The notes beneath the pieces are model-generated. The model worked only from the letters and a program-made list of their open reading frames with translations, was not told the DNA's origin and ran no database searches. Made by a program: the position numbers and the translations under genes. Of a stretch of DNA of 64,000 bases, positions 1 to 64,000 are shown piece by piece. The stretch comes from Seleniivibrio sp. (GTDB lineage Bacteria; Chrysiogenota; Deferribacteres; Deferribacterales; Geovibrionaceae), in assembly GCF_021209385.1 (NCBI RefSeq), contig NZ_JAJOIL010000028.1:62001-126000 (forward strand), written 5' to 3'. Within the stretch, counting starts at the first letter, position 1. Each line of letters begins with the position of its first letter.

Positions 1-124
1 CTCTCTGTCTGGAGTATCCAGGGGTGTCTACGTTTGTAATGTTGTTACCGGCAACGTCAATTTGCGCCTGTGAAGCAAAAAGTCCCGATACGCCTGTGGA
101 TAATATTCCTAATATGTTTCCCAT
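1..124 (-). CDS. flgK: Flagellar hook-associated protein FlgK, N-terminal fragment
   Basis: Only the first 41 codons are in the window; the gene continues past the left edge. The reverse-strand ATG ends at 124 and follows a purine-rich GGCGGGAGAGGG. The visible residues start MGNILGILSTGVSGLFAS and continue through the family signature VAGNNITNVDTPGYSRQ, the rod/hook N-terminal motif of FlgK (HAP1), which joins hook to filament. It is the last visible gene of the flagellar operon, after flgM and flgN, the usual order. The body of the protein cannot be checked here. Confidence 0.93.
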   Translation of the reverse strand, partial: MGNILGILSTGVSGLFASQAQIDVAGNNITNVDTPGYSRQR

Positions 125-153
125 GTCCCTCTCCCGCCTTCTTTCGGGCGAAC

Positions 154-633
154 TTAGCCTGTCTGACAGATAGTTGACGTTTTAACAGACTTATACTGCT
201 TTGAAATGCCGTATGTGTTTCTGCCTGCTATGCCGAGCTTCTGGAAAAGCCCGTCAATAAGCGTCATATTTGTCTTGAAGAGAATTTTGAGTGAAGTGTT
301 CGCGTCGTTCACTTTTTTTGTAAGGGTGACAAGCTCATTGCGGACTGCCATCAGCTCTGAGGAATGTTCCCCTGCAAGTTCACGCGCGATGATCTCAACA
401 CGAAGCCCTTCGCGCTCGTGCTGTTTTTCGATCTTTTTGATACAGTTGATAAAAGCCTCATTGATAACCTTTTCTTTATAAGCGAGGGTATCCTTGATCT
501 TCGCCAGCTCGTTTGTACGGGCGGCGTTCCACTTCATTGCGGCTTCTTTTTCCTGTTGAAGAATGGACAGCATCTCAGTGTAAACTTTTTTCTGAGAGTC
601 CATTATCTCAAGCAATGCTTTGATGTTCTCCAT
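154..633 (-). CDS. flgN: FlgN-family flagellar export chaperone
   Basis: A 159-residue, mostly helical, charged protein beginning MENIKALLEIMDSQKK. This start (633) has GGAGG 8 nt upstream; an in-frame ATG 36 nt earlier would add an unlikely 12-residue leader (MSHNCRIIRRYE). FlgN-type chaperones bind the C-termini of FlgK and FlgL and keep them export-competent in the cytoplasm. Sequence is weakly conserved in this family, so the assignment rests on size, helical character and position between flgM and flgK. Confidence 0.75.
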   Translation of the reverse strand: MENIKALLEIMDSQKKVYTEMLSILQQEKEAAMKWNAARTNELAKIKDTLAYKEKVINEAFINCIKKIEKQHEREGLRVEIIARELAGEHSSELMAVRNELVTLTKKVNDANTSLKILFKTNMTLIDGLFQKLGIAGRNTYGISKQYKSVKTSTICQTG

Positions 634-701
634 CTCATACCTCCGAATGATTCGGCAGTTATGAGACACAGGTCAGAACGGGAATTTTGACTAAAGTTTT
701 T

Positions 702-1001
702 TTAGAAGAGGTCTTCCACAGACGTCTGAACTATTTTTTCAGCAACCTGGCGTCCGGAAACATCATATGTTCCGTTTTCGATCCTGCTTTTAAGATCGGC
801 CACCAGATCGGTTCTGACATCGGGAGACGATGCAAGGGTATTTTTCATTCCTGCCAGCACTTTAGCACTGTCAGAAAGTGAAACCGAATCAGAGCCGGAT
901 GTCGATGAGGCAGACTCCGCAGATGAAGCAGAGGTCTTCTTCTTTGAAGCCGCTTCGTTCGCCTTGTTCAGGTCGAATCTCATTTTGTCGTCTATTCTCA
1001 T
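702..1001 (-). CDS. flgM: Anti-sigma-28 factor FlgM
   Basis: A 99-residue protein with a low-complexity Ser/Ala/Lys-rich N-terminal half, natively disordered in the family. The C-terminal half (about residues 40-95; VSLSDSAKVLAG and a VRTDLVADLKSRIENGTYDV segment) is the FlgM sigma-28-binding region. FlgM holds FliA inactive until hook completion and is then exported. The start at 1001 has GGAGG 7 nt upstream. A close match to the FliA promoter consensus lies 24 nt ahead (1025..1051), fitting the known autogenous control of flgM by sigma-28. Confidence 0.9.
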   Translation of the reverse strand: MRIDDKMRFDLNKANEAASKKKTSASSAESASSTSGSDSVSLSDSAKVLAGMKNTLASSPDVRTDLVADLKSRIENGTYDVSGRQVAEKIVQTSVEDLF

Positions 1002-1024
1002 TGTGAGCCTCCGGTACTAGTCTC

Positions 1025-1051
1025 TAATCGGACTACCCTATAAAAACTTTA
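1025..1051 (-). promoter_or_regulatory. Sigma-28 (FliA) type promoter for flgM
   Basis: On the minus strand TAAAGTTT (1051..1044) is followed by an 11-nt spacer and TCCGATTA (1032..1025). The FliA consensus is TAAAGTTT-N11-GCCGATAA: the -35 box is perfect, the spacer exact and the -10 box matches 6 of 8. The flgM start codon follows 24 nt later. It would drive flgM-flgN-flgK late in assembly, on top of readthrough from the upstream operon promoter. Confidence 0.82.
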
Positions 1052-1118
1052 GCAGTTTTGCTCCGGTTATTCCAGTAAAAAAAACTGTTACCCGTTTCCT
1101 GCTCTCATATCGTGTCAG

Positions 1119-1511
1119 TTATCTGACTGACATATCAGAAGCAACATCCGTGCCACTTAATTGCTGCCTTAATTTGACTATATCGTCCCCGGCAGAGGCT
1201 GTTTTTTCCTGTGCGGGGAAATTATTTCCTTTATCATCTGCTGTGTATTTTCCCAGTGAATCATAAAGCATTTTCGCAAGCCCCATCCCGCCGCCTTTAA
1301 CGGATTCCTGAGCAACCTCGGAATCGAGCATAGAGGTGAATATCTCCTCTCCGCGGCTTTTTTCGATAAGCCCGCCTTCAATCTCGGACTTACGCATTGT
1401 CTCGAACATTTTTGAAACGAAAAGCGCCTCAAAATCCTCACAGGCCTTTTTAAGCTTTTCGTCTTTATCTCTGGCATAGTTTACTGAACTGTCTACAAGA
1501 TCTATGTTCAT
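1119..1511 (-). CDS. flgJ: FlgJ-type rod-binding protein without muramidase domain
   Basis: A 130-residue protein matching the N-terminal rod-binding domain of FlgJ (KKACEDFEALFVSKMFETM, residues about 22-40, then a GGLIEKSRGEEIFTSMLD segment and GGGMGLAKMLYDSL). The C-terminal peptidoglycan hydrolase domain of enteric FlgJ is absent, as in many delta- and epsilonproteobacteria, where a separate enzyme opens the wall. Its ATG overlaps the flgI stop by one base (TAATG), implying translational coupling. Confidence 0.88.
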   Translation of the reverse strand: MNIDLVDSSVNYARDKDEKLKKACEDFEALFVSKMFETMRKSEIEGGLIEKSRGEEIFTSMLDSEVAQESVKGGGMGLAKMLYDSLGKYTADDKGNNFPAQEKTASAGDDIVKLRQQLSGTDVASDMSVR

Positions 1512-2623
1512 TACATCACCTGCAATTCGCCGTGGAGAGCGCCGGCAGATTTTATAGCCTGAAGGATTGATATCAGGTCTCTGGGGGTTACGCCGATGGA
1601 GTTAAGCGCTTTCACAAGGTCGCTGATGGCTACGCCTTCGGGAACGACCATGAGTTTGGCATTCTCCTCTGTAACAGTTATCTGCTGTTGCTGCTGTCCC
1701 TGCTGATTATTGTTGTTAGGACCGCCCTGATTATTTCCTATGAAGTTCTGATTCTGGTTCACTTCAACAGTGGAATTGATATTTATGGTCAGGTTGCCGT
1801 GGGAAACCGCAACCGTGTTTATGCGTACGTCCGCACCCATGACTATTGTTCCGGTGCGCTCGTCCACGACAACTTTCGCGAGGTTTGTAGGCTCAATTTC
1901 AGCCGACAGAACGTTATCCATAAAGACATAGAAATTGTCCATCTGGGAGCGGGGAACTATCACCTCAAGTGTGGAAGGTGAAGTTATCTTTGCAACGTTT
2001 GAACCGACGCGGCTGTTTATAGCGTCTTTCGCTTTTACCATGTCGGATACGCTTCCGTTTTTGAAGTTAAGAACTATGTTGGATTCATCCATATTGAACG
2101 GCACTTCGCGTTCAACTATAGCGCCGTTGGGTATCATACCGACGGTGGGGTGGTTCTTTATGGTGCCTGCACCCGATGCCGCAACGTTCATACCGCCGAC
2201 GGATACGGGTCCCTGCGCAACCGCATACACCTGACCGTTTGCAGCGGAAAGGGGTGTCATGAGCAATGTGCCGCCCTCAAGACTTTTCGCATCACCCACT
2301 GATGAGACTATTACGTCCATCTTGCTGCCGCTGTTTGAGAAGGGCATGAGCTTCGCAGTTACCATAACAGCCGCAACGTTCTTAACCTTGACGGCATTCT
2401 TGTCAACTGTTATGCCCATCCTCTCCATCATGTTCACCAGCGACTGAACGGTGAATTCCGTACCGCTTTTGTCGCCTGTGCCGTTAAGACCGACCACAAG
2501 ACCGTAACCGATAAGCTGGTTGTCTCTGATCCCCTCAACGTTTGAAATATCCCTTATCTTTACCAGAGCAAATGCGCTCTGAGCGAATACTGCAATTATA
2601 AGTGTTAAAAATACTGTCCTCAT
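1511..2623 (-). CDS. flgI: Flagellar P-ring protein FlgI
   Basis: A 370-residue FlgI, normal length. A Sec signal peptide (residues 1-19, ending SAFA) precedes VKIRDISNVEGIRDNQLIGY, the canonical mature N-terminus. Motifs such as GLVVGLNGTGDKS are intact, and the C-terminus (GVTPRDLISILQAIKSAGAL) is typical. A Gln/Asn-rich insert lies at about residues 295-315. FlgI forms the periplasmic P ring round the rod. It sits 13 nt after flgH with GGGGG just ahead of its start, and overlaps flgJ. Confidence 0.97.
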   Translation of the reverse strand: MRTVFLTLIIAVFAQSAFALVKIRDISNVEGIRDNQLIGYGLVVGLNGTGDKSGTEFTVQSLVNMMERMGITVDKNAVKVKNVAAVMVTAKLMPFSNSGSKMDVIVSSVGDAKSLEGGTLLMTPLSAANGQVYAVAQGPVSVGGMNVAASGAGTIKNHPTVGMIPNGAIVEREVPFNMDESNIVLNFKNGSVSDMVKAKDAINSRVGSNVAKITSPSTLEVIVPRSQMDNFYVFMDNVLSAEIEPTNLAKVVVDERTGTIVMGADVRINTVAVSHGNLTININSTVEVNQNQNFIGNNQGGPNNNNQQGQQQQQITVTEENAKLMVVPEGVAISDLVKALNSIGVTPRDLISILQAIKSAGALHGELQVM

Positions 2624-2636
2624 CCCATGTCCCCCT

Positions 2637-3353
2637 TTAGAAAGGCATTATCCAGTTATAGAGCGTCATAAGCCATCCGGGTTTGTTCGCGTCGGAAAGC
2701 ATACCGGAACCGCTGTAGGCTATCTTTGCGTCTGCAATTGCCGTTGATGCCACTGTGTTGTCAGCCGCTATATCTTTCTGGCGGACGATGCCGCTCAGGG
2801 TTATCGTCTGTTTCTCGTTATCTACGATTATCTCTCTGTGTCCCTCAATAACGAGGTTGCCGGATGGAAGCACCTCAACCACCCTTGCACCTATGGTACC
2901 TGTCACCCGGTCGGTCTTAGACTTTGACCCGTTTCCTGTGAAGCTGTTGGAAGAGTTAAGACCGTTGTCCAGATTAAGTGCGTTTCCTGTACCCAGCAGG
3001 TTTGAAACGCCAAGGTTTGCAGGGAGTCCCATCAGGTTTGTAAGTGTGGATGAAGTCGCCTGAGTTTTCGCAGTTGCTGTGGAGTTGGAGTTTGTAGCGG
3101 AAGAACTTTCGATTATGTTGACAGTGATGATGTCGCCGATGTGTCTGCCCTTATAGTCAAGAAACAGGCTGCTTTGCGAAGCAGTGTCTGTCCAGAGTGA
3201 AGCCGTGGGCTTCTTGGATGCCTGCATCTTTCTGTAATCATCAAGCTCTTTTTGATAGCTGTTTGTAAGAGCGTCGTTCTCAAAGGTGGGTTTCTTTGCG
3301 CATCCGGTTGTGATAACCGCTGTCAGAACCAGCATCAAAAGAATATTTTTCAT
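2637..3353 (-). CDS. flgH: Flagellar L-ring lipoprotein FlgH
   Basis: 238 residues with a lipoprotein signal (lipobox ITTGC, lipidated Cys about residue 18). The FlgH core includes SLFLDYKGRHIGDIITVNI and the C-terminal LPSGNLVIEGHREI and LSGIVRQKDI blocks. FlgH forms the outer-membrane L ring, so its presence with FlgI supports a diderm cell. The start (3353) has GGAG about 9 nt upstream. The 91-nt gap to flgA is the largest inside the flgF-flgJ run and shows no clear promoter. Confidence 0.96.
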   Translation of the reverse strand: MKNILLMLVLTAVITTGCAKKPTFENDALTNSYQKELDDYRKMQASKKPTASLWTDTASQSSLFLDYKGRHIGDIITVNIIESSSATNSNSTATAKTQATSSTLTNLMGLPANLGVSNLLGTGNALNLDNGLNSSNSFTGNGSKSKTDRVTGTIGARVVEVLPSGNLVIEGHREIIVDNEKQTITLSGIVRQKDIAADNTVASTAIADAKIAYSGSGMLSDANKPGWLMTLYNWIMPF

Positions 3354-3444
3354 AATGTCATACTCCGCCGCTTATATTCAACAGAGTAATAACAAAATCC
3401 GTGCCAGATTATGAACAGATTATGGAGATTAAAAAAGCAGGGTG

Positions 3445-4293
3445 TTATCTTGAGTTTACAATAACTTTGCGCCCTTCGGCATAGGTTCCGCGGATAATTT
3501 TGCCGCTGGCTATGTTTTCCGCACGGACGATTTTTCCCTCATATGCATCTTCGGTCAGTCTGCCCTGGGCAGATATCTCAAGGTTGCCCGATCTGTAGAT
3601 TATCGTTACGTTTGAATCCTTAAGCGCATCCGGCTGTTTCTCGACAACGCTGTCGGTGATGGGTCTGCCCGCCGGAATGTTTATGCTCGCCATAAAGCCG
3701 TCCAGCTTCATGACAGGTTCACCGTGAACCTTTGACAGATCCATGCGGTAAACGGCGGCTCTGGATGCCACCAGTTCGCCCCTTTTTATCATCGAGGAAG
3801 CGACATAAACATCTTTATATGCTTTCAGCAGGACGCTGTAGCTGTATTTTCTTGTTCCGTTGTCAACACCCACGGAAACGTTTCCGAATCTGTTGACTGG
3901 GATATCTATCTTATACTGCATATTTTCGGCTGTGAAAAAAGGTCTGGTCATGCGAACCTGCTCAACCTCGACACTCATGTCGGGATACATGACGGCAAGC
4001 TGGTTTTTAATATCCTCTTTGAAGCGATCCTCGGTTATCTCAGTGCCGCGCCTTTTAAAGGTCGCCTCACCTGGCTGTGCTCCGGTTACCTTATACTTGT
4101 TTATGATATAGGCTGCCATCTGCCTGTTGATGACCTTTTCCTGTCCGTAATCCAGTCCGCAGTATACGTCGTCGTTTACAGGAAAACCGGGAAAGATGTC
4201 CCGCAATGTGACACATTCCGAATCTATAAGTATTACGTTTGCCTCGGCTCTGGCAAAGACCAGCATAAGAATAAGCAGTGTTACAAATCTCAT
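3445..4293 (-). CDS. flgA: Flagellar P-ring assembly chaperone FlgA
   Basis: 282 residues with an N-terminal signal peptide (cleavage about residue 18, after ARAEA). The C-terminal SAF/ChapFlgA domain is recognisable by MIKRGELVASRAAVYRMDLS and SGNLEISAQGRLTEDA, ending IRGTYAEGRKVIVNS. FlgA is a periplasmic chaperone for FlgI polymerisation. It lies 12 nt after flgG; its Shine-Dalgarno site is weak (TAGG), so translation may depend on coupling. Confidence 0.9.
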   Translation of the reverse strand: MRFVTLLILMLVFARAEANVILIDSECVTLRDIFPGFPVNDDVYCGLDYGQEKVINRQMAAYIINKYKVTGAQPGEATFKRRGTEITEDRFKEDIKNQLAVMYPDMSVEVEQVRMTRPFFTAENMQYKIDIPVNRFGNVSVGVDNGTRKYSYSVLLKAYKDVYVASSMIKRGELVASRAAVYRMDLSKVHGEPVMKLDGFMASINIPAGRPITDSVVEKQPDALKDSNVTIIYRSGNLEISAQGRLTEDAYEGKIVRAENIASGKIIRGTYAEGRKVIVNSR

Positions 4294-4305
4294 GCCTATA
4301 CTATA

Positions 4306-5094
4306 TTATCTTTTTAGGCTGTTGACAACCTGAAGCATATCATCTGCCGTCTGAACCGCTTTGGAATTTATTTCGTATGCTCTCTGTGCCGTGATCATAT
4401 TTACCATGTCTTCAACAACGCTTACGTTTGACATCTCAAGGACGCCCTGTGCAATTGTACCGAAATTCTCCTCTCCGGGAGTTCCCGCAACGGGTTCACC
4501 GCTGGCGCCGGAAGGGATGTAGAAGTTTTTTCCTATGGATTTCAGACCCGCAGGGTTTATAAACTTCACAAGCTCAATCTGTCCGACCTCCTGCGCTTCG
4601 TCCTGATCAGGGGTTACAACGCTTATTGTTCCGTCCTCACCGAAAGAGATGGACGTTGTATTGTCCGGAATAGTGACGGCAGGATCGAGAAGATAACCGT
4701 TCTCATTGGTCAGGTTGCCGTTGACATCTATTTTAAGAGAACCCGCCCTCGTGTAGCCGATATCACCGTTAGGAAGCTGAAACTGGAAATATCCGTCACC
4801 CTCTATGGCGATGTCGAGATCGACGTCGGTATTCTGGAAGTTACCCTGTGAGTGTACCTTTTCAATGGCGGAAACTTTCGTACCCAGACCAACCTGAATA
4901 CCTGTGGGGTGGGTCAGACCTGCGGCGGATATAGCGCCTGCCGGTTTAATCTCCTGATATATAAGATCCTGAAAGAACGTTCTGGATTTTTTGAATCCGA
5001 CGTTATTAACGTTTGCAAGGTTGTTTGATATAGTATCAATATTTGTCTGCTGTGCCGTCATACCGGAGGCGGCTGTCCAAAGTGCTCTGAACAT
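4306..5094 (-). CDS. flgG: Flagellar distal rod protein FlgG
   Basis: 262 residues, the typical FlgG length. The N-terminus (MFRALWTAASGMTAQQTNID then ISNNLANVNNVGFKKSR) and C-terminus (NVSVVEDMVNMITAQRAYE then SKAVQTADDMLQVVNSL) are the paired rod/hook helices forming the coiled coil. FlgG makes the distal rod on which the P and L rings assemble. It is encoded between flgF and flgA, 11 nt after flgF. Confidence 0.97.
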   Translation of the reverse strand: MFRALWTAASGMTAQQTNIDTISNNLANVNNVGFKKSRTFFQDLIYQEIKPAGAISAAGLTHPTGIQVGLGTKVSAIEKVHSQGNFQNTDVDLDIAIEGDGYFQFQLPNGDIGYTRAGSLKIDVNGNLTNENGYLLDPAVTIPDNTTSISFGEDGTISVVTPDQDEAQEVGQIELVKFINPAGLKSIGKNFYIPSGASGEPVAGTPGEENFGTIAQGVLEMSNVSVVEDMVNMITAQRAYEINSKAVQTADDMLQVVNSLKR

Positions 5095-5105
5095 TTATCT
5101 GCTCC

Positions 5106-5873
5106 TTAGCTCATTGAGCCGACAGAATTAACTGCTTTGTTGTTGAGTTCGTCTATGGTTGTAACGACCTTCTGGTAGGTTTCAAAAGTTCTGTTAGCTT
5201 CAATCATGCGCACCATCTCGGAGAGGGGATTCACGTTGCTGCCCTCCAGAAATCCCTGCTCTATACCGGGGTTTTCCGATTCTTCCGGCAGCATGTCCAC
5301 AGCGGCGAAAAGGTTTGTTCCCACCTTCTCAAGCTTGTCCATATCCTCAAACTGCGCCGTCGCTATGCGCATCGTCGGCACACCATTGACAAGCAGGTCG
5401 CCGTTTTCACTGACCACAAGAGACTGCGCATTCTGCGGGATTGGTATGTTCTGCGGAACTGTCAGGTTTGAAAGCACCTTGAATCCGTCCTGCGTGGTAA
5501 GCTCCCCTTCGGAGTCCACCGTAAAATCGCCGTTTCTCGTAAAACGGATACCGAAAGGTGTATCCACTGCAAAATACGCATTAGGGTTTGTCAGCGCAAA
5601 ATCAAACTGTCGTCCAGTCTCCTGCATATTTCCCATTGAATAGTCAGTCTTTATATCGTCCAGCCTCGCCGTAGCGTTTATCGTCTTATTGTACAGACTG
5701 TCTCTGATTATGTTGTCGGGATACTGCCCCGCATTTGCAAGGTACTGCGAAAAAACCGCAGTATCAGCTTTGTAACCTTTGGTGTTGGCGTTGGCGAGGT
5801 TGTTGGATATAACATCCATCCGCCTCTGCTGTACCATCAGACCTCCGGTCGCAGTGTACATTCCGTTCAGCAT
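5106..5873 (-). CDS. flgF: Flagellar proximal rod protein FlgF
   Basis: 255 residues with the FlgF/FlgG N-terminal motif (MYTATGGLMVQQRRMDVISN then NLANANTKGYKAD) and C-terminal EMVRMIEANRTFETYQKVV. The start at 5873 has a strong GGGAGGG just ahead, inside the 3' end of the upstream lipoprotein gene, from which it is separated by 3 nt. Proximal rod component, acting in the periplasm. Confidence 0.94.
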   Translation of the reverse strand: MLNGMYTATGGLMVQQRRMDVISNNLANANTKGYKADTAVFSQYLANAGQYPDNIIRDSLYNKTINATARLDDIKTDYSMGNMQETGRQFDFALTNPNAYFAVDTPFGIRFTRNGDFTVDSEGELTTQDGFKVLSNLTVPQNIPIPQNAQSLVVSENGDLLVNGVPTMRIATAQFEDMDKLEKVGTNLFAAVDMLPEESENPGIEQGFLEGSNVNPLSEMVRMIEANRTFETYQKVVTTIDELNNKAVNSVGSMS

Positions 5874-5876
5874 ATA

Positions 5877-6629
5877 TCAGCCCTCCCTGTCAATTCCGAC
5901 CTTAGCCAGAACCCTGTCTGTTGCCGCCTGAAGCTTTGTTCTGTCACCATGCGCCTCCGGCAGACTGTTTGCCATTATGTATGCAAGCCCTTTCATGGTC
6001 AGTGTTCTGACGGGCATTGCCTCTTTTTCCGAGTAATACCAGAAATTTTTATCCGACTTGCTCTCCATCCGCAGGCTCGCCGCGAACACAGGAGTGTCGT
6101 CTTTATTCATTATGGAAAAATTTACTTTAGAAAAATTCGTGCCATATTTTCTGTCGAAAGATTCCTTCGCGTTGAACACGACTATATATTCCGCCTGCTT
6201 GATGGTATCCACAGGAATTCCATATTCTCCCGCCGCAAGAAAGTTGCGTATCTGGGTATGGAGCTTCTCGTTAAACTCGTATGTACCATCCGAATGGGTT
6301 ATTCTGGGCGGAACAACATATATGAACCTGCCGTGATCAAGCCTGCGGGTCATTATATGTGTGTAGTCCTCCGCCTTCTCCTTCGTTTTATCATAAAGGA
6401 GCGACGAAACATTCGTATTTGTCTCAAGAACCACGGCAAAAAGCAACAAACCAGAGCTTGGTTTCATAAGTTCCGTCACCGGTTCTATGATAATATTGTC
6501 TATCTTTCCGGTGACACTTTTGCCCGCCTTTGTGACAGGATTTTCCTTGACCAGATTGACTCCGGCTTCCTTCACAGCGCATCCGCTGAAGAAAACCAAC
6601 GCAAAGAGCATGGGAAATATTTTCTTCAT
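5877..6629 (-). CDS. Lipoprotein of unknown function leading the flagellar rod operon
   Basis: 250 residues with a clear lipobox (FFSGC, Cys about residue 17), so an outer- or inner-membrane lipoprotein. I recognise no family. Residues about 60-110 hold a beta-rich stretch with a RRLDHGRFIYVVPPRI segment; the remainder is mixed alpha/beta and ends KVGIDREG. It is the first gene after the sigma-54-type promoter and is only 3 nt from flgF, so it should be expressed with the rod. Roles in ring assembly or the basal-body envelope are possible but unproven. AGGAG precedes its start. Confidence 0.75.
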   Translation of the reverse strand: MKKIFPMLFALVFFSGCAVKEAGVNLVKENPVTKAGKSVTGKIDNIIIEPVTELMKPSSGLLLFAVVLETNTNVSSLLYDKTKEKAEDYTHIMTRRLDHGRFIYVVPPRITHSDGTYEFNEKLHTQIRNFLAAGEYGIPVDTIKQAEYIVVFNAKESFDRKYGTNFSKVNFSIMNKDDTPVFAASLRMESKSDKNFWYYSEKEAMPVRTLTMKGLAYIMANSLPEAHGDRTKLQAATDRVLAKVGIDREG

Positions 6630-6651
6630 GTTTCGCTCCTGAAATGTGTAG

Positions 6652-6669
6652 AAGCAATGGAGATGCCAA
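6652..6669 (-). promoter_or_regulatory. Sigma-54 (RpoN) type promoter of the flagellar rod operon
   Basis: The minus strand reads TTGGCATCTCCATTGCTT. The -24 GG and -12 GC are separated by exactly the sigma-54 distance (consensus TGGCAC-N5-TTGCW); five of six -24 bases and the whole TTGC match. Expected initiation is near 6642, giving a leader of about 13 nt before the lipoprotein ATG at 6629. Sigma-54 control of rod/hook genes is established in many polar-flagellated bacteria. A FlgR/FleQ-type activator is needed and is not in this window. Confidence 0.78.
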
Positions 6670-6679
6670 TTTGATTAAA

Positions 6680-6970
6680 CGCAATTTTATCCATCCATGG
6701 AAAAATTGCGCCAACACTCCGGTCGGCAAACCTCCCTCCGTTCACGCAAGCGGGTTTCTTCCATGAAACCTATCACCATCTCGCAAACAGCTTCCTGCTG
6801 TTTCCTCGCAACGCAAGTTTCAGGCAAAGCCTGCCCCTTGCTCACACTACAAATATTTTATTGCACCAAAGCGCAAAAAATATTCTCCGTGAGGTCCATC
6901 CATGGACCTTTGGGGCAAACAAGCCCCCCCCCTCCCTCCGTTCACGCAAGCGGGTTTCATCCATGAGACC
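6680..6970. repeat. Intergenic multi-hairpin array (variable stems, conserved loops), compound copy
   Basis: The 435-base gap between the flagellar lipoprotein gene and the Fur-family gene is filled by successive stem-loops: 6680..6710 (loop ATCCAT), 6753..6770 (loop TTCCAT), 6785..6803 (loop TTCCT), 6821..6833 (CAGGC-AAA-GCCTG), 6852..6884 (AT-rich stem), 6892..6909 (loop ATCCAT), 6912..6927 (GGGGC..GCCCC) and 6953..6970 (loop ATCCAT). A 40-bp block (6731..6770) recurs exactly 200 bp later (6931..6970) with two mismatches, so at least two units are joined. No ORF crossing it looks real. Related arrays lie at 14230, 18382, 32851, 34650 and 36555. Confidence 0.8.
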
Positions 6971-7030
6971 TCAAACTGATAACAAAGAGGAGAAAAGACC
7001 AGATTGCTTCGCCTTATTCCGTTTTTACAC

Positions 7031-7047
7031 TTGCAAATCATTTGCAA
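7031..7047. promoter_or_regulatory. Perfect 17-bp palindromic operator before the Fur-family gene
   Basis: TTGCAAAT-C-ATTTGCAA is a perfect 8-1-8 inverted repeat ending 3 bp before the first candidate start of the Fur-family gene. Fur, Zur and PerR dimers bind 7-1-7-type inverted repeats, so this is probably the autoregulatory site of the downstream regulator-znuA pair. Function is inferred from position and symmetry. Confidence 0.72.
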
Positions 7048-7049
7048 AG

Positions 7050-7484
7050 ATGTATCATAAGCACATGGAAAAATGTAAAGCAGACAACCTGCTCAAAACT
7101 ACAAATACTGTCAGAACAGAGGCAAGAGAGACTATTCTCCACGCCGTGCTGGACAGCGAAAGACCACTATCTGCAAATGAATTGCATTTAATGGTAAAAG
7201 ACAGAGGAATAGACCTCGCCACGGTATACCGTGCAATGAAGCTTTTTACCGAAAAAGGGCTTGTCCGCCCCGTACATGCGGACAGCGGACTTACATTTTA
7301 CGAAAAGTCCTGCGAACACAACCCGCCGCACGCACATTTCATATGCGAGAGTTGCGGGGGGATAGAGTGTCTCAAACCATACGGATTCGACGAGTCCGCT
7401 TTTTTCATAAAGCTCGGACAGCAAAAAGAAGTGTCGTCCGTAGAACTCATACTTAAAGGAAGGTGCAGCTCATGCGCAAGTTAG
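7050..7484 (+). CDS. Fur-family metalloregulator, probably Zur-like
   Basis: About 144 residues. The winged-helix half carries LSANELHLMVKDRGIDLATV and YRAMKLFTEKGLV; the metal half has HNPPHAHFICESCGGIECL and a final CSSC, giving the two structural-zinc CxxC pairs and a His-rich sensory segment. Overlap with znuA suggests zinc (Zur) rather than iron sensing; Mur/Nur remain possible. An upstream in-frame extension to 6861 runs through the hairpin repeat and is rejected. Start is uncertain: ATG 7050 or ATG 7065, neither with a good Shine-Dalgarno; the operator palindrome sits immediately upstream. Confidence 0.88.
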   Translation: MYHKHMEKCKADNLLKTTNTVRTEARETILHAVLDSERPLSANELHLMVKDRGIDLATVYRAMKLFTEKGLVRPVHADSGLTFYEKSCEHNPPHAHFICESCGGIECLKPYGFDESAFFIKLGQQKEVSSVELILKGRCSSCAS

Positions 7485-8368
7485 CTCTGTTTATGTGTGC
7501 CGTACTCATTGCGGCGCCTGCATTTGCGAAGATGAAAGTCTTCGTATCCATCGCCCCTCAGAAATATTTTGTTGAGCAGATAGCGAAGGACAAAGCGGAT
7601 GTTTTTGTCCTTGTTCCTGCCGGTTCAAGCCCCCACTCATACGAACCCAAACCGAAGCAGATGACAGAGCTGGCTCAGTCGTCCATATACTTCTCAATCA
7701 GCGACCCGTCCGAACAGGCATGGCTGAAAAAGATAGCCGGAGTGAACAAAAACCTTAAAATTGTCGCTACGGACAAAGGGATAAAAAAACGTCAGATGGC
7801 AGAACACCATCACCACGACGAGGATGAAGGCGAAGAGGAACACGGACACGAACACCACGATCATGACGATCACGATGATCATGAAGGAATGGCAGACCCG
7901 CACATATGGCTTGACCCTGTACTTGTAATGGCGCAGGCAAAAAATATTGCCGCCGCTCTTTCACAGGCAGACCCCATGAACAAGAATTTCTATGCCGCAA
8001 ACCTGAACGGCTTCATGAACAACCTCAGAATCCTTGACCAGCAGATATCAAGGATAACTCAGGCGTCAAAGAATAAAAAATTCATGGTATTCCACCCGTC
8101 ATGGGGCTATTTCGCCGACAGGTATAAACTGACACAGGTGTCTGTTGAAATAGACGGCAAATCCCCGAAACCCGCCGAGTTGGCAAAGCTCATAGACACA
8201 GCGAAAAAAGAGAAACTGAAAACGATATTCGCACAGCCTCAGTTTTCAAAGAAAGAGGTTGAGACCATAGCCAAAGAGACCGGCGCAAAGGTTGTCATGA
8301 TTGATCCTCTCGCCCCCGACTGGGAAAACAGTATGCTTAAAACTGCAAAGGCAATCGCAGGACAATAG
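7472..8368 (+). CDS. znuA: Zinc ABC transporter periplasmic binding protein ZnuA
   Basis: About 298 residues with a Sec signal (ends APAFA). Cluster A-I binding protein: putative zinc ligands are His in GSSPHSYEPKP, His in ADPHIWLDP, His in VFHPSWGYF and Asp in MIDPLAP. A His/Asp/Glu-rich loop (about residues 110-140) is the ZnuA hallmark against Mn-binding homologues. Start ATG 7472 has GGAAGG 8 nt upstream, inside the regulator gene it overlaps by 13 bp; a GTG at 7463 is less likely. The permease and ATPase genes (znuB, znuC) are not beside it. Confidence 0.92.
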   Translation: MRKLALFMCAVLIAAPAFAKMKVFVSIAPQKYFVEQIAKDKADVFVLVPAGSSPHSYEPKPKQMTELAQSSIYFSISDPSEQAWLKKIAGVNKNLKIVATDKGIKKRQMAEHHHHDEDEGEEEHGHEHHDHDDHDDHEGMADPHIWLDPVLVMAQAKNIAAALSQADPMNKNFYAANLNGFMNNLRILDQQISRITQASKNKKFMVFHPSWGYFADRYKLTQVSVEIDGKSPKPAELAKLIDTAKKEKLKTIFAQPQFSKKEVETIAKETGAKVVMIDPLAPDWENSMLKTAKAIAGQ

Positions 8369-8372
8369 AAAA

Positions 8373-8392
8373 AGGCGGGACACAACCCGCCT
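8373..8392. terminator. Bidirectional intrinsic terminator between znuA and the radical SAM gene
   Basis: Stem AGGCGGG/CCCGCCT with a 6-nt loop. On the minus strand it is followed by TTTTTC, and on the plus strand by ATTTTATG. It sits between the convergent ends of znuA (8368) and the radical SAM gene (8391) and can serve both. Confidence 0.8.
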
Positions 8393-9335
8393 ATTTTATG
8401 AAATAGAAATTAACGCCGTCCATGTCTCTTATCTCAAGATGTTCCGTCGGAATCTCCGCCAGCACAGCTTCAACATCCGCTTTCGGCACGCCGAACACCA
8501 TTGATATATCTGCAACACTGCACGGACGCATACTGATAAGCCTTTCAAGTTCCGCGCGGGTCATACTCCCGCCGGAGAAATCCTTTATATAGTTGCTGAC
8601 AGGTTCAACCCGTATGCCTTTTTTTGACAGAAACAGAGCCGCTTCCAGCAGGAAAGAACTGCCCACCGCCTTCGCACTGGAAAAAGCAGGCGGACGATGC
8701 ACGGTGTTAAGCTGAACCTTCTCATATCTGCATCTTTTTATTATATCAGCGATTTTTCCGAGTTCCTCAAAATTGTCGTTTATCCCTTCACAAAGCAGTA
8801 TCTCAATAAGCAGTCTGCCCTGATATTCGTTGGAAAACGTCACCACAGCTTCGTTCACATCCTCAATCTTAAGAGAAGGATGAGGGATACATATCATCCT
8901 GAAAGTTTCCTGCGTCGCCGCGTCGATACTGGGAACAACAACATCCGCCGCCATAAGTTCCTCGCGAACCTGCGGATCGGTGAAAAGCGTGCTGTTTGTC
9001 AGTACACCCACGGGAACCTTGCTTATCTGTTTAATTTTTCGTATCAGATAACCCAGATCTGAACATAAGGTCGGCTCTCCGGAGCCTGTAAGCGTAACAA
9101 TATCAAGCCCATGCTCAAGCGATGGATAACATTGGCTGAATTCATTTATTATATCTTCAGGATCATTAAAACGCTGTCTCATAATAGAGCATTGTGTAGT
9201 CCTCCCCACTTCGCAGTATATGCAGTTGAGCGAACATACCTTGGAAGGGACTATGTCAATCCCCAGTGAACGCCCCAACCTCCTTGATGGTACTGGACCA
9301 AACAAAAATCTGTATCCTTCGGATTTGCCATACAT
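8391..9335 (-). CDS. Radical SAM protein (COG0731-like Fe-S oxidoreductase)
   Basis: 314 residues. The SAM cluster motif is CSLNCIYC (CxxxCxxC, about residues 33-40), preceded by FGPVPSRRLGRSLGID, a signature of the small COG0731/YfkB-like radical SAM family. GSGEPTL is the SAM-binding GGE equivalent. The C-terminal third (about 240-314) looks like a small winged-helix module. Substrate unknown; the family is distantly related to the wyosine enzyme TYW1 but lacks its flavodoxin domain. Single gene, divergent from the hydrogenase genes, ending at the bidirectional terminator. Confidence 0.85.
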   Translation of the reverse strand: MYGKSEGYRFLFGPVPSRRLGRSLGIDIVPSKVCSLNCIYCEVGRTTQCSIMRQRFNDPEDIINEFSQCYPSLEHGLDIVTLTGSGEPTLCSDLGYLIRKIKQISKVPVGVLTNSTLFTDPQVREELMAADVVVPSIDAATQETFRMICIPHPSLKIEDVNEAVVTFSNEYQGRLLIEILLCEGINDNFEELGKIADIIKRCRYEKVQLNTVHRPPAFSSAKAVGSSFLLEAALFLSKKGIRVEPVSNYIKDFSGGSMTRAELERLISMRPCSVADISMVFGVPKADVEAVLAEIPTEHLEIRDMDGVNFYFIK

Positions 9336-9449
9336 ATCTTTTCACCCTGTTTTAGACAAAAGTTTAAATTTATTGTAATACTACTGTGCAAAAACACAAG
9401 AATCAGTTTATAATGTATTTATATAGAAAACCGTTTCAGGAGGTCTGTG

Positions 9450-10562
9450 ATGAGTCTTAAAGAAGTCCTGCGAACCTGCGGTGTCAGCAGAAGAGAGTTT
9501 CTGCAATACTGCACCGCAGTCAGCGCCACCCTTGCGCTGCCGCAGACGTTCGCTCCGCAGATTGCCGAGGCTCTTGAAAATGAAGATAGCCGTCCTTCCG
9601 TTATATGGATGGAATTTCAGAGCTGCTCAGGTGATTCAGAAGCGATTCTGCGTTCGGGTCGTCCGAAAATTGGAGAAATCGTCCTCGATGTCCTTTCCGT
9701 GGACTACATGGAAGTTATTATGGCGGCGTCAGGACACCTTGCCGAAGAAGCAAAAGAACAGGCAATGGAAAAGAATATGGGCAAATACCTGCTCGTCATA
9801 GAGGGTGCGATTCCCGTTGACGACGACGGAGTATATTGCTGTATTGCCGGCGATTCTGCCATCAACCACCTTAAAAAAGCTGCCGCAGGAGCCGCTGCTG
9901 TCATAGCCGTCGGAAACTGCGCATCATTCGGCGGAATACCAGCCGGAAACCCCAATCCCACGGGAGCGAAAGGCGTTCAGGATGTCGTAAGCGGAAAACC
10001 CGTTGTGAACCTGCCCGGCTGCCCCTGCAATGCGGACAACATCACCGCCCTGGTGGTGCATTATCTCGTGTTCGGAGACCTGCCGGCACTGGACAGACAC
10101 CTCCGCCCGAAATTCGCATACGGAAAGCGCATCCATGACAACTGCGAGCGCCGGGGTCATTTCGACGCCGGACAGTATGTCGACGCATGGGGCGACGATG
10201 CCCACAAAAAGGGCTGGTGTCTTTACAAAATGGGCTGCAAAGGTCCCGAATCGTTCCACAACTGCCCCACCATACGCTACAACGACGGCATAAGCTGGCC
10301 TGTAATGGCTGGTCACGGCTGTGTCGGCTGTTCGGAACCGGGCTTTATGGATACTATGGCGCCGTTCTATCAGCGCCTCCCCAATATTCCTGGATTCGGT
10401 GTTGAATCTCAGGCAACCAAGATCGGCATGAAACTTGCCGGTGCCGTCGCCGCTATATTCACGGTTCACGGAATTGTCAATCTGATACGCAACAAAGGCA
10501 TGGTCAAAAAGGTCGAATCCGAACACCTTGACCGTGAAAAAACGGAAGAAGGGGGCAAATAA
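9450..10562 (+). CDS. NiFe hydrogenase small subunit, Tat-exported and membrane-anchored
   Basis: 370 residues. Tat motif SRREFL (residues 13-18). Cluster ligands: proximal site CSGD (C59, D62) where most homologues have CxxC, then GNCASFGG and PGCPC. Distal His/Cys are in KRIHDNCERRGHF and CLYKMGC; the medial [3Fe-4S] site is CPTIRYNDGISWP then GHGCVGCSE. A C-terminal hydrophobic helix (GAVAAIFTVHGIVNLI) anchors the mature protein on the periplasmic side. The Asp at a proximal-ligand position is notable. ATG 9450 has AGGAGG 6 nt upstream. TATAAT at 9409..9414 is a plausible -10. Confidence 0.95.
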   Translation: MSLKEVLRTCGVSRREFLQYCTAVSATLALPQTFAPQIAEALENEDSRPSVIWMEFQSCSGDSEAILRSGRPKIGEIVLDVLSVDYMEVIMAASGHLAEEAKEQAMEKNMGKYLLVIEGAIPVDDDGVYCCIAGDSAINHLKKAAAGAAAVIAVGNCASFGGIPAGNPNPTGAKGVQDVVSGKPVVNLPGCPCNADNITALVVHYLVFGDLPALDRHLRPKFAYGKRIHDNCERRGHFDAGQYVDAWGDDAHKKGWCLYKMGCKGPESFHNCPTIRYNDGISWPVMAGHGCVGCSEPGFMDTMAPFYQRLPNIPGFGVESQATKIGMKLAGAVAAIFTVHGIVNLIRNKGMVKKVESEHLDREKTEEGGK

Positions 10563-12262
10563 TGTCTGACAGGATAGTTGTAGACCCTATCACCAGAATA
10601 GAGGGTCACCTGCGCATTGAGGCAAAGGTTGAAAACGGCGTTATCACAGACGCATTTTCAAGCGGCACAATGTTCAGAGGTATTGAAAAAATCCTTCAGG
10701 GCAGAGACCCCAGAGATGCGTGGTACATCACACAGAGATTCTGCGGCGTCTGCACCACGGTACACGCAATAGCATCCATCCGCGCAGTTGAAAACGCACT
10801 GGACATCCATGTGCCTTACAACGCGGAACTGATGCGCAATATAATAATGGGTTCCCAGTGCGTACAGGATCACGTTATCCACTTTTATCACCTGCACGCT
10901 CTGGACTGGGTGGACATCACATCCGCCCTTCAGGCAGACCCTGCGAAAACAGCACAGCTTCAGCAGTCTGTTTCCGACTGGAAATACAGCAGCGAGGCGT
11001 ATTTCAAATCAGTTAAGGACAAGCTCACCGCATTTGTGAACACCGGAAAACTCGGTCCCTTTGCAAACGCATACTGGGGACACAGTGCATACAAACTGCC
11101 GCCGGAAGCAAACCTGATGGCAGCGGCGCACTATCTTCAGGCGCTTGAGATACAGAAAGAAATCATCAAGATACACGCCGTTCTCGGTTCAAAGAACCCC
11201 CACCCGCAAACGTTCCTTGTGGGCGGAATGGCTCTTCCCATCGACCCCAACAGCCAGAACGGACTTAATGCCGACCGTATCGCCATGATTAAGGAATACA
11301 ACAATATCGCGAAGGAGTTCGTTGAAAAGGTGTATATCCCCGACGTGCTTGCGGTTGCCCCCTTCTATCTGGACTGGGCTGGCATCGGCGCCGGACATAA
11401 AAACTATATGTCATACGGCGAATACCCCGAAACGAACAAGGGATACCCTTATGACATGTGGCTCCCCTCAGGTATAATCATGGGCGGAGACCTCTCCAAT
11501 ATAATGGAGGTTGACCAGACCAAGATAGCCGAGGACACAGCCCACTCATGGTATGCGGATAAAGACGCAAAACACCCATACGAGGGTGCCAGCGAAAAAC
11601 GCTACACAGGGCCTAAGCCTCCGTATCAGTTCCTTGAAGTTGAAAAAGACTATTCATATGTAAAATCACCCCGCTACAACGGCGCACCCATGGAGGTAGG
11701 ACCGCTGGCAAGGGTTCTTATTGCCTATGCAAAAGGACACAAAGAGATAAAACCTGTTGTGGATTCCGTGCTGGCAAAACTGGGCGCAGGTCCCGAAGCG
11801 CTGTTCTCAACTCTGGGGCGTACTGCCGCAAGAGCTATTGAGACCCTTGTCATCGTTAACCGCATCGACAAATGGATAGCCGACCTTTCGGAAAACGTGC
11901 GCGCAGGGGACTATTCAACCCACGCCGGAGAAAAATGGGAACCTGCATCATGGCCTAAAAAAGCGATGGGCTACGGATGGCACGAAGCACCAAGAGGTGC
12001 GCTGGGTCACTGGATAGTCATTGAAGACGGAAAGATAAAGAACTATCAGGCTGTAGTTCCGTCAACATGGAACGCAGGACCTATGGACAAGGGTGACATC
12101 CACGGTCCCTATGAGCAGTCCCTCATCGGAACACCCATAGCAGACCCGGACAAGCCCCTTGAAATACTCAGAACCATCCACTCGTTCGACCCGTGTCTCG
12201 CATGTGCGATACACCTTACGGATGAAAAGGGGATAGAGATAACGAAAGTACAGGTACTTTAA
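10562..12262 (+). CDS. NiFe hydrogenase large (catalytic) subunit
   Basis: 566 residues carrying both nickel-binding motifs: RFCGVCTTVH (C61, C64) and the C-terminal DPCLACAIH (C545, C548). The 15 residues after His551 are the extension removed by a dedicated endopeptidase after NiFe(CN)2CO insertion. The N-terminal DPITRIEGHLRIE is typical of group 1 uptake hydrogenases. Start overlaps the small-subunit stop (TAATG). No cytochrome b, protease or hyp genes adjoin, so the quinone partner and maturation factors must be encoded elsewhere. Confidence 0.97.
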   Translation: MSDRIVVDPITRIEGHLRIEAKVENGVITDAFSSGTMFRGIEKILQGRDPRDAWYITQRFCGVCTTVHAIASIRAVENALDIHVPYNAELMRNIIMGSQCVQDHVIHFYHLHALDWVDITSALQADPAKTAQLQQSVSDWKYSSEAYFKSVKDKLTAFVNTGKLGPFANAYWGHSAYKLPPEANLMAAAHYLQALEIQKEIIKIHAVLGSKNPHPQTFLVGGMALPIDPNSQNGLNADRIAMIKEYNNIAKEFVEKVYIPDVLAVAPFYLDWAGIGAGHKNYMSYGEYPETNKGYPYDMWLPSGIIMGGDLSNIMEVDQTKIAEDTAHSWYADKDAKHPYEGASEKRYTGPKPPYQFLEVEKDYSYVKSPRYNGAPMEVGPLARVLIAYAKGHKEIKPVVDSVLAKLGAGPEALFSTLGRTAARAIETLVIVNRIDKWIADLSENVRAGDYSTHAGEKWEPASWPKKAMGYGWHEAPRGALGHWIVIEDGKIKNYQAVVPSTWNAGPMDKGDIHGPYEQSLIGTPIADPDKPLEILRTIHSFDPCLACAIHLTDEKGIEITKVQVL

Positions 12263-12269
12263 AAGAAAG

Positions 12270-12293
12270 AAGGCAGACCCTAGGGTCTGCCTT
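12270..12293. terminator. Perfect palindromic bidirectional terminator after the hydrogenase genes
   Basis: A 24-bp perfect palindrome (half-site AAGGCAGACCCT) followed by CGCTTTT on the plus strand and preceded by an A-rich run that gives a U tract on the minus strand. It ends the hydrogenase operon and the convergent aldehyde dehydrogenase/DUF779 operon. The TAG stop of the DUF779 gene lies at its centre. Confidence 0.82.
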
Positions 12294-12654
12294 CGCTTTT
12301 ATCAGGTTGCAACGCGCATACGCGCGATCTTGTTATAAAGTGACTGTCCTCTCCGGCGGGCAGTGAAAATCCCTCAGGATACCCTTCACCGACATCCAGT
12401 ATCAGCTGGGTGTGCTTCCACACCTCATACTGCCTGAAGTCGATATAGAACGGACATCCGCCCACTTCTCCGAGAAGAACATCATTCTCGCTGATGATGA
12501 ATTCGTCTTTGCCGAAGCACATGGGCAGACTGCCGTCACAGCATCCGCCGGACTGGTAGAACATGATGGTATCATGTTTCTCCAGAAGTTTTTCTATTGC
12601 CTCAAGAGCTGCAGGTGTGGCGACAACCGCGGGTTCACCTGTTGACGTTTTCAT
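12280..12654 (-). CDS. DUF779 family protein, partner of aldehyde dehydrogenase
   Basis: 124 residues with the Cys-rich core YQSGGCCDGSLPMC and VGGCPFYID characteristic of DUF779. Genes of this family usually sit beside AldB/ExaC-type aldehyde dehydrogenases, as here (14 nt downstream, same strand). Biochemical role unknown; the conserved cysteines suggest metal binding or a redox/accessory function. The stop codon falls inside the shared terminator. Confidence 0.88.
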   Translation of the reverse strand: MKTSTGEPAVVATPAALEAIEKLLEKHDTIMFYQSGGCCDGSLPMCFGKDEFIISENDVLLGEVGGCPFYIDFRQYEVWKHTQLILDVGEGYPEGFSLPAGEDSHFITRSRVCALQPDKSEGRP

Positions 12655-12668
12655 CTTGCCACCTCTTT

Positions 12669-14195
12669 TTAGAAGAATCCCAGAGCATTAGGGCTGTAGC
12701 TGACCAGAAGGTTCTTGGTCTGTGTGTAATGCTCAAGCATCATCTGATGGTTTTCCCTTCCGACACCGGATATTTTATACCCGCCGAAAGCTGCGCCTGC
12801 GGGATACATGTGATAACAGTTGGTCCATACGCGTCCCGCTTTTATAGCACGACCCATGCGGTATGCAAGGCTTCCGTTTCTTGTCCAGACGCCTGCACCG
12901 AGACCGTACAGGGTGTCGTTTGCAATGCTGAGAGCTTCCGCTTCGTCTTTAAACGTTGTAACGGCAAGCACAGGGCCGAATATCTCTTCCTGGAACACAC
13001 GCATCTTGTTGTCTCCTTTCAGAACTGTCGGCTCGAAGAAATATCCTTCCGCAAATTCTCCGCCGAGAACGTTGCGTTTACCGCCGATGAGACACTGTGC
13101 GCCTTCCTGTTTACCGATATCAACATAACCGCTTATTTTCTCAATCTGCTGTTTGGAAACCTGCGGTCCGATCATTGTAGACGTATCAAGAGGGTTGCCC
13201 TGAACGATCTTTTCTATGCGTTTGAGGCAACGCTCCATGAACTTGTCATAGATTGATTCCTGAATGAGTGCACGGGAGGGACAAGTACACACCTCGCCTT
13301 TATTGAAAGCGTAAAGGACAAGTCCTTCAACAGCTTTGTCAAGGAATGCGTCGTCAGCCGCCATAACGTCTTCAAAGAAGATGTTGGGAGACTTTCCGCC
13401 AAGCTCTGTCGTGGACGGAATGAGGTTCTGCGCGGCATACTGCATTATCAGTCTGCCTGTGGTGGTTTCGCCTGTGAAGCCTATCTTTGCAATACGAGGG
13501 CTTGTCGCAAGCGCCTTGCCTATCTCTCCTCCGGGTCCTGTGATAACGTTGATTACGCCGGGAGGCACAACGCCCTGAATAACTTCCATAAGCTTAAGGA
13601 TAGACCAGGGTGTCGGTGATGCTGGCTTGATCACCGTACAGTTTCCCGCCGCCAGAGCGGGAGCTATCTTCCATGCAGCCATGAGGAGGGGAAAGTTGAA
13701 AGGAATTATCTGTCCGACAACTCCCAGTGGTTCGTGGAAATGGTATGCAACCGTATCTTTATCAATTTCTGTTAACGTCCCTTCAAGAGATCTTGTGGCT
13801 CCCGCGAAATAGCGGAAGTGATCCACAGCCAGAGGAATGTCCGCCGCCAGTGTCTCGCGGACAGGTTTTCCGTTTTCCCAGCTTTCCGCAACAGCGATCA
13901 TTTCAAGGTTTGCTTCAATTGCGTCAGCTATTTTGTTAAGAACCGCGGCTCTCTCTGCAAGAGATGCCGAACCCCATGCGTCTTTCGCCTTATGAGCGGC
14001 ATCAAGAGCCAGATCGACATCCGCTGCCGATGATTTGGCTACTTCGCAAAAGGGTTTTCCTGTGGACGGACTGATATTGGGCATATACTGCCCGCTGAGA
14101 GGTGCCACCCACTCACCGCCGATAAAGTTATCATAGCGGGGTTTTAGTGATACAATACTTCCTGCCTTTCCAGGTGCTTCGTAAATCTTTCCCAT
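12669..14195 (-). CDS. NAD-dependent aldehyde dehydrogenase (AldB/ExaC-like)
   Basis: About 508 residues. The catalytic Cys is in [15 protein letters not shown] and the general base Glu in [11 protein letters not shown]; cofactor-binding IPFNFPLLM and [10 protein letters not shown] are present. The GEVCTCPSR form is typical of AldB/ExaC acetaldehyde dehydrogenases, oxidising aldehydes to acids in the cytoplasm. Start ATG 14195 (MGKIYEAPG) has GGAGGT 5-6 nt upstream and is preferred to the in-frame ATG at 14207. Transcribed with the DUF779 gene; physiological substrate not evident. Confidence 0.93.
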
Positions 14196-14207
14196 TGCTA
14201 CCTCCAT

Positions 14208-14535
14208 AGCTGTTGATACAAGATTTTTTTTTGCCAGAGGCTCTGCCTCTCCGGAAATTCTTTAAGAAGTGTATTCGGAGTAATTTGCTCCGAATGCATC
14301 TATTATAATAATAGCCCCGTATGTCAAAGCGTCAAGCCAATGAAGGCAGGTTATTTCCAAAACGGAACCATTATATATACTATGTATTATATACCCGTTA
14401 GAACACTCAACAATCGTTTAGTTCAAAAAAGTATAACGCACCCTTTTTATTTTTATTTCAGTCTTCCTTTCATTGACTATATCTATACGCTGTAGTATCG
14501 TGAAAAGTAATTTTGTCTAAAATGAAGGTGCTTAT
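14208..14535. other. Divergent intergenic region with two hairpins
   Basis: No gene seen. AGAGGC-TCT-GCCTCT (14235..14249) and ATTCGGAG..CTCCGAAT (14271..14293) form two stem-loops like the modular hairpins elsewhere in the window, possibly a truncated copy. The rest is AT-rich and should contain both divergent promoters; I cannot place them confidently. Confidence 0.5.
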
Positions 14536-15687
14536 ATGCTGAAAAAATACCTCATGGCTCCCGGACCGACACCCGTTCCGGAAAGAGTGCTCCTTGAAAT
14601 GGCGAAACCCGTCATCTACCACAGAACAGATGAATTTTCCAAAACCTTTGCACAAGCCGCAGAAGGACTTAAAAAGGTATTCAATACAAAGAAAGAGGTT
14701 CTGATGCTCGCCGGAAGCGGTACAGCCGCTATGGAAGCAGCCATCATCAATACCCTGAACCCCGGCGACAAGGTTCTGGTCATTGATGCGGGCAAATTCG
14801 GACAGCGCTGGAAAAACATATCAAAAACGTTCGGCATGGACGTGCATGTCATTGAAATGGAATGGGGCACATCTGCCGACCCGGCACAGGTTGAAAGCTT
14901 CCTCATCGCAAATCCCGACACAAAAGCTGTCATGATTCAGGGAAGCGAAACCTCAACCACGGCTTACCATCCCATTAAAGAGATAGCGAAAATAATCTCC
15001 ACAAAAGACGACACTATATTTATAGTTGACGGTATCACATCCATCGGTGTTCACGAAACAATGATGGACGAATGGGGCATCGACATAGCCGTTACAGGCT
15101 CACAGAAAGCACTTATGCTGCCCCCCGGTCTCGCCTTCATTGCCCTCAGCGACAAGGCATGGAGATTCTGCGAAAAAGCGACCATCCCCAGATATTACCT
15201 CGACCTCAAGCGCGAGCTTAAATCTCAGCGCGAGGCGACTACCGCATACACTCCCGCTGTGACCATCATCAACGGACTCAAAGTTGTTCTGGACATGATG
15301 GAGGAAGAGGGACTGGCAAACGTATACAAACGCCATCAGATAAACGGCGACGCAACAAGAGCCGCTGTTCAGGCGATGGGCTTTAAACTTCTGCCCACAG
15401 GCACACCTTCAAACGCGGCGACAGGTTTTTACCTGCCCGAAGGTTTTGAAGGCGGAAAATTCGCCAAGTTCATGCGTGAAAAGGTCGGCATAACCTACGC
15501 AGGCGGACAGGATCACCTTAAAGGTAAAATAATCCGCGTCTCCCACCTCGGCTACCATGACGCGTTCGACACAATCGTCGCTATCAGCGGTCTTGAAATG
15601 GGACTCGCTAAATTCGGCGTTAAGTTTGACATGGGAGCAGGTGTAAAAGCCGCGCAGGAAATACTGAAAAACTACATCGGTGAATAA
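14536..15687 (+). CDS. Class V aminotransferase, alanine-glyoxylate/serine-pyruvate type
   Basis: 383 residues, PLP fold type I. The N-terminus MAPGPTPVPERVLLEMAKP is the class V signature and the PLP lysine is in TGSQKALMLPPG. A GSETSTTAYHPI segment and DGITSIGVHE supply phosphate and ring contacts. Homologues were once mislabelled as a soluble hydrogenase subunit; likely reactions are serine-pyruvate or alanine-glyoxylate transamination, and in anaerobes some act in serine synthesis. First of three closely spaced genes (hisZ follows with no gap). GAAGG precedes the ATG. Confidence 0.9.
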   Translation: MLKKYLMAPGPTPVPERVLLEMAKPVIYHRTDEFSKTFAQAAEGLKKVFNTKKEVLMLAGSGTAAMEAAIINTLNPGDKVLVIDAGKFGQRWKNISKTFGMDVHVIEMEWGTSADPAQVESFLIANPDTKAVMIQGSETSTTAYHPIKEIAKIISTKDDTIFIVDGITSIGVHETMMDEWGIDIAVTGSQKALMLPPGLAFIALSDKAWRFCEKATIPRYYLDLKRELKSQREATTAYTPAVTIINGLKVVLDMMEEEGLANVYKRHQINGDATRAAVQAMGFKLLPTGTPSNAATGFYLPEGFEGGKFAKFMREKVGITYAGGQDHLKGKIIRVSHLGYHDAFDTIVAISGLEMGLAKFGVKFDMGAGVKAAQEILKNYIGE

Positions 15688-16812
15688 ATGGTACGCAATA
15701 TGATGCCGAACTCCGCGGGAAACATTGCCCCCGGCAGATCGGTCAAAATGAACCGCATCGAAAACACAATAAAGGAAGTCGTCAAGTCATACGGGTATAT
15801 GGATATTTTCCTGCCCATCTATGAGTATTACGATATGCTCAAAGACACAATGCACAACTTCCGCGACGAAAACATAATCCGTTTCATAGACCGCAACACC
15901 GGAAAATCTCTGGTTCTGCGTCCGGACTTCACACCGCAGGTGGCAAGGTATTTCGCAAACTACATGAACGATTTCCCTCTGCCCATCCGCCTTTCGTACA
16001 ACGGGCGGGTGTTCCGCAACGTTGATCTGGACAAGGGCGTTAAGTCCGAAAAACTTCAGGTGGGCGCGGAGCTGTTCGGCAACAGCAGACTGGAAGCCGA
16101 CACGGAAATGCTCCTTATGGCGAAGCGCGTCTTTGAAAAGCTCAATATCGAAGGCTGTAAATACGTCTTCGGTCACAGCAGTTTTACACGCAGAGCGCTG
16201 GAACTTGCCGGCGAACATAAAGAAGAATATCACAAACACCTCGCCGCAAAGAACATAACCGCCGTTGCGGAACTGTTCAAAGGCGACAACGACCCTGAAA
16301 AATTCCTCAGGCATCTGCCCAAAGCCTTCGGCGGTATCGAAACAGTGCGCGAACTGGCAGAAAAATGCCGCTTCGACAAAGAGCTTGCGGAGAGCGTCGA
16401 TTATATAGTGACACTCTTCAAAAAACTCATAGCCCTCGGGCTGGATGCAAAATCACTCGTATTTGACGCATCCGAATCGGCAGGACTTGAATATTACACA
16501 GGTATCACACTCAGCGTTCTCCACGCGAAAATAGGCGAAAGCCTCGCGGTGGGCGGACGTTACGATAATCTTACAGAGAACTTCGGCAGAAAAGCATGCG
16601 CATGCGGCATGGTCTTCTATGTCGAAGAAATTTACAGCGTTGACGAATCCGACATGAGCCTGAAAGAGATAGACTGGCTTGTTGTCGGAAGCGAGAACCT
16701 CGGCAAATGCGAGGAACTTAGAGACAAAGGCTTCTCCGTTTTCTATGCAGAAGACGAAAAAGCAAAGTCTGAACTTGAGATCAGTTACAATTTCTTAAAT
16801 ACACTTTCGTGA
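15688..16812 (+). CDS. hisZ: ATP phosphoribosyltransferase regulatory subunit HisZ
   Basis: 374 residues resembling the class II catalytic core of HisRS (VLRPDFTPQVARYFANYM, then YNGRVFRNVD and GLEYYTGITLSVL) but without the HisRS anticodon-binding domain, as in HisZ. HisZ pairs with short-form HisG in the first step of histidine synthesis, so a short hisG is expected elsewhere. Located directly upstream of purA, a frequent arrangement in Geobacter-like genomes. Its ATG abuts the aminotransferase stop codon. Confidence 0.87.
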   Translation: MVRNMMPNSAGNIAPGRSVKMNRIENTIKEVVKSYGYMDIFLPIYEYYDMLKDTMHNFRDENIIRFIDRNTGKSLVLRPDFTPQVARYFANYMNDFPLPIRLSYNGRVFRNVDLDKGVKSEKLQVGAELFGNSRLEADTEMLLMAKRVFEKLNIEGCKYVFGHSSFTRRALELAGEHKEEYHKHLAAKNITAVAELFKGDNDPEKFLRHLPKAFGGIETVRELAEKCRFDKELAESVDYIVTLFKKLIALGLDAKSLVFDASESAGLEYYTGITLSVLHAKIGESLAVGGRYDNLTENFGRKACACGMVFYVEEIYSVDESDMSLKEIDWLVVGSENLGKCEELRDKGFSVFYAEDEKAKSELEISYNFLNTLS

Positions 16813-18108
<1,296 letters not shown>

Positions 18109-18118
18109 TAAAAAGTAG

Positions 18119-18147
18119 TTGACATCAATTTATCACTTTGGTATAAC
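18119..18147 (+). promoter_or_regulatory. Sigma-70 promoter of the tRNA operon
   Basis: TTGACA (18119..18124), a 17-bp spacer and TATAAC (18142..18147) lie 56 bp upstream of tRNA-Lys and just after purA. This near-consensus promoter should drive the four tRNA genes. Confidence 0.85.
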
Positions 18148-18203
18148 CTACCTCTCGCGTGGGTGACCAAACGTTGCTTGAACGGGAAAAACTAAAGTGA
18201 TAC

Positions 18204-18276
18204 GAGCCATTAGCTCAGTCGGTAGAGCAATTGCCTTTTAAGCAATGGGTCGTTGGTTCAAGTCCAACATGGCTCA
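18204..18276 (+). tRNA. tRNA-Lys (anticodon TTT)
   Basis: 73 nt. Acceptor GAGCCAT pairs with ATGGCTC; D loop AGCTCAGTCGGTAGAGC; anticodon arm TTGCCTTTTAAGCAA reads TTT; T arm GTTGGTTCAAGTCCAAC. The 3' CCA is not encoded. Confidence 0.97.
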
Positions 18277-18285
18277 CTTTTATAT

Positions 18286-18360
18286 GTCTCCATCGTCTAG
18301 CCCGGCCTAGGACATCGGCCTTTCACGCCGACGACAGGGGTTCGAATCCCCTTGGAGACG
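18286..18360 (+). tRNA. tRNA-Glu (anticodon TTC)
   Basis: 75 nt. Acceptor GTCTCCA pairs with TGGAGAC; anticodon arm CGGCCTTTCACGCCG reads TTC; T arm AGGGGTTCGAATCCCCT. The CCA is not encoded. It is 9 nt after tRNA-Lys. Confidence 0.97.
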
Positions 18361-18381
18361 TTTTAAAAAAATAGGTGCCAA

Positions 18382-18473
18382 GGCTTCAGGATGAAGCCCG
18401 CGGAGCGTAAGCGGAACGAAGGCTTTTGCCTGAGAGCAGCGGCATCGAAAATTTTCCATTGACGGAAAATTTT
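18382..18473. repeat. Hairpin array inside the tRNA operon
   Basis: Three stem-loops fill the spacer between tRNA-Glu and tRNA-Val: GGCTTC-AGGAT-GAAGCC (18382..18398), AGGC-TTTT-GCCT (18420..18431) and AAAATTTTCC-ATTGAC-GGAAAATTTT (18448..18473). The linker CGCGGAGCGTAAGCGGAACG resembles linkers of the other arrays read on the matching strand. It is necessarily transcribed within the tRNA precursor. I see no flanking direct repeat here. Confidence 0.75.
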
Positions 18474-18487
18474 TGCAAAGTATAATC

Positions 18488-18560
18488 GGGTGGTTAGCTC
18501 AGCTGGGAGAGCATCGGCCTTACAAGCCGAGGGTCGCAGGTTCGATCCCTGCACTACCCA
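18488..18560 (+). tRNA. tRNA-Val (anticodon TAC)
   Basis: 73 nt. Acceptor GGGTGGT pairs with ACTACCC (one G-U); anticodon arm CGGCCTTACAAGCCG reads TAC; T arm GCAGGTTCGATCCCTGC. CCA not encoded. Confidence 0.97.
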
Positions 18561-18571
18561 TTTTTTTAACA

Positions 18572-18645
18572 GGGGGCGTAGTTCAGTTGGTTAGAACGCT
18601 GGCCTGTCACGTCAGAGGTCGAGGGTTCGAGTCCCTTCGTCCCCG
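18572..18645 (+). tRNA. tRNA-Asp (anticodon GTC)
   Basis: 74 nt. Acceptor GGGGGCG pairs with CGTCCCC (one G-U); anticodon arm TGGCCTGTCACGTCA reads GTC; T arm GAGGGTTCGAGTCCCTT. CCA not encoded. Last tRNA before the terminator. Confidence 0.97.
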
Positions 18646-18661
18646 TCCTGTTAAAAAAGCG

Positions 18662-18690
18662 AAAAGCCTGTCTTCGGACAGGCTTTTTTA
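18662..18690. terminator. Terminator of the tRNA operon
   Basis: AAAAGCCTGTC-TTCG-GACAGGCTTTTTT: an 11-bp stem with a UUCG tetraloop and a T run on the plus strand; the A run on the other side allows it to act for the convergent doc gene too. Confidence 0.9.
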
Positions 18691-18700
18691 TTTGTATCCA

Positions 18701-19093
18701 TTAATCTTTAACTTCTGTACATTTCCTGAAAAAATCCGCGACGTCCGGTTTACTCATCTCACTTTCCGCGACAGATAAAACCATCTCAGCAAATGTCTCC
18801 TGAGAAACATTTAACAAATAGCCGTTAAAATGAAGAAACATCAACGCAGATACAGCTCCGGTGCGTTTGTTTCCGTCAACAAACGGGTGATTATTAACTA
18901 TATGATATAGGTAGGCTGCTGCTATCTCATAAACATCACCATGAAGGTAGCTATCGTCAAAAGATGCCTGAGGCATACTGCAAGCCGATTCCAAAAGAGA
19001 CATATCGCGAATACTTGCATCTCCTCCATAGAGATGAATCTGATTTGCATGAATCTCCAAGACCTCTGATAGTGTTAAGAAGTTATAATCCAT
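18701..19093 (-). CDS. Doc-type toxin (Fic fold, death-on-curing family)
   Basis: 130 residues with the Fic/Doc motif HPFVDGNKRTG (consensus HxFx[D/N][A/G]NKR; about residues 67-77). N-terminus MDYNFLTLSEVLEIHANQI is typical of the Doc family. Doc enzymes phosphorylate EF-Tu and block translation. The start overlaps the stop of the upstream AbrB-type gene by one base, the classical toxin-antitoxin layout. The antitoxin here is AbrB-like rather than Phd. Confidence 0.88.
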   Translation of the reverse strand: MDYNFLTLSEVLEIHANQIHLYGGDASIRDMSLLESACSMPQASFDDSYLHGDVYEIAAAYLYHIVNNHPFVDGNKRTGAVSALMFLHFNGYLLNVSQETFAEMVLSVAESEMSKPDVADFFRKCTEVKD

Positions 19094-19320
19094 TACTCAG
19101 CCAATTTCCTAAGAGCATCAGAGTACTGCTCATTAATATCTTTAAGTGCCTTGTCAAAAGCGTTTTGCCTTTCGTCATCAGTAACCGGAGTCAGAATAAG
19201 TGCTTTGCCATCAGTAGTGATTTTGAACTGTGTCTTGGCATCCGCTCCCAGAAGTTCAAGAACAGGTTTTTCTATAACCAGAGCAAGGCTGTTTCCATGT
19301 TTTGTGAGATTTTTTATCAT
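19093..19320 (-). CDS. AbrB/MazE-type antitoxin of the Doc toxin
   Basis: 75 residues. The N-terminal KNLTKHGNSLALVIEKPVLE is a SpoVT/AbrB swapped-hairpin DNA-binding domain (residues about 3-45). The C-terminal acidic helix (about 48-75, DERQNAFDKALKDINEQY) would neutralise the toxin. It is co-transcribed with doc from a near-consensus promoter that contains two palindromes, fitting autorepression. Confidence 0.85.
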   Translation of the reverse strand: MIKNLTKHGNSLALVIEKPVLELLGADAKTQFKITTDGKALILTPVTDDERQNAFDKALKDINEQYSDALRKLAE

Positions 19321-19328
19321 ACATCACC

Positions 19329-19379
19329 GTATATACAATGTTATAACAAAAATATAATTCCTCTACTATTTATTGTCAA
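19329..19379 (-). promoter_or_regulatory. Promoter and palindromic operators of the AbrB/Doc operon
   Basis: Minus strand: TTGACA (19379..19374), 17-nt spacer, TATATT (19356..19351). Downstream lie two short palindromes, TGTTATAACA (19339..19348) and GTATATAC (19329..19336), just before the antitoxin start. They are well placed for repression by the AbrB-type protein. Confidence 0.8.
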
Positions 19380-19398
19380 TCTTCTGACCACAATTTTA

Positions 19399-19426
19399 TT
19401 TCCACTTTTAAAATCTATGCTACAAT
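19399..19426 (+). promoter_or_regulatory. Candidate promoter giving a leaderless dgkA transcript
   Basis: TTTCCA (19399..19404), 16-nt spacer and TACAAT (19421..19426). The expected start site, about 7 nt downstream, coincides with the dgkA ATG at 19433, and no Shine-Dalgarno is present. Moderate evidence. Confidence 0.5.
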
Positions 19427-19432
19427 AACGTC

Positions 19433-19798
19433 ATGCTGAACAAACAGAAATTTCATCTTTTCAAAAACTGGGGATATGCCCTGCAAGGTCTGAAAGAGGT
19501 ATTCCTCAACGAAAGCTCTTTCAAGCTCGAAGTGTATGTTTTCATTGCCCTTCTGATAGGCATAATCGCCGCTCCAATCCCCGTTCTCCACAAAGGTATA
19601 CTCAGCACCTCAATGCTCATCCCTCTTGCGGCAGAGCTGGCAAACAGCGCCATAGAACGCACGGTGGATCTTGTCACCATGAGATACGACGAAAAAGCGA
19701 AACGGGCGAAGGATGCCGGAAGCGCACTGGTCTTCATGAGCTTCATCATCACAGGTCTCATCTGGTTCTGGACAATTTTTTCACTGTTTTTTGACTGA
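19433..19798 (+). CDS. dgkA: Diacylglycerol kinase DgkA (integral membrane)
   Basis: 121 residues with three predicted membrane helices and the family signature AELANSAIERTVDLV (about residues 66-80), followed by KRAKDAGSALVF. Phosphorylates diacylglycerol (or undecaprenol in some relatives) at the inner membrane during phospholipid and cell-envelope turnover. There is no Shine-Dalgarno before the ATG and no alternative in-frame Met near the N-terminus; a leaderless mRNA is possible. Confidence 0.93.
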   Translation: MLNKQKFHLFKNWGYALQGLKEVFLNESSFKLEVYVFIALLIGIIAAPIPVLHKGILSTSMLIPLAAELANSAIERTVDLVTMRYDEKAKRAKDAGSALVFMSFIITGLIWFWTIFSLFFD

Positions 19799-19858
19799 TA
19801 TCAATTTCATTCCTGCAAAGTCCACTATATTTACAAAAAACACGAGAAGGAGGAGACC

Positions 19859-20098
19859 ATGCACGAAGGTTGCAGCGGTTCTTTTGAATCAGGAAAACAG
19901 GTAGTGGATAAATTGCGTATGATGGGTTTTTCAGAAGGAATGATGCCTCTGCCCCTGCAAATAACATGCGATAACTGCGGAAAAGAGTTTGAGATGACCA
20001 CATTTGAAGCTAAATGCGAATGTGGAATGGTTTACGGTGTTACACCCTGTCACGCTTTCAGCGCCGAACACGTTCAGGCGGCTGGTGTGGAATATTAA
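19859..20098 (+). CDS. Small zinc-ribbon protein of unknown function
   Basis: 79 residues preceded by a strong AAGGAGGAG site. The centre holds CDNCGKEFEM and CECGMVYGVTPC: two closely spaced Cys pairs that look like a zinc ribbon, plus single Cys/His residues at both ends. No catalytic motif. It stands alone between dgkA and a hairpin repeat. I recognise no named family. Confidence 0.75.
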   Translation: MHEGCSGSFESGKQVVDKLRMMGFSEGMMPLPLQITCDNCGKEFEMTTFEAKCECGMVYGVTPCHAFSAEHVQAAGVEY

Positions 20099-20108
20099 GA
20101 ATCATATA

Positions 20109-20177
20109 TAGACTGCTTCGTCATTTCATTCCTCGCAGAGACGTTAAGGCGTCTTTGCGAGCGAAGCGAAGCAATCT
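20109..20177. repeat. Extragenic palindromic repeat (long imperfect hairpin)
   Basis: An imperfect inverted repeat with outer arms AGACTGCTTCG / CGAAGCAATCT and inner arms CTCGCAGAGACG / CGTCTTTGCGAG. It resembles the GCGAGCGAAGCGAAGCAATCT type of repeat found between genes in many bacteria. Its right end forms part of the crp-family stop codon (TAG, 20178..20176). A truncated relative occurs at 22738..22770. Confidence 0.8.
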
Positions 20178-20826
20178 ATTCCAGATTCTTTAAAATTTTA
20201 ATTTCCCTGCCCTGCACTTCGATGTAGCCCTCTTCCTGCAATTTCTTAAGTATACGGGAAAAGGTTTCGGCGGTAGTGCCGAGAAGAAGCGCAAGCTCAC
20301 CCTTCGGCACCGGCAGTTTCACCACTGCTGATTCTTTCTTCTTCTGGGATTTCAGCCAGTTCACAAGCCTAGCCCGCACGTCGTTAACGGTGAGGCTCTC
20401 AATCAGGTTTACAAAATATTTGATACGCTTTGAAAGTGCTCCTATGAGCTTCATGGACACCTTAGGATCCTTTGATATGACCTCTTCCAGCCTGTGCGCG
20501 TCTATCTCAAGGAGTTCACACTCTTCAAGTGTCATGGATGTCACTGGATATTTCAGTCCGAGCTGTAAAAGAATCTCGGCAAATATCTCACCTGAACGCA
20601 CAAAATGGACGACTGCCTCTCTGCCTTCGTCGTTGGTGCGGAAAAGCTTTATACTGCCCTTCACGAGGAAATAGACTGTACTGCCCTCCTGCCCCTCAAC
20701 GAACAGAATACTCTTCTTCTCCGCCGTTCTGTGGCGGCAGATGGTATCCAGCACCTTCATAAGTTCGGGATCGGCTGAGCCGAAAAACCCCGCCGCAAAT
20801 TGTTTGACTGCTTCCTGTTTGTTCAT
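20176..20826 (-). CDS. Crp/Fnr-family transcriptional regulator of the nap cluster
   Basis: 216 residues: cyclic-nucleotide-binding-like beta barrel (about 20-140), dimer helix and C-terminal winged helix (KGELALLLGTTAETFSRILK, recognition helix about 180-195). It lacks the N-terminal Cys set that holds the FNR Fe-S cluster, so it is closer to Dnr/NarR-like or other non-FNR members; a heme or redox ligand is possible. It follows napH by 19 nt on the same strand, so it is probably in the nap operon and may control it. Confidence 0.88.
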   Translation of the reverse strand: MNKQEAVKQFAAGFFGSADPELMKVLDTICRHRTAEKKSILFVEGQEGSTVYFLVKGSIKLFRTNDEGREAVVHFVRSGEIFAEILLQLGLKYPVTSMTLEECELLEIDAHRLEEVISKDPKVSMKLIGALSKRIKYFVNLIESLTVNDVRARLVNWLKSQKKKESAVVKLPVPKGELALLLGTTAETFSRILKKLQEEGYIEVQGREIKILKNLE

Positions 20827-20845
20827 ATCAGAATTATAGCATAGA

Positions 20846-21646
20846 TCATTTAAATGTAAATTTCAGTGTGTCCTGCGCCTTGTTATCAGGGCAAGCGTCC
20901 ACGCAGTCGCCGCAGTTGTTGCAGTGTGCCGATTCGCCCATTGTCATGGGGTTTATCATCATGGGGCAGCTTCTTACGCATGACATGCAGTTTGAGCAGT
21001 CCTCTTTTACTTTTCGCACCGTCATGCCCCTTTTGGAGCGGAAGAACGACAGAAACGTTCCCGTGGGGCAGAAAAATCTGCACCAGAACCGGAAATAGAA
21101 AAATTCCAGAAGAAGAAGCACTGCGACAAACACAAGCTCGAACGTGACATAATGGAATTTTACAATCACCATCGCCTGTGTGGATATAACACCCGGTGCG
21201 GATATCAGGTTCAGTATCGGCACGCCTGCTATCGCCATAAGCACAAGTCCGGCGAACAGAAATATATATCTCACTCTCGCCTGTCTGATATGTATGTTTT
21301 CAGAGTATTTCGGTTTATACGCTTTCAGTTTCAGTTTTCTGCGAAGCCATGACATGAACTCCGCGCAGAGGTAATAAGGACAGAACCAGCTGCACCACAC
21401 CCGCCCCAAAAGGAGCATCAGCACAATGGGAATCACAACCGAACCAAGCATATATTCATTCACCCGTCCGGCGGCTATCATGGATTGAAAAACAGCCAGC
21501 GGGTCTGCCATTGCGGCATCACCGATATCCATAGAGATGAACGTACCCTTTACAAAGTACAGCTCGAACACGTTCAGAACCGGTATGAAAAAAATGGCAA
21601 AAACCGTGAGTATCTGCGCCGCGCGCCTGTATATTTTAATCTTCAT
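20846..21646 (-). CDS. napH: NapH-type membrane quinol dehydrogenase, ferredoxin-like
   Basis: 266 residues with four to five membrane helices. The polyferredoxin membrane motifs WCSWFCPYYLCAEF and WCRFFCPTG are present, followed by two C-terminal 4Fe-4S sites, CSNCMSCVRSCP and CNNCGDCVDACP. NapH takes electrons from menaquinol and passes them to NapG and on to NapA. Without NapC in this cluster it may be the main quinol-oxidising component. Starts 3 nt after napG. Confidence 0.92.
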   Translation of the reverse strand: MKIKIYRRAAQILTVFAIFFIPVLNVFELYFVKGTFISMDIGDAAMADPLAVFQSMIAAGRVNEYMLGSVVIPIVLMLLLGRVWCSWFCPYYLCAEFMSWLRRKLKLKAYKPKYSENIHIRQARVRYIFLFAGLVLMAIAGVPILNLISAPGVISTQAMVIVKFHYVTFELVFVAVLLLLEFFYFRFWCRFFCPTGTFLSFFRSKRGMTVRKVKEDCSNCMSCVRSCPMMINPMTMGESAHCNNCGDCVDACPDNKAQDTLKFTFK

Positions 21647-21649
21647 GGT

Positions 21650-22405
21650 TTAATACTGCTCATCATAATTTTCTGTGTTGTACTCGAAATCGGGCTTAAC
21701 GTCCGACGAGTCTATCTTCTGCTTCTCCTCAAGGAGTTTTTCACCTTTCAGAGCATCAGCGCTCTTTTTCCGCTCCCGCCCGTGTACCTTCGAGCGTCTG
21801 CCGAAATATCCAGTGTTTTTGTCAACAGGCATACCTTCGGGATAGATTGCGATTGCTTTTTCCGGCGTGGCGGGGCATTTTTCCGTGCAGATGCCGCATC
21901 CCGTGCATTTGTCAGTCACCACAGGCAGTATGAATTTTTCCATTACGATGGCTTCATCGGTATAGGGGCAGACGTTATAGCAGGTGCCGCAGAGCTGTGC
22001 TGTACCCGTTGCCGAAACGCCCAGCATCTCGTCCTTATAATATAAGAAGTTAAGGCAGGTGTTCTGGTTGATAACGGCTATGCCCATGCGCACCTTTTTG
22101 CCGTCGGTGAGCTTCGGGTTAAGCGCTCCCGTTGGGCATACCTTCATGCACCGCATACAGAGGTAACATGCCTTGTTCTCCGGATAGATGTATGGAGTGC
22201 CTATCTGGAGTTTTTCAAACAGGTCTGCGCGTTCGATGGAATCGTACGGACAAACCTCTATGCAGCGTGCGCACCTTATGCACAGCTCCATAAAGGTCTC
22301 CTCTGATGCCGCACCGGGCGGGCGCAGTCTGTTCTTTTTATAGTAGTTTTTGAACGGATTGCTGTTCAGAAGCCCTTCAAACAGCTCCGTGAACCTGTTT
22401 CTCAT
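21650..22405 (-). CDS. napG: NapG-type four-cluster ferredoxin lacking a Tat signal
   Basis: 251 residues with four cluster motifs: CIRCARCIEVCP, CYLCMRCMKVCP, a split set ending CGTCYNVCP, and CTGCGICTEKCP. NapG normally carries a twin-arginine signal, but this protein begins MRNRFTELFEGLL with no RR motif or hydrophobic segment. The start is fixed by the ATGA overlap with napD. Either it stays in the cytoplasm or it reaches the periplasm with a partner. The C-terminal 60 residues are charged and look disordered. Confidence 0.9.
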   Translation of the reverse strand: MRNRFTELFEGLLNSNPFKNYYKKNRLRPPGAASEETFMELCIRCARCIEVCPYDSIERADLFEKLQIGTPYIYPENKACYLCMRCMKVCPTGALNPKLTDGKKVRMGIAVINQNTCLNFLYYKDEMLGVSATGTAQLCGTCYNVCPYTDEAIVMEKFILPVVTDKCTGCGICTEKCPATPEKAIAIYPEGMPVDKNTGYFGRRSKVHGRERKKSADALKGEKLLEEKQKIDSSDVKPDFEYNTENYDEQY

Positions 22406-22713
22406 CGTTCTTCGCGCTTTTTACTTTTAAAAAAGCCGTCCAGAGACGGAACCTTGTTGCCTGCCAGAATTTCTTCAACCTCGTCCTCAAAATGAAATAT
22501 ATGGTGAGCAACTTCGAGTATTTCGGGAAATCCGCGAAGGTCGGCGCATATCTTCTGAAGGTGTTCCTCGCCGTCCGCTTCGATGGCTATGATTATCTGC
22601 GTTTTGTCCTCGCTCACGGCGAAAACGTCTATATTATCGCTGAATTTCAGTATCTCTTTCGCTTTAGAATAGTTTTCGGGGTTTACATACACCACGCTTC
22701 CTGAAAAAATCAT
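22402..22713 (-). CDS. napD: NapD chaperone for NapA
   Basis: 103 residues from ATG 22713 (MIFSGSVVYVNPENYSK), which has GGAGG 8 nt upstream; a longer frame to 22806 runs through a terminator and is rejected. The ferredoxin-like fold is indicated by SGSVVYVNPEN and EDKTQIIIAIEAD. NapD binds the NapA Tat signal and assists cofactor insertion. It overlaps napG by 4 bp and is separated from napA by an intrinsic terminator. Confidence 0.87.
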   Translation of the reverse strand: MIFSGSVVYVNPENYSKAKEILKFSDNIDVFAVSEDKTQIIIAIEADGEEHLQKICADLRGFPEILEVAHHIFHFEDEVEEILAGNKVPSLDGFFKSKKREER

Positions 22714-22737
22714 AAATAATCCTCCGATTGTATCAAA

Positions 22738-22770
22738 TGAGACTGCCGCGTCGCGGCACTCCTCGCAGAG
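22738..22770. repeat. Truncated copy of the 20109 extragenic palindromic repeat
   Basis: TGAGACTGCCGCGTC..CTCCTCGCAGAGAC matches the left half of the 20109..20177 repeat (AGACTGC..CGTC..TTCCTCGCAGAGAC) with substitutions; an internal TGCCGCG/CGCGGCA hairpin (22744..22758) replaces part of it. Lies between napA and napD. Confidence 0.6.
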
Positions 22771-22776
22771 ACATTC

Positions 22777-22804
22777 AAAAAAGCGCCCCGCCGTCGCGGG
22801 GCGC
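22777..22804 (-). terminator. Intrinsic terminator between napA and napD
   Basis: On the minus strand GCGCCCCGC-GACG-GCGGGGCGC is followed directly by TTTTTT: a 9-bp, all-G/C stem, tetraloop and U tract, 20 nt after the napA stop. It should end most napMA transcripts, with some readthrough into napDGH, lowering chaperone and redox-partner levels relative to NapA. Confidence 0.88.
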
Positions 22805-22823
22805 AAGAGGCGTATAAACTCCC

Positions 22824-25214
22824 TTAGGAGTATTTTGAATTTATGTCGCTGATTATGAACTTCTCTGCAACGTTCTTCGGTCCGGAGACTTTTTTAATCT
22901 TAACGGACGCGATCTTGAATTCAGGCTCGAAAGAGACCTCATCCACTGCGTCGTTGCACACAAAGTTGATCATGCGGATGAACGCCTGATCGTGCCACGG
23001 AACGAACAGTACACCCGGGAGCGTGCCTGTCACAATATGCGCGGGCATTACGCATTTGCCGCGTTTGCTTGCTATTTCAACCATATCGCCTGCCATAATG
23101 CCCGCCTTTTTCGCATCCGAGGGGTGGATCTCAACGTATGCGTTGGAGTGCGCTCTGGCTATCTCAGGGATACGCATTGTCATAGTGCCTGTGTGCCACT
23201 GCTCGATTACGCGACCAGTTGTGAGATAAAAAGGATATTCGGCATCAGGAACTTCCGCCGCTCCGGCATAGGGACGCATAAAGATGTTCGCCTTGCCCTC
23301 TTTTTTGGCATCGTTATAGAAGTTAACCTTTCTTGCCGGATCAAAGTTGTGTCCGAACTTCGCTTTGAATCCCTCATGGCTGAACATGGGGTCTTCCCCG
23401 CGGACATATCTTCTGTTTGTGCCTGGGTGGTCAACGGAAGGACAGGGCCACTGAAGTCCAGCTTTCTCCTTTTTAAGACGTGAATAGGGAGCGCCCTCAA
23501 ATGTATGGTCTGTGTCTTTTGTGACGTATCTATAGTCATCCCATGCCATCTCGTTCATCTTCATTATGTCGTTTCCGTTCCACGGGATGAGTTTTTCCAT
23601 GCCCATGCGCTTGGCTATCTGTGCGGCAATCCATATATCAGGTTTCGCCTGACCGACGGGTTCAACAGCTTTTTCGGTGAGCTGGCTTCTGCGCTCGGAA
23701 CATCCGTAAACACCGCCCTTTTCATAAATGAACGCGGCGGGCAGAACAACGTCCGCAAGCTGAGTCGTGCGTGTCGGGAAGATATCGAGAACCACCATAA
23801 AGCTGTCCTGCATCCCCTTCACATATCGGTGGAGGTTGGGCAGCGACTGTGCAGGGTTTGTTGTGCAGACGAGCATAGCCTTAATGGGTTTGGACGCATC
23901 TGCCTCGCCGCCGAGCGAATCGAACATTTTCATTGTATGGAATCCGGGTTTCGGGTCTATCGTTCCGGGCTCGATGCCCCAGCATTTTTCAACGTGGGCG
24001 CGCCATGCGTCGTTTGCCACCGGTTTTGTGCCGGGGAGCAGGTGCGAAAGTGCGCCTGTTTCGCGCACACCGCCGCAAGCATTTGGCTGACCTGTCAGCG
24101 AGAATGAATCTGCACCGGGTTTGCAAATCTGACCTGTGATGAGGTGCAGGTTGTGGATAAGGTTGTTCGCCCATGTTCCTTTAACACGCTGGTTAAGTCC
24201 CATACACCACAGAGACATAGTGGCGTCGCTCTTTGCAAACCACTCCGCCGCCTGTTTGATGTTCTCTGCGGGACAACGGGTGAGTTTCTCGACCTTTTCA
24301 AGGGTGAAATCTTTCAGAAATTCCTTATATTCTGCAATGGTCTTTACTTCTTTACCGTTTGTAATTCTGGTGTTCTGCATCATGAATTTTTCATCATAAA
24401 GGTTGTTGTCGAGGATGTATTTTATCATTGCGTTGAACACTGCAAGGTCTGTTCCGGGGTCAACGGGGAGCCAAAGGTCGGCTATCTTCGTTGTTGATGT
24501 CTTTCTGGGTTCGCAGACGATAATCTTAACGTCGGGGTTGTTCAGCTTGTGGCGCATTATTCTGCGGAAAAGCACAGGGTGACATTCGCTGGTGTTTGAC
24601 CCTGTAATGAACAGACATTTAGATTTTTCAATGTCCGCATAGGAACCAACAGGTTCGTCAGAACCGAATGTGCTGACATAGCCTGCAACAGCGGAAGCCA
24701 TGCACAGACGGGGGTTGCCCTCAACCATATTTGTACGGAAACCGCCTTTGAAAAGCTTGTTAAAGGTGTATGTCTCCTCCGTAAGCGCCTGACCGGAACC
24801 GTAGTATCCCACTGCGTCCTTGCCGTATTTCTGACGGAAATATTTGAATTTATCTGTGACATAGGTGAGAGCCTCGTCCCATGAGACAGCTTTGAATTTG
24901 CCGTCCTTCTGGCGTATCATGGGAGCTTTCAGCCTGTCGGGGTGATACATACATTTATACGCGAGGAAACCCTTTACGCAGAGGAAACCGAAGTTTGTCT
25001 TCGCATCGGGGTTGCCCTTGATGGCGACGAGTTTTCCCTTCTTAACGCCGACGTATACGCCGCAGCCTGTTCCGCAGAAACGGCAGGTTCCTTTCACCCA
25101 TTTGTCAACAGCCTCCGCCGCCTCAACGTTTTTGGGCAGAGCAACGCCAACGGAAGCAGCAGCCGCGGCCGCCATTGATGCTTTTATAAAATTTCTTCTT
25201 GTTATGTTCATCAT
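22824..25214 (-). CDS. napA: Periplasmic nitrate reductase catalytic subunit NapA
   Basis: 796 residues. Tat signal TRRNFIKA (residues 5-12). [4Fe-4S] ligands C44, C47, C51 and C79 in TCRFCGTGCGV and GFLCVKG; molybdenum-ligand Cys171 in GNPRLCMASAVAGY, the NapA signature (formate dehydrogenases have Sec/Cys in another context). Bis-MGD-binding blocks and the C-terminal LTTGRVIEQWHTGTMTMR are intact. It is shorter than enteric NapA and closer to the monomeric Desulfovibrio type. A second Met (25211) could be the start. Reduces nitrate to nitrite in the periplasm. Confidence 0.95.
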   Translation of the reverse strand: MMNITRRNFIKASMAAAAAASVGVALPKNVEAAEAVDKWVKGTCRFCGTGCGVYVGVKKGKLVAIKGNPDAKTNFGFLCVKGFLAYKCMYHPDRLKAPMIRQKDGKFKAVSWDEALTYVTDKFKYFRQKYGKDAVGYYGSGQALTEETYTFNKLFKGGFRTNMVEGNPRLCMASAVAGYVSTFGSDEPVGSYADIEKSKCLFITGSNTSECHPVLFRRIMRHKLNNPDVKIIVCEPRKTSTTKIADLWLPVDPGTDLAVFNAMIKYILDNNLYDEKFMMQNTRITNGKEVKTIAEYKEFLKDFTLEKVEKLTRCPAENIKQAAEWFAKSDATMSLWCMGLNQRVKGTWANNLIHNLHLITGQICKPGADSFSLTGQPNACGGVRETGALSHLLPGTKPVANDAWRAHVEKCWGIEPGTIDPKPGFHTMKMFDSLGGEADASKPIKAMLVCTTNPAQSLPNLHRYVKGMQDSFMVVLDIFPTRTTQLADVVLPAAFIYEKGGVYGCSERRSQLTEKAVEPVGQAKPDIWIAAQIAKRMGMEKLIPWNGNDIMKMNEMAWDDYRYVTKDTDHTFEGAPYSRLKKEKAGLQWPCPSVDHPGTNRRYVRGEDPMFSHEGFKAKFGHNFDPARKVNFYNDAKKEGKANIFMRPYAGAAEVPDAEYPFYLTTGRVIEQWHTGTMTMRIPEIARAHSNAYVEIHPSDAKKAGIMAGDMVEIASKRGKCVMPAHIVTGTLPGVLFVPWHDQAFIRMINFVCNDAVDEVSFEPEFKIASVKIKKVSGPKNVAEKFIISDINSKYS

Positions 25215-25229
25215 AATTTAAGACCTTCC

Positions 25230-25607
25230 TTACTTAACATCTGTGGGGGTATAGCCCGCTTTATGTATCAGAAACGTGTGTGCCTTGTGGCATGTGATGC
25301 AGGTCACTTTAGGCGCGGTGTTCATCTCCGCCTCGTGGTCGTGACAGCCTATGCAGGTGAGCTGGTCGGGGGTCTTTTTAAAATTCTTTTCGTCACCGTG
25401 ACAAACCTGACATTTAACGCCTGTAAACCCGTGGGCGCTCGACTCCCACTGTTGATATGCTTCCGGTGTCACATCGACATGACACTCGATACAATCTGCC
25501 GTACCCATTTTTTCAGGGTGTCCCTTCACTTTTGAACTCTTTGCCGACGCCGCGCCGAATGCGACGAGCGTGAGCAGCAAAATAAAAACAGCCAGTCTCT
25601 TGCCCAT
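25230..25607 (-). CDS. napM: NapM-like tetraheme cytochrome c
   Basis: 125 residues with a signal peptide (ends AASA) and four CxxCH heme sites: CIECH, CQVCH, CIGCH and CITCH. Desulfovibrio desulfuricans carries a small multiheme NapM in napCMADGH, and the order here (M-A-D-G-H) matches apart from the missing napC. It probably delivers electrons to NapA in the periplasm, in the role NapB plays elsewhere. GGAGG lies before the ATG; it leads the operon, 15 nt before napA. A GCCGCAC/GTGCGGC hairpin lies in its leader. Confidence 0.88.
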   Translation of the reverse strand: MGKRLAVFILLLTLVAFGAASAKSSKVKGHPEKMGTADCIECHVDVTPEAYQQWESSAHGFTGVKCQVCHGDEKNFKKTPDQLTCIGCHDHEAEMNTAPKVTCITCHKAHTFLIHKAGYTPTDVK

Positions 25608-25804
25608 AAAAAATACCTCCGGTTATCGTTCGGGATGTTAACGTACTCAAGCCGCACTGGGTGCGGCATCTGGGGTAAGTAGTTTAACATCGTTATTTCT
25701 GATTCAAGACTAACGCTATTTTTGTAAATGAGGGATTAAGGTTGTAAGAGTACTGTAAATTATGTAAATACAGCTTATGACCGTTATTTATACTCTTTGA
25801 CCGG

Positions 25805-25833
25805 TTGCTTATAAAGGCGCACGGGGGTATATT
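25805..25833 (+). promoter_or_regulatory. Candidate promoter of the FAD-dependent oxidase gene
   Basis: TTGCTT (25805..25810), 17-bp spacer and TATATT (25828..25833), 25 nt before the start codon. The -10 matches 5 of 6, the -35 only 3 of 6. Divergent from the nap operon. Confidence 0.45.
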
Positions 25834-25858
25834 AAATTATAAAACACCGGAGGGAGTT

Positions 25859-27040
25859 ATGGCTCATTTCGACTTTATTGTGGCGGGCAGCGGCGTCAGC
25901 GGCATGGTTTTCGCCCGTAAAATGGCTGAGAAGGGAAAAAAGGTTCTGGTTCTGGAGAAGGCTGACAGAGCCGGAGGATGCCTCGCATCCGCATCATATG
26001 ACAATTTCTGGCTGGAGCTTGGCGGACACACCGTTTACGCTTCATATTCATCATACATATCCGCAATGAGAAGCGCGGGAATGGAGCAGGATTTTCTGCC
26101 AAGAAAAAAGGTGCCTTTCCGTATGCTCACATCAGCTGGGCTTGTTCCGCTGTCAAAATGCCTGAACAAGCTGGAACTTTTTTTGAATCTCCCAAAAGCA
26201 CTTTTCGTAAAAAAAGAGGGAAGAACCGTCAGGGACTTCTATTCTGCCTTACTCGGAAAAGGCAACTATGAAAAAATGTTCCGCCCTATGATAGCGGCTG
26301 TCATTTCACAGGAAGGCTCTGATTTTCCGGCAGATATGATGCTGAAAAGCAGACCGAAAGACAAAACACTCCCACGCAGTTTCACCATAAAAGGCGGCAT
26401 GGCAGAATTTATAAAAAAGACTGCAGAAATGGAGAACGTGACACTGAAAACATCATGCGGCGCGGACAGCGTAAGTCTTGACAACGGCATATACACCGTT
26501 ACGGCAGGCGCTGAGGTGTTCACCGCTGATAATTTCACAGCGGCGTGCTACCCCGCAGAAACAGGAAGACTGCTCGCTGACGTTGCACCTGAAATCTCTT
26601 CCATGCTGGCACCTATTCCCAGCGCAAAGGTAGAAAGCGTCGGCGTTGTCCTTAAAAAAAGCGACGTCTCCGTTGGCGAACTGAGCTTCATAATCGCCGC
26701 AGAAGGCGACTTCACATCCGTGGTGTCCAGAGACGTGGTGGAAGATGCACATTACCGCGGATTCGCTTTCCACTTCAAACCTGACAGGCTGACTGATGAA
26801 CAAAAAACTTCAATAATAGAAAAGAGTTTAAACACAGACAGGTCAAAATTCGTGCATAAGGCGGAAACAGTGCATTACTGCCCCACCCTTAAACTCGGAC
26901 ACGAAGAGATGCTGGAAAAACTCGACAGTCTCGTTGTTAAAACCAAAGGTCTTTACATAACAGGCAACTGGTTCACAGGACTTGCCATTGAGGACTGTGC
27001 GATGCGCAGTGCCAGAGAAGCGGCAAGGGCAATACTATAA
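25859..27040 (+). CDS. FAD-dependent amine oxidase/protoporphyrinogen-oxidase-like protein
   Basis: 393 residues from ATG 25859, which follows GGAGGGAGTT. The N-terminal Rossmann motif is IVAGSGVSGMVFARKMAEKG followed by EKADRAGGCLAS; the C-terminal FAD motif is ITGNWFTGLAIEDCAMRS. The fold is that of HemG/HemY-type protoporphyrinogen oxidases, phytoene desaturases and UDP-galactopyranose mutases. An oxygen-independent protoporphyrinogen oxidase role is plausible, but no heme gene adjoins and substrate is unassigned. Confidence 0.75.
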   Translation: MAHFDFIVAGSGVSGMVFARKMAEKGKKVLVLEKADRAGGCLASASYDNFWLELGGHTVYASYSSYISAMRSAGMEQDFLPRKKVPFRMLTSAGLVPLSKCLNKLELFLNLPKALFVKKEGRTVRDFYSALLGKGNYEKMFRPMIAAVISQEGSDFPADMMLKSRPKDKTLPRSFTIKGGMAEFIKKTAEMENVTLKTSCGADSVSLDNGIYTVTAGAEVFTADNFTAACYPAETGRLLADVAPEISSMLAPIPSAKVESVGVVLKKSDVSVGELSFIIAAEGDFTSVVSRDVVEDAHYRGFAFHFKPDRLTDEQKTSIIEKSLNTDRSKFVHKAETVHYCPTLKLGHEEMLEKLDSLVVKTKGLYITGNWFTGLAIEDCAMRSAREAARAIL

Positions 27041-27126
27041 AATATTTTTTAATATTTTTTAAAAATTAACTTAATTTTAACTGACGAATATGCATTATAA
27101 ATCTTTCTTTAAAGGAGGTTTATATC

Positions 27127-27624
27127 ATGGATAATGGTGTTTCACGCAGAGAACTTCTTAAAGCGTCAGTGATAGGCGCTACTGTTGCCATGGGCGGTAT
27201 TGCCACTGCACATGCCGGAGAGACAACGGATGTCCGCATAGGAAATTCAGTTAAGTCCGCAGACTGGAAAAAGGAGAAACATGTTCCGCTGATTGAAATC
27301 CCCCAAATGATCAAAGCGGGAGAACCTTTTATTGTTACCATGACCGTGGGAAAAGACATCCCTCATCCCAATACGACTGAACATTTTATCGGATGGATAG
27401 CGCTTTATTTCAAACCGGAATCAGGTGCTTTCATAACGCAGCTGGGCAAATACGAATTCTCGGCACACGGAGAATCATCTCTCGGAGCTAATAAAGGTTC
27501 CTCATATGCCGATCCCTGCGCTATGGCAAAAGTTAAGCTGAACACATCCGGAACATTGACAGCAGTGAGTTACTGCAATATACACGGTCTTTGGGAATCA
27601 TCCATTCCCGTAACTGTTGCATAA
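27127..27624 (+). CDS. Tat-exported superoxide reductase (neelaredoxin type)
   Basis: 165 residues. A twin-arginine signal (SRRELLKASVIGATVAMGG, from residue 6) precedes a class II superoxide reductase domain. Iron ligands are His in EKHVPL, His in IPHPNTTEHF and the Cys/His pair in CNIHGLWES. The N-terminal desulforedoxin domain of class I enzymes is absent. The enzyme should reduce superoxide to peroxide in the periplasm; most characterised SORs are cytoplasmic. AAAGGAGG precedes the ATG. Monocistronic, convergent with hxlR. Confidence 0.9.
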   Translation: MDNGVSRRELLKASVIGATVAMGGIATAHAGETTDVRIGNSVKSADWKKEKHVPLIEIPQMIKAGEPFIVTMTVGKDIPHPNTTEHFIGWIALYFKPESGAFITQLGKYEFSAHGESSLGANKGSSYADPCAMAKVKLNTSGTLTAVSYCNIHGLWESSIPVTVA

Positions 27625-27627
27625 GAA

Positions 27628-28032
27628 TTACTGCACAGATATATTATCAGGCTGTTCATACTCGGCGGAGGCGAACATCTCTCTTCCGCCGAGGTATTCT
27701 TCATATTCAATACCCCAGTCTTTCATCATATTAAGTATAGGTATCAGCTTTCTGCCGATATCAGTCAGACGGTACTCAACCTTCGGCGGTATCTGATTGT
27801 AGATATGACGGCTTACAACACCGTCCGCCTCAAGCTCCCGAAGCTGTTTCGCAAGCATCCTTTCCGTTATGCCGTTCATACCTCTTCGTAATTCGCTGAA
27901 ACGAAGCACCTGCGCCTCTGCAATGTGATAAAGTATTATAGCTTTCCACTTGCCCGAAAAAACCGTCATGGTAAGCTCAAAAAAGCAGTTGTAAGACTTT
28001 CCGCACAGATTTTTCGGTTTGCAGTTGCCCAT
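27628..28032 (-). CDS. HxlR-family transcriptional regulator
   Basis: 134 residues, winged helix of the HxlR type (FSGKWKAIILYHIAEAQVLR, then SELRRGMNGITERMLAKQLR). Three N-terminal cysteines (NCKPKNLCGKSYNC) lie where YodB/HypR-like relatives carry their thiol sensor, suggesting redox or electrophile sensing. Divergent from the monooxygenase/flavoprotein pair, with a palindrome between them, and convergent with the superoxide reductase gene. Confidence 0.87.
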   Translation of the reverse strand: MGNCKPKNLCGKSYNCFFELTMTVFSGKWKAIILYHIAEAQVLRFSELRRGMNGITERMLAKQLRELEADGVVSRHIYNQIPPKVEYRLTDIGRKLIPILNMMKDWGIEYEEYLGGREMFASAEYEQPDNISVQ

Positions 28033-28051
28033 AGGAACCTCACTATACTTT

Positions 28052-28063
28052 ATGTAAGTACAT
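28052..28063. promoter_or_regulatory. Candidate HxlR operator
   Basis: ATGTA-AG-TACAT is an inverted repeat 20 bp upstream of hxlR in the divergent intergenic region. HxlR-type proteins bind short GTAC-containing palindromes. Site assignment is by symmetry and position. Confidence 0.5.
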
Positions 28064-28132
28064 GTATTTTTTTACCGTTCTTGCGTTTACTATAGTATCA
28101 GATTATTATTTCCGCAACAAGAGGAGGCTAAA

Positions 28133-28411
28133 ATGTTTATTATCCATGTCACAATGACACTTAAAGACGGTTACGCAGACAAAACACTCGAAGGGCTTCT
28201 TAAAGTCCGCCCCGACGTTCTGAAAGAGGACGGCTGTGGAGAATACACCATAACAAGACTCGGCGATCAGGTTTTCTGTTTTGAAATATGGGAGAGCGAC
28301 GCACACCTTGATGCGCATATGAAACAACCCTATATGACCGAATTTTTTGAAATGACAAAAGACTGGCACAAAGACGATGTGATTTTCAACAGATACGAGG
28401 TGGCAAAATGA
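28133..28411 (+). CDS. ABM/YgiN-type small monooxygenase
   Basis: 92 residues with the dimeric alpha+beta barrel pattern of antibiotic-biosynthesis/quinol monooxygenases: MFIIHVTMTLKDGY, a central DGCGEYTITR and FEIWESDAHLDAHMKQPYM. Such enzymes act on quinols or other aromatics without cofactor. It has GAGGAGG before the ATG and overlaps the next gene (ATGA), so both are probably HxlR-controlled. Confidence 0.82.
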   Translation: MFIIHVTMTLKDGYADKTLEGLLKVRPDVLKEDGCGEYTITRLGDQVFCFEIWESDAHLDAHMKQPYMTEFFEMTKDWHKDDVIFNRYEVAK

Positions 28412-29025
28412 AGGTTTTAGGCATAAACGGCAGTCCCAGAAAGGGCGGAAACACTGAAATTATCGTCAACAGAGTTCTTGACGGACTTAAAAGCCGCGGA
28501 TGGGAAACAGACTATGTGCAGATCGGCGGTCAGGTGTTCCGCGGATGCGTATCCTGCGGAGGATGTTTTAAAAATCAGGACGGCAAATGCGTTCTTAAAG
28601 AGGATAAATTCAACGAAGTTTTTGCAAAAATGGTTGAAGCTGATGCGATAGTTATAGGTTCACCGACATATTTCGCGGACGTTACATCCGAAATCAAGGC
28701 GCTCATGGACAGAGCGGGATATGTCGCCATTGCCAACGGACACCTTCTGAAAGGCAAGATAGGCATGGGCGTTTCTGCTGTTCGCCGCGGCGGTTCCATA
28801 CACACAATAGATTCAATCAACCATTTCCTGCACCTCTCCCGCATGATTCTGCCCGGTTCAACCTACTGGAACATGGTATACGGAAGGGGCAAAGGCGAAG
28901 TACTCAACGACGAAGAGGGGATGGCGAATATGGATCATCTGGCTGCTGTTACCGACTGGCTCGGCAGAGCTATCAAGCCTGTGATAGACAGCTATCCGCT
29001 TTCAGGCGGCTCCTGCGCCGAATAG
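28408..29025 (+). CDS. Flavodoxin-fold NADPH-dependent FMN reductase (iron-sulfur flavoprotein type)
   Basis: 205 residues. FMN-phosphate motif GINGSPRKGGNTE (residues 5-17), then CVSCGGCFKNQDGKC (about residues 48-62), the compact Cys motif of archaeal-type iron-sulfur flavoproteins, and GSPTYFADVTSEIKALMDR. Cytoplasmic flavin or quinone reductase. Overlaps the monooxygenase gene by 4 bp. Confidence 0.85.
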   Translation: MKVLGINGSPRKGGNTEIIVNRVLDGLKSRGWETDYVQIGGQVFRGCVSCGGCFKNQDGKCVLKEDKFNEVFAKMVEADAIVIGSPTYFADVTSEIKALMDRAGYVAIANGHLLKGKIGMGVSAVRRGGSIHTIDSINHFLHLSRMILPGSTYWNMVYGRGKGEVLNDEEGMANMDHLAAVTDWLGRAIKPVIDSYPLSGGSCAE

Positions 29026-29075
29026 AGCTTGAAGCAGTTTGAGGAAGCACTCAAACCAATACAAAAGAAAGACTG

Positions 29076-29189
29076 AGCTTCTTATCTCCCCCTTTGACAA
29101 AGGGGGATTAAGGGGGATTTTCATTGAATTTTAATCAAATCCACCCAACCCTCCTTTATTAAAGGAGGGAGCGGAAGCTAAGCTTATTA
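29076..29189. repeat. C-rich/G-rich double-hairpin element, copy 1
   Basis: CTCCCCCTTTGACAAAGGGGGA (29086..29107) and CCCTCCTTTATTAAAGGAGGG (29149..29169) flank inverted GGGGGATTT / AAATCCACCC segments. AGCTTCTTA (29076..29084) and AGCTTATTA (29181..29189) flank the element as a near-perfect direct repeat; the right copy contains the stop codon of the HAD gene. Same family as 32999..33132 and 36446..36535. Confidence 0.78.
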
Positions 29190-29801
29190 AAAAATAATTT
29201 CCCGCATAGAATACACCGCCCTGTCCGCAATGGATGTGTGATCCTCGTCGGCGAACTGCCGGAGAAAATAGGTGAACACGCCTGCGGCGCGGGCGGATGT
29301 GATTCCCATCCTAGAATCCTCCACCGCAAAACATTCTGTGGCTGCGATGTTTAAGCGTTTCTGAGCCAATAAATATGGCTCTGGATGCGGCTTACCGTTA
29401 ACAATGTCATCGTTGGTCACAATCGTATCGAACGCAGAAAAATCTATGACATCAGAAAATATCTCTATCTCCGCTCTGCTGCTCCCCGTTACGATAGCGC
29501 GCAGAATGGGTCTCTCCATCAGCTCTTTAAATCCATCGGCAATAACAACACCGTGCTTTTTGAAAAAATCCGCTTTTTTGTCTATGAAACTCTGGTTCAG
29601 ATATTCGGGAGTGACCTTTCCGTATTTTCCGGTTATATATCTGAAAATATCCAGCCATGAACTGCCGCTGAAATACATAAAGTCTTCAACGCGCAACCCG
29701 TGTCCGTATATGTCGTGCATAGCATCGTGGAACGCTTTGAAATTGCCCTGTTCCGTGCCGAGAATTGTATTGTCGAAATCCAGAAGTGCCGCCTTGAACA
29801 T
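29187..29801 (-). CDS. HAD-superfamily hydrolase (phosphatase)
   Basis: 204 residues, subfamily IA. Motif I is LLDFDNTILGTE (catalytic Asp about residues 8 and 10), motif II IVTGSS, the motif III lysine is in NGKPHPEPY and motif IV is AVEDSRMGITSARAAG. Resembles phosphoglycolate phosphatase and beta-phosphoglucomutase-type enzymes; substrate unknown. Its ATG directly follows the DUF167 stop (TAG-ATG). Confidence 0.9.
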   Translation of the reverse strand: MFKAALLDFDNTILGTEQGNFKAFHDAMHDIYGHGLRVEDFMYFSGSSWLDIFRYITGKYGKVTPEYLNQSFIDKKADFFKKHGVVIADGFKELMERPILRAIVTGSSRAEIEIFSDVIDFSAFDTIVTNDDIVNGKPHPEPYLLAQKRLNIAATECFAVEDSRMGITSARAAGVFTYFLRQFADEDHTSIADRAVYSMREIIF

Positions 29802-30056
29802 CTATTCTCCAAATACCTTCATAACGTCGCCCTCATCAGCATCTATCTCAAGTGTTTTAAGCCTTGAGGCATGACCTGAAACCAGTTTCACAGAGGATTT
29901 TGAAATCCCCAGTGATTTCGCAACAAACTTCACCAGTTCGTCATTCGCTGCGCCGTCCACAGGCGGTGCGTTAAGCCGTATCTTCGGTCTGCCGTCGTGC
30001 ATCCCCGAATGTTCGGTCTTTTTCGCTCCGGGCTGAACGTATACCGAAAGCTTCAT
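29802..30056 (-). CDS. DUF167/YggU family protein
   Basis: 84 residues from ATG 30056 (MKLSVYVQPGAKKTEHSG). A longer frame to 30128 overlaps the permease gene and is rejected. Diagnostic segments are VQPGAKKTE, RLNAPPVDGAANDELVKFVA and KSSVKLVSGHASRLKTLEI. Function unknown; the fold is small alpha/beta. One base separates it from the permease stop. Confidence 0.88.
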   Translation of the reverse strand: MKLSVYVQPGAKKTEHSGMHDGRPKIRLNAPPVDGAANDELVKFVAKSLGISKSSVKLVSGHASRLKTLEIDADEGDVMKVFGE

Positions 30057-30057
30057 A

Positions 30058-31284
30058 TCAGTCCCTTCTGAGCGCTTCCACAGGGTCGAGCTTCGCCGAC
30101 TGTCTGGCAGGGAAAAGCCCCGCAGCATAGGTTATCACCAGCGAACATGCGGACACGACCACAAAGGTCATAAAGTCCAGTTTCACTGGTATTCTGTCCA
30201 TAAAATACACGTCGGCAGGGAGGGAGATTATTTTGAATTTCATCAGTATGACACAGATGGCAAGTCCAAGAATGTTGCCTATTATCGTTCCGGTGATGCC
30301 TATTATCATGCCCTGACGCTTGAAAATGCCAGAAATTGAGCCTTCGGAAGCTCCCATGGCGCGAAGTATGGCTATATCCCGTTTCTTATCTTTCACAGTA
30401 ACGGTTATCATACTGATAACGTTGAACGAAGCCACTATTATGATAAGAGTCAGGATTATGAACATAGCGTACTTTTCCAGTTTAAGAGCAGAAAAGAGGT
30501 TCTGGTTCATGCTTATCCAGTCCCTTGACCAGAAAGGGAAGTCCAGTTTTTTCTGTATCTCTCCGGCTATCCCTACGGCAAGGTCGAAATCTGTCGTTCC
30601 CACGCTGAAACCGGAAACAACGTCCGACAACCCGAAAAATTCCTGAGCCGCAGACATATCAATGTATGCAAGGGTGTTGTTGTATTCGTACATTCCCGTA
30701 TCGAATATGCCGCACACCATGAAATGCTTCATCTTAGGGGTGATGCCGAAAGGTCCTTTTTTGCCCAGAGGAGAAACCATCGTAATGTTGTCGCCCACGA
30801 CAACGCCGAGATTAGCGGCGAGTTCCTTACCGATGGCTATCATGGGTACACTGCTCTTTTTGTTCAGGTCTGCAAAGGAGCCTTCTTTCATGAATTTGGC
30901 GATGGATGTGACCTTCATCTCGTCGTTCGCGTTTACCCCGCGTATGACGGAACCTGCCACGTTATTGGGACTTGTCAGAAGAACCTGACTGATGATGAAC
31001 GGTGAAACGCCTGTTACGTTCTTAACAGAGGCTATCTTCTGCTGAACGGTGCGCCAGTCCTCGATGGGGCTGACGTCCATGCGGTTCACCACTATGTGAG
31101 CGTTCGCGCCGAGAATACGGTTTTTCAGGTTGTCCGAAAAGCCGCTCATGACGCTTATCACCACTATCAGCGTGGCGACACCCAGAACAATGCCCAGAAC
31201 CGATACTCCCGAAATGAACGAGAGTATACGGTTGGACTTTCTTGATTTTAAATATCTTTTCGCTATAAAGCGTTCAAATTTCAA
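30058..31284 (-). CDS. LolC/LolE-family lipoprotein-releasing permease
   Basis: 408 residues. One N-terminal helix, a large periplasmic domain (about residues 45-260) and three C-terminal helices give the LolC/E FtsX-type topology. The N-terminus FERFIAKRYLKSRK and FISGVSVLGIVLGVATLI are characteristic, as is the C-terminal GLFPARQSAKLDPVEALR. Extracts lipoproteins from the inner membrane for delivery to the outer membrane. No lolD ATPase adjoins. A LolB-like lipoprotein is encoded at 43460..44062. Confidence 0.93.
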   Translation of the reverse strand: MKFERFIAKRYLKSRKSNRILSFISGVSVLGIVLGVATLIVVISVMSGFSDNLKNRILGANAHIVVNRMDVSPIEDWRTVQQKIASVKNVTGVSPFIISQVLLTSPNNVAGSVIRGVNANDEMKVTSIAKFMKEGSFADLNKKSSVPMIAIGKELAANLGVVVGDNITMVSPLGKKGPFGITPKMKHFMVCGIFDTGMYEYNNTLAYIDMSAAQEFFGLSDVVSGFSVGTTDFDLAVGIAGEIQKKLDFPFWSRDWISMNQNLFSALKLEKYAMFIILTLIIIVASFNVISMITVTVKDKKRDIAILRAMGASEGSISGIFKRQGMIIGITGTIIGNILGLAICVILMKFKIISLPADVYFMDRIPVKLDFMTFVVVSACSLVITYAAGLFPARQSAKLDPVEALRRD

Positions 31285-31290
31285 TGGAAA

Positions 31291-32838
31291 TTACTCCCAT
31301 TCGATGGTTGCCGGCGGCTTTGAGCTTATGTCATACGCCACGCGGTTGATGCCTCTCACTTCGTTTATGATGCGGTTTGATATCCTGCCAAGCACTTCAT
31401 ATGGAATGTGCGCCCAGTCGGCTGTCATGCCGTCTGTGGATTCCACCGCGCGGATGGCAACTGCGTTCTCATACGTTCTGTTGTCACCCATAACACCGAC
31501 GGTGTTTACGGGCAGAAGAACAGTGAAAGCCTGCCAGATTTTTCTGTAAAGTCCTGCATTGTGAAGTTCTTCCATGTATATTGCGTCCGCTTCACGCAGA
31601 ACGTCGCATCTCTCTTTTGTCACTTCGCCAAGGACACGCACACCCAGACCGGGTCCGGGGAAGGGGTGTCGCCAAATGAAGTTTTCGCCTATCCCAAGCG
31701 CCGCGCCCACAGCACGCACTTCATCTTTGAACAGTTCGCGCAGAGGCTCAAGAAGTTTGAACTTCATATCCTCCGGCAGACCGCCGACGTTGTGGTGTGT
31801 TTTGATGGTCACGGAAGGTCCGCGGAAAGAGACCGACTCGATAACGTCTGGATATAATGTACCCTGTGCAAGAAAATCGAAGTCGCCCAGTTTTTTGGAC
31901 TCCTCTTCAAAAATCCTTACGAACAGGTTGCCGATGGCTTTTCTCTTCTTCTCAGGGTCGGTCACGCCTTTCAGCGCTTCGAGGAATCTGTCCTCTGCGT
32001 TAACGGCAATAAGGTTCATATGAAAGTGGTTGCGGAAAGCCTCCTCAACCTGTTTGCCCTCGTCCTTGCGCAGAAGTCCGTTGTCAACGAACACGCATGT
32101 AAGTCTGTCGCCGATGGCTCTGTGGATGAGTACCGCCGCAACGGATGAATCCACGCCGCCTGAAAGTCCGCAGAGAACTCTTTTGTCGCCGACCAGTTCG
32201 CGTATGCGCTCAATTTCAGCTTCCACAAAGTTTGCAGGTGTCCAGATCTGCTGGCATCCGCAAACGCCGACCACGAAGTTTTTAAGGATCTGCGCGCCGT
32301 TGTCGGTATGCGCAACTTCGGGGTGGAACTGAATGGTGTATATGGGTCTTGTGTGGTGCTTCATAGCTGCCACAGGAGCGTTTTTCGTATAGGCGATAAC
32401 GTCGAATCCCTCGGGCATTTTCTCCAGTCTGTCGCCGTGGCTCATCCAGACGGTGAATGATTCGGTGTTTATGCCTTCAAAAAACGGGTCTTTTTTTCCG
32501 ATGAAAAGCTCTGCGCGTCCGTATTCCCTGTGGTCTGCGGCGGCAACTTTTCCGCCGAAATATTCGCCTGTGAGCTGGTGTCCGTAGCAGATGCCCAGCA
32601 CAGGCGCGCCGAGATCGTATATTTCTTTTGAAACAGTGGGCGCGTCCTCATCGTAAACTGATGCGGGACCGCCGGAAAGGATTATACCCTTCGCGCCGAA
32701 ATTTCTGATTTTTTCAAAGTCCGCGTTACAGGGGTAAATTTCGCAGTAAACGTTCGCCTCGCGCACGCGTCTGGCGATAAGCTGTGTGTACTGCGAACCG
32801 AAATCCAGTATCAGTACCTTCTGGCTGTGTATGTCCAT
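31291..32838 (-). CDS. guaA: GMP synthase, glutamine-hydrolysing, GuaA
   Basis: 515 residues, full length. Class I amidotransferase domain with catalytic Cys in [10 protein letters not shown] and His/Glu in FHPEV; ATP pyrophosphatase P-loop [11 protein letters not shown]-terminal dimer domain ending KPPATIEWE. Converts XMP to GMP. It follows guaB, but the two are separated by 300 bp of inserted repeat. The guaA Shine-Dalgarno (GGGAGA) is within a 13-bp direct repeat flanking one insertion. Confidence 0.98.
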
Positions 32839-32842
32839 TTAA

Positions 32843-32988
32843 TCTCCCATAAATTTCCCATCCATGGGGAAATTTCTGATAACGTTCAGCGAGGCAAAGC
32901 CTCCGCCTCACTCACTCTCCGTTCGCATCACAGGTAAAACCCGCTCTGCTCACTCTGAGAACTTCATCATGAAGTTTTAGTCTCCCAT

Positions 32989-32993
<5 letters not shown>
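32843..32993. repeat. Variable-stem hairpin array between guaB and guaA, flanked by 13-bp direct repeats
   Basis: TCTCCCATAAATT occurs at 32843..32855 and again at 32981..32993. Between lie AAATTTCCC-ATCCAT-GGGGAAATTT (32851..32875), GAGGC-AAA-GCCTC (32891..32903) and AACTTC-ATCAT-GAAGTT (32960..32976). The duplicated segment, read on the minus strand as AATTTATGGGAGA, carries the guaA Shine-Dalgarno site. This looks like an insertion with target duplication. Confidence 0.82.
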
Positions 32994-34626
<1,633 letters not shown>

Positions 34627-34639
34627 TTACGATTATCGT

Positions 34640-34796
34640 CTAATTAGTAACAAGGCTCATGGATGAGCCTCGCGGTTGTATTTTTTGGCAATTTATTGCT
34701 AAAAAATACATTAGCGTGAGCAAAGTGCAAGCTTTTGCTTGTGCTTTGCGTCACTCCAAAATAACAGGAGGTTATTTTGGAGATAACTAATTAGTA
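34640..34796. repeat. Variable-stem hairpin array between nadE and guaB, flanked by 10-bp direct repeats
   Basis: CTAATTAGTA occurs at 34640..34649 and 34787..34796; the right copy contains the nadE stop codon. Between lie GGCTC-ATGGAT-GAGCC (34653..34668), a long AT-rich stem GTATTTTTT..AAAAAATAC (34677..34708), AAGTGCAAGC-TTTT-GCTTGTGCTT (34720..34743) and CCAAAATAAC-AGGAG-GTTATTTTGG (34756..34780). The linker GCGTGAGCAAAG recurs in other arrays. Confidence 0.82.
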
Positions 34797-35603
34797 GCCC
34801 CAGTCCCTGCAATAGCGGAAGTCGCGTCCTATTGTCCGCTGGCTAACCTTTGCAATGACCGTAGTGTTCCTCTTAAACTGGTTTCTGCGCACCTTCTCCG
34901 CAACCTTTTTAACGAGTTCTTCGTCAAAACCCATCTCAATAAGTTCCGGTGTGCGTCTGCGCTCGTCCACCATGGCATAAAGCAAATCGTCCGCCTGTCT
35001 GTATGTGAAGCCGAGCTCCTGTTCGTCCGTTTGCCCGACCCAAAGGTCTGCCGTGGGCGCTTTGTCCACAACTGACTGCGGTATTCCCAGATATTCTGAA
35101 AGCTCCCAAACCTGCGTCTTGTAAAGATCGCCAATGGGGTTCAGTGCGCTTGCAAGGTCGCCGTACCATGTGCCGTAGCCCAGCAGAAGCTCGGTCTTGT
35201 TGCTGGTTCCAAGCACCAGCCCCGCAACTTTTGCCGACATATCGAAAAGACATATCATCCTCTGACGTGCCATCACGTTGCCCATACGGAGCTTATCAAT
35301 GTCGGGCATCATCTCGAAATAGGGGTCGGTCATGGGGGTTATCTCTATAACGTCAAAATTCAGCCTGAAAGTTTCCGCAACCTTCATGGCATCCTTAAGG
35401 CTTTCGTCACTGCTGAGTTTATACGGCATACAATAGGCATACACCCTGTTGCCGCCAAGCGCTTTTGCCGCCAGCGCCGCGCTTAGAGCGGAATCTATAC
35501 CGCCGGAAAGTCCAAGCACAACGTTTTTAAGCCCTATTTTCTCTGTTTCGTCTTTTATAAAGTTTGTGAGTATATCAACTGTGAGATCAAGGTCAAGCTT
35601 CAT
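34791..35603 (-). CDS. nadE: NAD synthetase, synthetase subunit (separate from its amidase)
   Basis: 270 residues, N-type ATP pyrophosphatase. P-loop [13 protein letters not shown] (about residues 30-42) and the NAD-synthetase block [20 protein letters not shown] then [19 protein letters not shown]. No glutaminase domain is fused. It overlaps by 4 bp an upstream gene for a nitrilase-fold amidase, so the pair looks like a split glutamine-dependent enzyme. Converts deamido-NAD to NAD with ATP. Confidence 0.93.
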
Positions 35604-36433
35604 TTTCTGCCTCCGTCATCGTTCAGAAAATCCCTTACAAGGAAGCTCTTTTCATCCCGAAGGAAGGGGGTTTCTATGCGCGCTCTGCGCACGCTGTCCT
35701 GATCAACATCAACTGTCAGTCCTGTTTCTTTGAACATTTCCGCCGCAGCCAGCCTTCTCCCTTTCGCATCATATGCTTCGGAACCTCCCCAGAAGGATAC
35801 TCCGTCCTCGACGCCGACACGGTTGACGAACACCAGATTCACCGTCAGAACACTTGCAATGTATCTGTTCGATGTCTGCCATGTGTTTGAAGCGTCGTGT
35901 CCCTGCTCAAGATTGCCTCTGGCGGGGCTGTTTGAAGGTATTATAATATTCTGCGCGCCGGATTGGGAAAGGATATACAGAGAGCTTAAGTGGAATACAT
36001 CCTCGCAGACGAGTATTCCGCATTTACCGAACTCCGTATCGAATGCCTCTATGCTGTTGCCTGACGCAAAGTATCTGCCCTCTTCAAAAAGCGTATAATC
36101 CGGCAGATAGACCTTTTTGTGCAGATGCACCGTTTTACCTCTGTGGACAAACGAAGCGGCGTTATAGAAAAGCTTTTCCTTCGACTCGTAAACAAAGCCG
36201 AACACAATGGCTATGTCATTTGAGTATTCCAGAAATTTTTGGTATACGGGGTGCGTTTCGTCCATCGCAACGTCGTATACAAGGTCGAGAAGATAGTAGC
36301 CTGTGAGTGAGAGTTCAGGGAAGACCACAAGGTCACAGCCCTCTTCCACAGCCTGCTCAATTATTTTAAAATGGTTCTCGGCGTTCTTTTCCAGATTGCC
36401 CAGTATAGGTTTTATCTGCGCCAGATGTACTTT
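35600..36433 (-). CDS. Nitrilase-fold amidase, probable glutaminase subunit of NAD synthetase
   Basis: 277 residues from ATG 36433, preceded by AGAGGAAATT. The nitrilase triad is visible: Glu41 in FPELSLTGY, Lys in [10 protein letters not shown] and Cys in LVCEDVFH. The surrounding sequence resembles the N-terminal glutaminase domain of bacterial glutamine-dependent NadE. The ATGA overlap with nadE and the missing fused domain argue that the two proteins work as one complex, the amidase supplying ammonia. An independent omega-amidase role cannot be excluded. Confidence 0.87.
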
Positions 36434-36445
36434 CATAATTTCCTC

Positions 36446-36535
36446 TATAAGAAAATCCACCCCAACCCTCCTTTTTCAAAGGAGGGAGTAATAATCTCCC
36501 CCTTTATAAAAGGGGGACCAAGGGGGATTTATATT
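36446..36535. repeat. C-rich/G-rich double-hairpin element, copy 3
   Basis: Begins AAAATCCACCCCAA and ends AAGGGGGATTTATA. Two hairpins: CCCTCCTTTTTCAAAGGAGGG (36466..36486) and CTCCCCCTTTATAAAAGGGGG (36497..36517). Flanks AAGAA/TTCTT make the whole element an imperfect inverted repeat. No clear target duplication seen for this copy. Confidence 0.75.
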
Positions 36536-36542
36536 CTTAGCT

Positions 36543-36629
36543 TTCCTGTCTTATGGTACTTACGAAAAAATCCAATCCTGGGATTTTTTCGCCAACGCTT
36601 CAATCGGCAAAGTCTCATTCCTGCCTTAT
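36543..36629. repeat. Short variable-stem hairpin element at the moaC 3' end, flanked by 12-bp direct repeats
   Basis: TTCCTGTCTTAT (36543..36554) and TTCCTGCCTTAT (36618..36629) flank a 63-bp segment containing CGAAAAAATCC-AATCCT-GGATTTTTTCG (36563..36591). Next to it is CGCCAACGCTTCAATCGGCAAA, close to a block at 6709..6730 (CGCCAACACTCCGGTCGGCAAA). The present moaC stop (36617..36615) lies just inside the element; the distal copy preserves what looks like the ancestral end of moaC. Confidence 0.75.
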
Positions 36630-37094
36630 ATATGTTCCGCTTTTGCCGCCGGTTTTTTTCATTACCCTGATCCCGCCGATAAGCATGTCTTTGTCAACAG
36701 CCTTGCACATGTCATAAAGTGTCAGCGCCGCAACGGAAACACCTGTGAGCGCTTCCATCTCAACGCCTGTTTTGCCCGCCATCTTAACGACAACTTCAAT
36801 ATCGACCTGAGATTTTTCTCTGTCCGGCTCAAAATATACGTCCACTTTTGTTATAAACAGCGGGTGGCACATGGGGATAAGGTCGGAAGTACGTTTAACG
36901 CCCATTATTGCGGCTACACGCGCAACCTCAAAAACGTTCCTGCCCTTCGCCATCTTGCCTTCGATAAGCATATCCATGGTTTCGGGCTTCATTTTTATAA
37001 ATCCTGCGGCAATAGCCTCGCGTACTGTTTCACCCTTGTCGGTAACATCCACCATACGGCTTCTGCCCTCTTCGTCAAAATGCGTAAGTTCCAT
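36615..37094 (-). CDS. moaC: Cyclic pyranopterin monophosphate synthase MoaC
   Basis: 159 residues, full length. Key segments: FDEEGRSRMVDVTDKG, SDLIPMCHPLFITKV with active-site His/Asp neighbourhood, GVEMEALTGVSVAALTLYDM and KAVDKDMLIGGIRVMKKTGG. Works with MoaA in the first step of molybdopterin synthesis, needed for NapA. Its last codon and stop appear altered by an adjacent insertion (see 36543). Confidence 0.96.
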   Translation of the reverse strand: MELTHFDEEGRSRMVDVTDKGETVREAIAAGFIKMKPETMDMLIEGKMAKGRNVFEVARVAAIMGVKRTSDLIPMCHPLFITKVDVYFEPDREKSQVDIEVVVKMAGKTGVEMEALTGVSVAALTLYDMCKAVDKDMLIGGIRVMKKTGGKSGTYIRQE

Positions 37095-37103
37095 CTTTCC
37101 CCC

Positions 37104-37844
37104 CTATCTCGGATATTCGGCGAACACGTCGGCAAGCTTTCTGGTAGAGCGGACGACTGTCCAGAGGGATATTTTACCCTCTTTGATATCGCTAAGCTCC
37201 TGCTTGGTCGGTTTCATGACAAGATCGGCATAAACTGCCTGCCCTGCCACTTTGCCGCCCATACCGAATGACGGCACCATAATAGTCACCTTATATTCCG
37301 CCGCCTCATGCACCAGCATCTTGCGGAAAAGAAGGCTTAAAAGTTCCCGCATGTTCTTTGCCAGCGGGTTCTTTTTCAGCGAAGGTATCTCCTTACCGTT
37401 GCTGTCTATTCCGGAATATAGCAAAATAACCTCTGTAGGTTTTTTTGACGCTTCCAGTGTCAGTTTAGGGATTACCTTCTGTTTCTCCGCAAAGTCCGAT
37501 TTTTTTACTGTTGAATTGAATTTATCAAGCACACGGTCGATACTCTCTTCCGTTTTGTCTTTCTTAGTCTCTTCTTTTGGTTTTTCTTTCGATGTATGAA
37601 CGGCGCTGGCTTTGACATAGCCTGTGCCGCCGTCCAGAAGTTTTATTTTAAGCCAGCCGCTTTTTGAAGACACAACCTCAACGGATGAACCGCGCCCCAG
37701 AAGCCCGATAACCTCCGATTTTGATGAAGGCTTTGCATAGATGTTGGCTCTGGACGCCGAAACACTGCCATAGGTGACCTTAGCATCAGCCCACCCGCAG
37801 AAGAAAACAAAAAGCAGGGTCAGTATCAGTGTTTTTTTAAACAT
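37104..37844 (-). CDS. Secreted SH3-domain protein of unknown function
   Basis: 246 residues with a Sec signal (cleaved near ADA, residue 21). A bacterial SH3 domain follows (about 25-83: ANIYAKPSSKSEVIGLLGRG then GWLKIKLLDGGTGYVKAS), then a Lys/Glu-rich linker (about 85-110). The C-terminal domain (about 115-246) has no recognised family and ends TRKLADVFAEYPR. SH3b domains bind peptidoglycan, so a wall-associated periplasmic role is likely. Start overlaps ychF by 8 bp. Confidence 0.82.
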   Translation of the reverse strand: MFKKTLILTLLFVFFCGWADAKVTYGSVSASRANIYAKPSSKSEVIGLLGRGSSVEVVSSKSGWLKIKLLDGGTGYVKASAVHTSKEKPKEETKKDKTEESIDRVLDKFNSTVKKSDFAEKQKVIPKLTLEASKKPTEVILLYSGIDSNGKEIPSLKKNPLAKNMRELLSLLFRKMLVHEAAEYKVTIMVPSFGMGGKVAGQAVYADLVMKPTKQELSDIKEGKISLWTVVRSTRKLADVFAEYPR

Positions 37845-38931
37845 TAAACCTGAAATAGATTATGTCCCCGTCCTGAACGATATATTCTTTACCTTCAAGA
37901 CGCATTTTTCCCATCTCTTTTGCTTTCGCCAGAGAATTGAACTCTTTGAAGTCATTATACCCCGTGACTTCGGCGCGTATAAAGCCTCTTTCGATATCGG
38001 TGTGTATCTTTCCTGCCGCTTTCTGTGCTGTTGTGCCGCGTGTAATCGTCCATGCGCGCACCTCTTTTTCGCCTGCGGTGAAAAATGTGATAAGATCCAG
38101 AAGCTTATAGCCCTGTTCGGTCATTTCGGAGAGTCCTGAACGGGTCAGTCCGAGGCTTTCAAGAAATTCTTTCGCCTCTTCCGCATCCAGTTCGGATATC
38201 TCCTGTTCTATTTTTCCGCAGATGCGCACGCACACTGCGTTCTCTTTTGCTGCTATTTCGCGTACTTTCGCCGAATATGCGTTATCTTCAAGGATATTTT
38301 CCTCGTCAACGTTCATAACATACATAACGGGTTTCGCTGTGATGAACGAATATTCGCTGAGTTCAGCCACATGCTCTTTGTAGCCGTCTATATTTCTGAT
38401 AAGGGTTCCCTTTGCAACCTCTGTCTGGAGTGCTTTCAGCGCCTCAAGTTTTTTAAGGAGGTCTTTGTCGCCGCCTTTGCTGGCTTTCTGTGTTCTTTCA
38501 ACGGCACGGTCGATAATCTCCATGTCGCTGAGGAGAAGCTCTGTGTTTATGATGTCGATGTCACGTTCAGGGTCAACGCCGCCTTCAACGTGGGTGATGT
38601 CGGTATTGTCGAAACAGCGGACGACGTGCGCGACGGCATCCACCTGACGGATATTGGTAAGGAACTGGTTGCCCAGACCTTCGCCCTTGCTTGCGCCTTT
38701 TACAAGTCCGGCGATATCCACGAACTCAACTGTGGTTCTGACGATAGATTTCGGTTTGATGAACTGTATTATGTAGTCCTGTCTTTCGTCCATGACAGGT
38801 ACGATGCCCTTGTTAGGGTCGATGGTGCAGAAGGGGTAGTTCGCGCTTTCCGCGCCCGCTTTCGTAAGTGCGTTGAAGATGGTGGATTTGCCGACATTGG
38901 GCAGTCCCACTATTCCGCAGTTGAATCCCAT
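37837..38931 (-). CDS. ychF: Ribosome-associated ATPase YchF/OLA1
   Basis: 364 residues. G1 GLPNVGKSTIFNALT (residues 8-22), G3 VDIAGLVKGASKGEGLGNQF, the altered NVDEE G4 motif that shifts specificity to ATP, a coiled-coil insertion (about 130-200) and a C-terminal TGS domain ending DGDIIYFRFNV. Follows hppA and pth, as ychF follows pth in E. coli. A hairpin in its leader (38954..38981) lies just downstream of the hppA terminator. Confidence 0.97.
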   Translation of the reverse strand: MGFNCGIVGLPNVGKSTIFNALTKAGAESANYPFCTIDPNKGIVPVMDERQDYIIQFIKPKSIVRTTVEFVDIAGLVKGASKGEGLGNQFLTNIRQVDAVAHVVRCFDNTDITHVEGGVDPERDIDIINTELLLSDMEIIDRAVERTQKASKGGDKDLLKKLEALKALQTEVAKGTLIRNIDGYKEHVAELSEYSFITAKPVMYVMNVDEENILEDNAYSAKVREIAAKENAVCVRICGKIEQEISELDAEEAKEFLESLGLTRSGLSEMTEQGYKLLDLITFFTAGEKEVRAWTITRGTTAQKAAGKIHTDIERGFIRAEVTGYNDFKEFNSLAKAKEMGKMRLEGKEYIVQDGDIIYFRFNV

Positions 38932-38953
38932 TTAAAACTCCGATTATAAAATA

Positions 38954-38981
38954 AAGGTCTCCTTTAAATATAGGAGACCTT
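38954..38981 (-). promoter_or_regulatory. Stem-loop in the ychF leader
   Basis: AAGGTCTCC..GGAGACCTT, a 9-bp stem with a 10-nt AT-rich loop, 23 nt upstream of the ychF ATG on the minus strand, followed by an interrupted T-rich stretch. It could be a second weak terminator after hppA or a leader attenuator. Confidence 0.5.
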
Positions 38982-38993
38982 GGATTCACTGTA

Positions 38994-39026
38994 AAACAAA
39001 AAAGGCAGACACGCAAGTGTCTGCCT
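38994..39026 (-). terminator. Intrinsic terminator after hppA
   Basis: Minus strand AGGCAGACAC-TTGC-GTGTCTGCCT followed by TTTTTTG: 10-bp stem, tetraloop and U run, 15 nt after the hppA stop. Confidence 0.9.
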
Positions 39027-39040
39027 CTATTTTTTTCATC

Positions 39041-41077
39041 TTACACAAGGAGCGGTGCGATGATCAGTGAAACGATTGACATCAGCTTGATGAGGATGTT
39101 CATCGCGGGACCGCTTGTATCTTTGAAGGGGTCTCCAACTGTGTCGCCGACAACGGCTGCTTTATGCTGGTCGGAACCTTTGCCAGCGGAGCCGTATGCG
39201 CTCTTTTCAACAGCTTTTTTAGCGTTGTCCCATGCGCCGCCCGCATTAGCCATAAGCAGAGCGAGAAGAACACCTGTAACGGTTGCACCCGCAAGCGTAC
39301 CGCCCAGAGCTTCCTTACCGAGGATAAAACCGACAAGGATGGGGCTGATAACAGCAAGAACACCGGGAAGTATCATTTCTTTAAGAGCTGCTGCAGTGGA
39401 AATATCCACGCATGTTTTGGGGTCGGGTTTAACGCCCTCTTTGCCTTCAAGAAGTCCGGGGATCTCACGGAACTGACGACGGATCTCTTCGACCATCTGC
39501 TCAGCAGCTTTACCGACGGATGTCATAGTAAGCGCGCCGATGAGGAAGGGCAGAAAACCGCCTATGAAAAGACCGATAACTACTTTCGGTTCAGTGATGT
39601 TGATTACGCTGACGTTAGCGGAGCTTGAGTATGCAGCGAAAAGAGCAAGAGCTGTAAGCGCTGCGGAACCGATAGCAAAACCTTTACCCACGGCAGCAGT
39701 TGTGTTGCCGATGGCGTCAAGGCTGTCTGTAATGTTACGCACGTCTTTACCAAGACCTGCCATCTCAGATATACCGCCGGCGTTGTCGGCGATGGGTCCG
39801 TATGCATCAACTGTCATAGTAACGCCCACTGTTGCGAGCATACCCACAGCCGCGATACCGATACCGTAGAGACCTGCAACCGCGTTTGCAACATAGATAC
39901 CAACGCAGATGAGCAGAACGGGAACAACAACTGACTCAAGACCGACTGCAAGACCTGTGATGATGTTTGTTGCGGGACCTGTTTTGGATGCATCGACAAT
40001 TCTTTTAACAGGACCTGCCGCAGTGTAATACTCTGTCACAAGACCGATCATGATACCGATGAGAGTACCCGCCAGAAGTGCAAAGTATACGCCGTTGGCG
40101 ATAGCCATTGAGGTTATGTAGAAATATGCAAAGATGAGGAAAAGTCCTGCACCGATAAATGTTGAATAACGAAGAGCCGCAGCCGGTTCGATGTTTTTCA
40201 GCAGTTTCATTGAGAAAACGCCTGCAAGAGAAGCTATCAGACCGAGAACGGCGAGCATCAGAGGTGCAGCCATAAGGTGCATCTTTGCGTTTGTAACATC
40301 GTACTGAATTGAGGGTGTTACCATTGCAAGAAGCTCGGGAGATGCAGTCGCACCGATGATGAGTGTCGCAACGATTGAACCGACATATGATTCAAATATA
40401 TCCGCGCCCATACCTGCGATGTCGCCCACGTTGTCGCCAACGTTGTCAGCAATAACGCCGGGGTTTCTGGGGTCGTCTTCGGGGATTCCGGCTTCAACCT
40501 TACCCACAAGGTCAGCGCCCACGTCTGCCGCTTTGGTATAGATACCGCCGCCCACACGCGCAAAAAGAGCGATTGAAGATGCGCCCATTGCGAAGCCGTT
40601 GATATATTTTGCTGTCTCAGGATTGCCGAATATCATGAAAAGCACGCCGACGCCTATGAGACCGAGAGACGCAACAGCGAGACCCATAACGGCACCGCCG
40701 TTGTATGCAACGGAAAGAGCAGCAGCCATGCCTTTTGCTCTTGCGGCTTCGGAAGTTCTGACGTTAGCTTTTGTAGCCGCTGTCATACCGGAAAATCCGG
40801 CAAGGATAGAACATAATGCACCGCCAAGGAAAGAAAGTGCGGTGTAGATTCCAAGGTCTTTAGCAAAAACCATAAGGACAAAAACGATAGCTATGAAGAT
40901 AGCAAGAACCTTGTACTCACGACGAAGAAACGCCATGGCGCCGTCGTGGATGGCCTCAGATATCTCTTTCATTTTCTCGCTGCCTACCGGCTGTTTTGCG
41001 ATCGTGCCGTAAATCACGAAAGCAATGATCAGACCGAGGACGCCCAGTATAGGCGCGAGGTAAGACATGTCAGTCAT
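39041..41077 (-). CDS. hppA: Membrane-bound proton/sodium-pumping pyrophosphatase
   Basis: 678 residues with about 15-16 membrane helices. PPi-binding segments [40 protein letters not shown] and [13 protein letters not shown] are intact. [16 protein letters not shown] has Ala where K+-independent enzymes have Lys, so a K+-dependent type is predicted; H+ versus Na+ cannot be decided by eye. Couples PPi hydrolysis to ion export. Starts 12 nt after pth. Confidence 0.96.
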
Positions 41078-41089
41078 CTTGTCACTCCT

Positions 41090-41671
41090 TTAGATATTCC
41101 TATTATTATAAGCGTTCATCGCTTTTAAAAGCCCGTCTTTAACTATGGAAACTATAGCTTTTACACTGAAAATCATTAGTTCGTCAAGTTTTTCAGCCTC
41201 GTCCGGTGCAAACCGTCCCAGCACATGACCGACAACCTCTTTCCTTCTGTCATTACCAATGCCGATCTTGACACGGGTAAAGTCCTCGGATCCCATATGC
41301 TGAACAATTGATTTTATCCCGTTGTGACCGCCGGAGCTGCCGCCTTTGCGTATTTTAAATTTACCGAACTCCATGTCCAGATCGTCGTGAACAACGATAA
41401 TATCCTGAACAGGTATCTTATAGAACGCGCAGAAGGGTTGAACACTTTCACCGCTCAGGTTCATGAACGTCTGAGGTTTAAGCACAAAATGCTTTGCCCC
41501 GTCTATGAACACTTCCGTGTAAAGCCCTTTAAAGCCCTCTTTAAAACTGCCGCCGTATTCGCTTACCAGAGCATCCGCCGACATGAAACCGAGGTTATGG
41601 CGGGTGCGGTCATATTTTTCGCCCGGATTGCCAAGACCTACAATCAGCAACTTATACCTGTCCGGTGGCAA
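41090..41671 (-). CDS. pth: Peptidyl-tRNA hydrolase
   Basis: 193 residues. GLGNPGEKYDRTRHNLGFM (residues 12-30) holds the catalytic His; LVLKPQTFMNLSGE-type and IIVVHDDLDMEFGK segments are present (here FVLKPQTFMNLSG), with GGSSGGHNGIKSI. Releases tRNA from stalled peptides. The start overlaps prs by 20 bp; no later Met is available, so the overlap appears real. Confidence 0.97.
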   Translation of the reverse strand: MPPDRYKLLIVGLGNPGEKYDRTRHNLGFMSADALVSEYGGSFKEGFKGLYTEVFIDGAKHFVLKPQTFMNLSGESVQPFCAFYKIPVQDIIVVHDDLDMEFGKFKIRKGGSSGGHNGIKSIVQHMGSEDFTRVKIGIGNDRRKEVVGHVLGRFAPDEAEKLDELMIFSVKAIVSIVKDGLLKAMNAYNNRNI

Positions 41672-42602
41672 ACAGTGAGCTGATGGATTCTTTCTGCCAG
41701 ATTCTTGTTATGGCTTCCGCAAAAAGACCTGCTATTGTAAGCACTTCTATCTTGCTGACAGCTTTCTCTTTCGGGAAGGGAACGGAATCCGTAACCAGAA
41801 CTTTCTCAAGGGGAGAATTGATTATTCTTTCGATGGCGGGTCCTGAAAGGATGCCGTGGGGAGCAGCAGCCATAACGGATTTAGCTCCGTGGTCTATACA
41901 TGCCTGAGCAGCCTGAGTAAGTGTACCTGCCGTATCTATCATGTCGTCAACTATGATAACTCTTTTATCTTTAACGTCACCGATAACGTTCATTGCCTGC
42001 GCAACGTTGGCTTTTTCGCGGCGTTTGTCAACAATTGCAAGGTTCGTGTTGAGAATCTTGCTGTATGCTCTGGCTCTTGCCACACCGCCGGCATCGGGTG
42101 ATACCACTATATATTCTTCGCCGATCATTTTGTTGGCTCTGAAATATTTTTCAAAAACAGGTGAGGAATAGAGGTTATCCACAGGGATATCAAAAAAGCC
42201 CTGAATCTGTCCGGCGTGCAGGTTCATAGTGACAACCCTGTCGATACCGGATTTTGTGAGGATGTTTGCGATAAGCTTCGCTGTGATCGGTACGCGGGGT
42301 TCGCTGGTTCTGTCCTGTCTGGCATAGCCGAAATAGGGCATTATAGCTGTTACGCTGTTTGCTGATGCACGTTTGAGTGCATCCACCATGATCATAAGCT
42401 CGATGAGGTTCTCCTCTGCGGGTTTGCATGTGGACTGGATAACAAATACGTCACGTCCGCGGACGCTCTCGTTTATTCTGACGAATATCTCGCCGTCACT
42501 GAATTTGCGGATATCTGCGTCGCCCAGTCTCATTCCCAGCTTGGAAACTATGTCCTGTGCAAGAGGACGGTTTGACGTCCCGGAAAAAACAAGATAGTCC
42601 AT
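41652..42602 (-). CDS. prs: Ribose-phosphate pyrophosphokinase Prs
   Basis: 316 residues. ATP-binding FSGTSNRPLAQDI, DLHA-like MNLHAGQIQGFFDIP, VVSPDAGGVARA and the PRPP loop IIVDDMIDTAGTL are all present. Makes PRPP for purine, pyrimidine, His (see hisZ) and NAD (see nadE) synthesis. Situated between ispE and pth, as in proteobacteria. Confidence 0.98.
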   Translation of the reverse strand: MDYLVFSGTSNRPLAQDIVSKLGMRLGDADIRKFSDGEIFVRINESVRGRDVFVIQSTCKPAEENLIELMIMVDALKRASANSVTAIMPYFGYARQDRTSEPRVPITAKLIANILTKSGIDRVVTMNLHAGQIQGFFDIPVDNLYSSPVFEKYFRANKMIGEEYIVVSPDAGGVARARAYSKILNTNLAIVDKRREKANVAQAMNVIGDVKDKRVIIVDDMIDTAGTLTQAAQACIDHGAKSVMAAAPHGILSGPAIERIINSPLEKVLVTDSVPFPKEKAVSKIEVLTIAGLFAEAITRIWQKESISSLFATGQV

Positions 42603-42620
42603 GTTGTGTACTCCTGAAAT

Positions 42621-43463
42621 TTATATCAATTTGGTTAAAAAACACTTCCAGCCGGGATTTTGTCCGGCGATAAGCTTTTCCGCTGTTAGTGCGCGGTCAA
42701 AATCACGAAACAGTCCGAAAACGGTTGCTCCGCTTCCGCTCATAAGAGCAAAATCTGCTCCGGCACCCGCCAGCGCCGCCTTTGCCTGCGAAACAGCAGG
42801 GTAAAAAGGCAGAACAGCAGGCTCAAGCCCGTTAAAGAGGATATCTCCGTACTGCTCAAAATTAACTATGTGCGGGATTTTATTCAGTTCCGCCCTGTCA
42901 GTCAACTGCAAATTGCCCGATGTGAAAACTTGCGCTGTTGACACATGTACGGAAGGGTTCACCAGAAGCACGAACGCAGGCGGCAGAACACCCCACGGAG
43001 TCAGTATCTCGCCGCGTCCTTCGCCCACCATCGGTTTGTCATATAAAAAGAAAGCCGTGTCCGACCCGACACGTGCCATGATGTCTGTGCGTACAGACAT
43101 AGGCATGTCGATTCCCTTGAGCTGCAAAACAGCTTTAAGATATGCAGCGGCGTTTGAACTTCCGCCGCCAAGCCCGCCGCCGTCCGGTATTCTTTTTATG
43201 ATGTCCACACTGTGACGGCAGTCCATATGATAGTCGGCTGTCAGAATATTTCTGACCTTGCTGATTATATTGCGTTCATCTGTGGGTATGTCTGGATTGT
43301 CGCAGGTGATTGAAAACTTTTCGGACTCCGTAACGGTTACCGTGTCGAAAATGCCAATTGGAGCAAAAAGCGTATGAAGTTCATGAAAACCGTCGGGTCG
43401 TTTACCGAGGATATGCAGAAAAATGTTTATCTTTCCACAGCTTTCAACGGTTATGCTGTTCAT
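42621..43463 (-). CDS. ispE: 4-diphosphocytidyl-2-C-methyl-D-erythritol kinase IspE
   Basis: 280 residues, GHMP kinase fold. N-terminal CGKINIFLHILGKRPDGFHE, ATP loop PDGGGLGGGSSNAAAYL and C-terminal LMSGSGATVFGLF. Catalyses the ATP-dependent step of the MEP isoprenoid pathway. ATGA-type overlap with the upstream LolB-like gene. Confidence 0.96.
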   Translation of the reverse strand: MNSITVESCGKINIFLHILGKRPDGFHELHTLFAPIGIFDTVTVTESEKFSITCDNPDIPTDERNIISKVRNILTADYHMDCRHSVDIIKRIPDGGGLGGGSSNAAAYLKAVLQLKGIDMPMSVRTDIMARVGSDTAFFLYDKPMVGEGRGEILTPWGVLPPAFVLLVNPSVHVSTAQVFTSGNLQLTDRAELNKIPHIVNFEQYGDILFNGLEPAVLPFYPAVSQAKAALAGAGADFALMSGSGATVFGLFRDFDRALTAEKLIAGQNPGWKCFLTKLI

Positions 43464-44062
43464 TGCAGTTTTATGTACACCGACTGTTTTGGAGTAACAT
43501 ATTCAAGTTCCTCCGCACGTCCGCCGCTGTATCGGTATGTGTATGTGCCTTCCGGCGTCTTGATGGTCTTTATCAGGTAGTCCGCTCCGGCGGTCACTTC
43601 ATATTTATCTTTCGTAAGAAAATAATCGCCGTTTTTGAGAGAAATTTTGAATGAATCGTCAACATTGATATACGGATAACGGATAAGCTCCACCATACTT
43701 TCAAGGTTTTTCTGCTTCATTATATATTGCGCGAGAAGAGTAACATCGCCTGTTCCATCAACAGCGGAAACTTTGCCGTCTCTGTAGTCAACCTTTGCTA
43801 TTGTTATGCCGAGAGGTCCCAGCATGGTGAGAGTGAAATCGTTGCTGCACTGCTTGTCCAGATAACCTTTAAGACGGATATCCTGCTCTTTGTAGAGATA
43901 GCGGACGACAACCTTCCCCTTGTATTCACAGACTATCCTGTTGGCTTCCTCTATCTTGCGGAGTGCGTCGGAATGGATATCAGTAACGACAGGCTTAACG
44001 GCGCACGCCGATGTAATAAACAGAGCCAGCAGAACAAGGCTAATTCTCTTTAATGATCTCAT
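43460..44062 (-). CDS. LolB-like (DUF4292-type) outer-membrane lipoprotein
   Basis: 200 residues with lipobox ITSAC (Cys about residue 20). The mature part is a beta-rich half-barrel pattern resembling LolA/LolB/DUF4292 proteins (KGKVVVRYLYKEQDIRLKGY, then FTLTMLGPLGITIAKVDY). Sequence identity to LolB is too low to call by eye, but its position directly before ispE-prs-pth is the same as that of lolB in E. coli. Probably accepts lipoproteins at the outer membrane. Confidence 0.75.
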   Translation of the reverse strand: MRSLKRISLVLLALFITSACAVKPVVTDIHSDALRKIEEANRIVCEYKGKVVVRYLYKEQDIRLKGYLDKQCSNDFTLTMLGPLGITIAKVDYRDGKVSAVDGTGDVTLLAQYIMKQKNLESMVELIRYPYINVDDSFKISLKNGDYFLTKDKYEVTAGADYLIKTIKTPEGTYTYRYSGGRAEELEYVTPKQSVYIKLQ

Positions 44063-44690
44063 CTACGCTTTTCTTGATGCCGAGTTTTTTCATTATGGCT
44101 TTCAGGTGAGAAACTATCTCTTCCTCGTCGGGAGCTTTTTTAGCGGCTCTTTTCTGATAAGTGAGAGCTTCCTTATATTTGCCCTGTTTGTAAAGTATCC
44201 AGCCGAGGCTGTCCAGATATGCCGCCTCTTCCGGTTTTTTTTCCAGAGCTTTGCGGATGAGCTTTTCACCCTCTTTCAGATTGGTTCCCATCTCCGCATA
44301 CATGTAGCCGAGAAAATTAAGGAACGATTCGTTGTCGGGGTAATGTGTTAGCCCTTCTTTTATAGTTGCCACAGCCTTGTCTCTTTGTTTCTGTTCATCG
44401 TACATAACTGCGAGGTCAAGTCTGAGTTTGATATCCTTGTCATTTTCCGCCAGAGCGCCCACAAGCACTTTCTCCGCGGAAGCGTAATCCTCTTTCTGGA
44501 TATAGGCTTCGGCAGTTATGCGGTAAAAATCAACGTCCTTGTATATTTTGTCGATACCCTCAAGAGCCTTAATAGCTCTGTCGGGTTCTTTATCGCGGAT
44601 GTATATCACTGCGAGACGTTTTCTTGCGTCGGCAAAATCAGGACGCTTAGTGAGCAGGGCGTTATATGCCGCCTCCGCCTCTGTGTCCAT
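44040..44690 (-). CDS. TPR-repeat protein, 3' part of a frameshifted gene
   Basis: 216 residues of tetratricopeptide repeats (motifs such as NFLGYMYAEMGTNLKEGEKL and DSLGWILYKQGKYKEALTYQ). It begins with an internal [17 protein letters not shown] that continues in sense, but in a different frame, from the upstream TPR ORF (44606..45634). A single missing base near 44690 (GCAAG instead of GCAAAG) would account for the break. It may still be translated by re-initiation at this ATG, but without its signal peptide. Overlaps the LolB-like gene by 23 bp. Confidence 0.75.
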   Translation of the reverse strand: MDTEAEAAYNALLTKRPDFADARKRLAVIYIRDKEPDRAIKALEGIDKIYKDVDFYRITAEAYIQKEDYASAEKVLVGALAENDKDIKLRLDLAVMYDEQKQRDKAVATIKEGLTHYPDNESFLNFLGYMYAEMGTNLKEGEKLIRKALEKKPEEAAYLDSLGWILYKQGKYKEALTYQKRAAKKAPDEEEIVSHLKAIMKKLGIKKSVDEIIKEN

Positions 44691-45634
44691 CTTGCAGCCT
44701 CAGCCATAAGAGCCATTGAATAGCCGGTCTGTATGTCCCCGTCTATCTCGTAAGCTCTTTTGAAGTAATCGTATGCTCTGTCGTATTTTCCAGCACTGTA
44801 GCTGAGCGAGCCGAGCTGTTTCAGAACATACAGTTTTTCGTTCCCCTGAAGACTGTCAAGGATACTTTCGTAAAGGGGATAGGCATCGCCCTCTTTCCCC
44901 TGTTTTTTCAGTATCTCCGCCAGTCTGAACTGCGCGATGATATTTCCCGGATTGGTCTCAATGACCATTTTAAGGTATTTGACTGCGTTGGCAGTGTCGT
45001 TCTGACCGAGGTAATAGTCAGCCAGTCTTGACGCGGCAAAGAAGTTTCCGTCCATATCCGCGGCTGTCTGATAATCTGCAAGCGCTTCTTTTTCAAGTCC
45101 CAGCATGGCGTACATCTTCGCTCTGCCGACGTAGTATTCCGATTTTTTCTCAGTGGCTATAAGCTGATTGTATGCACTGATAGCGCTGTTGAAATCGCGC
45201 ATCTCCTCATAGGCGTCTGCAAGCGATTCAATATATTTGCCGTCGTTTGAAAGCTCATACGCTTTTTTATACATCTCAACAGCTTTCGGCATATTTTCTC
45301 TGTTCAGACGGTAAATGTCACCCATAAGCCCCACAAGCTCAACCGAATCGGGATTATGTTTCAGACCTTTTTCAACAGTAAGTTTTACTGCCTGAATGTC
45401 GTTGAGCTTTATATAAGTCTGCGCAAGCTTGATGTAAACATATGCGCTGTCAGTATTTTCCAGAAGCTGTTCATATAGTTCGGCAGCATCTTCGTACTGC
45501 CCCTCGTTATCATACAGCGAGGCGCGCATGTACAGCGAATCCAGTGAATAGTCAGCGGTACTCGTATCTGCCGAAGACATTATGCTCGTCAGAAAAAGCC
45601 CCGCCAGTATGATAATGAGTTTATTTCGCATCAA
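44606..45634 (-). CDS. Exported TPR-repeat protein, 5' part of a frameshifted gene
   Basis: 342 residues: signal peptide (1-22), then about eight TPR units from residue 30 (e.g. [20 protein letters not shown] and [20 protein letters not shown]). After [11 protein letters not shown] the frame enters a non-TPR tail ([12 protein letters not shown]...) and stops, while the TPR pattern resumes in the next frame. Without the shift the gene would give one periplasmic protein of about 530 residues. Located between accC (4-bp overlap) and the LolB-like gene; scaffold function presumed. Confidence 0.8.
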
Positions 45635-46965
45635 AAATACCTTTCTATAAATGCCGTGCTTATTTCGCCTTTTATGAACGCATGATGATCGAGTATCCTT
45701 TTGTGAAGAGGTATCGTTGTTTTAATACCCTCTACAACAAACTCGTCCAGCGCTCTTTTCATTCTGGCTATCGCCATTTCCCTGTTCTTTCCGAATACGA
45801 TAAGCTTAGCTATCATACTGTCATAATAGGGAAGGACGGTATAGCCGTCGTAACATGCTGAGTCCACTCTGGTTCCGAAGCCGCCGGGAGTATTATAACC
45901 TGATATGGTTCCCGGACAGGGACGGAAAGTTTCGGGGTCTTCCGCATTTATCCTGCATTCTATGGCATGACCGACTATCCTGATATCTTCCTGTTTCAGA
46001 TCAAGTGGTTCGCCTGCGGCTACCCTTAGCTGAAGCTGAAGAAGGTCTATGTTGGTCATCATTTCCGTAACAGGGTGCTCAACCTGAATACGGGTATTCA
46101 TCTCCATAAAATAGAAGTTTTCATATTTGTCCACAAGGTATTCTATTGTTCCGGCATTCTCATATTTAAGCGCCTCGACAGCTTTAATGGACGTTTCGCC
46201 CATTTTTTTTCTTGTGGCATCGCTGATACCGGTGCTGGGAGCCTCTTCCAGAAGTTTCTGGTGGCGGCGCTGTATGGAACATTCCCTCTCAAAGAAGTGG
46301 AGTCCCTTTCCTTTTCCGTCGCCGAAAACCTGAATCTCAACGTGTCTGGGTTCCTCTATGTATTTTTCAATATACACTTCATCGGATCCGAAAGCGTTTG
46401 CTCCTTCCGCACGAGCCATCTCAAATGCGTTGTGGAAGCTCATTTCGTTGTGGGCAACCCGCATGCCTTTTCCGCCGCCGCCTGCCGCCGCCTTGATGAT
46501 GACAGGAAAACCTATCTTTTTCGCTATCTCAAGACCCTCTCTGACATCCTCGACAGAGCCGTCGCTTCCGGGAACAACGGGTACTCCGAAGTTCCTCATC
46601 GCGTCCTTGGCTGCTGATTTGTTACCCATCATTGCGATGTGCTTCGAGCTGGGACCGATGAATTTAAATCCGCTCTCTTCACAGATAGCGGCAAAATCCT
46701 CGTTCTCCGCCAAAAAGCCGTATCCTGGGTGAATAGCGTCTGCATCGGCTATTTCAGCCGCCGCCATGATGCTTTTCACATTTAGATAGCTGGCTCTGGA
46801 CTGTGCCGGTCCGATGCATACCGCCTCGTCCGCCATTGCGACGTGGAGGCTGTCGCGGTCAACGTCTGAATAGACAGCAACCGTTTTGACACCAAGTTCC
46901 CTGCACGCTCTGATTATTCTGAGGGCGATCTCGCCCCTGTTTGCTATCAGTACTTTATTGAACAT
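45631..46965 (-). CDS. accC: Acetyl-CoA carboxylase, biotin carboxylase subunit AccC
   Basis: 444 residues, full length. ATP-grasp fold with [16 protein letters not shown], catalytic [14 protein letters not shown] and C-terminal biotin carboxylase domain ([11 protein letters not shown] onward). Carboxylates biotin on AccB for malonyl-CoA synthesis. Follows accB by 9 nt. Confidence 0.97.
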
Positions 46966-46974
46966 GACACGCCC

Positions 46975-47445
46975 TTATATGGGTTCGACTATGAATATCG
47001 TCTCTCCGTATTCTACGGGTTTTCCGTTCATAACGACTCTTTTTTTGATAACGCAATCGAATTCAGCTTCAATTTCGTTCATAATTTTCATTGCTTCAAC
47101 AATGCAGAGCGTCTGTCCGGCTCTTACAGTGTCGCCCTCCGAAACAAAGGGAGCTGCGCCGGGTGCAGGAGCTTCATAAAGAGTACCCACTATGGGTGAT
47201 TTGACCTCTGTTCCGGCAACTGCGGGAGCTGCAGCAGGTGCAGCCGCAACAGCGGCAGCGGGTGCAGGAGCGGCCGCTAAGGGTGCGGGTGCCGCGTACT
47301 GCATCTGGGGCATACCCTGAATTATCTGGGGAGCGTCCCCTGTTTTGGATATGTAAATGCTCTCTTTTTCGTTTTCATACTCAAATTCTTTAATGTCCGA
47401 CTTTTCAATAAAACGGATCAGTTCTTTGATCTCTTTGATATCCAT
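46975..47445 (-). CDS. accB: Biotin carboxyl carrier protein AccB
   Basis: 156 residues: N-terminal helical segment (MDIKEIKELIRFIEKSDIKE), a Pro/Ala-rich linker (about 45-75) and a C-terminal biotinyl domain with the biotinylated Lys in IVEAMKIMNEIEA. Also has the SPIVGTLYEAPAPG thumb. In the classic aroQ-pepP-efp-accB-accC cluster. Confidence 0.96.
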   Translation of the reverse strand: MDIKEIKELIRFIEKSDIKEFEYENEKESIYISKTGDAPQIIQGMPQMQYAAPAPLAAAPAPAAAVAAAPAAAPAVAGTEVKSPIVGTLYEAPAPGAAPFVSEGDTVRAGQTLCIVEAMKIMNEIEAEFDCVIKKRVVMNGKPVEYGETIFIVEPI

Positions 47446-47457
47446 CTTCCACCCTCC

Positions 47458-48033
47458 TTATTTGGCGGTTCTGACTCTTTCCATGTATATCTGTTCTCTC
47501 GTGTCAATTTTAAGCACATCGCCTATGTTTATGAACAGAGGAACGTTAACAGTGCCGCCTGTGCTTACGGTTGCGGGTTTGGAGCCGCCGCTGACAGTGT
47601 CGCCTTTAAGACCGGGATCTGTTTCAACAACTTCAAGTTCAACAAAGTTGGGCAGGTCTATGCCGATGGGCTGACCGTTGAATATCTGTACGCCGACGTG
47701 GATATTCTCTGGCATGAAAAGTGCGCTGTCGCCCACAGTGTCGGAAGGAATCTCAATCTGCTCAAAGCTCTCGTTGTCCATGAAATAGTGTTTTTCGCCG
47801 TCGCTGTAGAGAAACTGCATCTCTTTTTCTTCAAAATCGGGCTGCTTAATCTTCTCGTCAGATTTGAAGGTTCTTTCGATAACGGCTCCGGTGCGAAGAC
47901 TTTTCACTTTCGTGCGGACGTTTGCACCGCCTCTTCCGCATTTAATATGAAGATACTCGACAACTGCATAGGGTTCACCGTCGAGTTCAATTTTTGCTCC
48001 TCTTTTGAACTGGTTGGGAGTGATAACGCTCAT
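47458..48033 (-). CDS. efp: Translation elongation factor EF-P with Arg at the tip position
   Basis: 191 residues from ATG 48033, with GAGGTG upstream; a longer frame to 48111 overlaps pepP and is rejected. KOW-like domain I, two OB domains. The modified loop reads HIKCGRGGANVRTK, with Arg34 at the position of Lys34 in E. coli. Arg-type EF-Ps are rhamnosylated by EarP in several proteobacteria; no earP adjoins here. Cys replaces the usual Pro two residues before. Relieves ribosome stalling at polyproline. Confidence 0.95.
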   Translation of the reverse strand: MSVITPNQFKRGAKIELDGEPYAVVEYLHIKCGRGGANVRTKVKSLRTGAVIERTFKSDEKIKQPDFEEKEMQFLYSDGEKHYFMDNESFEQIEIPSDTVGDSALFMPENIHVGVQIFNGQPIGIDLPNFVELEVVETDPGLKGDTVSGGSKPATVSTGGTVNVPLFINIGDVLKIDTREQIYMERVRTAK

Positions 48034-48040
48034 AAACACC

Positions 48041-49099
48041 TCATAATATGTTCTTATAGATATATCTGTCAAAAACCGCTGTAAGGTTCTCGCATCCGTT
48101 TTCAGTGACAAGCACAGTGTCCTCCAGCCTTACGCCGAAATTGTCTGGAAGATAGATGCCCGGTTCCACCGTCACCACCATTCCCGCTTTAAGCACTGTG
48201 TCGTCACGCCTGTTCAGGCTTGGTTTCTCATGTACGTCGATACCGACGCCGTGTCCGAGACTGTGGTTGAAAAATCTTCCGTAGCCTCTGGATTCTATAT
48301 ATTCTCTGGCAACTGCGTCGGCTTCGCTGGCTTTCACGCCCTCACGCACGAATTCCGAAGCTTTTTTCAGTGCGGTGTAAACTATATCCGCGATCTTTTC
48401 AGCTTCGGCGTTTTCGCCTGCGATCACAAGCCTTGTCACGTCACTGCAATAATTCAGTTTACATCCGTAGTCAAGCACCACCGGATCGTTGAGTTCAACC
48501 TTTTTGCGTGTGGCTATTCCATGAGGGAGCGCTCCCCTTGCGCCTGATGCAACAATCGTATCGAACGATGTTGTTCTGGCGCCTGCAAGCTTCATCTGTT
48601 TTTCAAGTTCCGCCGCCCAGTGGTCTTCCGTATTGCCGGCAACAAACACAGGCAGTGCGTTCACAAAACCTTCATACGCTGCGCGGTACATATCCTTTAT
48701 CTGAGATATCTCGTCAGCGTCTTTAACTATGCGCAGACCGCCTATGAGATTTTCCCTGTCTATATCCACATCGCATCCGGCTTTGATGAGCGTTTCATAC
48801 TCAAGCAGACCGCAGGAATAGGTCACATGAACCTTTTTATACTGCGCAGCCTGTGCCGCGGCAGATTCCTGATAGCCGTTTACGATGATGCTGTCAATTC
48901 CTTTGTAAAGCTCCGACCTTATCTGCTGCTCATATCTTCCGTCGGTCATAAAGAGTGCCGAACTGCTGTCCACAAACAGCATGGCAGTGCTTCCGGTGAA
49001 TCCGGTGAGGTAGAAGATGTCAGAAAGTGAGCTGACGAACAAGCAGTCGATGCCGCTTTTTCCCATCAGCTTTTGAAGTTCAGCTATTCTGCCTGTCAA
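48041..49099 (-). CDS. pepP: Xaa-Pro aminopeptidase (M24B)
   Basis: 352 residues: creatinase N domain (1-125) then the pita-bread domain. Metal ligands: Asp in VLDYGCKLNYCSDVTR, His in HSLGHGVGIDVHEKP, Glu in VVTVEPGIYLP and Glu in VRLEDTVLVT. Cleaves N-terminal residues preceding proline in the cytoplasm. Between aroQ (ATGA overlap) and efp (7-nt gap). Confidence 0.95.
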   Translation of the reverse strand: MTGRIAELQKLMGKSGIDCLFVSSLSDIFYLTGFTGSTAMLFVDSSSALFMTDGRYEQQIRSELYKGIDSIIVNGYQESAAAQAAQYKKVHVTYSCGLLEYETLIKAGCDVDIDRENLIGGLRIVKDADEISQIKDMYRAAYEGFVNALPVFVAGNTEDHWAAELEKQMKLAGARTTSFDTIVASGARGALPHGIATRKKVELNDPVVLDYGCKLNYCSDVTRLVIAGENAEAEKIADIVYTALKKASEFVREGVKASEADAVAREYIESRGYGRFFNHSLGHGVGIDVHEKPSLNRRDDTVLKAGMVVTVEPGIYLPDNFGVRLEDTVLVTENGCENLTAVFDRYIYKNIL

Positions 49100-49518
49100 G
49101 CAAGCTCTCCGATAAAATAATCAAGGGCAAGCATATATGACTGAGCACCGAAACCTGCTATAACACCATTCGCAATATCCGAAAGGTATGAATAGTGTCT
49201 GAATTCCTCACGCTTATAGACGTTTGAAAGATGCACCTCTATGAAAGGAATGGACACCGACAGAAAAGCATCTCGGATAGCTATGCTTGTGTGAGTATAA
49301 GCTCCGGCGTTTACAATTATTCCGTTTGCGTCGGTTCTCTGTATCATATCAATGATATCGCCTTCATGATTTGACTGAAAAAATTCCAGTTCGCACCTGC
49401 CGTCTGCTCTCTGCTTCATGCCTTCGCATATGGAATCAAGAGTGGCATCGCCGTATATACTCTTTTCCCTGCGACCAAGCATATTCAGGTTAGGACCGTT
49501 AACTACAAGGATCTTCAT
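49096..49518 (-). CDS. aroQ: 3-dehydroquinate dehydratase, type II
   Basis: 140 residues, the small type II enzyme. NGPNLNMLGRREKSIYGD (catalytic Arg/Tyr), NAGAYTHTSIAIRDA and EVHLSNVYKREEFRHYSYLS are diagnostic. Third step of the shikimate pathway, complementing aroB and aroK encoded 2-4 kb upstream. Leads the aroQ-pepP-efp-accBC operon. Confidence 0.97.
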   Translation of the reverse strand: MKILVVNGPNLNMLGRREKSIYGDATLDSICEGMKQRADGRCELEFFQSNHEGDIIDMIQRTDANGIIVNAGAYTHTSIAIRDAFLSVSIPFIEVHLSNVYKREEFRHYSYLSDIANGVIAGFGAQSYMLALDYFIGELA

Positions 49519-49605
49519 CAGTTTCCCCCGTAAGATAATTCAGCTATTATATCAATTAGTACCGTCAAATCCAGCTATATAAATACAAACAGCTTACGTT
49601 TCAGC

Positions 49606-51675
49606 CTATTTTGAGTTATTTTTTATAAGCTCCAATAGGTTTTCAAGCTTGTTCACTTGTTCATATGTCTCATCATCCAGTTGTTCCGGATCATATATGA
49701 AGCCTGCCGCACTACTATTATCTGAATCAATGCTCACATATTCATCCGATCCTGGTTTTCTATCCCGCTCCTGAATTTCATCAAGAGCAAACAGTGTGGC
49801 AAGTTCATCATCAAGTTCGGTATCGCGGCTTATCTCCTGCTGTATCTCGGAGACAAGAGCCGGTTCCTGTTCAAGTATATCATCCGGCAGTTCAGCATCC
49901 TCAGCAAAGACTGGCTCATCGTCAGAAGACAGGAGTTCCACCTCCTGTGCTTCTATTACAGAACGCATATCGACGGTGTGTCTAATTATCTCATCAGCCG
50001 CTTCCGCAGGTTCTCTCTCGGACTCCGGCTTTTCTTCGGAAACAGTTTCCTGTCCCAGAACCTCTTTAAGAGCATCATCTATCTTCTCATCGGTAATGGC
50101 TTCATCAAGAATCTTTTCCGCTTCTCCGGATTCCGGCTCCGGCTCCGGCTCCGGCTCTTCCTGAAACTCTTCCGGTTGTTCAGGTTCAGCAGATACCACT
50201 GTTTCCATAGACATTTCTTCTACAGAAGGTTCGTCCGTAACAGCCGATTCATCGGCAGGTTCATTGTCTTCATTCTGAGCGACGTCTGGTTGCTCTATTT
50301 CATCCTTTTCAGGTTCAGATACATCTTTGTGAACATCAGGCTCCGGTTCTTCCTTCACAATATCAGCCGCTTCATCCACAACCGATTCGACCGTCTCAGC
50401 ATTTTCCGCGATAGCAGAAGGTTCTTCCTCTTCCGGAACAACAACTTCGGATGTTATGTCCGCAAGCTGTTCATCCGCGTCTATTTCCTCAGGTTCTTCT
50501 GCGGGTATCTCATCTGCCTCCACAACAGCTTCCGGCTCGGCTTTCCGCTCCGGTTCGGCTTCTGCAGCAGGCACAGGAGATTCCATCTCCTCTCCGTCCT
50601 CAGACACGGGAACAAAATTGAACAGATCATCTATAGATGCAAGGTGCTCGTCTGCAACCTCTTCAAAATCATCAAAATCGTCAAACACGCTCTGACCGCT
50701 TCCGGCGGGTGTTTCCTCTGCGGGTTCGATCGGTTCTTCCGCCTGTTCCTCTTCCTCCGCAGAAGTTTCGGAGTCGTCGTCGGAGAAAGCTTCCTCTTCG
50801 CTTTTTATACTGTCCAGACCGAAATCGGCGGACAGTTCCGCAGCAAGATTGTCTATGCCCCCCTCAACAGATACATCTTCTCCGTGTCCGTCGGCATCTG
50901 CAAAGTAGTTCTGCTCCTGCTCTCTGACTGCTTCTCTAACGGAATCAAGGCTTTCTGTATGTTCAACACTGTCTGAAATCTCAGCCAGCATTTCCGATTC
51001 TATTTCGTCCGAAGTATCCGCAGGGCTGTCATCCTCCGCGAACTGATCCAGATTATCATCTTCAAAATCGGGGGAACTGCCGACAATATCATTAACGGCA
51101 GATTTGACCTCATCGTCTGTAAGGTTTGGCTTTTCGGCGGCATCGCCTATTTCATGCTTAACTTCGTCTGCAAGTTCCTGACCTATGGTATCAAGGAGTT
51201 CGTCGTCCTCCATTAGCTTGCGGTCGTCACGCAGGTCGGAAAGTTCCATACCTGTTTCGGCAAGCAGTTCTTCTATAAGTTCACGCAGTTCAGGGTCTTC
51301 CGGTGCAGAAAAATAGGCATTTTTATATGAAACTATTGCTTTTTTGTATTCGTTTTCGCTCTGATAGATTTTTCCGAGAAGTTTTTCCGCGGCATAATTA
51401 TTGGGATCCAGCACCCGTATCTCGGTCAGAATTGCCTTCGCCTCGTCAACGCGTCCCATGCCGACATAGCACTGGGCAAGCAGAGTTTTTGCTGTGGATA
51501 TTTCAGGATTGGCATCCAGACCGCGTATAAGCACCTGTGCAGCTTCGTCGAAACGGGTAAGCTCCACATATGCCTTAGCCAGCGGAAGAAAGAGCATAGA
51601 GGTACTGTCCGCCTCCAGCTTTGCAGAAAAGTATTCTATATCGCCCAAAAGTCCGGCTTTTGTCTTATCGTCCAT
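49606..51675 (-). CDS. Large acidic TPR protein with long disordered Glu-rich region
   Basis: 689 residues. The first 145 or so are TPR repeats (LAKAYVELTRFDEAAQVLIR, LLAQCYVGMGRVDEAKAILT, LLGKIYQSENEYKKAIVSYK). From about 150 to 640 the sequence is extremely rich in Glu, Asp, Ala, Ser and Pro (runs such as EPEPEPES) and almost certainly disordered. The C-terminus has a short helix (YEQVNKLENLLELIKNN). No signal peptide, so cytoplasmic. Follows aroB, the slot held by damX in enterics; function unknown. Confidence 0.85.
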   Translation of the reverse strand: MDDKTKAGLLGDIEYFSAKLEADSTSMLFLPLAKAYVELTRFDEAAQVLIRGLDANPEISTAKTLLAQCYVGMGRVDEAKAILTEIRVLDPNNYAAEKLLGKIYQSENEYKKAIVSYKNAYFSAPEDPELRELIEELLAETGMELSDLRDDRKLMEDDELLDTIGQELADEVKHEIGDAAEKPNLTDDEVKSAVNDIVGSSPDFEDDNLDQFAEDDSPADTSDEIESEMLAEISDSVEHTESLDSVREAVREQEQNYFADADGHGEDVSVEGGIDNLAAELSADFGLDSIKSEEEAFSDDDSETSAEEEEQAEEPIEPAEETPAGSGQSVFDDFDDFEEVADEHLASIDDLFNFVPVSEDGEEMESPVPAAEAEPERKAEPEAVVEADEIPAEEPEEIDADEQLADITSEVVVPEEEEPSAIAENAETVESVVDEAADIVKEEPEPDVHKDVSEPEKDEIEQPDVAQNEDNEPADESAVTDEPSVEEMSMETVVSAEPEQPEEFQEEPEPEPEPESGEAEKILDEAITDEKIDDALKEVLGQETVSEEKPESEREPAEAADEIIRHTVDMRSVIEAQEVELLSSDDEPVFAEDAELPDDILEQEPALVSEIQQEISRDTELDDELATLFALDEIQERDRKPGSDEYVSIDSDNSSAAGFIYDPEQLDDETYEQVNKLENLLELIKNNSK

Positions 51676-51735
51676 ATTGTATTATGTTACCTTGAAATGA
51701 AACAACAGTCAAAGGTTAAGACTTGGTTAGAATTA

Positions 51736-52785
51736 TCAGGAACCTGTGAAGTATTCCGTCACATTTGCGATGGAAATGTTTTTCACAAGCTTTCCTGTCC
51801 CCGTTTTAGGAGCGATGGCAAGCGTAAGTCCTTTTCTGTCGGCTTTTTTATCCGCAGTCATAGCGCCGAAAAAGACCTCTTTGTCGTGTATATCATATGT
51901 CAGGTCAAAGCCGTAAGCTTTCAGCACGCGCCCGATATCTTCAAGCGCTTTTGCCTCTGCCAGCTTATGTTTAACAGCGTAATCCGTCTCCAGATACATA
52001 CCCGTCGCAACTGCAAAGCCGTGCTTGATCCTGTGATCGGAATCAGTCTCTATTGCATGTGCGAAGGTGTGTCCGAAATTAAGAAGCGCGCGTTCTCCCT
52101 GTTCCTTTTCGTCTGCACGAACGACAGCCGCCTTGAAAGAACAGCATCTGGTAACCATATAATCAAGGATCTCAGTATCTCTTGCAAGCACTCTGTCCCT
52201 GTTTTCATACAGGTACTCAAGGAAATCGGCATCGTAGACCATGCCGTATTTTATGACCTCGGCAACACCGTTAAGATATTCCTCATCAGTGAGTGTTTTC
52301 AGGAAATCCATATCTATATAGACATGTTTCGGCTGTGCGAAAACTCCCACGTTATTCTTTGCGCCTCTGAAATTTATGCCTGTTTTGCCGCCGACGCTTG
52401 AATCCACCATTGAAAGAAGCGTGGTAGGTATCTGGACAAAACTGATGCCGCGCATATATGTCGCCGCGACAAAACCGCCAACATCGCCTGTTATTCCGCC
52501 GCCGATGAGTATCAGCCTGCCGTCTCTGCGACATTCGCCGCGGAAGAGGAAGCCGAGAACAGCAACAACGGATTCGTGTGTTTTGTTATGTTCATCCGCT
52601 CGGAAACGGTAAACCCTTTCTGCGGGCATAATATCACTGTAAAGGTGGAAGACGTTATCATCTATCATGAAAAAATCGCTTCCGGAATTGAAACCTTTCA
52701 CCGTATCCGCTATGAAACCGCTTCCAATGGTGATCTCATACGAATCGTCAACCTGTTTTTTCAGATCAACAAATACCCTGCCCAT
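51736..52785 (-). CDS. aroB: 3-dehydroquinate synthase AroB
   Basis: 349 residues. NAD-binding GGGITGDVGGFVAATYMRGI, substrate loop STVGGKTGINF-like (SSVGGKTGINFRGAKN) and metal His in NFGHTFAHAIE. First cyclic step of shikimate synthesis. Follows aroK after 22 nt. Confidence 0.97.
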   Translation of the reverse strand: MGRVFVDLKKQVDDSYEITIGSGFIADTVKGFNSGSDFFMIDDNVFHLYSDIMPAERVYRFRADEHNKTHESVVAVLGFLFRGECRRDGRLILIGGGITGDVGGFVAATYMRGISFVQIPTTLLSMVDSSVGGKTGINFRGAKNNVGVFAQPKHVYIDMDFLKTLTDEEYLNGVAEVIKYGMVYDADFLEYLYENRDRVLARDTEILDYMVTRCCSFKAAVVRADEKEQGERALLNFGHTFAHAIETDSDHRIKHGFAVATGMYLETDYAVKHKLAEAKALEDIGRVLKAYGFDLTYDIHDKEVFFGAMTADKKADRKGLTLAIAPKTGTGKLVKNISIANVTEYFTGS

Positions 52786-52807
52786 GACACTCCCGTTATT
52801 TAATAAG

Positions 52808-53326
52808 CTATTTTGAAAGCTCTTCCCTGAGAATGGCGATTATCTGATCCGCCGCCTCTCTTGGTGTTATATCGGAAGTTTCGATGATATGATGAGCATT
52901 AATATAGAAAGCCGCCCTTTCAAAAAGCAGACGTTTTATCTCGTCCAGAGGTTCTTCAACCTCCAGCAGAGGACGGCAGGTATCGTCTTTTTTAAGTCTC
53001 TCGTGAATAGTCGCAGCATCCGCAATCAGTGTGAAAACGAATCCGGAATTTTTCATAAGTTCAAGGTTGCCCCGAGTAACCACAATTCCGCCGCCTGTGG
53101 AGACTATCATACCTTTTTCTTCGGTTATCTCCCGCAGCACGTCGGTTTCAAATTTGCGGAAATCCTCTTCGGAAGATTCTTCAAATATCTCGCTTATGGT
53201 TCTTCCGGTCATCTCTTCTACAAGCTTGTCTGTGTCAACAAACTTCATTTTAAACTCGTCAGCCAATATCTTTCCAACAGTGGTTTTGCCTGTTCCCATG
53301 AAGCCAATCAGGTAAATATTCTTCAT
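52808..53326 (-). CDS. aroK: Shikimate kinase AroK
   Basis: 172 residues. Walker A GFMGTGKTTVGK (residues 8-19), shikimate-binding DTDK and the FRKFE / STGGGIV loops, LID region CRPLLE. Two consecutive ATGs; the second (53326) is better placed behind AGGGG. The start overlaps the stop of the PBP-like gene. Order aroK-aroB as in enterics. Confidence 0.95.
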   Translation of the reverse strand: MKNIYLIGFMGTGKTTVGKILADEFKMKFVDTDKLVEEMTGRTISEIFEESSEEDFRKFETDVLREITEEKGMIVSTGGGIVVTRGNLELMKNSGFVFTLIADAATIHERLKKDDTCRPLLEVEEPLDEIKRLLFERAAFYINAHHIIETSDITPREAADQIIAILREELSK

Positions 53327-55254
53327 CATTGCCCCTTGTCTTTATTCTCTATAACTATGGGTTCAACAGCCGAGCGTACACAGGGCTCAGGCAGATTGTC
53401 GTCGGCAAATGCCTCTGTGTATGTCCTTTTTGACCTGCATGCGTCACTGGGAAGTACCCCGCTGTAATAATCCACATCTTTTAATACAACACCCGACGGA
53501 ATATTAAAATCAATTTTTTGCCAATCGTTCCACATTCTTTTCTGAAATGCAGTGACTATCGGTGCGGCAAGCCCTCCGCCGGTTCCCTTGTCGCCCATAC
53601 TGCGGTGGTCATCAAAACCGACCCATGCCACAATAGCGTAGGGAGGCGCTATGGCGGCAGTCCAGGCGTCTTTATAATCGTCGGTGGTACCTGTTTTAGC
53701 CGCAGTTCCCGAAATAAGCCCCGCTCCGCGTGCCGTACCTATGCGCGAAACGTCCTGCATTATCCGCAAGACCTGATATGCACTTACGGGCGAAATTATC
53801 TGTTCAGGGGAGCGTTTCACATAATAAAGCGGCTCGCCCTTCATATTTCTGATATTCAAAATAAGCCCGCAATCCTTGCGCACACCGTAATTTCCTATAA
53901 CAGAATAAACCTGTGCAACGTTCTGCACCGTTAGAGGAAATATACCAAGAGGCATAGCGAGATATGGCTTAACGTCATAGTTCATGCCCATAAGCTTCGC
54001 AGTATCCGCCACCTTCTGAAGTTCTGCCAGCATCGCTAGCCTTATGGTTGCGTTATTAAGCGAAAACACAAGACCTTTGCGAAGCGGTATCACACCCATG
54101 TAATAATCCTCAAAATTTGCAGGGTGGTATGGTTTTCCGTGATTCTTGTATTCATAGGGTTTGTCCACTATAAGCTGGTTGGGACGAAACCCGTTATTGA
54201 ATGCCGTTAAATATACCATCGGCTTGAACGTTGAGCCTATCTGCCTTTTCATCTGCATGGTGCGGAATCGGAATCTGTTGTTCGCAGCAAGTGCCTCTAT
54301 GGAACCGTCGTTGAGGTTTACAACCGCCATAACGGCGTTGGCTCCATCAGGCAGAAAAGGCATCCGCTCTGCTATTGCCTCTTTCGCTTTCTCTATGGTA
54401 TCAAGATTCAGACCGGAAGTTATCACAACCTCGCCTGAGGGCTGCACGCCGCGGCGCTCCAACTCTTCCAGTATAAGCGAAGTATATAAAGGATAATTAT
54501 CCGTAAGTTTGTTTATGTTATATTCAACAGGCACCCGCACTGCATCTCTGTAGGATGTTTTTCCCTGTTCTATCATGTACTCTGCAAACTCGCCCGTGCG
54601 CCTTAAAAAGCTCTCCATATCCTCATACGGCAGAACATTCAGAGTAAGAACGCTCATAAGCCAGAGTATCTGAGATTCGTCGGCAAATTCCGAGCTTCTG
54701 TCAAAGTAGAAAAGAGACGCTGACTCAAGTCCCCAAAGGTCACTCTGCATATATGCCGTTTGCAGATATGCATCGTAAATTCCGTTACGACCGTGCATTT
54801 TTAAAAGGTCTGCGGCAGTTTTCCACAGAACCAGTTTATAATGAGTATCGTCGCGGTACATATACGCCGCTCTCTCCGCCTCGTACAGAACAAAGCAGTC
54901 GTCAAGTCCGTCAGCTGGTATCTCATAGGCTTTCAGCAGTTTAAGATCTTCATCGGTTTCCGGTTTTTCGCATTTGAAATAGTTTTTGCCCGCAAACTCC
55001 ATCAGGGTATAGATATCCTGCGGCAGGTTTGCCGGCATATCGTCTGAACGTTCATAAACGTTCTTGTACATCAGAACATTGTCTTTGGAATAGATTGATA
55101 CGGTCTTTGTTTTGCGGTCGTTGTAAAAGATGGCACCCATGTCAGGAGAATACAGTTCGAGCTTCACCCGCTGGTTTTTCGTATACCACCACCAGCCGCC
55201 TGCACCCGCCGCGGCAAGAAAAAGCAGTACAAGAAAAACCTTGAGAAATTTCAT
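53326..55254 (-). CDS. PBP1-like transpeptidase with degenerate glycosyltransferase domain
   Basis: 642 residues with an N-terminal membrane anchor (about 4-24). The transpeptidase half is intact: active-site GSTFKP, SLNN and KTGTTDDYKDAW. The N-terminal half aligns in outline with GT51 (YLQTAYMQSDLWGLESAS corresponds to the usual YLNxxYxGxxxYGIxxA), but the catalytic EDxxFxxHxG motif and the GGSTITQQ motif are not recognisable. It may act as a DD-transpeptidase only. Sits before aroK-aroB, near where mrcA lies in proteobacteria. Overlaps rdgB by 1 bp. Confidence 0.85.
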   Translation of the reverse strand: MKFLKVFLVLLFLAAAGAGGWWWYTKNQRVKLELYSPDMGAIFYNDRKTKTVSIYSKDNVLMYKNVYERSDDMPANLPQDIYTLMEFAGKNYFKCEKPETDEDLKLLKAYEIPADGLDDCFVLYEAERAAYMYRDDTHYKLVLWKTAADLLKMHGRNGIYDAYLQTAYMQSDLWGLESASLFYFDRSSEFADESQILWLMSVLTLNVLPYEDMESFLRRTGEFAEYMIEQGKTSYRDAVRVPVEYNINKLTDNYPLYTSLILEELERRGVQPSGEVVITSGLNLDTIEKAKEAIAERMPFLPDGANAVMAVVNLNDGSIEALAANNRFRFRTMQMKRQIGSTFKPMVYLTAFNNGFRPNQLIVDKPYEYKNHGKPYHPANFEDYYMGVIPLRKGLVFSLNNATIRLAMLAELQKVADTAKLMGMNYDVKPYLAMPLGIFPLTVQNVAQVYSVIGNYGVRKDCGLILNIRNMKGEPLYYVKRSPEQIISPVSAYQVLRIMQDVSRIGTARGAGLISGTAAKTGTTDDYKDAWTAAIAPPYAIVAWVGFDDHRSMGDKGTGGGLAAPIVTAFQKRMWNDWQKIDFNIPSGVVLKDVDYYSGVLPSDACRSKRTYTEAFADDNLPEPCVRSAVEPIVIENKDKGQ

Positions 55255-55844
55255 CAGCTTTCCTGTTTGGAATCCAGATATTCTTTAAGGGATTGAACAG
55301 CCATCTTTCTGTGGCTGATTGCGTTCTTCTCTTCGTCGGTAAGCTCCGCCATGTGTCTTCCGTCCGGCAGAAGGAAAATCACGTCATACCCGAAACCGCC
55401 TTCTCCCTTGTATTCTCTGGCAACGGCACCCTGACACATACCGCCGAAGGTTCGCTCAACGATACCGTCAACAGCCAGAGCTATCACACAGATATAGCTT
55501 GCACTCCGCGCCTCATCGGGAACCCGTTCCATAACGGCAAGCAGTTTGCGGTTATTATCGTCGTCGGTGGCGTTAAGACCTGCAAACCGTGCGCTGTATA
55601 CACCAGGCGCACCCTCCAGAGCGTCAACGGAGATGCCTGAATCGTCCGCTATGACATATCCGTCAATAAGCTTTGAAAGTGCCTTGGCTTTTATGGATGC
55701 GTTCTGGAGAAAGGTGTTGCCCGTCTCCTCAACGTCCATGTCTTTTTCTATATAGTCATATGCGCTAACAACCTCAACGCCTTCCAGTATCTGCGCTATC
55801 TCTTTGAGTTTGTGTTGATTTTTCGTTGCAACGTAAAGTCTCAT
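55254..55844 (-). CDS. rdgB: XTP/dITP pyrophosphatase RdgB (HAM1)
   Basis: 196 residues. N-terminal [15 protein letters not shown], catalytic region [20 protein letters not shown] and [16 protein letters not shown], then [14 protein letters not shown]. Removes non-canonical purine nucleotides. ATGA overlap with rph, a common pairing. Confidence 0.97.
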
Positions 55845-56557
55845 TCAATCCCCAGAAGTCTTTTCTGCGCCGCGAGCAGGTTCTTTATGCCCATGATGCC
55901 CAGATCGAGCATCCTGTCCAGCCCTTCGCGCGAAAATGCTGCACCTTCGGCACAGCCCTGAATCTCTATAATGTCCGTTCCGTTCTTCATAACCAGATTA
56001 AGGTCAACGTCCGCACTGCTGTCTTCGGTATATTGCAGATCCAGCAGATATTCACCGTCAACTATGCCCACGCTCACAGCACCGACGAAATCCTTTACGG
56101 GATTTTCGGTCAGCACTCCGCGTTCGACCATCCTCTGCGCGGCTATATAAAGTGCGCAGAAACCGCCGGTTATGGCGGCAGTTCTGGTTCCGCCGTCTGC
56201 CTGTATAACATCGCAGTCTATTATTATTGTATTCTCACCAAGTTTTTCAAAATCAACAGCCGCCCGCAGACTTCTGCCCACCAGACGGGATATTTCCATG
56301 GTGCGCCCGTCCTCTTTTCCACGCTTGGATTCGCGCTGGTTGCGGGTGTTTGTGGCTCTGGGGAGCATGGCGTATTCAGCCGTCACCCATCCCTTTCCGC
56401 TGTCTTTCAGGAAAGGCGGCACTCCCTGTGTGAAGCTCGCATTGCAGATAACTTTTGTATTGCCGAATTCGCAGAGCACGGAACCTTCGGGGTGCATAAC
56501 GTAATCTCTTGTGAGTATCACAGGTCTCATTCTGTCGGCGGGTCTGTCTGTTCTCAT
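55841..56557 (-). CDS. rph: Ribonuclease PH
   Basis: 238 residues. N-terminal [36 protein letters not shown] and phosphorolysis loop [15 protein letters not shown] are intact; C-terminal [17 protein letters not shown] is typical. Trims the 3' ends of tRNA precursors, which matters here because tRNA genes of the Lys-Asp operon lack encoded CCA. Confidence 0.97.
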
Positions 56558-56564
56558 TATATTC

Positions 56565-57362
56565 CTATTCGCTTATGATAAGTGCGTTGGGATACGTCTG
56601 GGATTTTTCGTCCTTAAACGCCATCGCGTCATTGCGGTTTGTAAAACCGATGACCCGCACTCTGAAATATTCGTTTCCGTTGATTATAGCAGGTTCAATG
56701 ATGGCGTTGGGTATACCGCCCGCCACCTCTTCCGCGTTCTGACGTATTGAGAATGAAGCAAGCTGAACGGAGAAATTACCGAATTCAGGTTCGTCCGTTT
56801 CCTCTTCACCGTTGAGAAGGGTTATCTCAACCTTTGTAAGCCCCTTGCCCACCAGTTCAAGCTCGCTTGCCGCGGCATATGAAAGGTCAATTATTCTGCC
56901 CGGCACATGGGGTCCTCTGTCGTTAATGCGCACAACAACGGATTTACCCGTCTCTGCGCAGTCAACACGCACCAGACTGCCAAGCGGGAGCTGTTTATGC
57001 GCCGCAGTTTTGTCAAACATATTATATCTTTCGCCGCTGGATGTCTTTTTACCGTGATCGTCTTTGCCGTACCATGATGCAAGTCCCTTCTGCTTGAAAC
57101 TTTCCACTGATTTCATACGATAATAGGTTATCCCGCGAACGGTGTAAGGTCTGTCATAGACCGCGCCCAGCATTTCGGCTCCTGCCGGAGTGCGGGCATC
57201 TGCGATTGCAACTGTTTTGTCTGTTTCCGTTTTCGGCTGTTCTGTCTGCGCTGTTTCGTCCTCTGCATATGCAAAGACGCCTGTCATCAGAACAAGGCTA
57301 AGTATTATTATTTTCCATGTAAATCTGTTCAAGCTGTTGTTTCCCCTCTTCAATGTTTTCAT
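56565..57362 (-). CDS. rlpA: RlpA-like septal ring lytic transglycosylase with SPOR domain
   Basis: About 265 residues from ATG 57362; a TTG at 57332, 11 nt behind AGAGGGG, is an equally good start. Signal peptide or anchor ([16 protein letters not shown]), then the double-psi beta-barrel ([38 protein letters not shown]) and a C-terminal SPOR domain ([20 protein letters not shown]). Cleaves or binds denuded glycan strands at the septum. The 5' end overlaps mnmH by 65 bp. Confidence 0.87.
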
Positions 57363-58341
57363 ACCTGATAATATAATCGGGTCTGTCGGGTATTGACCGC
57401 ATGTAAAGCGGGTCGTAGTACGACTCAAGCAGAATCTTCGTAAAGCTTTCGTAGTCACCTGCGTCCAGAAGTTTCGCCAGTTCGCCTGCTTTTGCGTTTC
57501 CGATATACTTTTTCAGGCGAGATAATGAACGCAGTATCTCATCTTTATACAGTTCAGGCTTGTAATTGTCCACCGTAAAGCTTATGCGGGCATCCAGAGG
57601 CACCTCTGCAACGACGCTCACACCGCTTTTCATTCTGCTGAAAAGACTTTTAGGAACAGAGACTTTACCTATCTTCATGCTCTCGCCTTCAACAAGGTAA
57701 GCGCCCTCTTTTTCCCTGTATAATTTATACCATATTTTTGTTTCAAAATTTTTCTGGGTTACGTTCTGATACTCCGGTTCGTCCACTTCGCCGAAGCTGG
57801 AACCCTTGTGAGCAGCCGCTTTCTCAAGATCCAGCACCCTGACGTTTCCATCAAGCTGTCTGAGAATCGCCGTTTTTCCGCAACCCGTAGGTCCATACAG
57901 ATTTATGAAAGAATAATCGGGTGAAAAGTTCTGAAAAAATGAATTAACGTGATTTCGGAAAGATTTATATCCACCTTCAATACGGGAGACATCCAGTCCG
58001 GCAAGCTTTAAAAGCCCAGCGGTGCTGGCGCTTCTAAGTCCGCCCCGCCAGCAGAAAACAACCGTAAGCCGCTTGTCCTTGATATCCAGAAAACTTCTTA
58101 TAAGCTGAGGAAGTTTAGGACTGACCAGATCCACACCGAGAAGCCGTGCCTCTTTCGGTCCGATCTGCACATAGCAGGTTCCTACCTTCGCCCGCTCTTC
58201 ATTGTTCAGCAGCGGAATATTCACGGAAGTCGGGATGGTGTCTTCAATAAATTCACCCTCGGAGCGCACGTCAATAAGGTTGAAATGCTCTATCCCGCGC
58301 TCCAGAATGTGTTTCAAAGAGAGTTCGGCAGCTACGCTCAC
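57298..58341 (-). CDS. mnmH: tRNA 2-selenouridine synthase MnmH (SelU)
   Basis: 347 residues: N-terminal rhodanese domain (1-130) with active-site Cys in FCWRGGLRSAS, and a C-terminal P-loop domain with Walker A YGPTGCGKTAILR. Converts 2-thiouridine at wobble position 34 of Lys/Glu/Gln tRNAs to 2-selenouridine using selenophosphate, so selD is expected elsewhere. The Lys and Glu tRNAs of this window (TTT, TTC) are substrates of the known enzyme. Overlaps the LysR gene (ATGA). Confidence 0.93.
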   Translation of the reverse strand: MSVAAELSLKHILERGIEHFNLIDVRSEGEFIEDTIPTSVNIPLLNNEERAKVGTCYVQIGPKEARLLGVDLVSPKLPQLIRSFLDIKDKRLTVVFCWRGGLRSASTAGLLKLAGLDVSRIEGGYKSFRNHVNSFFQNFSPDYSFINLYGPTGCGKTAILRQLDGNVRVLDLEKAAAHKGSSFGEVDEPEYQNVTQKNFETKIWYKLYREKEGAYLVEGESMKIGKVSVPKSLFSRMKSGVSVVAEVPLDARISFTVDNYKPELYKDEILRSLSRLKKYIGNAKAGELAKLLDAGDYESFTKILLESYYDPLYMRSIPDRPDYIIRYENIEEGKQQLEQIYMENNNT

Positions 58342-59225
58342 TTAAACTTTAAGAGTGTATCTATGTAATGCTTAAGCAGTTTTTTGTTCGTTCTGTTCTT
58401 GCTGTAAACAACATAGACCTCTTTCTCCACAACAAGGTCTGTAACCGGAATGGCTTTGATACTGCCGTCGCACTCGTCGGTGAGAGCCATTTCCGACATA
58501 AAAGCTATGCCAAGCTCTTTTTTAACGGCATTTTTTATTGAAAAAGTTGAGCTTAAAACCGCCACTATGTTAAGGCTTTCAAAATCATACCCTTTCTGCT
58601 TGAACCCGTGTTCAACGGAGGCACGCGTACCGGAGCCTATTTCGCGGGTGATGAATTCCTCTGCGAGTATCTCTTCAATGAAAACGCTTCCTCTGGTGTA
58701 AAACTTATGATTCTTATGCACGATGAGAACTATCTTGTCTTTTGTAAGAACTTTATATTCAAGATCCTTTTTGGGTATTTTCCTTGCGACAACCGCCAAA
58801 TCAAGTATACCGTCGGAAAGTCTCTGAATTATTGTCTGGGTGCCTGCGTTGTCTATATTGAAGAATGTCTTGGGATAGTCCTCTTTGAATTTTTTAATAA
58901 CTTCGGGAAGTATAAATTCTGCGGCAACTGTGCTGTACCCGATATGAAGGTTCCCGCTCACTTCGTTCAGAAACTCTTTAACAGCTTCCTGTGACCTCTC
59001 TCGAAGGTCGAGTATGTCAACAGCATATGGGAAAAATATCTGACCGACCTCTGTGAGAACAACCTCTTTTGAAAGTCTGTCGAAAAGCTTAACGCCAAGC
59101 TGTTCCTCAAGAGTGCTGATATGTGTGGATATGGTGGGCTGGCTCAAAAGAAGTTTTTCGGCAGCGCGTGAAAATGACTTATATTTTGCGACAAAAACGA
59201 ATGCTTCAATCTGTTTAAAATCCAT
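58338..59225 (-). CDS. LysR-family regulator, probably selenium-metabolism associated
   Basis: 295 residues: N-terminal winged helix (FVFVAKYKSFSRAAEKLLLS then QPTISTHISTLEEQLG) and a periplasmic-binding-like effector domain (about 90-290). It is translationally coupled to mnmH by an ATGA overlap, as in the LysR subfamily associated with selenium genes. Ligand and targets unknown. An AT-rich 91-bp promoter region precedes it. Confidence 0.85.
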   Translation of the reverse strand: MDFKQIEAFVFVAKYKSFSRAAEKLLLSQPTISTHISTLEEQLGVKLFDRLSKEVVLTEVGQIFFPYAVDILDLRERSQEAVKEFLNEVSGNLHIGYSTVAAEFILPEVIKKFKEDYPKTFFNIDNAGTQTIIQRLSDGILDLAVVARKIPKKDLEYKVLTKDKIVLIVHKNHKFYTRGSVFIEEILAEEFITREIGSGTRASVEHGFKQKGYDFESLNIVAVLSSTFSIKNAVKKELGIAFMSEMALTDECDGSIKAIPVTDLVVEKEVYVVYSKNRTNKKLLKHYIDTLLKFK

Positions 59226-59316
59226 ATCCTTCTCCCTCTCTTTTCAATATAGGTTGAAAATACCATAAACATAGAAAAAATCAATAGCGAAAAGTTTATA
59301 TGACCATAACACAGCA

Positions 59317-60957
59317 CTATTTACCGATTATACACCCGCCTTCTGCTTTGTACACAGCAATAAACGGGTAGTTACGATATATTCGCTTGAAACACCCTAT
59401 ATCGGAACTGCCAATAATAAACGTTTTTCCAAAAATTGAATTTTCTGTTCTATTGTTAAAAACTGAAAAATACGCTCCATTTCTATGTAATTTTAATCCC
59501 GAATCGGAATTATGTTCAATATTCGTAAAATTCAGTCCATCGGATGAAAAATAGCCATGACTGCCCCCTTTGAAAGGCACTTCCTCTGTTAACACCAGCC
59601 AGACATCCTTTCCGCCGCCAATGGTTTTAAGAAGCATTCTGTCAGGTTTCGCTGACGCCAGAAGCATCTGCGACATATGCCAGCCGTCTTTGAACTGCGA
59701 TGTTCCGTCTGCGGCGGCACGCACCCCTTTCAGATATTCCAGAACAAATCCGTTATCCCATTGAGTTACAACATCCGCACCATTAGGTATATCAAGCTTT
59801 GCAAATTCCTGAAAAACCTCTTTCATCACATATGGCGCCGGTATGAAATACACGGCGGAAACGGCTAAAGAAAAAAGAAAAACGGCAGACATTGAAAGCG
59901 CTTCGCCAAGCCGCCCCACACGCCTGAAAACATATGAGAACAGAACACCGAAACCGATACCTGCGAAAATTCCCAGATACATTCCGAAGCGCTGACCTTT
60001 GAAAAACATCAGACACCCAAGCAGAAACAGCGGCAGAAGAAGATACGTCCGGCGGATCGTAATAATGAAAATCACAAGACCCGCCAGTGCCGAATAACCG
60101 TCGCGGGTGATCAGTCTCATACTTTCCCAGAAGTTTTTTATGCCGAGTTCTGCCACATCCGCAGGATAAGATCTTCCGGAATCAGTCAAAAAGCTGAACA
60201 CCCCCTTAAAAGCATAAAGAAGCTGAACTGGTGAACAAAAAATCACAAATACAGCAATTGAATAGAGAATCAATTTTTTATTTTTGCACACAATTAACAG
60301 GTGCAGTGCGAGCATAACCAGCCAGACCAGAGCAAATCCGGCATGAGCATACCACCTGTAGTGAAGCCAGCAGAAAAAACCAGCCAGCGCAGAATAAAGC
60401 AGAGTTTTCCCCCGCCCCGCCAACCAGATGAACAATATTATCATCAGCGGGAAGAAAAGATTAAGCATATCTGTATCAGGCTGAAAAGCCGTAGTCCGCT
60501 CCAGATACGCCATACAAAGTCCGCCCGTGACAGCACCGCCTATCGCCGCCGACGGCATCCCGTTCAGATACAGAAATATCCCCAAAGGAAAAACGAACAG
60601 ACCTGAAAGAAAGACAGTAAGCAGACTTGACGCTGTCTCCATATCAAGACCTGCAACGGAGGCTGCTTTTTCAATAAGCAGGCTTATTACAGGAGTGAAC
60701 GGAAATGGTGTACCTGTCGACAGCGGATCTTTGCCGCTGACAAAGGTACCGTTTGCGATCTCCTTCCCATAGCGAAGCCATCTGTATCCGTCGTTTGACA
60801 CCAGAATGACATGTCCGGCGGCATGGTGGTACACACTGTTGATAATGTCCGTATGCTGGCGGTATCTTACGGCTGTATTTGCCAGATATGCCATAACCAG
60901 CAGAAGGACAAAAAAAAGGACACCGGTTTTGCGGTGTCCCTTTTCATATTCAGGCAT
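59317..60957 (-). CDS. STT3/PglB-like oligosaccharyltransferase-type membrane protein
   Basis: 546 residues with about 11-13 membrane helices and a C-terminal soluble domain. N-terminal loop DGYRWLRYGKEIANG, the loop ERTTAFQPDTDMLN (like the metal-binding DxD loop of STT3) and VVTQWDNGFVLEY at the position of WWDYG, followed by GVRAAADGTSQ. This pattern matches STT3/PglB, which moves lipid-linked glycans to Asn. The first Trp of WWD is Gln here. N-glycosylation is inferred; no other pgl genes adjoin. Overlaps pepA by 8 bp. Confidence 0.72.
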   Translation of the reverse strand: MPEYEKGHRKTGVLFFVLLLVMAYLANTAVRYRQHTDIINSVYHHAAGHVILVSNDGYRWLRYGKEIANGTFVSGKDPLSTGTPFPFTPVISLLIEKAASVAGLDMETASSLLTVFLSGLFVFPLGIFLYLNGMPSAAIGGAVTGGLCMAYLERTTAFQPDTDMLNLFFPLMIILFIWLAGRGKTLLYSALAGFFCWLHYRWYAHAGFALVWLVMLALHLLIVCKNKKLILYSIAVFVIFCSPVQLLYAFKGVFSFLTDSGRSYPADVAELGIKNFWESMRLITRDGYSALAGLVIFIITIRRTYLLLPLFLLGCLMFFKGQRFGMYLGIFAGIGFGVLFSYVFRRVGRLGEALSMSAVFLFSLAVSAVYFIPAPYVMKEVFQEFAKLDIPNGADVVTQWDNGFVLEYLKGVRAAADGTSQFKDGWHMSQMLLASAKPDRMLLKTIGGGKDVWLVLTEEVPFKGGSHGYFSSDGLNFTNIEHNSDSGLKLHRNGAYFSVFNNRTENSIFGKTFIIGSSDIGCFKRIYRNYPFIAVYKAEGGCIIGK

Positions 60958-62449
60958 TTTCTGAGTAATGTACTTTTATAAACTTATTCAAAAGTCTTAT
61001 GCCGAAACCTGTGGCATATTTTCCGAATATCGGGTGATCCTCCTCAATGTATGAGGGACCCGCGATATCAAGGTGAATCCATGGCCAGTTGTCCACGAAC
61101 TCCTGCAAAAACAGTCCGGCAATGACAGAACCCGCCTCGCCCTTCTGTTTCGCAATGTTGCGCAGGTCTGCGATATCGCTTTTGACGCGTTTCTGGTATG
61201 ACTCAAGCAGCGGCAGTTCCCAGATATCTTCCGCAACATCGTATGAAATGTCCGTGATGTTTTTCGCGAGGAACTTTCTGTTTGAGAAAAGTCCGGCGCA
61301 ATGTTTACCGAGAGCAACAATACAGGCGCCTGTGAGCGTCGCCACGTCGATTATCACTTCAGGGTCGGACTGAGTGGCGGTATAAAGCGCGTCGGCAAGT
61401 ATAAGCCTGCCCTCCGCGTCGGTATTGAGTATCTCAACGGTTTTACCCATGGCGCTTGTAAGTATATCGCCGGGTTTATATGCGCTTGTTCCGATGATGT
61501 TTTCAACCATTGGGATATATGTTTTGATGTTAACCTTAAGTCCTGTTTCTGCAGCTGTTTTGGTGACCGCAAAAACAGTTGCCGCGCCCGCCATATCGGT
61601 TTTCATGTCCTCAATGGAGCCGGTAGGTTTCAGGTTGCTTCCGCCGGAATCAAAAGTCACTCCCTTGCCCACAAGAGCAACGTGCTTCTCGCTTTGCGGA
61701 TTTCCGTTATATTCCATCATGACCATTCTTGGAGGATAACAACTTCCTTTGCCCACTGCGTAAACCATGGGGAAACGCTCTTTAAGCTCATCCATATTGT
61801 CGATAACAGTTATCTTAAGCCCTTCTGTGGCTGATTCTTTAATCTTTTCAGCAAAAATCTCCGGAGTAAGATCTGCGGGGGGAGTGTTCACAAGATCTTT
61901 TGCCAGATAGATGTTATCGAACTGAACGTTCAGGTTTGCGGCGTTGTCGTCCATCGCGCGTTTAAGTTTCGCATAGGAAGTAATGACCTCAACCTCGTCA
62001 AACTGCCAGTTCTTTTCCTGTTTTGTTTTATAAGCTTCATAGCTGTACTGACCGAAAAAGAAACCGTCCAGAAACGCAGCGGAATACTGCGGGTCTTTTT
62101 TGTCCATATAAACGTCTTCAAACGCTATCATGGAAAACGAAGATATTCTGTCTTTTTTCAAGAGTTTAGCGAACGACGCACCAAGCTCCATGTAATATCT
62201 GAGATCCTGCGGATCCTTGGAAATATTTACCAGATATATCTTTTTAAGTTTTCTGCCTATCTCCACATAAAAAGCGGAGAACTCCTTTTCATCATATGAA
62301 AAGTAGTCCGAACCTATCATCTCGTTGATCGCGTCTTCTATTTTTTTCCCAGTAAGGGACTTGAGCGGGCGCATGTTACGGTAAACGGGAATGAGTATCG
62401 CGTCTTTTTTGGAATTGAGCGCTGTTTTCTTTCTGCATGATATTTTCAT
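60950..62449 (-). CDS. pepA: Leucyl aminopeptidase (M17)
   Basis: About 499 residues from ATG 62449, with AGAGG 9 nt upstream; a longer frame to 62530 has no support. Metal-binding GKGVTFDSGGSNLKPTG, DMAGAATV and the signature NTDAEGRLILADALY are present. N-terminal macro-like domain 1-170. Cytoplasmic Mn/Zn peptidase. Confidence 0.95.
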   Translation of the reverse strand: MKISCRKKTALNSKKDAILIPVYRNMRPLKSLTGKKIEDAINEMIGSDYFSYDEKEFSAFYVEIGRKLKKIYLVNISKDPQDLRYYMELGASFAKLLKKDRISSFSMIAFEDVYMDKKDPQYSAAFLDGFFFGQYSYEAYKTKQEKNWQFDEVEVITSYAKLKRAMDDNAANLNVQFDNIYLAKDLVNTPPADLTPEIFAEKIKESATEGLKITVIDNMDELKERFPMVYAVGKGSCYPPRMVMMEYNGNPQSEKHVALVGKGVTFDSGGSNLKPTGSIEDMKTDMAGAATVFAVTKTAAETGLKVNIKTYIPMVENIIGTSAYKPGDILTSAMGKTVEILNTDAEGRLILADALYTATQSDPEVIIDVATLTGACIVALGKHCAGLFSNRKFLAKNITDISYDVAEDIWELPLLESYQKRVKSDIADLRNIAKQKGEAGSVIAGLFLQEFVDNWPWIHLDIAGPSYIEEDHPIFGKYATGFGIRLLNKFIKVHYSENA

Positions 62450-62671
62450 GACAACTAACCTCTGGAACCTTTTTATATGTACACATATTAAGCAGCTTTT
62501 TGCGCATAAATTCAAGTGCAAAACAGCCAATATGAGTATTTTTATCCTTTATTTTTAACCGTTTTAGTGATGTTTTCACTCAATTTCATTCGTAAAGCCT
62601 CTTTCAGAGACCATTTCCATATTGCGGATACTGTCCGTAAAAATAAATTTAAAATAAATTCAAATTCATCA

Positions 62672-62700
62672 TTGACACATTATAGTAAAACTGGTAATCT
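62672..62700 (+). promoter_or_regulatory. Promoter of initiator tRNA gene
   Basis: TTGACA (62672..62677), 17-bp spacer and TAATCT (62695..62700) with an extended TGG ahead of the -10. It lies 13 bp before the tRNA 5' end. Confidence 0.7.
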
Positions 62701-62713
62701 TCGTTTCCCTTGA

Positions 62714-62790
<77 letters not shown>

Positions 62791-62799
62791 AAAAACAAT

Positions 62800-62823
62800 G
62801 CCCACCTTTGGTGGGCTTTTTGT
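62800..62823 (+). terminator. Terminator of tRNA-fMet
   Basis: GCCCACC-TTT-GGTGGGC followed by TTTTTGTTTT, 10 nt after the tRNA. Confidence 0.9.
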
Positions 62824-62855
62824 TTTGGTGATTGACATTATAACGGGGGTTGATG

Positions 62856-63734
62856 ATGTCGGATGTCCTTTTTTATCTTATGATGGTTCTCGCCATGGTA
62901 AGCTGGGGTGAATCATGGGTTTCCGCTAAGGTCGTCGCAAAGATGGCATCACCGGAAGTTCTGATGTTCTGGCGTTTTTTTCTCACGTTCATATCGTACA
63001 TTCCTGTCATGATCTACCTTAAACAGACATTTTCCATCAGCCGCAAAGGGATACTGTTCACCTTCATCTGTTCGGTGGTTCTGCTGCTTTATAATGAAAT
63101 GTTCTTCACTGGGCTTATATACGGCATGGCGAGCGTTGGCGGGATACTTGTAACAACACTTATTCCTGTCGTCACTTTCCTTCTTGTGAGCGTGTTGACT
63201 CTAAAAGCACCATCACTTAAAGACTCTTTCGGGCTTGTACTCGGCGCTTGCGGCGCAATGGTCATCATCAGGATATGGGACACAGACATTGAAAAATTGT
63301 TTCTCAGCGGTAACATATATTTCCTGACGGCGGCGTTTCTCTGGGCAGTGCTGACATATCTCGGAGCCTTCGTAAAAAAATATACGAATGTATTCACATA
63401 CAGCTTTTACCTTTATCTTTTCACCACAGGGCTGATCGCCCTGACCATAATGGCAAAAGGCTTAAGCTATTCCGTTCCCCACACATCCATATTCTGGGGC
63501 AACATGACTCTTCTGGCGGTGGGAGCAACAACTTTCGGCTCGACCCTGTTTTTCATTGCCGCGGCAAGGCTCGGCTCCCAGAAAACAAGCTCGTTTGTCT
63601 ACCTTGTACCGGTGAACGCGCTGGGACTCAGCTGGTTTTTCCTTGGCGAGCAGATACACGTCAACACCGTAATCGGCGGTCTGCTCGTATTCATAGCTGT
63701 CTACATTATCAATAAAAAGGTTAAAAAGGCTTAA
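62856..63734 (+). CDS. EamA/DMT-family transporter
   Basis: 292 residues with ten membrane helices in two EamA repeats (about 5-135 and 150-290). The first repeat opens MVLAMVSWGESWVSAKVVAK and has MFWRFFLTFISYIPV; the second ends VPVNALGLSWFFLGEQIHVN and VIGGLLVFIAVYI. Exporter of metabolites or amino acids; substrate not predictable. GGGGG precedes three candidate starts (TTG 62850, ATG 62853, ATG 62856); 62856 has the best spacing. Its stop codon overlaps that of glgA. Confidence 0.88.
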   Translation: MSDVLFYLMMVLAMVSWGESWVSAKVVAKMASPEVLMFWRFFLTFISYIPVMIYLKQTFSISRKGILFTFICSVVLLLYNEMFFTGLIYGMASVGGILVTTLIPVVTFLLVSVLTLKAPSLKDSFGLVLGACGAMVIIRIWDTDIEKLFLSGNIYFLTAAFLWAVLTYLGAFVKKYTNVFTYSFYLYLFTTGLIALTIMAKGLSYSVPHTSIFWGNMTLLAVGATTFGSTLFFIAAARLGSQKTSSFVYLVPVNALGLSWFFLGEQIHVNTVIGGLLVFIAVYIINKKVKKA

Positions 63735-64000
63735 AGATACAGTCCCTTGCCTGTAACCGCTTCGTAAAGATGCATATATGCATCAGCCGACCGTTTCCAG
63801 CCGAAATCCTGCTTCATAGCTCTTTTCCGCATCAGTTCTATATGCTGCGGGCGGTCATAATAGGTGCTGACAGCCCAGCCGATCGTATCAAAAAGCGCTT
63901 CCGCGCTGATAGCCCAGAATTTAAATCCGGTTCCGCCGCCTGTGGATTCGTCATAGTTTTCCACAGTATCATCAAGACCGCCTGTGGCGCGGACGACCGG
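63731..64000 (-). CDS. glgA: Glycogen synthase GlgA, C-terminal fragment
   Basis: The last 89 codons of a GT5 glycosyltransferase; the gene continues beyond the right edge. PVVRATGGLDDTVENYD followed by GTGFKFWAISAEAL is the conserved C-terminal block of bacterial glycogen/starch synthases, as is MKQDFGWKRSADAYMHLYE. Uses ADP-glucose to extend glycogen. Convergent with the EamA gene, their stop codons sharing TTAA. Confidence 0.9.
   Translation of the reverse strand, partial: PVVRATGGLDDTVENYDESTGGGTGFKFWAISAEALFDTIGWAVSTYYDRPQHIELMRKRAMKQDFGWKRSADAYMHLYEAVTGKGLYL

Follow-up and report, generated by a model that had tools for sequence, protein, structure and literature searches.

The stretch of DNA examined here (the window, 64,000 nucleotides) is part of a 2.9-Mb Seleniivibrio draft genome in 42 contigs. 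In the spacer between guaB and guaA, within a tRNA gene cluster, at the 3' end of moaC, in a gene leader and at one further site, it carries copies of a dispersed element whose complete form comprises four hairpins (Table 1; guaB, guaA and moaC are named by Pfam). Genus-mates in the comparison include Seleniivibrio woodruffii bin96 (G004) and the Deferribacteraceae MAGs UBA6799 (G001) and UBA6793 (G002). The initial annotation had joined six loci into one family of hairpin arrays. Five of them, listed at 6680, 18382, 32851, 34650 and 36555, are matched by our covariance model R2 and do form a family, whereas 14230 holds ordinary hairpins with other loops (AGAGGC-TCT-GCCTCT and ATTCGGAG-TAATTTG-CTCCGAAT) that are matched neither by R2 nor by the linker model R1. 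A 40-bp block had been described as repeating exactly 200 bp apart in the array at 6680; the spacing is indeed exactly 200 nt, but the block measures 41 nt and its copies are 95% identical. A scan of the window at Rfam gathering thresholds returned tRNAs only.

Table 1. Copies of the four-hairpin element in the window, with the strand of the R2 match and of the predicted RNA
Feature	Position	Strand	Score	Parts and context
Short element	6680..6802	R2 +, RNA -	R1 57 bits, R2 56 bits	HP1/HP-D 6680-6710; linker block; HP4/HP-A 6753-6770; further small hairpin 6785-6803; minus strand, in leader of gene 5877-6629; orthologous copies L123 and L147, HP1 stems identical
Further mosaic units of the 6680 array	6781..6971	-	R2 31 bits at 6781-6909, R1 34 bits at 6931-6969	Hairpin GGTCC-ATCCAT-GGACC 6893-6908; second copy of the 41-nt block 6931-6971 (direct repeat)
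Short element in tRNA gene cluster	18382..18475	R2 -, RNA +	R2 48 bits	21 nt after tRNA-Glu, ahead of tRNA-Val; orthologous copies L125 and L148
Complete element between guaB and guaA	32848..32976	R2 +, RNA -	R2 100 bits (copy belongs to the R2 training set), R1 weak match	On the RNA strand (-): HP-A 32960-32976; HP-C GAGGC-UUU-GCCUC 32891-32903; HP-D 32848-32878, stopping 9 nt short of the guaA start codon; orthologous copy in G001 (L107)
Divergent element	34653..34781	R2 -, RNA +	R2 40 bits	HP1/HP-D 12-bp stem 34754-34782
Truncated element, HP1/HP-D and HP2/HP-C	36563..36622	R2 +, RNA -	R2 34 bits	11-bp perfect stem; at moaC 3' end (stop codon 36615); orthologous copies L128 and L150

The unit is about 127 nt long, full copies measuring about 124-131 nt, and shorter forms lack HP3. 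On the strand listed by the initial annotation it reads HP1 - AACGCT - HP2 - CGCTCACGCTCCG - HP3 - CTCCGCG - HP4, where HP1 has a stem of 9-14 bp and a loop around TCC, HP2 and HP3 have AAA loops and HP4 has the loop ATCCT. On the reverse strand the order is HP-A (= HP4; loop AGGAN), HP-B (UUU loop), HP-C (= HP2; UUU loop) and HP-D (= HP1; stem of about 12 bp, loop A(N)GGAN). The stems vary yet stay complementary on constant loops, as had been noted: information per column averages 0.66 bit in stems versus 1.11 bit in model-unpaired columns, and reaches up to 2.0 for loop T/C. The shared linker words GCTCACGC (= GCGTGAGC on the opposite strand) and CGGAG are likewise real. In the predicted folds of the reverse strand the "linkers" CGCGGAG, CGGAGCGUGAGCG and GGAGCGUU close upon each other, and HP-B and HP-C carry conserved internal loops, GA/GA and UGA/GAG, with covarying pairs on either side. 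The modelled folds suggest that the linkers pair mutually through these internal loops, possibly with tandem sheared G.A pairing. An intrinsic terminator, that is a G+C-rich hairpin followed by a U-run, was considered and rejected, as HP-D is rich in A+T and, in the copies listed, has no T-run after it on the reverse strand.

Pairing was assessed in two ways. Model R1 consisted of the linker and HP4 only, without structure and with HP1 left out, and a hairpin of 9-14 bp (HP1) lies directly upstream of the R1 match in 84 of 85 copies. Among 70 distinct HP1 sequences, the arms of the 62 stems of at least 11 bp pair at 93.7% of positions, as against a mean of 44.8% (maximum 51.2%) when arms are swapped between copies. 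Model R2 is a covariance model of 127 positions and 30 pairs, derived from 22 Seleniivibrio copies that include one window copy. Because the variable stems were misaligned by MAFFT, RNAalifold missed HP1 on that alignment, and the structure of R2 was therefore set by hand; it omits one HP1 pair. In two alignments made with the covariance model (96 and 98 distinct sequences) double-sided change is seen at each of the 30 pairs, and the covariation score was reached by none of 500 shuffles, with slid controls far lower; such alignments are fitted to the structure, which inflates pairing, whereas the HP1 arm swap is free of this inflation. That stem matches might be no commoner than in shuffled DNA can be dismissed, since covariation lies far above both shuffled and slid controls, and the covariance search finds further copies, at least 26 in the window's genome at E<0.02 with R2. 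The proposal of selection for structure or a templated process is thereby supported. Chance hairpins and ordinary dispersed repeats, the kind present at 14230, account for one locus of six; for the other five they are refuted by the HP1 count, the arm swaps, the covariation and the family-limited distribution, and we give them practically no probability. That the dispersed four-hairpin element is a structured nucleic acid under constraint we regard as very nearly certain.

The RNA is likely to be the reverse strand relative to the initial listing. Outside the loop-adjacent HP1 pairs, A.C mismatches, which are G.U on the reverse strand, outnumber G.T by 148 to 62, and after clustering by element or flank similarity by 82 to 47 (44 groups, p=0.003); since R2 was built on the opposite strand, model bias runs against this result. 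Variation at the partner of the AACG linker mostly keeps reverse-strand pairing, with 93 versus 8 wobbles. The T.G mismatches beside the HP1 loop (46) were set aside, as they have the appearance of a bulge that the model misaligned. Folding energy was not retained as evidence on the strand. In 150 of 151 copies the reverse strand comes out the more stable by about 9 kcal/mol, yet z-scores against dinucleotide shuffles do not differ (-4.0 versus -4.2), and the gap is therefore one of base composition.

Gene context, counted from simple ORF calls, has the same direction. In 98 of 128 genus copies the upstream gene shares the direction of the reverse strand (clustered, 34 versus 10), a co-directional upstream stop codon lies within 40 nt in 36 cases versus 4 (16 versus 1 after de-duplication by clustering), and about 30 copies start within 15 nt of a stop codon; orientation is unbiased for the gene on the opposite side (57 of 126). 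We infer that the element is mostly transcribed with the gene directly upstream, in its 3' UTR or in an intercistronic spacer. The divergent copy in the window departs from this context rule, its predicted RNA being antisense to the genes on either side. A tandem pair of elements in G004 (L180, 1155-1419) separates csrA from a convergent transporter-like gene; on the predicted RNA strand this pair lies downstream of the transporter-like gene, not of csrA.

Each of the 12 genomes of the taxonomic family, which span four genera, has matches to R2, from at least 3 to at least 68 per genome, while none was found among the scored candidates in 39 other genomes of the phylum. Copies stand at orthologous loci between species, with flanks about 75-93% identical; G002 and G004 are a close pair, most of whose elements show little or no difference in surroundings (1.3 kb) that are about 84-95% identical. 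At a locus common to four species (L101, L116, L120, L164) the HP-D stems differ and the GGA loop is kept. L101 and L120 are separated there by three fully compensated pairs with no intermediate, and uncompensated changes between orthologues are also seen (L128/L150, L133/L151). Many near-identical copies in a genome of another genus (G011) show that amplification also occurs, and tandem duplication of the unit is common. The best explanation is an element of about 127 nt that is largely vertically maintained and specific to the Seleniivibrio-containing family of Deferribacterota. Rfam holds no family matching it, and in the literature on repeats in Seleniivibrio or Deferribacteres we found no description of it; it is apparently an undescribed, family-specific, multi-copy structured RNA repeat of gene ends.

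Tandem elements with a period of about 135-143 nt were observed at L124, L129, L146, L157, L158 and L163. At L124, adjacent units differ in their HP1 stems but hardly in their linkers, which looks like the exchange of an entire hairpin. The G011 genome also contains long intergenic clusters (L172, L177, L178) with shorter, oppositely oriented units, resembling BIMEs.

Dispersed repeats of bacteria are usually seen as mobile debris in which the palindromes are conserved. In this element every stem is rewritten with pairing, loops and internal loops kept, which is the signature of RNA-level selection on many copies simultaneously, and such selection on the structure of the element is well supported. 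Complementarity could also arise without selection if template switching in a hairpin copied one arm onto the other, and the scarcity of G.U pairs, which are rarer than in typical RNAs, as well as the compensated differences between L101 and L120 would suit such a process. It is strand-blind and gives no excess of A.C over G.T, it explains neither the constant loops nor the conserved internal loops, and the uncompensated changes between orthologues speak against it. As both the mismatches and the gene context are strand-asymmetric, selection on RNA structure is the better supported; templating in its place is decidedly improbable, and it may contribute alongside selection. We also consider it improbable that the element is non-autonomous mobile DNA of the MITE or REP type, with hairpins read as single-stranded DNA by a transposase and structure kept for mobility. 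Persistence of copies at orthologous loci argues against it, and so does the presence of RAYT (Y1_Tnp, PF01797) in only one of five genus genomes, which is not the window's own; RAYT mobility was rejected for the four genomes without PF01797. Many dispersed copies, near-identical copies in G011, tandem duplications and copies at contig ends would fit mobility, but the flank repeats are tandem duplications of the unit (L146), and stem differences in nearly every copy as well as the strand and gene-end bias would be left unexplained. No shared terminal inverted repeat was noticed.

A REP/BIME-like module that stabilises or processes mRNA 3' ends, its hairpins blocking 3' exonucleases or marking processing sites and its loops recognised by the ribosome, by some protein that is not CsrA or by no reader at all, is conceivable and on the whole unlikely. 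The position right after stop codons and between convergent genes, the long HP-D stem and the BIME-like inverted clusters of G011 speak for it. Against it, a pure stability element needs no constant A(N)GGA or UUU loops and no G.A internal loops, and copies in 5' leaders or between tRNA genes also exist.

Several known systems resemble the element in part. Double-hairpin elements of fungal mitochondria have constant loops on changing stems; the likeness is one of description, and they are organellar and mobile, unlike the element. The sRNAs CsrB/C and RsmX/Y/Z share several hairpins, A(N)GGA loops and variable stems with it, and HP-A often reads CAGGAUG, which we take to resemble the CsrB repeat. 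They are each encoded by one dedicated sRNA gene, whereas the element is dispersed in mRNA ends and has in addition UUU-loop hairpins and G.A internal loops; among the Rfam Csr/Rsm families the best score was 11.6 bits, for RsmV, against a gathering score of 100. REP, BIME and REPIN sequences are dispersed extragenic palindromes, often 3' of genes and clustered. A REP palindrome has 20-40 nt (PMC3733652), in contrast to the 127 nt, four hairpins and stems without sequence conservation of the element, and RAYT, the partner of REP and REPIN, is absent from most of the genus. TwoAYGGAY (RF01731), known from human gut, Clostridiales and Gammaproteobacteria (PMC2864571), has two hairpins with AYGGAY-type GGA loops, as HP-A and HP-D have, and CsrA binding has been proposed for its GGA loops and tandem GAs (PMC4333381). 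Its stem contains tandem G.A, of which the conserved GA/GA and UGA/GAG internal loops of the element may be a counterpart, and it is not known as a multi-copy gene-end repeat. The RF01731 model gave no match in the genome at E<=10 and none for single elements or 20 element loci; we therefore describe the element as possibly CsrA-RNA-like and not as a member of TwoAYGGAY.

The terminal A(N)GGA loops of HP-A and HP-D match the stem-borne hexaloop ANGGAX recognised by CsrA/RsmA (PMC4005645) and the CsrA SELEX consensus RUACARGGAUGU (PMC7652899). In the genus such loops are present in 95 of 126 HP-D and 106 of 123 HP-A hairpins, and the G011 counts are 41 of 43 and 40 of 43, respectively; HP-A, being a pentaloop without the N of ANGGAX, should be a weaker CsrA site. 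One csrA gene is found in each of the five genus genomes, and in G004 the 156-codon ORF directly upstream of it presumably resembles FliW. Judged from these sequence features, docking of CsrA on the element is a serious possibility that falls just short of probable. A CsrA dimer would dock on the two terminal GGA hairpins, and the docked element might tune the stability of its own mRNA, or the copies might collectively titrate CsrA. Selection would keep loops, internal loops and pairing and leave the base identity of the stems free, and the stems would therefore drift by compensatory change. More tentatively, the copies may constitute a distributed CsrA sponge, a family-wide, undescribed RNA class in which two-site docks in 3' UTRs and intercistronic spacers replace CsrB-type sRNAs and stems drift freely since only loops and internal loops are read. 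Campylobacter has CsrA-FliW without CsrB-type sRNAs, and there an mRNA itself titrates CsrA (PMC4894983); a distributed sponge is plausible in that light. Should the GGA loops prove to be CsrA docks, this would be a new arrangement of CsrA control outside the Gammaproteobacteria, where dedicated CsrB-type sponges are mostly missing. The main weaknesses of the CsrA reading are the HP-D loops that read ACGA in 17 of 126 genus copies, and so lack the GGA needed by CsrA, and the 3' location, CsrA sites being better known from 5' regions. The neighbouring genes are general housekeeping genes with no clear CsrA regulon; some are named by Pfam, and the names of several others are our assumption.

Other repeats lie near the elements. 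A separate dispersed repeat, CCCTCCTTTATTAAAGGAGGG / TCCCCCTTTGACAAAGGGGGATTAAGGGGGATTT, occurs in the window at 29084-29171, 33012-33132 and 36461-36535 and also at L004, and is conserved in sequence, unlike the four-hairpin element. The hairpin ACATTTACACTATTTTATGTAAATGT is found at 33057-33086 of the window and at about 1445-1470 of L015, where it lies within an element's first hairpin in the manner of a nested insertion. The repeat AGACTGCTTCGTCATTTCATTCCTCGCAGAGACGTT occupies two intergenic places in the window (20110-20145 and 22740-22775), and its relatives adjoin elements in other genomes (L003, L123).
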